Shown one piece after another: positions 1-32,383 of a stretch of 32,383 nt of DNA. The notes under the pieces were generated by a model. It searched no databases and was not told the DNA's origin. It worked only from the letters and a program-made list of their open reading frames with translations. This DNA is from Chloroflexota bacterium (lineage in GTDB: Bacteria; Chloroflexota; Anaerolineae; DTLA01). Position numbers and translations under genes: made by a program. The stretch lies in the NCBI GenBank assembly GCA_014360805.1, contig JACIWU010000037.1, forward strand, positions 1 through 32,383. The letters are read 5' to 3'. Every line of letters begins with the position of its first letter. Position 1 is the first letter of the stretch.

Positions 1-19
1 AGGGGCTTCGCGCATGTAG

Positions 20-39
20 CGCGGGGGTTCACCCCCGCG
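20..39. repeat. GC-rich hairpin of the intergenic repeat type
   Basis: A perfect 9-bp stem (CGCGGGGGT / ACCCCCGCG) with a two-base loop. Related GGGG-TGAA-CCCCC sequences occur near 18555-18580, 31980-31997 and 32282-32298, so this is one of a family of dispersed palindromes and not a gene-specific site. No coding region is seen before position 165. The stretch 80-120 also holds broken copies of the GTAGGGGCGACGCA word. Confidence 0.6.
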
Positions 40-164
40 GGCATGGGGCATCCCTCACCCTAGGCAGCGCGGGGTGGGGTTTGCCGGTAGGGGCGACGCA
101 CGGGGGGCGACGCACGCGTTGTTGGCCGCGACCGCGTGTGTTCGGGACCACAGTGAGGTGGCGA

Positions 165-1865
165 ATGAAGATCCTGACAGCCGACGAGATGCGCGCCCTG
201 GAGAAGCGGGCCGACGCTTCGGGCGTGTCGTACCACGACATGATGGAGCGGGCGGGGCTGGCCGTGGCCCAGGCCATCCGCGCCGCCCGCGACGCCAAGA
301 AGCACCCGCGCGTGGCGGTGCTGGTGGGGCCGGGCAACAACGGCGGCGATGGCCTTGTAGCGGCGCGCCACCTGGCCCGATGGGGCTACCAGGTGGCGGT
401 GTACCTGGCCAAGCCGCGCCCGCCCGAGGACGAGAACCTGGCGCTGGCGGCCCAAGCGGGCGCGCATGTCGTCGCCGGCGACAACGACGCGACCCTGGCG
501 CTGTGGCGGCGCATGGTGGCCGAATGCGACATCTTCGTGGACGCGCTCCTGGGCACGGGCGTCTCGCGCCCGATTGAGGGCCGCTTCCGCGACATTCTGC
601 TTGTGGCGGGCGAGCAGGTGGCCCTGCGCAAGGGCGCGGCGCCGCGATTCGCGAACTTCGCGGGCGGTCTGGCCTGGCCCAAGGACGCGCCCGAGCCGAT
701 GCCGCGCCTCTCGCCGTGGGTCGTGGCGGTGGACTTGCCCAGCGGCCTGAACGCGGACACGGGCGCGCTGGATCCTGCCGCGCTCCCCGCCGATCTGACG
801 GTTACGTTCGCCTTCCCCAAGCGCGGGCATTTTCTGTTCCCGGGCGCGGGGGCGGTGGGCCGGCTCCTGGTGGCCGACATCGGCATCCGCAGCGAGTGGG
901 CCGCCGACGTGCCGCTGACCCTCATCACGCCCGAATGGGTGGCGGAGCGCCTGCCCCGCCGCCCGCTGAACGCGCACAAGGGGACCTTCGGGCGCGCGCT
1001 CATCGTGGCGGGTTCGGTGAACTACACGGGCGCGGCGGGGCTGGCGGCAGGGGCGGCGGTGCGGGCGGGCGCGGGGCTGGTAACGTTGTGCGCGGGAGCC
1101 TCCGTGCGGCCGGTCGTGGCGGGCCTGTCGCCGGAGGTTACCTACCTGGTGCTGCCAGAAGATGTGGGGGTGTTGAGCGAGACGGGCGCGCCGCTGGTGC
1201 TCCGCGAGTTGCCGCAGAGCCAGGCGCTTCTGGTCGGCCCGGGCCTGGGCCAGGATGAGACGACGCGCCGCCTGGTGTGGGCGGTGCTGGGCCTGGGGAC
1301 GGCGCGGCGGCCGCGCATCGGGTTCACCGAGCGCGAGGAGTCGCCCCCGCCACCCCCGCCTTGCCCGATTGTGATAGACGCCGACGGCCTGAACGCGCTG
1401 GCCGGACTAGACGGCTGGCACGAGCGGGTCGCGGCTCCCTGCATCCTGACGCCGCACCCGGGCGAGATGGCGCGCTTGTTGCGCTGCTCCACGGCCGACG
1501 TGCAGGCAGACCGAATCGGCGTGGCCACGCGGGCCGCGCGGGAATGGGGCAAGGTTGTGGTCTTCAAGGGCGCGCACACGGTGGTCGCTGCGCCCGACGG
1601 GGCGGCGTTCGTGTGCCCGTTTGCCAACGCGGCGCTGGCGACGGCCGGCACGGGCGACGTGCTGGCGGGCATCCTGGTGGGGCTGCTGGCCCAGGGGGTG
1701 AATCCGACCGACGCGGCGGTGGCGGGGGTGTACGTGCACGCGCTGGCGGGCGAACTGGCGGCGCGGCAAACCGGGCCGTCGGGGCTGGCCGCCGGCGACT
1801 TGCTACGCTACATTCCGGCGGCGATGGCCCGATTGCGGGGAATGCCGGACGCAGGACAGCACTAG
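165..1865 (+). CDS. nnr: Bifunctional NAD(P)H-hydrate epimerase / ADP-dependent dehydratase
   Basis: This 566-residue protein repairs hydrated NADH and NADPH. The N-terminal YjeF_N (NnrE) domain equilibrates the R and S hydrates, and the C-terminal ribokinase-like (NnrD) domain dehydrates the S form using ADP. The N domain shows GPGNNGGDG at residues 55-63. The C domain begins near KGTFGRALIVAGS and carries AGTGD at 494-498, whose Asp is the expected catalytic base. The ATG at 165 is chosen because GAGGTG lies just upstream (155-160) and the family starts with an MKILTADEM-like sequence. The open frame extends upstream to 81 without a plausible ribosome site. A proline run (about residues 410-416) sits in the NnrD part, probably a surface-loop insertion. 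The gene stands alone, convergent with the ytxH-like gene. Confidence 0.95.
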   Translation: MKILTADEMRALEKRADASGVSYHDMMERAGLAVAQAIRAARDAKKHPRVAVLVGPGNNGGDGLVAARHLARWGYQVAVYLAKPRPPEDENLALAAQAGAHVVAGDNDATLALWRRMVAECDIFVDALLGTGVSRPIEGRFRDILLVAGEQVALRKGAAPRFANFAGGLAWPKDAPEPMPRLSPWVVAVDLPSGLNADTGALDPAALPADLTVTFAFPKRGHFLFPGAGAVGRLLVADIGIRSEWAADVPLTLITPEWVAERLPRRPLNAHKGTFGRALIVAGSVNYTGAAGLAAGAAVRAGAGLVTLCAGASVRPVVAGLSPEVTYLVLPEDVGVLSETGAPLVLRELPQSQALLVGPGLGQDETTRRLVWAVLGLGTARRPRIGFTEREESPPPPPPCPIVIDADGLNALAGLDGWHERVAAPCILTPHPGEMARLLRCSTADVQADRIGVATRAAREWGKVVVFKGAHTVVAAPDGAAFVCPFANAALATAGTGDVLAGILVGLLAQGVNPTDAAVAGVYVHALAGELAARQTGPSGLAAGDLLRYIPAAMARLRGMPDAGQH

Positions 1866-1890
1866 GGGCCTGACCGGATTGCAGGCCCCT
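1864..1890 (+). terminator. Possible terminator hairpin after nnr
   Basis: AGGGGCCTG and CAGGCCCCT form a perfect 9-bp stem with a 9-base loop. It begins inside the nnr stop codon and is followed by only three Ts. The short T tract makes it a weak intrinsic terminator. It lies between convergent genes, which fits a terminator role. Confidence 0.5.
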
Positions 1891-1921
1891 TTGCCCAAAT
1901 CCACGGTGCAGCGCGGGTTGA

Positions 1922-2263
1922 CTAGGCTTCCGGCTCGGCAGGCGCGGCCTTCTTCTTGGAGGCCAGGGCCTTGCCCTTCTCCAGCAGTTCCTCGGCCTTG
2001 GCGCGCTGCTCCTCCAGGACGATGCGGCCCTTCTGCTGCGCCTCTTGGGCGCGCTTCGCGGCCTCTTCGGCCAGGCGCTCGGCCTCGCGTCGCGCCTCGG
2101 CGCTCAACTCCTCGGCCTTGTCGCGCAGTTCCAAGCCGGTCTCCCGAATCCGCGTGCGCGTCTCCTGCCCGGACTGGGGCGCGAACAACAGGGCTGCCGC
2201 GGCGCCTACCACCGCGCCGATGATGAATCCCGCCAGAAAATCACCAGCACCATCTCTTGCCAT
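1922..2263 (-). CDS. YtxH domain-containing protein
   Basis: A 113-residue protein with the YtxH layout. A glycine/alanine-rich hydrophobic segment (about residues 8-27, ending LLFAPQSG) is followed by a long charged helix rich in Glu, Ala, Arg and Lys (about 33-105) that should form a coiled coil. Proteins of this family are small membrane-anchored proteins often linked to general stress, but their molecular role is not known. It is the last gene of a minus-strand group, 27 bases after the 104-residue membrane protein, and GAGG precedes the ATG. The two are probably co-transcribed from the promoter at 2638-2666. Confidence 0.85.
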   Translation of the reverse strand: MARDGAGDFLAGFIIGAVVGAAAALLFAPQSGQETRTRIRETGLELRDKAEELSAEARREAERLAEEAAKRAQEAQQKGRIVLEEQRAKAEELLEKGKALASKKKAAPAEPEA

Positions 2264-2290
2264 CTCTAACCTCCTCGCCTGTGTGTGAAA

Positions 2291-2605
2291 TCATCCTTCG
2301 CCCGTTTCGGTCTTGTCCCCGGGCGCGCGCCGACGGAGTCCCAGCAGGGTTTTCGCCGCCTGCTGTGCGCCCGACACAAAACTGGTGGCCGACACAATGG
2401 GGTTGACCACCTTGTCGCTGATGAACGTGGTCGTGCCGCGCAGGGTGCTCGCCGTCTCGTTGGCCGAGTCCAGCAGCGGCTTGATCTCTTCCTTCAGCAG
2501 GCGAATCAGGCTGTTGACCTGAATCACCAGGAAGATGAGCACCACGCCGACGACGATGGACTCTATCGCCAGAACGATGATCGCTACATCCCGAACTTCA
2601 GCCAT
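2291..2605 (-). CDS. Small single-pass membrane protein of unknown function
   Basis: This 104-residue protein has one strong membrane segment (about residues 7-30) followed by an amphipathic stretch with LIRLLKEEIKPLLDSANETASTLRGT-like content. That layout resembles DUF948-type proteins, which often neighbour YtxH proteins. The C-terminal 20 residues are charged and probably disordered. It starts 26 bases downstream of the expected transcription start of the promoter at 2638-2666, and the ytxH-like gene follows 27 bases later. Together they look like a small envelope-stress pair. The DUF948 resemblance is by eye only. Confidence 0.75.
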   Translation of the reverse strand: MAEVRDVAIIVLAIESIVVGVVLIFLVIQVNSLIRLLKEEIKPLLDSANETASTLRGTTTFISDKVVNPIVSATSFVSGAQQAAKTLLGLRRRAPGDKTETGEG

Positions 2606-2637
2606 ACGTTCCTCCTGCGTTTTCCGGCCACGCGCCT

Positions 2638-2666
2638 ATTATATCATAACTTGAGCCATTTGACAA
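2638..2666 (-). promoter_or_regulatory. Sigma-70-like promoter for the small membrane protein / ytxH pair
   Basis: Read on the minus strand, TTGTCA (2666-2661) and TATAAT (2643-2638) are separated by 17 bases. It overlaps the end of the 86-residue gene, so the downstream pair can be expressed independently of mnmA. The expected start of transcription is near 2631. Confidence 0.75.
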
Positions 2667-2904
2667 TGAACATCGCGGCGAGCGCAAAGATGACGCCTTC
2701 CAGCACGTGCACCTGGCCAAGCATGGGCGCGGGCGACCTGGCGGCTTCCGCCGCGGCCTGGCCCACCAGGAAGCCCGCCGCGCTTGCCGCCCAGTAGAGC
2801 AGCGCATCGCGGGTTCGTTTGCCCTGCCACCACTGGAACACGCCCGCCAGTCCGGTGGCCAAAACCAGCGACAACAGCATGGCCGGAGCGGTCAGGTAGT
2901 CCAT
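2644..2904 (-). CDS. Hypothetical membrane protein, about three helices
   Basis: An 86-residue hydrophobic protein. Membrane segments are likely at residues 5-23, 36-53 and 66-83, with a short basic loop (WWQGKRTRD) after the first. No known family is recognised. It begins 8 bases after the mnmA stop codon on the same strand, so it is probably translated from the mnmA message. Nothing in the sequence ties it to tRNA thiolation. Confidence 0.7.
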   Translation of the reverse strand: MDYLTAPAMLLSLVLATGLAGVFQWWQGKRTRDALLYWAASAAGFLVGQAAAEAARSPAPMLGQVHVLEGVIFALAAMFIVKWLKL

Positions 2905-2912
2905 GTCTCCCC

Positions 2913-4046
2913 CTATGCGTCAATGATGCCGCCGCCCAGCACCACGTCGCCGTCGTAGAAGACGACGCCCTGGCCGGGGGTGATGTCGCGGAGCGGCGCG
3001 GCGAATTCCACCCAGGCGCGGTCGCCCTCCACACGGGCGAGGGTGGCCGGGACTTCTTTGGCGGCGTAGCGGATTTTCGCCGTGATGCGGGCCGGGAGCG
3101 CGGGCGGATGGCCAGCCACGAAGGACACGCGGCTGGCGGTGAGCCTGTCGCGCCCGAGTTCGCGCGCCGGCCCCACCACCAGCGCGTTGTCCTGCGGGCG
3201 AATCTCCAGCACGTACAGCGGTTCGGTGTAGGCAATGCCTAGCCCCTCCCGCTGGCCGATGGTGTAGTACGGGAGGCCCTTGTGCGTGCCGACGCGTTCC
3301 CCCGCCGAGGTGTAGATGGGCCCAGGGCGGATGGCGTCGGGGGCCACGGCGGCGAGGAAGCGGCGGTAGTCATTGTCGCGCACAAAGCAGATTTCCTGGC
3401 TTTCGGGGCGTTCGGCCGCGGCCAGCCCGAACTCGCGGGCCAGCGCCCGCACCTGGGGTTTGGTCAGTTCGCCCAGCGGGAACAGGGCGTGGGCCAGTTC
3501 GCGCTGCCCCAGCATGTGCAGGACGTAGGATTGGTCTTTGCGCGCATCCAGCCCCCGCAGCAGGCGGAACGTCTCGCCAACCCGCTGGACGCGCACATAA
3601 TGCCCCGTCGCCAGATAGTCGGCCCCTTGCGCCAGGGCGTAGTCCAGCAGCAGCCCGAACTTCACGTCGCGGTTGCAGTACAGGCAGGGGTTGGGGGTAC
3701 GCCCGCGCAGGTACTCGGCGATGAACGGCTCCACGACGGCGCGGCGGAACGCGTCGGCCAAGTCCACCACGTAGAACGGGGCGCCGACGCGCTCGCAGAC
3801 CTGGCGGGCCACGGCCTCGGATTCGGGGGAGCAGCACTTGTTGGGCGCGGCGCGCCCGTCGCAAGACGGCTCGGCCCAGAAGTGGGCCATGACGCCGACC
3901 ACGTCGTACCCCTGGCGCGCCAGGAGCGCCAGCGCCACGGAACTGTCCACGCCGCCGCTCAAGGCGACGACAACGCGGGGGGCCGCGCCGTTGCCGCCCC
4001 ATGCCAGGGTTGGGCCGCTTGGAATGGATACAGCCTCGCCGCTCAT
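2913..4046 (-). CDS. mnmA: tRNA-specific 2-thiouridylase MnmA
   Basis: A 377-residue enzyme that adenylates and thiolates U34 of Lys, Glu and Gln tRNAs in the cytoplasm. It has the PP-loop SGGVDS at residues 30-35, NPCLYCN at 119-125, GHY near 148-150, and SQEICFV with a conserved Cys at 220. Cys124 and Cys220 match the nucleophile and persulfide cysteines of E. coli MnmA (C102, C199). Cys121 sits where E. coli has Asp99, giving a C-x2-C plus C set that could hold an Fe-S cluster (inference). A Cys-rich segment CDGRAAPNKCC (62-72) precedes it. The ATG at 4046 is preceded by GGGAG and fits the family; the longer frame has no ribosome site. It starts 10 bases after the radical SAM gene. Confidence 0.95.
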   Translation of the reverse strand: MSGEAVSIPSGPTLAWGGNGAAPRVVVALSGGVDSSVALALLARQGYDVVGVMAHFWAEPSCDGRAAPNKCCSPESEAVARQVCERVGAPFYVVDLADAFRRAVVEPFIAEYLRGRTPNPCLYCNRDVKFGLLLDYALAQGADYLATGHYVRVQRVGETFRLLRGLDARKDQSYVLHMLGQRELAHALFPLGELTKPQVRALAREFGLAAAERPESQEICFVRDNDYRRFLAAVAPDAIRPGPIYTSAGERVGTHKGLPYYTIGQREGLGIAYTEPLYVLEIRPQDNALVVGPARELGRDRLTASRVSFVAGHPPALPARITAKIRYAAKEVPATLARVEGDRAWVEFAAPLRDITPGQGVVFYDGDVVLGGGIIDA

Positions 4047-4056
4047 GTGCTCCCGC

Positions 4057-4950
4057 CTATCGGAACCCGAAAATCTGCTTGCCCGCCCAGATGGCCTGGA
4101 TGTTCCCGTCGTAGGCGAGCGATATCTCGGCGTGCGCCGCGAACCCGCAGTAGGAACAGTGGATGGCGGCGCGGTTGCGCAAGTAGCAGCCCTGCGTGAT
4201 GGTCCCATCTGGCTCGGTGGTGCTGATGAGCCAGGGTTGGCAGCGCCAGGTGTTGCGCTTCAGGCGGCGCAGGGTCGCGTAGGAGTTCAACACTGGGAAC
4301 CCCTCCCGCTTCAGCGCCATCAGTTGATCCAGCGCCCAGTCCCGCTGCTCGGTGGACAGCATCAGGTCGTCGGTCCCCTCAAAGGGGTAGTAGAACTGGA
4401 TGGTGATTCCCTTGGTGATGCCGCTCAGGAACCGCACCAGGTCGGGAATCTCCTGCCAGTTGCGGGAGCCGATGGTGATGTTCGCCAGGATTTTCGGGTG
4501 GCGAGATGCGCGGATGTGGGCCACGGCGCGGTCAAAACTGTCGCCGCGCAGGGCGTTGTGGGTATCGCGCAGCCCGTCCATGCTCACCCACACGATGTCG
4601 GCGCTGGTGTCAATGGGCAGCGTGCCGTTGGTAACCACGCCCACGGTGAAGAAGCGGCGCTTGGCCTCGGCGACGAGATCTTCCAGGCGCTTGGAGCCGT
4701 CGCGCCACAGGAACGGCTCGCCGCCCTCCAAGATGAGCAGCCGCACGCCGTCGGCCCGCAGTCGGTCCATGGCGGCGATGGCCACGTCGTAGGGGACGTC
4801 GGGTCGGGGTTGTCGCCAGAATGGGCAGGCGGCGCATTTCAGGTTGCAGCGATAGGTGAGTTTGAACCCGTTGAGGAGCGGCCGCTTGATGCCGAACAGG
4901 CGGGCGCGCGCCATGTGCGCGGCGAAATACAGGTACTGTGAGCCGATCAT
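4057..4950 (-). CDS. Radical SAM protein with C-terminal cysteine cluster
   Basis: A 297-residue radical SAM protein. The cluster motif CNLKCAAC (Cys35, Cys39, Cys42) binds the [4Fe-4S] used to cleave S-adenosylmethionine. ILEGGEPFL (about 75-83) is the usual GGEP loop. Four more cysteines (237, 255, 265, 268) near the C-terminus resemble a SPASM-type auxiliary cluster site. The substrate cannot be read from the sequence; the overall form resembles the SPASM and DUF3463-like groups. The ATG at 4950 overlaps the Rrf2 stop codon (ATGA), so translation is probably coupled. The open frame runs much further upstream but only as an antisense-like shadow inside the Rrf2 gene. Confidence 0.88.
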   Translation of the reverse strand: MIGSQYLYFAAHMARARLFGIKRPLLNGFKLTYRCNLKCAACPFWRQPRPDVPYDVAIAAMDRLRADGVRLLILEGGEPFLWRDGSKRLEDLVAEAKRRFFTVGVVTNGTLPIDTSADIVWVSMDGLRDTHNALRGDSFDRAVAHIRASRHPKILANITIGSRNWQEIPDLVRFLSGITKGITIQFYYPFEGTDDLMLSTEQRDWALDQLMALKREGFPVLNSYATLRRLKRNTWRCQPWLISTTEPDGTITQGCYLRNRAAIHCSYCGFAAHAEISLAYDGNIQAIWAGKQIFGFR

Positions 4951-5354
4951 CCGCCCCCTCGCGCCAGGTCGGCCAGGGTAGTGCGTTCCAGCGCGTCCAC
5001 GACCAGCGCGTTCACCTGCTCCCATACGGTTCGCGCCGCGCATTGTTCCAGGCGCGCGCAGGCGACGTCGGCGTCGGCGCAGCGCAGGCTGACCACGTCG
5101 CCTTCCAGCGCGCGGATCACGTCGGCGACGGAGACCTGGTGCGGCGGGCGCGACAGGGCATAGCCGCCATGGGCGCCGCGCGTGCTGAGGAGCAGCCCCG
5201 ACTCGCGCAGCGACGGGATGATCTGCTCCAGATAGGGCACGGGCAGGCCCTCGGCAGTGGCCACCTCGGCCACCGACACAGGCCCCTCGCCGTAGCGCCT
5301 GGCCCACTCGGTCATGGCGCGCAAGCCGTAGTACTCTCTTGCCGAAAACTGCAT
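4947..5354 (-). CDS. Rrf2 family transcriptional regulator
   Basis: A 135-residue Rrf2-type DNA-binding protein. The winged helix occupies about residues 1-75, including GLPVPYLEQIIPSLRESGLL and the wing RGAHGGY. Three cysteines (92, 99, 105) lie where IscR and NsrR bind an iron-sulfur cluster, with spacing C-x6-C-x5-C against the C-x5-C-x5-C of IscR. It may therefore sense Fe-S status, nitric oxide or cysteine supply (inference). MQFSAREYYGLRAM is the normal family start, and GGAGG-like bases lie before it. Its own promoter (5386-5414) is 25 bases upstream. Family members commonly repress their own operon, here with the radical SAM and mnmA genes. Confidence 0.92.
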   Translation of the reverse strand: MQFSAREYYGLRAMTEWARRYGEGPVSVAEVATAEGLPVPYLEQIIPSLRESGLLLSTRGAHGGYALSRPPHQVSVADVIRALEGDVVSLRCADADVACARLEQCAARTVWEQVNALVVDALERTTLADLARGGG

Positions 5355-5385
5355 GGGTTCCTCCACCCCCTGGCGGGTCTGGCCT

Positions 5386-5414
5386 ATTGTATGCGCGCGC
5401 GGCGGGGCTGTCAA
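5386..5414 (-). promoter_or_regulatory. Strong sigma-70-like promoter for the Rrf2 operon
   Basis: On the minus strand, TTGACA (5414-5409) and TACAAT (5391-5386) are separated by 17 bases. Transcription should start near 5379, about 25 bases before the Rrf2 ATG. The spacer is an alternating GC tract. An Rrf2 operator would be expected here, but no clear dyad was identified. Confidence 0.85.
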
Positions 5415-5507
5415 CGCGGGCGGGCCGATGGGGCTCTTGACCTCACCCTTCTCCACCCTGGCCCTCCCCTTCCCTCCCCGCGCGCGGTTCAGGGGCGGAC
5501 AGCGAGC

Positions 5508-5535
5508 GTAGGGCGGGTTTCCATACCCGCCCTAC
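5508..5535. repeat. GTAGGG...CCCTAC hairpin repeat
   Basis: A perfect 10-bp stem (GTAGGGCGGG / CCCGCCCTAC) with an 8-base loop TTTCCATA. The same loop recurs at 15691-15748 and 15808-15866. A partial relative (GGGCGGCTGTGGGAAGCCGC) follows at 5540-5560. It lies in the 334-base gap between Rrf2 and znuA. Confidence 0.8.
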
Positions 5536-5626
5536 GCCTGGGGCGGCTGTGGGAAGCCGCGCTACGTGCTTCCTGGGCGGGGGGTGGCGCGCTCGCGCCG
5601 CGGGGCCGCGCACATGACAACCCGAT

Positions 5627-5656
5627 TTGACAGGTGCTCGCTGCCCGACGTATTGT
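5627..5656 (+). promoter_or_regulatory. Sigma-70-like promoter upstream of znuA
   Basis: TTGACA (5627-5632) and TATTGT (5651-5656) are separated by 18 bases. Transcription should start about 25 bases before the znuA ATG. No convincing Zur, MntR or DtxR operator dyad could be picked out, so metal control of this promoter is only an expectation from the gene family. Confidence 0.75.
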
Positions 5657-5688
5657 AGCCCAGACCTTGCGGCGAGAGGATGATCGTG

Positions 5689-6675
5689 ATGGTTCGCAGA
5701 ACACTGTTCCTGGCGCTATCTCTGGCGGTCCTAGTCATCGGCTCGGCTTGCCGGCCCGCGCCCACCGTTGCGCCCGGCGGGGACGGGTTGCCGCCGCTGG
5801 CGCCGGTGGCGCTTGGCGCGGGGGAGAAACTCCGCGTTGTGGCGACCACGAGCATCGTCGCCGACGTGGTTGCCAACATTGGCGGCGACCGCATCGCGCT
5901 GACGGTGCTCGTGCCGCTCGGCGCAGATCCGCATTCCTTCCAGCCCACGCCGCAGGACATGACGGCTTTGGAGAAAGCCCACGTCGTGTACGCCAGCGGC
6001 GCGGGCCTGGAAACGTTCTTGGAGCCGCTCATAGCGAACGCCCAGGTGGGCAACCGCCTGGTCGCGGTCTCCACTGGCGTCGCGCTGTTGGAGGCCGCCG
6101 AGGCCCACGAGGACGAGTCGGCCGAAGAGGAGGCTCATCACCACGAGGGCAGCGACCCGCACACCTGGTTTGACCCCAACAATGTCATCGTGTGGGTGGG
6201 CAACATTCGGGACACGTTGAGCGCCCTGGACCCGTCGGGGGCGGCAGCGTACCGCGCCAACGCCCAGGCGTACACCGCGCAACTGCGGGAACTGGACGCC
6301 TGGATTCGGCAGCAGGTGGCGCAGATTCCCGAGGCCAATCGCAAACTGGTTACCGATCACACGGCCTTCACCTACTTCGCGGCGCGGTACGGGTTTGAGC
6401 AGGTGGGCGCGGTCATCCCCGGCTACAGCACGCTGGCCTCGCCCTCGGCTCGGGATCTGGCGGCGCTGGAAGATGCCATCCGCGCCCAGGGGGTCCGCGC
6501 CGTATTCACCGGCAAGACGGTCAACCCAGCCCTAGCCGAGCGCGTGGCCCAGGACACCGGCGTCCGCCTCGTCTTCCTATATATCGGCTCCTTGGGCGAA
6601 GCGGGCAGCCCCGCTTCCACGTATTTGGGCATGATGCGGTATAATGTGTCGGCGATTGTGGAGGCGCTTCGCTAG
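5689..6675 (+). CDS. znuA: Metal (Zn/Mn) ABC transporter substrate-binding lipoprotein
   Basis: A 328-residue cluster A-I (ZnuA/PsaA-type) binding protein that captures a divalent metal outside the membrane. It has a lipoprotein signal with lipobox IGSAC (Cys21), and three expected ligands, His82 (DPHSF), His158 (DPHTWFDP) and His224 (TDHTAF). A His/Glu-rich loop (about 138-158) precedes His158, as in zinc proteins. The fourth ligand, usually Asp near the C-terminus, is aligned by eye to Gly300 (YIGS), so binding may be atypical. An in-frame ATG at 5680 abuts the GAGAGG ribosome site. The ATG at 5689 has proper spacing and is preferred. Its partners znuC and znuB are 4.9 kb downstream on the same strand. 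Zn versus Mn is not settled. Confidence 0.88.
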   Translation: MVRRTLFLALSLAVLVIGSACRPAPTVAPGGDGLPPLAPVALGAGEKLRVVATTSIVADVVANIGGDRIALTVLVPLGADPHSFQPTPQDMTALEKAHVVYASGAGLETFLEPLIANAQVGNRLVAVSTGVALLEAAEAHEDESAEEEAHHHEGSDPHTWFDPNNVIVWVGNIRDTLSALDPSGAAAYRANAQAYTAQLRELDAWIRQQVAQIPEANRKLVTDHTAFTYFAARYGFEQVGAVIPGYSTLASPSARDLAALEDAIRAQGVRAVFTGKTVNPALAERVAQDTGVRLVFLYIGSLGEAGSPASTYLGMMRYNVSAIVEALR

Positions 6676-6695
6676 CCCAATGCGCCGGTGAGTGG

Positions 6696-8492
6696 ATGTC
6701 GGACGACGAGATTCTGGGCAAAGGCTATAACGCGGCGATTGTGCGGAGGCTTCTGGCCTTCCTGAAACCGTATGTGCCGCAGATGGTGGGGGCGGGCGCG
6801 CTGATGCTGGTGGTGTCGGCGTGCTCGCTGGCCGGGCCGTACCTTGTGCGCCTGGCCATTGACCGGGGCATCGTGGCGCGGGACATGCAGGCGCTGGCCG
6901 TGTTGGCGGCCGCTTTCTCCGCAAGCCGCCTGGTGATGTGGGGCAGCCGCTACGCGCAGATTCAAGTCATCTACCGCGTCGGTCAGCGCGTCATCGTGCA
7001 CATCCGAACGCTGCTCTTCGCGCACCTGCAACGCCTTTCGCTCCGCTTCTTCTCACACCACGCGGTTGGGCGGCTCATCTCCCGCCTCACGTCCGACGTG
7101 CACGTGCTGCAAGACCTGATCACGTGGAGCGTCCTGGGCACGGTCAACGACGTGTTTGTCCTGGTCGGGATCGTGGCGGTCATGTTCGGCATGAGCGCCC
7201 GCCTGTCCCTGCTGGCGTTTGTCGTCATACCGGTGTTGGGCGCGCTGACGGCGGTCTGGCAGAAGGAGGCGCGACAGCGATACCGGCGGGTGCGCAAGGC
7301 CATCGCCGCCGTCAACGCCAACCTGCAGGAGAACATCAGCGGCGTGCGGGTGGTGCAGGCGTTTTCGCGGGAAGAGCGAAACCTGCGCGCCTTCGCCGAC
7401 GGGATCAACCGCGAGAACCTGGAGGCGAATCTGCACGCCAGTCGGCTGTCGGCGCTGTTTTTCCCGACGGTGGATCTGGTGAGCGTGGCGGCCACGGCCG
7501 TCGTCATCTGGTTTGGCGGGCAGATGGTCATCGGCGGGACTCTGACGGCGGGCGAACTCGTGGCCTTCGTGCTGTACATTGACCGCTTCTTTGACCCCAT
7601 CCGAGATCTCAGCGAGCGCTATAACACCCTCCAGGCGACGATGGCCGCCGGCGAGCGCATCTTTGAACTGCTGGACACGCCGCCCGACATCGTGGACCCG
7701 CCCGACGCGGTGGAGATGCCGCCCATGCGCGGTGAGGTGGAGTTTGACCACGTGTCGTTCAGTTACGATGACAAGACCGTGGTGCTGGAAGACGTTTCGC
7801 TCCACATCCGCCCGGGCGAGACGGTGGCCTTTGTGGGGGCGACGGGCGCGGGCAAGACCTCGCTCATCAAACTCATCGGCCGCTTCTACGACGTGGACGC
7901 GGGGGCAATCCGCGTGGACGGGCTGGACGTGCGCCGCTGGCGGCTGGCATCCCTGCGCGGGCAGATGAGCATCGTCCTGCAGGAGCCGTTTCTGTTCACG
8001 GGAACCATCCGCGAGAACATCCGCTACGGGCGGCTGGACGCGACCGACGCCGAGGTGGAGGCCGCGGCCAAGGTCGTGGGCGCGGGCGACTTCATCGCGC
8101 GGCTGCCGAACGGGTTTGACACGTGGGTGGAGGAGGGCGGCGCGAACCTGTCGGTGGGCCAGCGTCAGTTGATCTCGTTCGCCAGGGCGTTGCTGGCTGA
8201 CCCGAAAATTCTCATCCTGGACGAGGCCACGTCCAGCGTGGACACGCCAACCGAGCGCACCATCCAGGAGGCGATGCAGGTGCTGCGCAAAGGGCGCACC
8301 ACGCTCATCGTGGCGCACCGCCTGTCCACCGTTGTCCATGCGGATCGGATTGTGGTGCTGGAAGCGGGGCGGGTGGTGGAGGAGGGGACGCACCGAGAAC
8401 TCCTGGCGCGGGGAGGCGTGTACCATCGCCTATACCAGATCGGCTTCGGGGTTTCGCCCGCGGGTGGAGACGGGGAACTTGTCCACGAATAA
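6696..8492 (+). CDS. ABC exporter half-transporter (catalytic-site subunit)
   Basis: A 598-residue type IV ABC exporter half with six membrane helices (about residues 15-310) fused to a nucleotide-binding domain. Walker A is GATGAGKTS (about 380-388), the Q-loop is VLQEPFLF, Walker B ends LDEATS with the catalytic Glu (about 508), and the H-loop His is in VAHRLST (about 540). The signature is LSVGQ instead of LSGGQ. This pattern fits the consensus subunit of heterodimeric exporters such as TM287/288, BmrCD or LmrCD, whose altered signature faces the partner's degenerate site. The expected partner is the gene at 9768. Substrate unknown; drug or lipid export is typical of the family. It starts 20 bases after znuA. 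Confidence 0.9.
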   Translation: MSDDEILGKGYNAAIVRRLLAFLKPYVPQMVGAGALMLVVSACSLAGPYLVRLAIDRGIVARDMQALAVLAAAFSASRLVMWGSRYAQIQVIYRVGQRVIVHIRTLLFAHLQRLSLRFFSHHAVGRLISRLTSDVHVLQDLITWSVLGTVNDVFVLVGIVAVMFGMSARLSLLAFVVIPVLGALTAVWQKEARQRYRRVRKAIAAVNANLQENISGVRVVQAFSREERNLRAFADGINRENLEANLHASRLSALFFPTVDLVSVAATAVVIWFGGQMVIGGTLTAGELVAFVLYIDRFFDPIRDLSERYNTLQATMAAGERIFELLDTPPDIVDPPDAVEMPPMRGEVEFDHVSFSYDDKTVVLEDVSLHIRPGETVAFVGATGAGKTSLIKLIGRFYDVDAGAIRVDGLDVRRWRLASLRGQMSIVLQEPFLFTGTIRENIRYGRLDATDAEVEAAAKVVGAGDFIARLPNGFDTWVEEGGANLSVGQRQLISFARALLADPKILILDEATSSVDTPTERTIQEAMQVLRKGRTTLIVAHRLSTVVHADRIVVLEAGRVVEEGTHRELLARGGVYHRLYQIGFGVSPAGGDGELVHE

Positions 8493-8556
8493 CACGAATG
8501 AGCACGAATGGGCACGGTGGGGGACTTATCCACGAATAACACGAATGAGCACGAAT
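8482..8556. repeat. Two direct copies of a 28-base dispersed word
   Basis: TCCACGAATAACACGAATGA followed by GCACGAAT occurs at 8482-8509 and again at 8529-8556, the first overlapping the end of the ABC gene. Related words are seen at 15763-15792 and, in degraded form, at 28872-28950. Such AACACGAAT words are common in intergenic DNA of some high-GC environmental bacteria. No gene lies in 8493-8763. Confidence 0.75.
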
Positions 8557-8614
8557 AGATGAGGGGCGTGGCTGCGAACGGCGCGCGGCTCGGTTCTGCT
8601 CTGTGTTGGTGAGC

Positions 8615-8650
8615 AAGGTGCGACGCACTTCCAGAAGTGCGTCGCACCTT
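8615..8650. repeat. 36-base hairpin element with 16-bp perfect stem
   Basis: AAGGTGCGACGCACTT and AAGTGCGTCGCACCTT form a perfect 16-bp stem around a four-base loop. A second copy with three changes lies at 23347-23382, and similar bases precede both copies. It could act as a bidirectional terminator after the exporter gene or be a mobile palindrome. Confidence 0.8.
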
Positions 8651-8702
8651 AACCCATGCCGCCACCAACAGAGTTTGGAACCGAGTCCGTCGCGCGGTGC
8701 GG

Positions 8703-8731
8703 TTGCGCGGGGCGCGCAGGGGGCGTATAAT
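8703..8731 (+). promoter_or_regulatory. Sigma-70-like promoter before the 102-residue gene
   Basis: TTGCGC (8703-8708) and a consensus TATAAT (8726-8731) are separated by 17 bases. Transcription should begin near 8738. This gives the downstream group (small protein, NUDIX, second exporter half, znuCB) its own promoter within the region. Confidence 0.75.
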
Positions 8732-8763
8732 GGGCGCGCTGATTCTCGTGTAGGGAGGGCAAG

Positions 8764-9072
8764 GTGGCGCCGGAAATCCGCCAGTTGTTGGCCCAGCCGT
8801 GGCCGGACGGGCAACGCGTGCTAGTCTCCTTCCTGTGGGAGGGGGAGGGCCCGGTGAATGTGGAACTTGCGCTGCAGTCGGCGGCCGGCGACCCATGGGG
8901 GCATATGCTGGTGGTGGAACTGAACGAGCCGCGCATGGACGTAACGCTGCACCTGCGCGCCCAGGCCCTGCCTGGAGCCGAGGGGGTGGTGCTGGCGCGC
9001 CTCTTGCAGGGCGAGAGCGTGGCCGACTCCATGACTGCATCGTTCGCCCTGCCCTCAAACCCGGCCCCATAG
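8764..9072 (+). CDS. Hypothetical protein, 102 residues
   Basis: No family is recognised. The protein is soluble-looking, with alternating hydrophobic strands (VLVSFLWEGEGPVNVELALQ and LVVELNEPRMDVTLHLRAQ) that suggest a small beta-rich fold. The start is GTG at 8764, set by GGGAGGG a few bases upstream. The promoter at 8703-8731 is immediately before it. It is followed 69 bases later by the NUDIX gene on the same strand. Confidence 0.6.
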   Translation: MAPEIRQLLAQPWPDGQRVLVSFLWEGEGPVNVELALQSAAGDPWGHMLVVELNEPRMDVTLHLRAQALPGAEGVVLARLLQGESVADSMTASFALPSNPAP

Positions 9073-9141
9073 AGCGGGGCGAGGGGTTGCGCACTTCCGC
9101 CGCGTCTCGCCCGACCCGCACCGTAGGGAGGTTATCCGGAC

Positions 9142-9741
9142 TTGAAACCGTGGAGCGTTCTGAGTTCCCGCCTCATCCTCAGCAAGCCGCCATGGTTGAC
9201 CATCACGGCCCAGCGTTGCCAATTGCCCAACGGCCACATCATTGAGGAGTACCTGCTGGCCGAAGGGCGCGACGTTGTCATGGTGTTCCCGCTGTCGGCC
9301 GACGGCAAGGTCATCCTGGTGGAGCAGTACAAGCACGGGTGCGGGCGGGTGCTGTGGGATTTGCCCGCAGGCTACGTGGATGCCGACGACCCTTCGCTGC
9401 TGGAGGCGGCGCAGCGCGAACTGGCCGAGGAGACCGGACATTCCGCCGACGATTGGACGCACCTGGCGTCGCTGTATCCCGACCCGAATCGTTCGGCCAA
9501 CCGATTCCACTTCTATCTGGCCGTCGGCGCGCGACAAACCTCGGCCCAGCACCTGGACGCCACGGAGGACATCAACGTGCACGTGGTCTCGCCCGCAGAC
9601 CTGTGGGCGCTGGTCGCGGAGGGGAAAATCGGCTCCATGTCGTCGGTGGCGGGGATTGGCCTGGGGCTTCGGCGGCTGGCCGAGCGAGGCGTGGTACCTC
9701 CCGCAGTCCTCGGCCATGCCGAAGGCCGTGGTGCTGTGTGA
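9142..9741 (+). CDS. NUDIX hydrolase, ADP-ribose pyrophosphatase-like
   Basis: A 199-residue NUDIX protein that should hydrolyse a nucleoside diphosphate linked to another moiety. The Nudix box lies at residues 77-100 (GYVDADDPSLLEAA then QRELAEETGH), with REL-EE metal ligands intact. Compared with the usual G-x5-E-x7-REUxEExGU there is one extra residue and the first Glu is not in place, so the loop is divergent. The later SLYPDPNRSANRFHFYLA segment resembles ADP-ribose pyrophosphatases. The start is TTG at 9142, chosen because AGGGAGG (9125-9131) sits about 10 bases upstream and no ATG or GTG fits. The second exporter half begins 26 bases after it. Confidence 0.85.
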   Translation: MKPWSVLSSRLILSKPPWLTITAQRCQLPNGHIIEEYLLAEGRDVVMVFPLSADGKVILVEQYKHGCGRVLWDLPAGYVDADDPSLLEAAQRELAEETGHSADDWTHLASLYPDPNRSANRFHFYLAVGARQTSAQHLDATEDINVHVVSPADLWALVAEGKIGSMSSVAGIGLGLRRLAERGVVPPAVLGHAEGRGAV

Positions 9742-9767
9742 GGACTGAAGCCGACCCGGTGAAGCGC

Positions 9768-11570
9768 ATGTCATCCTGGAAGGTCTTGCGGCGGTTACTG
9801 TCCTATCTGCGGCCCTACAGGCGGCGCGTGGCCCTGACGTACCTGTGCCTTGTGGGGGTCAACGCGCTGGGCCTTGTCGTGCCGTGGGTGCTGAAGCAGG
9901 CCGTGGACATCGGGCTGGCGCAGGGGACGCCGTCGGCGCTGATGTTGCTGGCGGGCGGGCTGTTTGGACTGGGGCTGGCCAGGGCGGGTGTATCCTTCGG
10001 CCAGCGCTACGGGATTGCCTGGCTGGCGCATCGCGTGGCCTACGACCTGCGCAATCAACTGTACAACCGCATCCAGACCCTGTCCTTCACCTTCCATGAC
10101 CACAGCCAGACGGGGCAATTGATGTCGCGCTGCACGTCCGACGTGTCGTCCGTGCAGGACTTCGCGGGGATGGGCATCGCCGAATTCCTCCACATTGCTA
10201 TCTTGTTCGTGGCCATTGTGGCCATTCTGTTCAGCGTGCACCCTGGCCTGGCCGCGGCGGCGCTGACGCCCATCCCTATCCTGGCCGCGGTAACCGTGCG
10301 CTTCGGCAAGCGCATCGGCCCGCTGTTCCAGCGCATCCAGGAGCAGCACGCCGAGATGACCACCATCCTGCAAGAAGACCTGACCGGCATCCAGGTGGTG
10401 CAGGCGTTCACCCGCGAGCCGTATGAGATTGAGCGGTTCCGCGAGGCCAATGTGGAGTTGATGCGGCGCAGGCTGGCCACGGTGGGCGAGTGGAGTTTCA
10501 ACTTCCCCATGATGACGTTCATCATCAGCCTGGGCACGGCCATCATCCTGTGGTACGGCGGGCGCCTGGTGTACGCCGGGCAGTTGACCGTGGGGACGCT
10601 GGTGGCGTTCAACGGCTACCTGGGGATGCTGGCGATGCCGGTGCAGCGCATGGGCTGGCTGGTGGACATGGCCGCCGAGGCCGTGGCGTCGGGCCGGCGC
10701 ATCTTTGAGATTCTGGACACTCCGTCGCCCGTGCAGGAGCGGCCAGGGGCCGTTGACCTGCCGCCAGGCCCCGGCCGCGTGGAGTTTCGCGATGTTACCT
10801 TCGGCTACGGCGACAGGCCCATCCTGCAGCGCATCTCGTTCGTCGCCGAGCCGGGGCAAATCGTGGCGCTGGTCGGCGAAACGGGATCGGGCAAGAGCAC
10901 CCTCATCCACCTCATCCCGCGTTTCTACGACGTTACCGAGGGCCAAATCCTGGTGGACGGCCGCGACATCCGCGACGTAACGCTGCGCTCGCTGCGGCGG
11001 CAGATCGGCATCGTGCTGCAAGACACTTTCCTGTTCTCGGCCACCATCCGCGAGAACATCGCCTACGGCCGACAGGACGCCACCGACGAGGAGATCATCG
11101 CCGCCGCGAAGGCCGCCCACGCCCACGAGTTCATCACGCAGTTCCCCGACGGCTACGAGACCCTGGTCGGCGAGCGTGGCATCACCCTGTCGGGCGGGCA
11201 GAGGCAGCGCGTGGCCATCGCCCGCGCCCTGCTCATGAACCCGCGCATCCTGCTGCTGGACGATTCCACGTCCAGCGTGGACACCGAGACGGAGCGGCTC
11301 ATCCAGGACGCGCTGGCCCGCCTGATGGTCGGGCGCACCACGTTCATTATCGCCCAGCGGTTGAGCACAGTGGTGCGCGCCGATCAGATTCTGGTGGTGC
11401 ACGACGGGCGGATCGCGGAGCGCGGGACGCACGCCGAGTTGCTGGCCCGCGGTGGGCGCTACGCCGCCATCTGCCAGCAGCAACTGCGCCCGCCGCGCGA
11501 GGGCCTGTCCGACGAGCCTGCGCTGGACTCCGTGCGCGCCGCACCGGGACGAGGAGGTGAGACATCATGA
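9768..11570 (+). CDS. ABC exporter half-transporter (degenerate-site subunit)
   Basis: A 600-residue exporter half with six membrane helices and an NBD. Walker A is GETGSGKST (about 370-378) and the signature is a canonical LSGGQRQRV (about 474). Walker B ends LLLDDS, so the catalytic Glu is Asp, and the H-loop reads IIAQRLST, with Gln for His. These are the hallmark losses of the degenerate subunit in heterodimeric exporters. The gene at 6696 has the opposite pattern, so the two should pair. The ATG at 9768 follows GGTGAAG. A GTG at 9759 is also in frame, and the open frame extends to 9339 only as a shadow over the NUDIX gene. Its stop overlaps the znuC start (ATGA). Confidence 0.9.
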   Translation: MSSWKVLRRLLSYLRPYRRRVALTYLCLVGVNALGLVVPWVLKQAVDIGLAQGTPSALMLLAGGLFGLGLARAGVSFGQRYGIAWLAHRVAYDLRNQLYNRIQTLSFTFHDHSQTGQLMSRCTSDVSSVQDFAGMGIAEFLHIAILFVAIVAILFSVHPGLAAAALTPIPILAAVTVRFGKRIGPLFQRIQEQHAEMTTILQEDLTGIQVVQAFTREPYEIERFREANVELMRRRLATVGEWSFNFPMMTFIISLGTAIILWYGGRLVYAGQLTVGTLVAFNGYLGMLAMPVQRMGWLVDMAAEAVASGRRIFEILDTPSPVQERPGAVDLPPGPGRVEFRDVTFGYGDRPILQRISFVAEPGQIVALVGETGSGKSTLIHLIPRFYDVTEGQILVDGRDIRDVTLRSLRRQIGIVLQDTFLFSATIRENIAYGRQDATDEEIIAAAKAAHAHEFITQFPDGYETLVGERGITLSGGQRQRVAIARALLMNPRILLLDDSTSSVDTETERLIQDALARLMVGRTTFIIAQRLSTVVRADQILVVHDGRIAERGTHAELLARGGRYAAICQQQLRPPREGLSDEPALDSVRAAPGRGGETS

Positions 11571-12394
11571 GCGAAACGCGAACGCCCTTCGGGCGCAGGC
11601 GCGCGAACCATATCCCCGACGCGCCCATCCTGGAAGCCGTGGGCGTTACCGCGCAGTACAACGGGCGCGTCGCGCTGGACAATGTCTCGTTTTGCCTGAC
11701 CAAAGGGGAACGGGTGGCCGTGGTAGGCCCCAATGGGGCGGGGAAAACCACGCTGTTCAAGGTCATCGCGGGCGTGTTGGCCCCGACGCAGGGCGAGGTG
11801 CGCGTGGCGGGGCATGGCCCCCGCGGGCACATCTGCATCGCCTATCTGCCCCAGCGGAGCGAAGTGGACTGGGATTTCCCCGTTACGGTCGCCGACGTGG
11901 TGATGATGGGGCGCATCGGGAAGATGGGGCTGCTGCGCCACCCAGGCCGCCGCGACCGCGCGCTGGTGCGGCGGTGCCTGGACATCGTGGGGCTTACGGA
12001 ACTGGCCGACCGCCAGATTGGCGAACTCTCGGGCGGGCAGCAGCAGCGCATGTTCATCGCGCGGGCGCTGGCCCAGGAGGCCGAACTGATGCTGATGGAC
12101 GAGCCGCTCACGGGGCTGGATGTCGGCTCGCAGGAGAGCATCTTCCATATCCTGGACACCCTGCGCGAGCAGCGTGTTACCGTCATGGTGGCCACGCACG
12201 ACCTCAATATGGCGGCGGCCCGCTTTGACCGCGTGATGCTTCTGAACAAGCGCCTGTTCGGCTTCGGGCCTGCCGCCGAGGTCTTCGCGCCCGACCGACT
12301 GCGCCAGGCCTACGGCGACAATCTGCGCTTTGTGGAGACCGACGATGGCCTGATGGTGCTGACTGACACGTGTTGCGGAGGGGATCGCCGATGA
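11567..12394 (+). CDS. znuC: Metal (Zn/Mn) ABC transporter ATP-binding protein
   Basis: A 275-residue ATPase that powers metal import by the ZnuABC/MntABC type. Walker A is GPNGAGKTT (54-62), the Q-loop is YLPQRSEVDWDFPVTV (typical of metal-uptake ATPases), the signature is LSGGQQQR, Walker B is LMLMDEPLTGLD, and the H-loop is ATHDL. GAGGAGGTGAG lies just upstream. Its ATG overlaps the preceding exporter stop codon, and its own stop overlaps the znuB start, both as ATGA, so the three genes are translationally coupled. The N-terminal 20 residues are basic and extra to the core. The C-terminus ends in DTCCGGDRR, whose paired cysteines might bind metal (inference). Confidence 0.93.
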   Translation: MSETRTPFGRRRANHIPDAPILEAVGVTAQYNGRVALDNVSFCLTKGERVAVVGPNGAGKTTLFKVIAGVLAPTQGEVRVAGHGPRGHICIAYLPQRSEVDWDFPVTVADVVMMGRIGKMGLLRHPGRRDRALVRRCLDIVGLTELADRQIGELSGGQQQRMFIARALAQEAELMLMDEPLTGLDVGSQESIFHILDTLREQRVTVMVATHDLNMAAARFDRVMLLNKRLFGFGPAAEVFAPDRLRQAYGDNLRFVETDDGLMVLTDTCCGGDRR

Positions 12395-13278
12395 ACGGGC
12401 TGGTTGACATCGTGCTTGCGCCGTTGCAGTATGGGTTCATGATGCGGGGGTTGGCGGCGTCCATCATGGTGGGCGTCGTGTGCGCGACGGTGGGCACCTA
12501 CGTGGTGCTGCGCGGGATGGCGTTCTTCGGCGACGCGCTGGCGCACGCCATCCTGCCAGGCGTGGCGGTGGGCTACCTGGTGAGCGGCGTCGCGCGGGGG
12601 CCGCTGTTCTGGTGGGCGCTGGGCACGGCGATCCTCACGGCCCTAGGCATCGGCGCGGTGGGCAAGGAGACCCGCGTCAAAGAGGATACGGCCATCGGCA
12701 TCATCTTCGCCACGATGTTCGCGCTGGGCATCGCCCTCATCTCGCGGACGCAGAGTTACGCCGTGGATCTGGCCCACTTCCTCTTCGGTGACGTGCTCGG
12801 GGTCTCCACGGGCGACCTGGCGCTGACGGCGGGATTCGGCAGCCTGGTGATCCTGACCATCGTGGCACTGTACAAGGAGTTCCTGGTCATCTCGTTTGAC
12901 CCCATTCTGGCGAGCACGCTGCGCCTGCCGTCGTCGCTGCTCAATTCCCTGCTGCTGGTGCTGATCGCGGTTACCATCGTGGTGTCGCTGCAAACGGTGG
13001 GGATCGCGCTGATGGTGGCGATGCTGGTTACGCCCGCGGCCACCGCCTACCTGCTGACCCGCCGATTGCCGCTGATGATGGGTCTCGCGGCCTTGCTGGG
13101 CGCGGCGGCGGGGGTCATCGGGCTGTACGTGTCGTACTACCTGGGCATCGCTTCGGGCGCGGCGATTGTGTTGGTGTGTTCGGCCTTCTTCCTGCTGGCC
13201 GTGCTGTTCGCGCCGCGCAGGGGTGTGCTGACGGGTCGGCGTGCCCGCGCCAAGAGACGCGAGTCGCCATCGGCCTGA
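12391..13278 (+). CDS. znuB: Metal (Zn/Mn) ABC transporter permease
   Basis: A 295-residue inner-membrane permease of the ABC-3 family with about eight hydrophobic helices. It carries the family patterns GMAFFGDALAHAILPGVAVGYL near residue 46-67 and VVSLQTVGIALMVAMLVTPAATAYLL near 200-225. It forms the channel for the metal delivered by ZnuA and is driven by ZnuC. The ATG at 12391 shares ATGA with the znuC stop and follows GGAGGGG. A TTG seven codons earlier would be an alternative start. The C-terminal 20 residues are Arg-rich and cytoplasmic. The gap to the next gene is 195 bases with no clear terminator. Confidence 0.93.
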   Translation: MNGLVDIVLAPLQYGFMMRGLAASIMVGVVCATVGTYVVLRGMAFFGDALAHAILPGVAVGYLVSGVARGPLFWWALGTAILTALGIGAVGKETRVKEDTAIGIIFATMFALGIALISRTQSYAVDLAHFLFGDVLGVSTGDLALTAGFGSLVILTIVALYKEFLVISFDPILASTLRLPSSLLNSLLLVLIAVTIVVSLQTVGIALMVAMLVTPAATAYLLTRRLPLMMGLAALLGAAAGVIGLYVSYYLGIASGAAIVLVCSAFFLLAVLFAPRRGVLTGRRARAKRRESPSA

Positions 13279-13473
13279 CGCCCGTCGGGTCGCCCACGGC
13301 AGCCCCGTCGCAGATTTCGCCTCGCGCGGATTCCCCTCGTGCGTGCCCCCACGGGCGGGCGCACGCGTCAGTCCTGTGTCAGTCGGCGCGGGTATGATGG
13401 AGTCGCGAGGCGCAACCGTGGGGGTCTCTGTCCCCGTGCGCCCGGCCATAGAGCATAGCCCGGGAGGTGGGAC

Positions 13474-13938
13474 ATGAAGCGATTCTTCTCCCGCATAGGG
13501 CGCGGCATCCTGCCCTTTTTCCTGCGCCATTGGGCGGGCGCAGCCATCGTGCTCCTGCTCCTGCTCGCCGCCTTCACCGGCTACCAGATGTGGCGTCTGG
13601 GGCCGGTGATGGCGCTCTCGCTGCTGCCCCAGTTGATTCTGTGCCTGGCGCTCGTCGTGGCGGTGGTTGCGGTCCGCCGGTTCATCAAGGCGCTGACCAC
13701 GAAGAACGTGGTGGAGAGCGGCGTGGCGCAGGGGCGCGCCACCCGCCCGCATGAAGATTGCCCACACAAAGACACGAAGACACGGAGTGCTTCTTTGCGG
13801 CCTGTGTGGGGAAGCATGCGCGGCGAGGTGGGGCCTTTCACGTTGCGTATGCACGCCTGGGAATTTCACATCCCCGCAGGTGCAGTCCCCCTGAGCTCTC
13901 GTCAGCGCCTTCGGCACCTCGCATTTGGACGCTCTTGA
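13474..13938 (+). CDS. Two-helix membrane protein with repeat-derived C-terminus
   Basis: A 154-residue open frame with GGGAGGTGG just before its ATG. Residues 1-20 are basic, and membrane helices lie at about 20-38 and 47-67. Residues 68-95 are a short cytosolic tail. From about residue 96 the frame runs through a CACAAAGACACGAAGACACGG word that looks like intergenic repeat DNA, and the remaining 58 residues have no protein-like pattern. The natural protein probably ended near residue 95, and a repeat insertion may have removed its stop. No family is recognised. Its stop overlaps the promoter of the next gene. Confidence 0.6.
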   Translation: MKRFFSRIGRGILPFFLRHWAGAAIVLLLLLAAFTGYQMWRLGPVMALSLLPQLILCLALVVAVVAVRRFIKALTTKNVVESGVAQGRATRPHEDCPHKDTKTRSASLRPVWGSMRGEVGPFTLRMHAWEFHIPAGAVPLSSRQRLRHLAFGRS

Positions 13939-13964
13939 CGTCCGTGCGCTATTTGCAGTACACT
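13935..13964 (+). promoter_or_regulatory. Sigma-70-like promoter for the nuclease-like gene
   Basis: TTGACG (13935-13940) and TACACT (13959-13964) are separated by 18 bases. Transcription should start near 13971, giving a leader of about 115 bases before the ATG at 14086. It marks the left edge of the lower-GC stretch. Confidence 0.65.
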
Positions 13965-14085
13965 GTGCACAAATGGGGAAGACATCAAGGGCTGGTCGGG
14001 CACCTCTGCCGGTATGCGTCTGGCGTGTGGCAAAACGTTTGTAACTACTGTGGACTCAAAAGGTAGAAAGACAGGAACTGAACGT

Positions 14086-15153
14086 ATGGTGAGAAGGCAA
14101 AACGAAAGCAAGATTCGGGAAAGCGAGGTGGAGGACGCGCTCGTTGCCAATCTCTCGTACCTTCAAGAACTGCTCGCTCTTGATTCCGAGCCCAGGCTAC
14201 TCGCAAGGCAGCTGCGAATGAGGTCGGGTGAGCAGCGACTTGATCTGCTGCTTCTGCACCGCAAAGACCTGGTACTGGTTGAACTGAAGGTTACGGCATT
14301 CAGCCCTGATCACCTTGAGCAGGTGGTAGGCTACGTGCGAGATATAGAGGAACTACAACGCTCGGGTAATCTGATCGCTGGCAGTACAAGACCCTACCTG
14401 TTGGTAACGGGGGCAAAGGAATCTGATTTCGGCCTCTGCAAAGAGCGGAACGTCACGCTAATCATTTACGATCCTTTGGATGTCATAACGCGGTACTTCA
14501 CAATGCTATCCGAACTGACTCCATTCTTTCGCGTCAAGCCGAACGACTATGGAGTCTATAGTCTAGCCCTGATTAACAGAACGCTGGCAGCGATCGGTGA
14601 GGGCAATCTTGACAAGCCCGCGATTGCCGAAGCAACTGGTCTCGGGAGGTCAAGCGTTCATCACCACCTAACAATTGCCAGAGAGTTCGGTTTGGTTAGG
14701 GTGGATCGCAAGAAGTGCTGGCTGACTGACTTTGGACACGCATACCTCAAGGCCATGCAATCGCGGACTGTGGCTGATGAGTTGTCGGAACAGCAGGCGG
14801 AACTGCTGAAGAAGTTCATTGCCAAAGACCCTTTCTACTCCCCTACCGTCTTTGGAATCTATGCAATCGTAGAAAGTGCTTTCCTGTTGTCAAGGAATGT
14901 GTATCCATTCTCGTTTGAACACCTTGTTAGGATGTTCACGACCCTGGCGGGCAAGGAAGCAGAATGGAGTGCTCCCAGAGCGCGAAACACAGCAACCTAC
15001 ACTTTCCTGAACTTCGCGATAGATTTGGGGCTCCTGGGCAAGGTCGGCCAGCAGATAGTTCTGACTCCTGCGGGCTTCAGGTTTATCATCGCACTACAAC
15101 TTCACAAGAGCATTGAGATGATAGAGAGCGTCTACATCGGGAGCGGTAAATAG
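14086..15153 (+). CDS. PDDEXK (NucS/RecB-like) nuclease-fold protein with winged helix
   Basis: A 355-residue protein of mosaic design. Residues 10-130 look like a PDDEXK nuclease: Glu16 in an alpha helix, Asp53 (RLDLLLL), Glu66-x-Lys68 (VELKV), then Gln79-x3-Tyr83 (QVVGY), the RecB-type motif. This is closest to NucS/DUF91-type domains. Residues about 174-225 form a winged helix (PAIAEATGLGRSSVHHHL). A second helical region (about 260-350) contains another winged-helix-like tail (LGLLGKVGQQIVLTPAGF). The ATG at 14086 follows AGGA and is preferred to one at 14014, which lacks a ribosome site. GC content is clearly lower than that of the flanking genes, suggesting transfer. Defence or DNA-repair roles are inference; the family name was not confirmed. 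Confidence 0.78.
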   Translation: MVRRQNESKIRESEVEDALVANLSYLQELLALDSEPRLLARQLRMRSGEQRLDLLLLHRKDLVLVELKVTAFSPDHLEQVVGYVRDIEELQRSGNLIAGSTRPYLLVTGAKESDFGLCKERNVTLIIYDPLDVITRYFTMLSELTPFFRVKPNDYGVYSLALINRTLAAIGEGNLDKPAIAEATGLGRSSVHHHLTIAREFGLVRVDRKKCWLTDFGHAYLKAMQSRTVADELSEQQAELLKKFIAKDPFYSPTVFGIYAIVESAFLLSRNVYPFSFEHLVRMFTTLAGKEAEWSAPRARNTATYTFLNFAIDLGLLGKVGQQIVLTPAGFRFIIALQLHKSIEMIESVYIGSGK

Positions 15154-15189
15154 GCTTGGAGACGACGTGGTTCCGAAGGGTGGATCTCA

Positions 15190-15624
15190 GTGTTGGAAGA
15201 GGAGGAGGGGGTGAAGGATCAAGAGGGGATTCTCAATTTAGAAAGAGAGTATGCTATTCTGGAGCGAGAGTGCATTGGGCGCAAGTCTCGTGAGGGCGCC
15301 TTTCCCGAACCCGTGGAGCGGGCCAGGGAGTTGCTTCTGGACGCGCAGCACCTGCTTGCGGAATATCAGCGGGAGCGTTCTCAGCGGGAACAAGCGGTCA
15401 TTGCGCTTCAATACCGCGGTGTGATGGACGTATACAATTTGCTCCAAGTGCCCTCCGAGTCTTGCAAGACATTGGCACCGCCGGAAAGCACGAAGAAGAT
15501 GTTCATCCGTCTTTATGAGCTGGCGAAGACCTTGGGCGACGAAGAGACCATGCGTTTCTGCGAAGATGTGCTGGAAACCTATGAGAGGCACCACATCAAC
15601 GACCACATTGAGTGGAAACGCTGA
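15190..15624 (+). CDS. Hypothetical charged helical protein, 144 residues
   Basis: No family is recognised. The protein is rich in Glu, Arg and Lys. It has helical, coiled-coil-prone stretches at residues 15-35 and 45-75 (ARELLLDAQHLLAEYQRERSQ) and a C-terminal helical part with two Cys residues. The start is GTG at 15190, preceded by GAAGGGTGG; a TTG directly after is an alternative. It begins 36 bases after the nuclease-like gene on the same strand and shares its lower GC, so the two probably travel together. It could be a small partner or regulator of that protein (inference). Confidence 0.6.
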   Translation: MLEEEEGVKDQEGILNLEREYAILERECIGRKSREGAFPEPVERARELLLDAQHLLAEYQRERSQREQAVIALQYRGVMDVYNLLQVPSESCKTLAPPESTKKMFIRLYELAKTLGDEETMRFCEDVLETYERHHINDHIEWKR

Positions 15625-15690
15625 CGCCCTGCGCAATTGCACCCCACGCGCCGCCGCTCGCAATGGGTTGGCGGCGCGATGCCAAAACAC

Positions 15691-15748
15691 GTAGGGCGGC
15701 TTTCCATAGCCGCCGGAAACGGGGGGCAGGCATGGGAACCTGCCCTAC
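15691..15748. repeat. GTAGGG...CCCTAC two-hairpin element, copy 1
   Basis: The outer ends GTAGGG and CCCTAC enclose two hairpins, GGCGGC-TTTCCATA-GCCGCC and GGCAGG-CATGGGAA-CCTGCC. It lies in the 523-base gap 15625-16147, which otherwise holds the AACACGAAT word at 15763-15792, copy 2, a promoter and a leader. Confidence 0.8.
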
Positions 15749-15807
15749 GCTCGCCAACCGCCGTCCACGAATAACACGAATCCACACGAATGGAGAACCA
15801 AAGACAC

Positions 15808-15866
15808 GTAGGGCGGCTTTCCATAGCCGCCGGAAACAGGGGGCAGGTATGGAAACCTGCCCCTAC
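15808..15866. repeat. GTAGGG...CCCTAC two-hairpin element, copy 2
   Basis: Nearly identical to the element at 15691-15748, with the same loop TTTCCATA and the same order of two hairpins. Differences cluster in the second hairpin and change its pairing little. The two copies are direct repeats 117 bases apart. Confidence 0.8.
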
Positions 15867-15908
15867 TATGCTGACACCCCTCGCAATTACACCCCCACGC
15901 CCAAACTG

Positions 15909-15917
15909 TGCTATAAT
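15909..15917 (+). promoter_or_regulatory. Extended -10 promoter for the MalK/UgpC-type ATPase
   Basis: TGCTATAAT is a perfect extended -10 (TGnTATAAT). A weak TTACAC lies 19 bases upstream of the hexamer at 15887-15892. Transcription should start near 15924, giving a leader of about 225 bases before the ATG at 16148. Confidence 0.7.
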
Positions 15918-15968
15918 AGCCGCGCAATCGTCTGTCCGCGCAGCACCGAGCCGTAACGGAAAGGGGGG

Positions 15969-16133
15969 ATGCGTACTGCGTACACCGTGAGCGTCCACAT
16001 CCAACGGATTTTCGCTCTTTGGGTCTGGGAAAGCGGTTTTGGCCTTGCGCCCGCGCGATGCGCCAGCATCCGCGACCGAACAGTTCTGTTTCCCATGACT
16101 CCACCTTCGGGGCTTCGGCCCAATCATCCATAA
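15969..16133 (+). CDS. Possible 54-codon leader ORF
   Basis: An ATG preceded by AAGGGGGG opens a 54-codon frame that stops at 16133, just before the ribosome site of the ATPase gene. The predicted peptide (starting MRTAYTVSVHIQRIF) has no recognised family and no membrane segment. It may be a translated leader affecting expression of the next gene, or chance. Only its placement in the long leader supports it. Confidence 0.25.
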   Translation: MRTAYTVSVHIQRIFALWVWESGFGLAPARCASIRDRTVLFPMTPPSGLRPNHP

Positions 16134-16147
16134 GAGGAGATTGCCTC

Positions 16148-17248
16148 ATGGCAAGCGTAACCTATGAACACGTTACGAAGCGATTTGGCGACGTCGTCGC
16201 GGTCAATGACCTGTCGCTGGAAGTTCGCGACAAGGAGTTCCTCGTCCTGGTAGGCCCTTCGGGGTGCGGCAAGACCACGGCCCTGCGCCTTCTGGCGGGC
16301 CTGGAGGAGATTACCGAGGGCAAAATCTACATCGGCGACCGTCTGGTCAACGACGTGCCGCCCAAAGACCGCGACATCGCCATGGTGTTCCAGTCCTACG
16401 CCCTGTACCCGCATATGAGCGTGTACGACAACATGGCCTTCGGGCTGAAACTGCGCAAGACGCCCAAGTCCGAGATCGACCGTCGCGTGAAAGAGGCGGC
16501 GGCCATCCTGGGCATTGAGCAGTTGCTGGACCGCAAGCCGAAGCAGTTGTCGGGCGGGCAGCGGCAGCGCGTGGCCCTGGGCCGCGCCATCGTCCGCGAG
16601 CCCAAGGTGTTCCTGATGGACGAGCCGCTGTCCAACCTGGACGCGAAACTGCGCGTGCAAACCCGCGCCGAACTGTCCAAACTGCACCAGCGACTTCAGA
16701 CGACGTTCATCTACGTAACCCACGACCAGATGGAAGCCATGACCATGGGCACGCGCATTGCCGTGCTCAAGGACGGCATCCTGCAGCAACTGGACACGCC
16801 GCAGAACCTGTACGACAAGCCCGACAACGTGTTCGTGGCCGGGTTCATCGGCAGCCCGGCGATGAACTTCTTTGACGCGACACTGGTGGGTACCAAAGAG
16901 GACATGTACATTGACACCGGCTCGTTCCGGGTGAAGGTGCCTGCCGACCGCGTGCCAGTGCTGGCGCCCTACCTGGGCGAGGAGATCGTCTTCGGGATTC
17001 GGCCCGACAACATCCACGACCCGGAGTTCACGCCGCCTGGCATCAACCCCGTCCGCATTCCGGCCAAAGTGGATGTTACCGAGTTGATGGGCAACGAGGT
17101 GTTTGTGTACCTGGTTACGGGCAAGCACTCCTACATCGGGCGGGTGGATCCGCGCACTAACATGCGCGTCGGCCAGGATGTAGAAGTCGTGTTTGACCTG
17201 GGTCAAATCCACATCTTTGACCGCGCGACGGAGCGGGCGATACGCTAG
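16148..17248 (+). CDS. ugpC: Sugar ABC transporter ATP-binding protein (MalK/UgpC/MsmK-type)
   Basis: A 366-residue ATPase that energises carbohydrate-type ABC importers. Walker A is GPSGCGKTT (36-44), the signature is LSGGQRQRV, Walker B is VFLMDEPLSNLD, and the H-loop is YVTHDQMEAM. A C-terminal TOBE/regulatory domain follows (FIGSPAMNFFDA onward, about residue 235). The ATG at 16148 has AAGAGGAGA seven bases upstream; the open frame reaches back to 16019 without a ribosome site. No permease or binding protein is nearby, so this is probably a shared ATPase serving several importers encoded elsewhere, as MsmK does in streptococci. apgM follows 94 bases later, which would fit carbon metabolism. 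The exact substrate set is unknown. Confidence 0.88.
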   Translation: MASVTYEHVTKRFGDVVAVNDLSLEVRDKEFLVLVGPSGCGKTTALRLLAGLEEITEGKIYIGDRLVNDVPPKDRDIAMVFQSYALYPHMSVYDNMAFGLKLRKTPKSEIDRRVKEAAAILGIEQLLDRKPKQLSGGQRQRVALGRAIVREPKVFLMDEPLSNLDAKLRVQTRAELSKLHQRLQTTFIYVTHDQMEAMTMGTRIAVLKDGILQQLDTPQNLYDKPDNVFVAGFIGSPAMNFFDATLVGTKEDMYIDTGSFRVKVPADRVPVLAPYLGEEIVFGIRPDNIHDPEFTPPGINPVRIPAKVDVTELMGNEVFVYLVTGKHSYIGRVDPRTNMRVGQDVEVVFDLGQIHIFDRATERAIR

Positions 17249-17266
17249 GGCAATTCGGCCGCAACC

Positions 17267-17310
17267 GTAGGGGCCGCGCACGCGTCGGGCGACGCACGCG
17301 TCGCCCCTAC
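17267..17310. repeat. GTAGGGGC...GCCCCTAC palindromic repeat
   Basis: Ends GTAGGGGC and GCCCCTAC are inverted around repeats of CGACGCACGCGT-like bases. It is of the same class as 18786-18814, 21351-21377 and 32006-32033, with a different core. It sits between the ATPase gene and apgM and could weaken read-through. Confidence 0.7.
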
Positions 17311-17342
17311 ATGTGTCGCCTGCGAGAAACCGGAGAAATCTC

Positions 17343-18548
17343 ATGAACGAACTGGAATGGATGCGGGAACTGGCCCAGCCGGCCAACACGAAAATCCTCA
17401 TGCTCATCCTGGACGGGCTGGGCGGGCTGCCCCTGACCGCCAACGGCCTTACGGAACTGGAGGCGGCCCACACGCCCAACATGAACAGACTTGCGCGGGA
17501 AGGCATCTGCGGGCTGAGCGCGCCGGTGGGGGCCGGTATCACGCCCGGCAGCGGCCCGGGGCATTTGGCCCTGTTCGGCTACGACCCGCTGCAGTACGTC
17601 ATCGGGCGGGGCGTGCTGGAGGCGTTGGGCATCGGCTTCCCGCTGGAGCGCGACGATGTGGCCGCGCGCGGCAACTTCTGCACGCTGGACGCCGCCGGCA
17701 ATATCACCGACCGCCGCGCCGGGCGCATCCCCACCGAGAAATGCCGCGAACTGGTGGAAATCCTGCGCCAGATTCGGCTGCCGGGGGTGGAGGTCTTCGT
17801 GGAGGCGGTGCAGGATTATCGTTTCGTGCTGGTGCTGCGGGGCCAGGGCCTGTCGCCGCACCTGAGCGAGACGGACCCGCAGAGGGTGGGCGTGCCGCCG
17901 CTGCCGGTGCGCGCCCTGGCGGCCGACGCCGAACCGACCGCCGCGCTGGTCAACCGATGGGTGGCCGAAGCGCAGAAGTTGCTCGCCGGCCATCATCCGG
18001 CCAATGGGCTGACGCTGCGCGGGTTCGCCAAGGACCCGGCCCTGCCGTCCATGCAGCAGATATACGGCCTGCAGTGCGCCGCCATCGCCACGTATCCCAT
18101 GTATCGCGGCCTGGCGAAACTGGTCGGCATGGACATCCTGAAGACCGGCGAGACGGTGGAGGACGAGGTAGAGACGCTGAAGGCGAACTGGGCCAAGTAC
18201 GATTTCTTCTACCTGCACGTGAAGAAGACCGACTCGGCAGGCGAGGATGGCGACTTTGACCGCAAGCGGGAGATCATAGAGCACGTGGATGAACTGGTGC
18301 CGGAGATGATGGCGCTGAACCCCGACGTGGTCATCGTCAGCGGGGATCATTCCACGCCCGCCGTGCTGAAGAGCCACTCGTGGCACCCCGTGCCCACCAT
18401 CCTCTGGTCGCGCTACTGCCGTCCCGACGACGTGGACACGTTCGGCGAGAGGGCGTGTGCGCGCGGCGCGCTGGGCGTCTTTCCCGCCAAGGAGATCATG
18501 CGCCTGGCGATGGCCAACGCCCTGCGCCTGGCAAAATATGGGGCGTAG
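17343..18548 (+). CDS. apgM: 2,3-bisphosphoglycerate-independent phosphoglycerate mutase, archaeal type
   Basis: A 401-residue metalloenzyme of the alkaline phosphatase superfamily that interconverts 3- and 2-phosphoglycerate in glycolysis. The N-terminal metal site is ILDGLGGLP (about 22-30). Family motifs EAAHTPNMNRLAREG and GSGPGHLALFGYDP (about 40-85) follow, and the C-terminal metal ligands lie in VKKTDSAGEDGDFDRK and VIVSGDHSTPAVLKSHSWHPVP. The length is normal for the archaeal-type ApgM, which also occurs in many bacteria including Chloroflexota. The ATG at 17343 is preceded by GGAG at suitable distance. No separate promoter was found, so it may share the transcript of the upstream ATPase. 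Confidence 0.95.
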   Translation: MNELEWMRELAQPANTKILMLILDGLGGLPLTANGLTELEAAHTPNMNRLAREGICGLSAPVGAGITPGSGPGHLALFGYDPLQYVIGRGVLEALGIGFPLERDDVAARGNFCTLDAAGNITDRRAGRIPTEKCRELVEILRQIRLPGVEVFVEAVQDYRFVLVLRGQGLSPHLSETDPQRVGVPPLPVRALAADAEPTAALVNRWVAEAQKLLAGHHPANGLTLRGFAKDPALPSMQQIYGLQCAAIATYPMYRGLAKLVGMDILKTGETVEDEVETLKANWAKYDFFYLHVKKTDSAGEDGDFDRKREIIEHVDELVPEMMALNPDVVIVSGDHSTPAVLKSHSWHPVPTILWSRYCRPDDVDTFGERACARGALGVFPAKEIMRLAMANALRLAKYGA

Positions 18549-18643
18549 ATCGTGGGCGCGGGGCTAAACCCCCGCGCTACGGGAGCGAAGCCCCTTCGGG
18601 GCTGACGCCAGCCCGGCGTTTTGGCGTTGGGCGTGGCGGTACA

Positions 18644-18766
18644 CCTCACCCCCGGCCTTCGGCCGCCCCCTCTCCGCCAGCGGAGAGGGGAACGAGGGGG
18701 TGAGGTCAGCATGCCCGCGCGAGGCGTCGTTTCCTCTCCCGCGGCGGGAGAGGGCCAGGGTGAGGG
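18644..18766. repeat. CCTCACCC-ended intergenic element
   Basis: The left part holds CCTCACCCCC then CCCCTCTCCGC paired with GCGGAGAGGGG and GGGGGTGAGG. The right part holds CCTCTCCCGC paired with GCGGGAGAGG, ending CCAGGGTGAGGG. A relative lies at 32105-32219. It fills most of the 275-base gap between apgM and the convergent aminotransferase gene. CGCGGGGCT / AACCCCCGCG hairpin bases lie just before it (about 18555-18580). Confidence 0.7.
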
Positions 18767-18785
18767 ATGCCACCCGCAGCGCGAC

Positions 18786-18814
18786 GTATGGGGCGATTCA
18801 CGAATCGCCCCTAC
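18786..18814. repeat. GTA-GGGGCGATTC palindrome
   Basis: GGGGCGATTC and GAATCGCCCC form a perfect 10-bp stem with a two-base loop, inside GTA...TAC ends. It lies just past the end of the aminotransferase gene, between convergent genes, and may serve as a transcription barrier. There is no T tract. Confidence 0.75.
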
Positions 18815-18823
18815 GGCAACGGC

Positions 18824-19984
18824 CTACCCGTGCCGCTGCATGAAGCGGCGCATGCGCTTCAGGGCCTCCTCGATCTTCTCCAGCGACGTGGCGTAGGAGA
18901 TGCGCACAAACCCCTCGCCGCACGCGCCGAAGGCCGTCCCCGGAATCAGGGCCACGCGCTCCTCTTCCAGCAGGCGATTCGCGAACTCGTCCGACGTCAT
19001 GCCGCTGGCCCGAATGGACGGGAAGGCGTAGAACGCGCCGCGCGGTTCGCAGCATGTCAGCCCCATGGCGTTCAGGCCTGCCACCACCACCTTGCGCCGG
19101 CGGTCGTACTCGGCGCGCATGCGCTGGACGTCGGCCTCGCCGCTCTGCAGCGCCTCCAGCGCGGCGTGCTGGGCGGGCGTGGGCGCTGACATGATGATGT
19201 ACTGGTGCATCTTGCGCATGCCGGCGATGATCTCCGCAGGCCCCACCGCGTACCCCAACCGCCAGCCGGTCATGGCGTAGGCTTTGGAGAACCCCTGCAA
19301 GACGACGGTGCGGTCTTTCATCCCGGGCAGCGAGGCAAAGCACGTGTGCTCCACACCGTACACCAGGCGGTCGTAGATTTCGTCGGAGATGACGATCAGG
19401 TCGTGCTCCTCCGCCAGTTTGGCAATCTCCAGCAGGCGGTCGCGGCTCATCACAGCGCCCGTGGGGTTGTTGGGGTAACCCAGTAGGATGGCTTTGGTGC
19501 GGGGCGTGATGGCCTTGGCGATGTCCGCCGCCGAGATCTGGAACCCGTTCTCCATCGCCGTGCACAGGGTTACAGGCGTGCCCCCCGCGAACACCACGGC
19601 GGGGACGTAGGCCACAAAGCAGGGCGTGGGGATGATCACCTCGTCGCCGGGGTCAATCAGCGCAGAGAGCGCCAGGTGTAGCGCCTCGGACACGCCCACG
19701 GTTACCAGAATCTCGCTCTCGGCGTCGTAGTGCACGCCGTACAGCCGCGCGATGTGGTCGCTGATGGCGCGGCGCAGTTCCAGGATGCCGGAGTTGGACG
19801 TGTAGTGGGTCTCGCCGCGCTCCAGGGAGCGGATGCCGGCCTGGGTGATGGCGGGCGGCGTTACGAAGTCCGGCTCGCCAATCCCCAGCGAGATCACGTC
19901 CTTCATGGTCGCGGCGATGTCAAAGAACTTGCGGATGCCTGACGGGGGAACCGACACCACTCGTTGTGCCAACACGTTCTTCAT
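18824..19984 (-). CDS. PLP-dependent aminotransferase, class I (aspartate aminotransferase family)
   Basis: A 386-residue fold-type I enzyme that moves amino groups between amino acids and 2-oxo acids. It has GIGEPDF (34-40), YPNNPTGA (170-177), SDEIYDRLVY (200-209), the PLP lysine at 234 in SKAYAMTGWRLGY, and the carboxylate-binding Arg in GFVRISYA near the C-terminus. It fits the I-gamma aspartate or PatA-like subgroup, but the true substrate cannot be read from sequence. The ATG at 19984 follows AGGAGGAAGG. The longer frame to 20074 would enter the neighbour's reading region without a ribosome site. It lies 65 bases after the small 76-residue gene and may be co-transcribed with it and the nucleotidyltransferase. 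Confidence 0.92.
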   Translation of the reverse strand: MKNVLAQRVVSVPPSGIRKFFDIAATMKDVISLGIGEPDFVTPPAITQAGIRSLERGETHYTSNSGILELRRAISDHIARLYGVHYDAESEILVTVGVSEALHLALSALIDPGDEVIIPTPCFVAYVPAVVFAGGTPVTLCTAMENGFQISAADIAKAITPRTKAILLGYPNNPTGAVMSRDRLLEIAKLAEEHDLIVISDEIYDRLVYGVEHTCFASLPGMKDRTVVLQGFSKAYAMTGWRLGYAVGPAEIIAGMRKMHQYIIMSAPTPAQHAALEALQSGEADVQRMRAEYDRRRKVVVAGLNAMGLTCCEPRGAFYAFPSIRASGMTSDEFANRLLEEERVALIPGTAFGACGEGFVRISYATSLEKIEEALKRMRRFMQRHG

Positions 19985-20049
19985 TGAACCTTCCTCCTGA
20001 CGATATTCCCATGCACAATGGAAGACAATGGCGGGGGCAATGGCTTTGT

Positions 20050-20280
20050 TTAGTCCCCCTCCTGCATGAACCACTGGTCAAGCGTCTCGTCGTACACGAG
20101 GGTCGCATCGGCGCCATCGGACAGGCGCACGCGAAACGCAGGGCCGCGCGGCTCGCGCCATCGCCGCGCCACCGACACCACCTCGGCGCGGCCCTGGGGC
20201 GTCTCCACGGCGCGCGGCTCCTGGGCGTACTGGTAGCCCGAGTAGCACTCCACGCGGACGGGCTTACTCCTCGTATCCAT
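20050..20280 (-). CDS. Small conserved-type protein, 76 residues (DUF6504-like by eye)
   Basis: The protein has a compact beta pattern: VRVECYSGYQYAQEPRAV, then VARRWREPRGPAFRVRLSDG and TLVYDETLDQWF. This resembles DUF6504-type proteins; the assignment is by eye. The ATG at 20280 lies inside the end of the nucleotidyltransferase gene (17-base overlap). A GTG at 20253 is an alternative, with GAGGAG 13 bases upstream. The strand and the overlap suggest coupled translation with the upstream gene. Function unknown. Confidence 0.65.
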   Translation of the reverse strand: MDTRSKPVRVECYSGYQYAQEPRAVETPQGRAEVVSVARRWREPRGPAFRVRLSDGADATLVYDETLDQWFMQEGD

Positions 20281-21256
20281 TGCCGGTCGCGTCCACCAAC
20301 GAGGAATCGCCCACGTTCAACTGCTCGTAGGAACCCCGCACGCGGGCGTTGTCGCCGATGAGCGACAGGTTGAGCATGGCGTCCTCAATGCACGCGCCTT
20401 TGTTCACGATGGAATCCTTGATGATGGAGCGCCGCACGACCGTGTCCTCGGCGATGGTTACATACGGGCCGATGACCGAATGCTCCACGTGGGCCGAGTC
20501 GGCGATGTACACGGGCGGCACGATGATGCTGTTGTGGGTGTGGCCGGCGTGCCCGCCCGTCTTGGTCAGCAGGTAGCGGTTGGTCTGGAGCACCGTTTCG
20601 GGCTTGCCGCAGTCCTCCCACACGTCCACGGTTTCGGCCCGGAACTTCGCGCCGTCGTTGATCATGAGTTGCAGCGCATCGGCCAGGAAGTACTCTCCCT
20701 TCGTCTGGATGTTCCGCGCCAGGAGTTCGTCAATGGCGGCCACCAGTTTCTCGGCCTGGCGCAGGTAATAGACGCCGATGACCGCCAGGTTGGACACGGG
20801 CGTGGCAGGCTTCTCCACCAGGCGCGCGATGTAGCCTTCCTCTAGGATGGCGACGCCGAACCTGCGCGGGTCTTCCACCTCCTTGACGTACAGCACGCCG
20901 TCGCAGTCGGTGGGCAGGTGTTGCAGGTCGGCCTCAAAGATGGTGTCCACGAAGATGATGAGGATGGGGCCGCTCAGATATTCACGCGCCAGGTAGAGGG
21001 CGTGAGCCTGGCCCTTGAGTTCGTGCTGCTCCACGTAGCGCGAGGGGAACGTGTAGTGGGTCTCTACGTAATTCTGAATCTGCTCGCCCAGATGACCCAC
21101 GACGAAGATCGTCTCCTCCACATCCAGCCCGGCGAGGGAATCCAGGATATGGGCCAGCACGGGCTTGCCGGCCACATTGACCAGCGGCTTGGGCTTGGTG
21201 TACGTGTGGGGGCGCAGCCGCGTGCCAAACCCTGCCAGAGGAATCACCACCTTCAT
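20264..21256 (-). CDS. Sugar-phosphate nucleotidyltransferase (NDP-sugar pyrophosphorylase)
   Basis: A 330-residue enzyme of the glucose-1-phosphate thymidylyl/uridylyltransferase type that joins a sugar-1-phosphate to an NTP. The nucleotide loop is GFGTRLRPHT (9-18) followed by KPKP (21-24). FVDTIFEADL gives the metal site Asp, and VEKPATP the sugar site. The C-terminal third (about 235-310) has hexapeptide-like repeats (VYIADSAHVEHSVIGPYVTI) forming a left-handed beta helix, as in bifunctional or regulated members. The base and sugar specificity are not determined. GAGGAGGT precedes the ATG. No glycan biosynthesis genes are close by. Confidence 0.9.
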   Translation of the reverse strand: MKVVIPLAGFGTRLRPHTYTKPKPLVNVAGKPVLAHILDSLAGLDVEETIFVVGHLGEQIQNYVETHYTFPSRYVEQHELKGQAHALYLAREYLSGPILIIFVDTIFEADLQHLPTDCDGVLYVKEVEDPRRFGVAILEEGYIARLVEKPATPVSNLAVIGVYYLRQAEKLVAAIDELLARNIQTKGEYFLADALQLMINDGAKFRAETVDVWEDCGKPETVLQTNRYLLTKTGGHAGHTHNSIIVPPVYIADSAHVEHSVIGPYVTIAEDTVVRRSIIKDSIVNKGACIEDAMLNLSLIGDNARVRGSYEQLNVGDSSLVDATGNGYEE

Positions 21257-21350
21257 GGCCGTTCAGACCTCCTCGTCTATTGAATCTCGCTACTTCAATG
21301 GAACGCACACATCTCCGTTTCGGCCTGTCGCGACAGGGGGCCCGCTAGAC

Positions 21351-21377
21351 GTAGGGCAAATTGCCCATTTGCCCTAC
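21351..21377. repeat. GTAGGGCAAAT palindrome
   Basis: GTAGGGCAAAT and ATTTGCCCTAC form a perfect 11-bp stem with a five-base loop TGCCC. It lies in the 204-base gap between gatA and the nucleotidyltransferase gene, which holds no other recognised site. Confidence 0.8.
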
Positions 21378-21460
21378 GATGGCCACCGAGAGAGAAGCGC
21401 CGACCGAACGTGCGATCTCCCGGTAGGTCTCCTGGCGCTATGTTACCACATCGTGCGTCC

Positions 21461-22951
21461 TTACGAAAAAGCGAGCGTGAATAAGTTCGGCTTCCGCGTG
21501 TGCCAGTCGGTCGCCTGCTCGTAGGTATAGGCTACTCGCAACACCGTCGGTTCGTCAAATACGTTGCCGATGATCTGCAACCCCACCGGCAGGCCGTCGG
21601 CGAATCCGCAGGGGACCGCGATGCCGCAGACGCCTGCCAGCGAACACGCCAGCGTGAACACGTCCGACAGGTACATCTGCAAGGGGTCGTCCACGCGCTC
21701 GCCGATGGGGAACGCGACGGTGGGCGACACGGGGCACGCCAGCACGTCCACCTGCTGGAAGGCGCGGTCAAAGTCACGGCGGATGAGCGTGCGCACCTTC
21801 TGGGCGCGCAGGTAGTAGGCGTCGTAGTACCCTGCCGACAGCGCGTAGGTGCCCAGCATGATGCGGCGCTTGACCTCGGGGCCGAACCCGCGCCCGCGCG
21901 TCTGCCGAATCATCTCCCACACGTCGTCGGTTTCGCGCACCGACAGGCCATACTTCACGCCGTCGTAGCGCGCCAGGTTGGCCGACGCCTCGGCGGGGGC
22001 GATGAGGTAGTACGCGGGCAGGGCGTACTCGGTGTGCGGGAGCGAGACTTCCATGAGGGTAGCGCCGAGGTCCTCCAGCGTGCGCAGCGCGGCCTTCATC
22101 GCATCGGCCACGCCGGGCTGCATCCCTTCCACGAAGTACTCCTTCGGGACGCCCACGCGAAGCCCGCGAATGCCGCCCTCCAGCCCGGCCAGGTAGTCGG
22201 GCACGGGCGTGTCCACCGATGTGGAGTCGCGCGGGTCGTGGCCTGCGATGGCCTGGAGCAGAATGGCGCAGTCGCGCACGTCCTTGGCGATGGGGCCGAT
22301 CTGGTCCAGCGACGACGCGAAGGCCACCAAGCCCCACCGCGGCACACGGCCGTAGGTGGGCTTCAGCCCCACCACGCCGCACAGGCCGGCGGGCTGGCGC
22401 ACGCTCCCGCCCGTGTCGGACCCGAGCGCCCCCAGCGCCATGTCGGCTGCGACGGCCGCCGCGCTCCCACCGCTGCTCCCGCCCGGCACGCGGGACAGGT
22501 CCCACGGGTTGCGCGTCGTGAAGTAGGCCGAGTTCTCGGTGGAAGATCCCATGGCGAACTCGTCGGTATTGGTCTTGCCCAGGATGATGGCTCCCTGCGC
22601 CTTGAGCCGCTCCACGGCGGTGGCGTCGTATGGGGGGACGAAGTTCTCCAGGATGCGCGACCCGCAAGTGGTGGGAATGCCGCGGGTGCACAGGATGTCC
22701 TTGACGGCGAGCGGGATGCCCATCAGGCGCGGGGGTGGAGCGCCGCCCTCGCGCCGCCAACGGAGCAGGCAGGCGTCGGCCTCGCGGGCCTGGGCCAGCG
22801 CGGCCTCGGGCACGAGGCGCAGGTACGCCCGAATGCGCGGGTCCAGGCGGTGGATGCGCTCCAGCACGCTCTGGGTCAACTCCACCGAGGACAGCGCGCC
22901 CGAACGCAACCGTTCGCTGGCCTGGTGGATGGTCAGGGCGTGGGCGCTCAC
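21461..22951 (-). CDS. gatA: Asp/Glu-tRNA amidotransferase subunit A
   Basis: A 496-residue amidase-signature enzyme, the glutaminase subunit of GatCAB. It releases ammonia from glutamine to convert Glu-tRNA(Gln) or Asp-tRNA(Asn) to the amidated forms. The catalytic triad is visible: Lys84 (LAVKD), Ser159 in GGSSGGS, and Ser183 in TGGS. The spacings of 75 and 24 match those of Staphylococcus aureus GatA (K79, S154, S178). The ATG at 22951 lies 4 bases after the gatC stop codon. The length is normal. gatB is not in the window and must be elsewhere. Confidence 0.96.
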
Positions 22952-22955
22952 GGCG

Positions 22956-23243
22956 TTACTCCAGAATAGGCCGCACGCGGATCAGCCCGTCCTTGTGGTC
23001 AGGCGCGTTGGCCAGAATCTCATCGCGGGGGGAGGAGGGGGCCGGCTCGTCCGGGCGGGTGATGTTGGTCCGGGCCACGGCGTGGGACATGGGGGGCACG
23101 CCGTCCAGGTCCAGCCGCTGGAGCATGTCGGCGTAGTCCAGGATGGCCGACAACTGGAGCCGATAGCGTTCCTTCTCCTTGTCGGTAAGGGCCAATTTCG
23201 CCAGTTCGGCGATATGTTCCACCTGTTGCAGGGAAAGCGGCAT
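22956..23243 (-). CDS. gatC: Asp/Glu-tRNA amidotransferase subunit C
   Basis: A 95-residue GatC, the small subunit that wraps around GatA and GatB and stabilises the complex. Family features include [20 protein letters not shown] at the N-terminus, [11 protein letters not shown], and VPPMSHAV followed by NITRPDEP. The ATG at 23243 fits the usual start, with GGTGGG upstream. The longer frame to 23360 is unsupported. The promoter at 23274-23302 lies 30 bases upstream, and gatA follows directly. Confidence 0.95.
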
Positions 23244-23273
23244 CGGGTTGTCCCACCGGATAGATTCGGGGGG

Positions 23274-23302
23274 ATTATAGCACGGGGGACAGCGCAGGGC
23301 AA
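23274..23302 (-). promoter_or_regulatory. Sigma-70-like promoter for gatCA
   Basis: On the minus strand, TTGCCC (23302-23297) and a consensus TATAAT (23279-23274) are separated by 17 bases. The expected start near 23267 gives a 24-base leader before the gatC ATG. Confidence 0.82.
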
Positions 23303-23346
23303 AGGGGGCGTGTAGCCCGATTCGGCTCCGTCTTGTGTGGGGGACC

Positions 23347-23382
23347 AAGGCGCGACGCACCTCCGGAAGTGCGTCGCACCTT
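23347..23382. repeat. 36-base hairpin element, second copy
   Basis: It matches the element at 8615-8650 with three changes (in the left arm and loop), so the stem now has some mismatches. TCTTGTGTGGGGGACC precedes it, resembling the bases before the first copy. It lies between gatC and the lipoprotein gene. Confidence 0.8.
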
Positions 23383-23489
23383 TGGTTTCATCGCTCACCC
23401 CAGGGTGGTGATTCCTCCGGCATCATCGCACTGCGGCCAGAAGGCTACAAGTGCAGCGCAGGTGGGCAAGTTGCCTTACGGCATGGCCG

Positions 23490-23873
23490 CTACTGCCTCG
23501 GCATGCGCGCCAAGATGACGATCTCGGAGGCGCTAGCCTGGACGGGGTAGGACTCCATGACGGGGCCGGTGAACCTGGCGGTTACCAGTGCGCCGAACTG
23601 GAGGTCGTCCCACGACGCCTTGACGTAGCCGTCGCCCTTCTTCTCCCAGATGCGCGTGGACTTGGACACGGCGACGATGGCCTTGTCGTAGCGGTTGCCC
23701 TCAACCTTCTCGCCCTCAATGCGGATGCGGCCCAGCACGTCGGCCAGTTGGCCGTCCGCAGGCTCAACGTTGGAGATGTTGCCCTTGATGTCGTAGTCGG
23801 CGCTGGGGGCTGCGGGCTTGCACCCCGCCAGCAGGGCGGCGATGAGCATGAGCGTCGCGATTGTGCGGAACAT
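23490..23873 (-). CDS. Lipoprotein, DUF3221-like
   Basis: A 127-residue secreted lipoprotein. The signal peptide ends in lipobox LLAGC (Cys at about 18), followed by a small beta domain of the kind seen in DUF3221 proteins: GNISNVEPADG, ILVEG-like RIRIEGEKVEGNRYDKAIVAVSKSTRIW, then LQFGALVTARFTGPV. The role is unknown; it would sit on the outer face of the membrane. The ATG at 23873 follows GGAGG at normal spacing, and the frame to 23930 lacks support. It is probably a single-gene unit. Confidence 0.8.
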   Translation of the reverse strand: MFRTIATLMLIAALLAGCKPAAPSADYDIKGNISNVEPADGQLADVLGRIRIEGEKVEGNRYDKAIVAVSKSTRIWEKKGDGYVKASWDDLQFGALVTARFTGPVMESYPVQASASEIVILARMPRQ

Positions 23874-24118
23874 GGGAACCTCCGTGAAATGTGATTCGTA
23901 AAACGCAAGGCGCGAAATGTGATGCTTCACAAGATAGACGACAGGGGAGGCGGGGTGGTTCCGTCGTCAGCCGGTGAAGGAGGGCGGCCGAGGCTGCCTG
24001 GTCTGTCAAAACCCCTCATCACCCACAGCCCCCATCTCGGCATAGCGCCGACGCAATGACAGGGGCAGGCGCCTCGCTGCCTCCCTGATTACTCCCAATG
24101 CGCGAAGAGCGGCATCAC

Positions 24119-24505
24119 TCACTCAACCTGTCTCAGTCTCGCAAGCCCCTCTAGAACCGATCGCGACAGTTCAATGTCAGCGACTGCCGTGTCCGCTAGT
24201 CTTCGCACACGGTCATCATAGTCTGCTTTGTTCCGATCATTCCGCAATCGGTCCAGGTTCTGGCTAATCTGTCTGCGCATCTTGTCAGAACTTTTCGTGA
24301 ACTCCTCACGCACTGCTCTGTGAACATCATGTCCTGTGGACAGATGGCGTCCTTCGGCGAGCAAGCAATTCCGCGCTTCGCAGAAAGCTGCGTAGTAGGC
24401 GCGGCTGATGGCCGCTCGTAGACGCGCCTCTTGCCCTGCCGGGCGCACATCTTGCCCTACGAGTTCCTGTGCCAGTCTTAGGTATTCCGACCAATCAAAG
24501 CTCAT
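24119..24505 (-). CDS. HEPN domain protein
   Basis: A 128-residue all-helical protein of HEPN type. It shows LRAAISRAYYAAFCEARN (about 29-46) and RLRNDRNKADYDD (86-98), the latter marking the family's second conserved helix. HEPN toxins that cut RNA carry R-x4-6-H. Here the His position is not filled (R-N-D-R-N-K-A-D-Y), so RNase activity is uncertain. It is the third gene of a cassette. Its ATG overlaps the upstream stop (ATGA), so its production is coupled to the middle gene. GC is lower than that of the flanking tldE and lipoprotein genes. A role as toxin, antitoxin or effector is inference. Confidence 0.82.
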   Translation of the reverse strand: MSFDWSEYLRLAQELVGQDVRPAGQEARLRAAISRAYYAAFCEARNCLLAEGRHLSTGHDVHRAVREEFTKSSDKMRRQISQNLDRLRNDRNKADYDDRVRRLADTAVADIELSRSVLEGLARLRQVE

Positions 24506-25038
24506 TGGAACTCCACATGAATGCAGAGTTTACCCTGTGCTTCATCAATCTTGTCAAGCCACCACTCTTGGTCCAGTTGGTTCAGTTTCTGCAAGGCTTC
24601 ATCAGGTGGCAGATCTGCCTGCACGAATGCGAACAACTCACGATCTGCAGGCGCTTCCGGATCTGTTATGACCTCAAGCACAACCCTGGAGGCATGACCA
24701 AACACCTCGGCGATCTTACGGCGTGCTTCTATCAGAAGAGGCGCCAGGAAAGGGTAGGCGCCTAGAAACTGGACTACCTCGTCTCGCCGTACGAAGTCAT
24801 ACAACGTGCTGATCCCCTGAACCTGCAATTCAGAGTCGCGGACAATGGACGCCCCTCTTTCGAGCCAAGTCCCTGATCGCTGGAATTCGCGGGCGGCTAA
24901 GAAGAGACTGCTGTCTGTGCTGGCACGCGGTGCCGACGACTGTACTGCTGAAACGCTTTTGACAGGCGCAAGCCATTTGGTCCCGCCGAGCGGGAACGCT
25001 GCTCCAGATCTTTGTGGCCGGACGGTCAAGCAAGTCAT
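24502..25038 (-). CDS. Conserved-type protein of unknown function, middle gene of the cassette
   Basis: A 178-residue protein. Residues 1-50 are variable-looking and may be disordered. From about residue 70 it has a compact domain: FLAPLLIEARRKIAEVFG, then VVLEVITDPEAPADRELFAFVQ, then EALQKLNQLDQEWWLDKI and a closing strand CIHVEF. No catalytic motif such as GSxxxxD of minimal nucleotidyltransferases is seen, so it is not an MNT antitoxin. It overlaps the TIGR04255 gene and the HEPN gene by ATGA at each end, which implies fixed stoichiometry. Its role could be that of a partner or antitoxin (inference). Confidence 0.75.
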   Translation of the reverse strand: MTCLTVRPQRSGAAFPLGGTKWLAPVKSVSAVQSSAPRASTDSSLFLAAREFQRSGTWLERGASIVRDSELQVQGISTLYDFVRRDEVVQFLGAYPFLAPLLIEARRKIAEVFGHASRVVLEVITDPEAPADRELFAFVQADLPPDEALQKLNQLDQEWWLDKIDEAQGKLCIHVEFQ

Positions 25039-25781
25039 TGTTCAGGTGTCTCCTCAAACATTTGCCGCAGCCGATCGGTTAGGCAGGCTTCAAAAACCTC
25101 CTCCACACGGCTGTGTGCCGCGTCTATCCACGTAAGCACATCGTCTAGCTGCACTTGGCCAGGTTCCGCCAGGAAGTAATCCAGATCAAGCATAACCGCG
25201 AGCGCATCGGGCTTCTCAATAGCAGCAGTTGCCACTTGAAGCCTGAGCCTGTCCCTGCCGTTCTGGTAAGGAACCTCGATTCCCACCATGAAGGGCCCGT
25301 AGTCTTGAGGCAAATTGGGTCCTACAAAGGGCCGAAACTCTAGATAATGTTCCAGATCAACTCGCTGACCAGGTATCTCGATGCGATTGATGTATCGTAG
25401 CCCAATTCGCTGAAAGCCTTCTGGTCGTGCGACGTCGCGGTAAGCAGAAAAGCCTTGCTGAATCAAAGGCAAGAACTCCCGCCAAGTCGGGTATGGCTTG
25501 AGGTGGTTAACGGCCAGTAAGTCGCGATCCACCTGCACTAAGGCTTTCTCATCCTCACGCAGAAATTGCATTCGGTCGGCCGTCAACACCTGCTGCCCGA
25601 CTCCGTCCGGCGTAGCGGTTACACTGAGTTCAACTATTCTCGCCTGTCGTCTTTTAGGAAATCTATCTCGTATCTTCTCATAGACAAGACCTGGGATGGC
25701 CAAATCCCATGGCTGACCGGGCTTAAAGCGAAACTCACACAATGCTTCAACAACTGGGGGGTTCCGATATCGCCTACCCAT
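25035..25781 (-). CDS. TIGR04255 family protein
   Basis: A 248-residue protein with the features I recall for the sporadically distributed TIGR04255 family: an N-terminal YRNPPVVEALCEFRF strand, then IPGLVYEKIRDRFP, a central GFQRIGLRYINRIEIPG, and a helical C-terminus (WIDAAHSRVEEVFEACL). The molecular function is unknown. The ATG at 25781 is chosen because AGGAGGTG lies seven bases before it; an ATG at 25841 extends the frame but lacks a good site. It leads the three-gene cassette, which is transcribed from the promoter at 25915-25943. Its lower GC compared with tldE suggests the cassette was acquired. Confidence 0.85.
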   Translation of the reverse strand: MGRRYRNPPVVEALCEFRFKPGQPWDLAIPGLVYEKIRDRFPKRRQARIVELSVTATPDGVGQQVLTADRMQFLREDEKALVQVDRDLLAVNHLKPYPTWREFLPLIQQGFSAYRDVARPEGFQRIGLRYINRIEIPGQRVDLEHYLEFRPFVGPNLPQDYGPFMVGIEVPYQNGRDRLRLQVATAAIEKPDALAVMLDLDYFLAEPGQVQLDDVLTWIDAAHSRVEEVFEACLTDRLRQMFEETPEQ

Positions 25782-25914
25782 CGGATCGCACCTCCTGGCG
25801 TGTTGCATCAGGATTTCAGAGTTCTTGCCACATGAGTTCATACGGGCGTGTTGAGAGGATGCCTTTCCTGCTCACTCCCGACTGCCATGGCGTATGTCCA
25901 ACGTCCGTAAATTC

Positions 25915-25943
25915 ATTATGACACAACTGGGTGCAAAACGCAA
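25915..25943 (-). promoter_or_regulatory. Sigma-70-like promoter for the TIGR04255/HEPN cassette
   Basis: On the minus strand, TTGCGT (25943-25938) and CATAAT (25920-25915) are separated by 17 bases. The expected start near 25908 gives a leader of about 127 bases before the ATG at 25781. No clear operator dyad was seen in the leader. Confidence 0.65.
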
Positions 25944-25974
25944 CACGAGCGGGCTCAAACCGCTTCCGCCACTC

Positions 25975-27318
25975 CTAAAACTCCGTCGTCCCCGTGAAGC
26001 GGAAGCCCGCCAACCGCACCGCCGGAACGCGCACCCCGCCGATTTCAAAGCGGGACACCAGCAGCCGCGTCTCCCTGCCGATGCCCTCCACGCGGTTGAA
26101 GGCGTCCAGGTAACTCTCGGTGAAGCGCAGGTTCTTGACCGCATAGGCGATCTCGCCCCCCTCCACCCAGAAGGTACCGTCGCGGGTCATGCCCGTTACG
26201 ACGGCCTTCGCCGGATGCACGGGGACCGTGTAGTGGAACCGCGTAACCAGCAGCCCCTTGTCCAGGCCCGCGATCAACTGTTCCGGCGACGCAGTCCCCG
26301 GCGCCATGAACAGGTTGAGCGGGAAGGGGCCTTGGGGGTTGGGCATGGGCAGCGAGTGGCCGGTGCTGGCGACGCCATCCTTGAGCGCCGTCGCCGAGTC
26401 GTGCACGACGCCCACCGCCACGCCGCCCTGGATCAAATCCACCCGCTTCTTGGGCGCGCCCTCAAAGTCAAAGGGCAGAGGCAGGCCCGAAGGGTCAAGC
26501 CCATCATCCCAGATGGAGACCGAGGGCGACATGATGGGCTGGCCGAACTTGCCGGCCATGAACGAGCGGCCCTCCTGCACCGCCAGCGCCGAGAAGGCCA
26601 GGTAGCCCATGATGCTCACGATGTCGGCGGTGGCATACGCTTCCAGGACGACCGGATACTCGCCGGCGGGCAGCGGCCGAGGGTTGCGGCTTCGCAGCGC
26701 CTTGTCCACCGCCTCGGCGGCCAGGGCCTCCACGTCCAGATGGCGCACGTCCACGGCGGCGGCCTCGCTGTAGCCCGAACTGTCGTCGCTCATGATGACG
26801 GAGTTGACGTCGGCCACGGTGCCCGCGCTGTGCACGAAGTGGCCCAGCGAGTTGGCGACGCCCATCTCCCAGATGGCCGTGCGGAAGGCGCCGGCGGCGG
26901 TGAGACCCTTCTCGCGGGCCAGGGTGCAGAAGACGCCGGCGGCGCGCGCCCGCAATTCGGGCGAGGCGTTGGCGGTGGCCTCCGAGAAGGCTACGGCCAG
27001 CGGCACGGGTTGGGGCGCGGGCATGGGGGGCGTGTTGGGGTTCTCGGGTTGCAGACCGGCCACGAGCATGGCGGTTTCCAGCGCCCGCTCCAGTCCGTCG
27101 GCGCTCAAGTCGTTCGTCGTGGCCACGCCGGTCCGCTGCCCGATGACCACCCGCAGGCGCACCACGGCGTCGGACTCGGCCACGTTCTGGTGGATGTACG
27201 AGTTGGCGAAGCGCGTCAGGGCGCTATCGCCGGCCTGAAGCAGAACTTCGGTCTGGTCTGCCTTGGACTTGGACAAGACCTGGTCGGCCAGTTTGCGAAA
27301 TCCCTTTTCTCCGAGCAT
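25975..27318 (-). CDS. tldE: TldE/PmbA subunit of the TldD/TldE peptidase
   Basis: A 447-residue PmbA/TldE-type protein. TldE lacks the zinc site and partners TldD. The pair cuts unfolded or leader peptides (microcin B17 maturation and CcdA turnover in E. coli). The sequence runs from VLLQAGDSALTRFANSYIHQN through TAGAFRTAIWEMGVAN-like strands to the conserved C-terminal KAVVTGMTRDGTFWVEGGEIAYAVKNLRFTESYL (about 380-413). No HExxxH is present, as expected. AAAGGAG precedes the ATG. It follows tldD by 85 bases on the same strand. No RiPP precursor was seen nearby, so the local substrate is unknown. Confidence 0.93.
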   Translation of the reverse strand: MLGEKGFRKLADQVLSKSKADQTEVLLQAGDSALTRFANSYIHQNVAESDAVVRLRVVIGQRTGVATTNDLSADGLERALETAMLVAGLQPENPNTPPMPAPQPVPLAVAFSEATANASPELRARAAGVFCTLAREKGLTAAGAFRTAIWEMGVANSLGHFVHSAGTVADVNSVIMSDDSSGYSEAAAVDVRHLDVEALAAEAVDKALRSRNPRPLPAGEYPVVLEAYATADIVSIMGYLAFSALAVQEGRSFMAGKFGQPIMSPSVSIWDDGLDPSGLPLPFDFEGAPKKRVDLIQGGVAVGVVHDSATALKDGVASTGHSLPMPNPQGPFPLNLFMAPGTASPEQLIAGLDKGLLVTRFHYTVPVHPAKAVVTGMTRDGTFWVEGGEIAYAVKNLRFTESYLDAFNRVEGIGRETRLLVSRFEIGGVRVPAVRLAGFRFTGTTEF

Positions 27319-27403
27319 GGGAACTCCTTTCAGTCAGCCTGTGGCCGTGGGCCTCTCGTCATGCTCCATGGCGCGGCGGAAGGCCAACGGCAGTGCGTCG
27401 GTG

Positions 27404-28849
27404 TCATCCTTTCATCACGCCAACCTGGACGTTGCGGAAGCGTGCGGGGGCGGTGCCGTGGCCTACGTGGGCCACCTGGGGGGGCTGGCCCTTGCCGCAG
27501 TTGGGCGTGCCCCACACGTTCCAGTGATTGCGGTTGCAGATGGCGTCGCAACCCGCCCAGAACTGCGGCGTGATGCCCGTGTATGTGGCGTTCTTGTACA
27601 GTTGGCCCATCTTGCCGTTCTTGATTTGGTAGGCGACCTCGGTGCCGAACTGGAAGTTCAGCCGCTTGTCGTCAATGCTCCAACTCTTGTTCATCTCCAT
27701 GTAGATGCCGTCGTCGGTGTCGGCGATGAGGTCGTCAAAGTCCCACTCTCCCGGTTCCAGGTTGATGTTGGTCATGCGGATGATGGGGATGCGGTTCCAG
27801 CCGTCGGCGCGCATGGTGCCGTTGCTGCGCTGGCCCAGGCGTGCGGCCGTCTCTCGCGACGTGAGGTAGCCCACGAAGATGCCCTCGCGCACGATGGGGG
27901 TTCGCTGCGCTTCCACGCCCTCGTCGTCGTAGCCGAAGGTGCCCAGGCCGCCGGGGATGGTCGCGTCGGCGGTGATGTTGACGATGGGAGAGCCGTAGCG
28001 GAACGTGCCCAGTTTGTCCAGGGTCAGGAAACTGGTGCCCGCGTAGGCGGCCTCCATGCCCATGACGCGGTCCAGTTCAATGGGGTGGCCGCACGATTCG
28101 TGCACCTGGAGGGCAAGTTGTGTCGCGTCCAGGATGATGGTTGTAACGCCGCTGGGGCAGACGGGCGCCGTCAGGAGCATGACCGCTTCTTCGGCCACGC
28201 GCGGGGCATTGCCCACCATGTCTATCGCCTCCAGCAGTTCGTAGCCTGCCGTGCCCTGGTGCCTGCCGAAGGAGTTGGGGTACGAACGCTGCTGCACGTC
28301 GTCGTTGCCCACGGCCAGGGCCTGCAACCCGCCGCCCGTCTCCACGATTTCCTGCTCAATGTACGCCCCCTCGGTGTTGGCGAAGGTTTTTTCCTCGCGG
28401 ATGAACGCCGCCGACGACTCGGCCACGACGATGCCTTTGACGGCGCGCATGGCGGAATCGGCAGCCAGCAGAAGATCCAGCGTCTTCTCCAGCGGCACCG
28501 AGAACGGGTCAACCTTGACGGGCGTGCGGTACGTGCCCACGTGCGCCACCGGCTCGCCCAGGTTCACTGGCTCCAGTTTGAACAGCGCGCTGGCCCTGGC
28601 GATTTCCACGGCCAGGGCGGTAACCCGATCCACCTCCCGCGGCTCCAGCCGCGCGCTGGATGCGAACCCCCACGCGCCGTCCACTACCACACGCACGCCG
28701 AAGCCTTCGGTCGTGTAACTCTCCAGCGACGCCACCTCGCCATTCTTCACGGTGATGGAGCGGCTGGCGCGGCGCACGATGCGCATGTCGGCATAGGTTG
28801 CGCCCTTGACTTTGGCCAGGTTCAATGCGCGATCGGTCAGTTCTTTCAA
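27404..28849 (-). CDS. tldD: TldD zinc metallopeptidase subunit
   Basis: A 481-residue zinc peptidase subunit. The active-site motif HESCGH (HExxxH) lies at residues 250-255, and the conserved Cys region NCGKGQPPQ near the C-terminus supplies another ligand. The rest follows the family (KNGEVASLESYTTEGFGVRV, then GLGTFGYDDEGVEAQRTPIVREG). The start is taken as TTG at 28849, because GGGAGGTGG lies just upstream and the protein then begins MKELTDRALNLA, as in relatives. A GTG start at 28888 would add 13 residues but would place that ribosome site inside the gene. It works with TldE downstream. Confidence 0.93.
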   Translation of the reverse strand: MKELTDRALNLAKVKGATYADMRIVRRASRSITVKNGEVASLESYTTEGFGVRVVVDGAWGFASSARLEPREVDRVTALAVEIARASALFKLEPVNLGEPVAHVGTYRTPVKVDPFSVPLEKTLDLLLAADSAMRAVKGIVVAESSAAFIREEKTFANTEGAYIEQEIVETGGGLQALAVGNDDVQQRSYPNSFGRHQGTAGYELLEAIDMVGNAPRVAEEAVMLLTAPVCPSGVTTIILDATQLALQVHESCGHPIELDRVMGMEAAYAGTSFLTLDKLGTFRYGSPIVNITADATIPGGLGTFGYDDEGVEAQRTPIVREGIFVGYLTSRETAARLGQRSNGTMRADGWNRIPIIRMTNINLEPGEWDFDDLIADTDDGIYMEMNKSWSIDDKRLNFQFGTEVAYQIKNGKMGQLYKNATYTGITPQFWAGCDAICNRNHWNVWGTPNCGKGQPPQVAHVGHGTAPARFRNVQVGVMKG

Positions 28850-28871
28850 GGCCCACCTCCCATGTAAGGTT

Positions 28872-28950
28872 GTAACCGCGAATAACACGAATCAGGAAAC
28901 GCAAATTGGTAAGGTTATAACCGCGAATAGCGCGAATCTACGCGAATTGG
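28872..28950. repeat. Degraded AACACGAAT repeats
   Basis: GGTTGTAACCGCGAATAACACGAAT and a diverged copy (GGTTATAACCGCGAATAGCG) lie head to tail, followed by CTACGCGAATTGG. They resemble the words at 8482-8556 and 15763-15792. They occupy the gap between divergent tldD and the FmdB-type gene. Confidence 0.6.
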
Positions 28951-28999
28951 GAACGCTGGGAGCGCGAGATTCTTTGCGGCCTCTCTGCTCAGAGCCGAT

Positions 29000-29027
29000 T
29001 TGACCTTCCTCGCCAGTCGCGTACAAT
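29000..29027 (+). promoter_or_regulatory. Sigma-70-like promoter for the FmdB-type gene
   Basis: TTGACC (29000-29005) and TACAAT (29022-29027) are separated by 16 bases. The expected start near 29034 gives a leader of about 32 bases. Confidence 0.8.
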
Positions 29028-29065
29028 TATGGCGTGTCCATCTATGCGAAATCAGGAAGAGCACG

Positions 29066-29305
29066 ATGCCTGTTTACGAATATGTTTGCCCCGTATGCAT
29101 GACGAAATTTGAGGCGTTGCGTCCGATGAGCCAGGCCGACGCCCCGATTGCGTGCCCCAAGTGCGGGAGCACAGAGGCCCGTCGCGGCCTGTCTGTCTTC
29201 GCCGCGCTGTCCAAGGGGAGCGGCGGCGAAACCCGCACGGTCGCGGGCACGGGGTCGTCCTGCGCCACTTGCGGCTCGCACTCCTGCGCCACCTGCGGGC
29301 ACTGA
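29066..29305 (+). CDS. FmdB-type zinc ribbon protein
   Basis: A 79-residue protein with the FmdB/CxxC_CxxC regulatory-type zinc ribbon. MPVYEYVCPVC and IACPKCG supply Cys8, Cys11, Cys30 and Cys33 for one zinc. The C-terminal tail has a second cluster, CATCGSHSCATCGH (Cys66, 69, 74, 77; His72, His79), made of a repeated CATCG unit. The tail may bind another metal ion. The family is widespread and its function is poorly known; early work linked it to regulation of formamide use. The ATG at 29066 follows AGGAAG and starts as in relatives. It is a single-gene unit with its own promoter, convergent with the Lon-like gene. Confidence 0.9.
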   Translation: MPVYEYVCPVCMTKFEALRPMSQADAPIACPKCGSTEARRGLSVFAALSKGSGGETRTVAGTGSSCATCGSHSCATCGH

Positions 29306-29314
29306 GCACGCCGT

Positions 29315-31834
29315 CTATTCGGTTTTCTCACCCTCTGGCGGCTTCTTCTGCTCGGCCTTCGCGGGCGTCTTCTCGCGGTTGAACATGCGCTGGAACCAGT
29401 TGAGCGCCTTGGCCTCCACGGGCCATCGGCGGCGCATGAGCCGCTCGTTCTCCTCCATCTTGGCCAGGAATCGGCCGTTGACCGAATCGGGCGGGTACTC
29501 GCCCTTCTCGTCGCGCTCGCCCGCCTCCACACCGGTCAGGATGGCGATGCCCTCGTCCACGGTGCTCACGGCCCAGATGTGGAACTTGCCCTCCCGCACG
29601 GCCTGGATTACGTCCTCGCGCAGCATGAGATGGCGCACGTTGCGGCTGGGGATGATGACGCCCTGCTCGCCGGTCAGCCCGCGTGCCTTGCACACGTCAA
29701 AGAAGCCCTCTATCTTTTCGTTGACCGCGCCGATGGGCTGAATCTCGCCGTACTGGTTCACCGAGCCGGTTACGGCGATGCCCTGCTTGATGGGGATTCC
29801 CGTTACGGCGGAGATCAGCACGTACAGTTCTGCCGCCGACGCGCTGTCGCCTTCCACCTCGGTATAGGTCTGCTCAAAGCAGATGCTGGCCGCCAGGCTG
29901 AGCGGGCGATCTTGAGCGTACTTCGCCGCGACGTAGCGCTCCAAAATCAGCAGGCCCTTGTCGTGGATGTTGCCGCTGAGTTTGGACTCGCGGTCAATGT
30001 TCATGACGCCTTCGCGGCCCAGCATGGTCTGGCATGAGATGCGGGTGGGGCGCCCGAAGGCATAGTCGCCGAGGAACAACACCGACAGGCCGTTGACCTG
30101 CCCCACCTTGGCCCCGTCGGTGGTGATGAGGATGGTGTCGGCCAGGATGGCCTCGCGGATGCGCTCCTCCACCTGGCTTGAGCGGTAGCGTTTCTCGTCC
30201 AGGGCGCGCTGGACATCCTCGGCCTGCACCAGGTCGTGGCCGCGAAGCCGCGCCCAATAGGCCGCCTCCGACACCACATCCGCGATGAAGGCGAACCGCG
30301 TGCTGAGTTTGTGCTGGTCTTCCACGAGCCGCGCGCCATACTCCACCACCTTCGCCACGGCGTCCCGCGTGAAGTGGGGCAGGCCCTCGTCGGCGCAGCG
30401 CGTGGCGATGAACCGTGCGTAGTTCAGGACGCTGTCGTCGGCCCAATCCATCTCCTCGGCGAAGTCGGCCTTCACCTTGAACAGTTTCGCGAACTCGGGG
30501 TCCAGGTCAAATAGCATGTAGTAGATGTGCGGCTCGCCGGTCAGGACAACCTTCACGTCCAGTGGGATAGGTTCTGGCTCCAGCGATGTCGTGCTGAGAA
30601 GCGCGAACTGCTGGGCGATCTCGTGGATAGAGATCTTGCGGTCGCGGAGGGCGCGCTTCAGGCAGTCCCAGGCGAAGGGATCCTGGAGCAACTTGCGGGC
30701 CTCCACGACCAGGTAGCCGCCGTTGGCACGGTGGAGGGCGCCCGCCTTGATCATGCTGAAGTCGGTAACCAGCGTGCCGAATTCGGCCCGATACTCTATG
30801 CGGCCCACAAGGGTGCGGCATGTGGGGTTGCTCTCTACGATGACGGGCGCGCCTTTGGTTTGGCTGTTGTCCACCAACACGTTGACCCGATAGCGGTCGT
30901 AGGGCGACTGGGGCGGTCGCGTGGGGGGCTGGGGGGCACCTCCTTCCTCTCTGCCCGCCTCTGGGGGCTGGGCCAGGGCACGGAACAGGGCCAGGTTCTC
31001 AAGCACGTCGCGGTACACGCCGTCCAGGAACACCTGCGCGTCGTGGATGGCCGCGTACTCCTGCTTGAGCGGCTCAAACAGGTGGCGGATGGCGAAGTCG
31101 GCGATCTCCTTGTCCAGGTTCTGCAGGCGCGTGCGCGCTTCGTCGTCCAGGGCGCGCACCTTGCGGAAGCGCCGCTCCATCTCGGCCTGGACGGCGGGTT
31201 GGGCGGCCTCCAGTGCGCGGCGGCGCTCCTCGGGCAGGGCCTGGTACTCTTCCTGGCTGAGGACTTTGCCGTTCTCGTACACGCCCACCATCAGGCCGGA
31301 TGGCGTGGCGACGAGCGCAAACCCCTGTGAGTTGGCATACTCGTTGATTTCTTCCAGCGCCTTGCGTTTGCGGTTTTCTATCTCGCGGATGAGTTGTGAC
31401 CGGTGCTCCTCGTACTGCTCGCCGGAGAAGGAGCGGGCGATGCTTTCCTGGATGCGCTGGACGAGATCTTCCATCTGTTTGCGGAAGACCATGGCCTTGC
31501 CAGGGGGCAGTTCTATGGCCTCGGGGCGGTCGGGGTTGGCGAAGTTGTTGACATAACACCAGTCCGGGGGCGTGGGCCTTGCGCCGGCCCGCTGCTCCAG
31601 AAACCGTTGCACGGTGGTCATCTTGCCGGCGCCCGCGGGCCCCATGGCGAAGATGTGGTACCCGTAGGACGGGATGTCTATGCCGAACTCAATGGCGTGG
31701 GTAGCCCGGCCCTGGCCGATGATCGCGTCCAGGCGCTCCAGTTCGGTGGTGGAGGAAAAGCCGGCCGCTTCCAACGCGGGGATGCATGAGCGTCGGAGTT
31801 GCTCTGGGGGAACCTCATAGCGGCTCACATCCAT
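29315..31834 (-). CDS. Lon-like ATP-dependent protease (AAA_32 plus S16 domains)
   Basis: An 839-residue protein of the Lon-like S16 family with the AAA_32 architecture, which degrades proteins using ATP. Residues about 15-90 form the N-terminal part of the ATPase, with a Walker A of GPAGAGKMT (65-73), where Met replaces the usual Thr/Ser. A long coiled-coil insert spans about 140-270. The ATPase continues through about 300-580. The protease domain has Ser664 (EGDSASAAE) and Lys707 (NEKIEGFF). Their 43-residue gap equals that of E. coli Lon (S679, K722). The C-terminal 60 residues are charged and probably flexible. The start has GAGAGG upstream. The promoter at 31867-31895 fits. Confidence 0.92.
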   Translation of the reverse strand: MDVSRYEVPPEQLRRSCIPALEAAGFSSTTELERLDAIIGQGRATHAIEFGIDIPSYGYHIFAMGPAGAGKMTTVQRFLEQRAGARPTPPDWCYVNNFANPDRPEAIELPPGKAMVFRKQMEDLVQRIQESIARSFSGEQYEEHRSQLIREIENRKRKALEEINEYANSQGFALVATPSGLMVGVYENGKVLSQEEYQALPEERRRALEAAQPAVQAEMERRFRKVRALDDEARTRLQNLDKEIADFAIRHLFEPLKQEYAAIHDAQVFLDGVYRDVLENLALFRALAQPPEAGREEGGAPQPPTRPPQSPYDRYRVNVLVDNSQTKGAPVIVESNPTCRTLVGRIEYRAEFGTLVTDFSMIKAGALHRANGGYLVVEARKLLQDPFAWDCLKRALRDRKISIHEIAQQFALLSTTSLEPEPIPLDVKVVLTGEPHIYYMLFDLDPEFAKLFKVKADFAEEMDWADDSVLNYARFIATRCADEGLPHFTRDAVAKVVEYGARLVEDQHKLSTRFAFIADVVSEAAYWARLRGHDLVQAEDVQRALDEKRYRSSQVEERIREAILADTILITTDGAKVGQVNGLSVLFLGDYAFGRPTRISCQTMLGREGVMNIDRESKLSGNIHDKGLLILERYVAAKYAQDRPLSLAASICFEQTYTEVEGDSASAAELYVLISAVTGIPIKQGIAVTGSVNQYGEIQPIGAVNEKIEGFFDVCKARGLTGEQGVIIPSRNVRHLMLREDVIQAVREGKFHIWAVSTVDEGIAILTGVEAGERDEKGEYPPDSVNGRFLAKMEENERLMRRRWPVEAKALNWFQRMFNREKTPAKAEQKKPPEGEKTE

Positions 31835-31866
31835 GACAAGCCCTCTCTCGGGTTCAGGATACGGTC

Positions 31867-31895
31867 ATTCTAGCACGCCTCGGGGCGGACGTCAA
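31867..31895 (-). promoter_or_regulatory. Sigma-70-like promoter for the Lon-like protease
   Basis: On the minus strand, TTGACG (31895-31890) and TAGAAT (31872-31867) are separated by 17 bases. The start is expected near 31860, a 26-base leader. No heat-shock type motif (such as CIRCE) was seen. Confidence 0.82.
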
Positions 31896-31985
31896 GGGCG
31901 GCGCGGGCCTGGGGCTGCGGAGGGGGCGTTTGGATCGCGAAGGGCGCGAAAGGCGCGGCTGCGTGTGCGCGCGGGGCCGCGGGGG

Positions 31986-32082
31986 TGAACCCCCGCGCGT
32001 ATCGGGTAGGGGCAACGCATGCGTTGCCCCTACAGTCAGCCCGCAGGGCTTGGCCCTGTCAGCCCGACGGCTTTAGCCTCGG
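31986..32082. repeat. 97-base repeat, copy 1
   Basis: This sequence is identical to 32287-32383. It contains TGAACCCCCGCGCG, a perfect palindrome at 32006-32033 (GTAGGGGCAACGCA with its complement), and the tail ending CGACGGCTTTAGCCTCGG. GGATCGCGAAG-type bases lie about 50 bases before each copy. No gene is seen in 31835-32383. Confidence 0.9.
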
Positions 32083-32104
32083 GCGGAATGCGGGCGCGCG
32101 GGGG

Positions 32105-32219
32105 CTTACCCCTCACATCCCCCTGGCCCCTTCTCTCCCCGCAGGCGGGGCGAGAAGGGGTGGCGTGCGCGGGCGGGCCGTCGTTCCCTCCCCCGCCGGG
32201 AGAGGGCCAGGGTGAGGGG
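32105..32219. repeat. CCCTCAC...GTGAGGG-ended element
   Basis: The left end starts near CCCCTCACATCCCCCTGGCC and the right end closes with GGCCAGGGTGAGGGG, as inverted relatives. Between them are CTTCTCTCCCCGC / GCGGGGCGAGAAG and CTCCCCCGCC / GGGAG hairpins. The element sits between the two 97-base copies and resembles 18644-18766. Confidence 0.7.
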
Positions 32220-32286
32220 TGCTGTACGTGGGACGTCTGGATCGCGAAGGACGCGAAAGGGCGCGAAAGTGGCGTGCGCGTGGGGC

Positions 32287-32383
32287 TGAACCCCCGCGCG
32301 TATCGGGTAGGGGCAACGCATGCGTTGCCCCTACAGTCAGCCCGCAGGGCTTGGCCCTGTCAGCCCGACGGCTTTAGCCTCGG
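32287..32383. repeat. 97-base repeat, copy 2, reaching the window edge
   Basis: Identical to 31986-32082 over all 97 bases. The window ends inside it, so its full length is unknown. The perfect palindrome here is at 32307-32334. Confidence 0.9.

Follow-up and report, generated by a model that had tools for sequence, protein, structure and literature searches.

The window analysed here, a stretch of 32,383 nucleotides, carries between tldE and gatC a compact cassette of three minus-strand genes in the order A (a TIGR04255 protein), B and C (a HEPN protein, PF05168), and this trio looks like a toxin-antitoxin or phage-defence module that has not been described before. The reading that we prefer, and to which we give an even chance of being right, is that of a mobile tripartite toxin-antitoxin-like module, probably acting in abortive phage defence, in which C is the effector, B partners it and A can be exchanged. 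A mobile toxin-antitoxin or defence module without a described function had already been proposed in the first-pass annotation of this DNA; the comparative evidence supports that proposal, and from it we infer the toxicity and the role in defence. As for the missing description, PADLOC does not list the trio as such, A has no PADLOC match, and a search of 5.39 million papers for the TIGR04255 accession found no mention of it. To our knowledge no role has been described for TIGR04255, a sporadically distributed protein family of NCBI.

As first annotated, the three genes run in one direction and both junctions (A/B and B/C) are ATGA overlaps (Table 1), which, as that annotation proposed, may keep production of the three proteins tightly fixed. 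The GC content of the cassette (0.545) is below that of tldE (0.683) and gatA (0.696), which bears out the remark that the genes are poorer in GC than tldE (54.5% versus 68%). The suggestion that they have their own promoter did not hold up: a consensus promoter scan of the cassette found none (0.5 expected by chance), and the 193-nt gap from tldE to A offers only the CATAAT hexamer at 25920-25915, which resembles a -10 box without a good -35. The end coordinate given earlier to the cassette, 25943, takes in untranslated leader. Judging from its sequence, the true start of gene A is most likely 25781 and not 25841, since ATGGGTAGG is conserved in the homologues, which share the start MG[RK].Y..PP, and a GGAGGT Shine-Dalgarno motif lies just upstream. 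An Rfam scan of the 20-30 kb region gave no match.

Table 1. Features of the cassette and its insertion site (window coordinates unless a locus is named)
Feature	Coordinates	Strand	Description	Basis
Gene A	25035..25781	-	TIGR04255 protein, 248 aa; longest ORF 25035-25841	NCBIfam, homologue starts, Shine-Dalgarno motif
Gene B	24502..25038	-	Predicted adaptor/antitoxin-like protein, 178 aa	AF2 model; C behind in all B-carrying genomes
Gene C	24119..24505	-	HEPN protein (PF05168), 128 aa, predicted RNase effector	Pfam, conservation
Leader, tldE stop to A	25782..25974	-	CATAAT -10-like hexamer 25920-25915; Shine-Dalgarno GGAGGT before A	
Insert between tldE and gatC, relative to congener G301	23303..25973	.		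Empty-site comparison
MNT-HepT toxin-antitoxin pair of congener G302	L122 4638-5347			tldE|gatC junction

Gene A was used to search 84,980 species genomes, which gave 13 loci, one of which (L003) ends at a contig edge; the 12 informative loci comprise ten with an intact A-B-C, one with a decayed trio (L013) and one in which A has another partner (L012). Going by their labels, the carriers of A-B-C include Chloroflexota, Tectimicrobiota, Nitrospirota, Actinomycetota (Rubrobacter), Lithacetigenota and Clostridia; most are metagenome bins, and any single label should be taken with care. A seventh carrier group, Deinococcota, is represented by the Thermus brockianus plasmid pTB1, in which C is present in the sequence and missing from the plasmid gene table. 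The recurrent synteny with variable flanks that the first-pass annotation had named as support was thereby found in about seven phyla, the flanks differing from locus to locus and being unrelated. Since the identical order and the tight junctions are repeated across many phyla, the A-B-C order is not a matter of chance. The occurrence rates refer to the window's phylum, where TIGR04255 is indeed sporadic (30 of 301 Chloroflexota genomes) and B is found in 16 of the 301. The cassette is mobile. The decayed copies in L013, where A and C are frameshifted, and in L030, where A has an internal TAG, are those expected of a module that is gained and lost. Direct evidence for transmissible carriers is thin, since relatives of A occur in four of 72,556 plasmid records and one of 50,697 phage records; the viral contigs searched with A and the plasmids searched with B gave no match.

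The insertion site itself could be compared in the two available congeners, G301 and G302, both of which are missing gene A. In G301 tldE runs almost directly into gatC, and in G302 the junction is occupied by a nucleotidyltransferase gene (PF01909, MNT, E 5e-17) and a HepT-like HEPN gene (PF01934, E 1e-26) that overlap by ATGA; this pair is a type VII HEPN/MNT toxin-antitoxin. Counting the A-B-C cassette of the window, three species of a single genus thus each show a different state of this site, which makes the junction look like a small hot spot of HEPN modules. The same insert in the window holds a small lipoprotein-like ORF (23490-23930) with weak matches to DUF3221 and DUF4440, absent from both congeners. 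No target-site duplication was seen when the insert ends were examined for repeats. The trio is not limited to one clade, and a housekeeping role was rejected on account of the sporadic distribution and the empty congener site.

Gene C matches the HEPN family PF05168 with 34.1 bits (Pfam gathering threshold 22, E 3.3e-8), its nearest solved relatives are 9xbd and 9xbc, and its matches in PADLOC are weak ones only, to PDC-M05B and HEPN_IX (E 0.0015). A literature search on 9xbc and 9xbd and on three-component HEPN systems found nothing relevant. Most HEPN proteins are RNases that carry an Rx4-6H motif. The histidine of this motif is absent in 27 of 27 aligned C proteins; in the C of the window, D95-Y96 come after R91. 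With the canonical motif missing C could be non-catalytic, and it is conceivable, although improbable, that it is an RNA- or protein-binding HEPN protein and the cassette a regulatory or housekeeping complex; the position of A-B-C in two related clostridial MAGs (L007 and L009), inside a glycolytic gap-pgk-tpi cluster between pgk and tpiA with no defence gene close, would fit such a role. It would however leave the invariance of H62, R30, R35 and R91 (27 of 27 aligned C proteins; D95 in 24 of 27) to be explained, as well as the sporadic TIGR04255 distribution and the empty congener site. According to PMC3710099, an alternative active site has been proposed for AF0298-like HEPN-T proteins and AbiV, the former being defined by a retained basic residue, a D in place of the H and a second conserved H between helices 2 and 3. 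C has all of these, with H62 placed between helices 2 and 3 from the primary sequence, and because its invariant H62, R30, R35 and R91 match the proposed alternative site, C is likely an RNase effector.

Gene B matches nothing in Pfam, NCBIfam, PADLOC or PHROGs, and a fold search of the PDB returned no confident relative. Among the 301 genomes of the phylum, C lies directly behind B in all 16 that carry B (in G294 C is broken) and A is adjacent to B-C in seven, so that nine of the 16 pairs are without A. B-C is an obligate pair and A is optional. The three-gene unit of the first-pass annotation thus stands insofar as the trio recurs as a unit, but it is not indivisible, and the nine pairs without A indicate that A is not needed for the basic control of C. 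Adjacent, co-oriented, obligately paired and joined by an ATGA overlap, B and C have the gene arrangement of a type II toxin-antitoxin. Without A, B may be short (113-157 aa) or fused, as in L097, where it is joined to an XRE-type HTH domain (HTH_3, E 2e-13), and in L096, where it is joined to a 908-aa DNA methyltransferase, C following in both. In the AF2 model of B, residues 1-63 are disordered and residues 64-178 form a confident, compact helical plus beta domain. The stretch ahead of this domain is longer where A is present (rank test, P 0.003, ignoring kinship), with L091, which has a long B tail without A, as the clear exception. From the predicted disorder and from the way in which tail length tracks A, it seems that the tail would be the A-binding part of B and the domain its C-binding part. 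Two candidate identities of B were rejected, namely a degenerate MNT antitoxin (there is no nucleotidyltransferase match in Pfam and the AF2 order, HHH-bb-a-b, gives no hint of one) and an Ohr/OsmC fold, for which the PDB fold matches were too poor for use.

Gene A matches NCBIfam TIGR04255 with 156.9 bits (cut-off 30, E 8e-46) over profile positions 1-251 of 252. It has no match in Pfam, so neither A nor, likewise, B has an MNT domain. The AF2 model of A (pLDDT 83.6) found no convincing fold relative in the PDB, all matches being weak (best E 3e-4, TM about 0.26). Matches to TBP-like and AdoMet-decarboxylase folds were too poor for use (TM about 0.26, rmsd 10-15). The idea of a SecB-like chaperone found no support in this search: SecB did not occur in the 50 top PDB matches listed, none of which was strong. 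The best viral match of the model is an unnamed protein, A0A515MGR4 (E 4e-7, TM 0.5). Since there is no confident fold relative in the PDB, the roles that we assign to A and B are drawn entirely from genetics.

What lies behind A varies. In the 30 TIGR04255 loci of the phylum, a HEPN gene follows A in nine, a gene with an 'ILYRRI...SVD' motif in six and a gene with an 'S/T-x-x-C-D' motif in nine, and six loci are unclassed. The second kind of partner is exemplified by L035, whose middle gene resembles the C-terminal part of PDC-M32A (E 1e-8) and whose last gene resembles PDC-M32B (E 2e-6). Proteins of 180-250 aa with S/T-x-x-C-D-I/L were observed one or two genes behind A in L012, L016, L021, L029, L119 and others, and the two that were tested belong to no Pfam or NCBIfam family. 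In a maximum-likelihood tree of A the HEPN-partnered proteins were monophyletic in 0% of 200 bootstrap trees; the best tree needs four changes of the HEPN-partner label, and well supported branches (100/99) show mixing in both directions. An exchange of partners by A is therefore supported, subject to the caution that the tree has several long branches. We would tentatively, and with somewhat less than even confidence, go further and regard TIGR04255 as the constant core of undescribed polymorphic three-gene conflict systems, placed ahead of at least three unrelated effector pairs and acting through flexible tails on the middle proteins. On this proposal, which we hold just as cautiously, the effectors would be swapped and the core kept, and the pairs would be B-HEPN, the PDC-M32-like pair and the pair ending in the S/T-x-x-C-D protein.

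The same observations can be turned the other way: that A also accompanies two other kinds of gene pair, that B-C occurs without it in nine of 16 genomes and that a toxin-antitoxin pair sits at the same site in G302 would all be accounted for if B-C were a plain two-gene type II toxin-antitoxin (B antitoxin, C toxin) and A an unrelated hitch-hiker with small toxin-antitoxin pairs. We consider this unlikely, though far from negligible, given that across phyla A, when present, is directly upstream and co-directional, its junctions very short or overlapping, that the A-B-C order is fixed wherever A is adjacent, and that the tail of B is longer when A is present.

Defence genes, which the first-pass annotation had proposed to look for in the neighbourhood, were found at several loci. 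In L001 the trio is flanked by a Type III modification gene (MTase_III, E 2e-126) on one side and a res gene (ResIII) on the other, and the cassette on the Thermus plasmid is surrounded by genes for Argonaute, VapC (with VapBC genes near), Cas6 and a DNA methylase. A Type IIG enzyme adjoins C in L103, an HsdS-like gene is near B-C in L095, and the A-X-Y variant of L119 has a Type III res gene behind it. N6_Mtase genes lie within 5 kb of B in three of 16 genomes where 0.23 would be expected (P 0.002; counting the two sister loci once gives 0.02). These neighbours, together with the fusion of B to a methyltransferase in L096, could also mean that the cassette is a restriction-modification accessory, a suicide or back-up RNase guarding the restriction-modification system as PrrC, a HEPN anticodon nuclease of the EcoprrI Type I locus that comes with an ABC-type NTPase, does with EcoprrI. 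This is distinctly improbable, since no restriction-modification gene lies close to the window copy or to most of the others and the cassette includes neither an ABC NTPase nor a direct homologue of a restriction-modification subunit. The Type III modification gene of L001 (2941-5997) has an apparent intein-like (Hint) insert that contains a DUF559 nuclease domain. Elsewhere in the window, a second stretch of low GC content (13900-15700, 0.51-0.59) is possibly another defence-related insert, and ORF 14014-15153 within it shows weak similarity to wHTH domains and to a PDDEXK nuclease domain of the YhcG type.

In the tripartite module that we prefer, C would be an effector of the alternative-histidine (HEPN-T) type, most likely cleaving RNA, and the folded C-terminal domain of B would bind C and keep it in check. 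The obligate adjacency, the ATGA coupling and the fusion of B to an XRE-type HTH in one genome suggest such a restraint. A may bind the disordered tail at the N-terminus of B (some 55-90 residues, in most cases seen only with A) and would then be a third, exchangeable subunit, whose part is to stabilise or license B or to sense a trigger. Infection or another disturbance might disrupt the complex of A, B and C and set the RNase free. The physical complex, the RNase activity, its neutralisation and the trigger are what we infer. The link of TIGR04255 to B-HEPN and to two other pairs provides a testable function for a widespread family of unknown role, and likewise for HEPN proteins that the Rx4-6H rule misses. 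If different effectors can indeed make use of A, bacterial conflict systems would have a modular architecture of a new kind, with A as a possible bait for further effectors.

Among the known systems, the HEPN-T proteins (A. fulgidus AF0298, PMC3710099) share with C the PF05168 family, the D replacing the catalytic H, the conserved H on the N-terminal side of the motif and the clustering with restriction-modification genes; C differs in being obligately paired with B and not with an MNT protein, and the B-C pair was not found in the searched text of that paper. The type VII system HepT-MntA, present at the same site in a congener, likewise has a small HEPN gene in ATGA overlap with an upstream partner. 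In contrast, B lacks a nucleotidyltransferase domain, the HEPN family is PF05168 and not PF01934, and our cassette has A as a third gene. PDC-M32, a phage-defence candidate in PADLOC, is related through the locus class in which genes matching PDC-M32A and PDC-M32B stand directly behind A (L035), but it concerns another TIGR04255 partner pair; B and C of the window do not match it, and the A proteins tested match none of its models. With PrrC/EcoprrI the cassette shares a HEPN nuclease gene embedded in a restriction-modification operon, as in L001, although that operon is Type III and not Type I, and the HEPN protein is here small and stand-alone, accompanied by B and A and not by an ABC-type NTPase. 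Finally, toxin-antitoxin-chaperone (TAC) systems consist of three genes, and their third protein, a SecB-like chaperone common to different toxin-antitoxin pairs, is proposed to act on a flexible antitoxin tail. Although the model of A does not resemble SecB among its best PDB matches, A comes first in the operon and the tail of B is N-terminal, the cassette has in common with TAC its three genes and a third protein that would act on a flexible tail and is found with different pairs.
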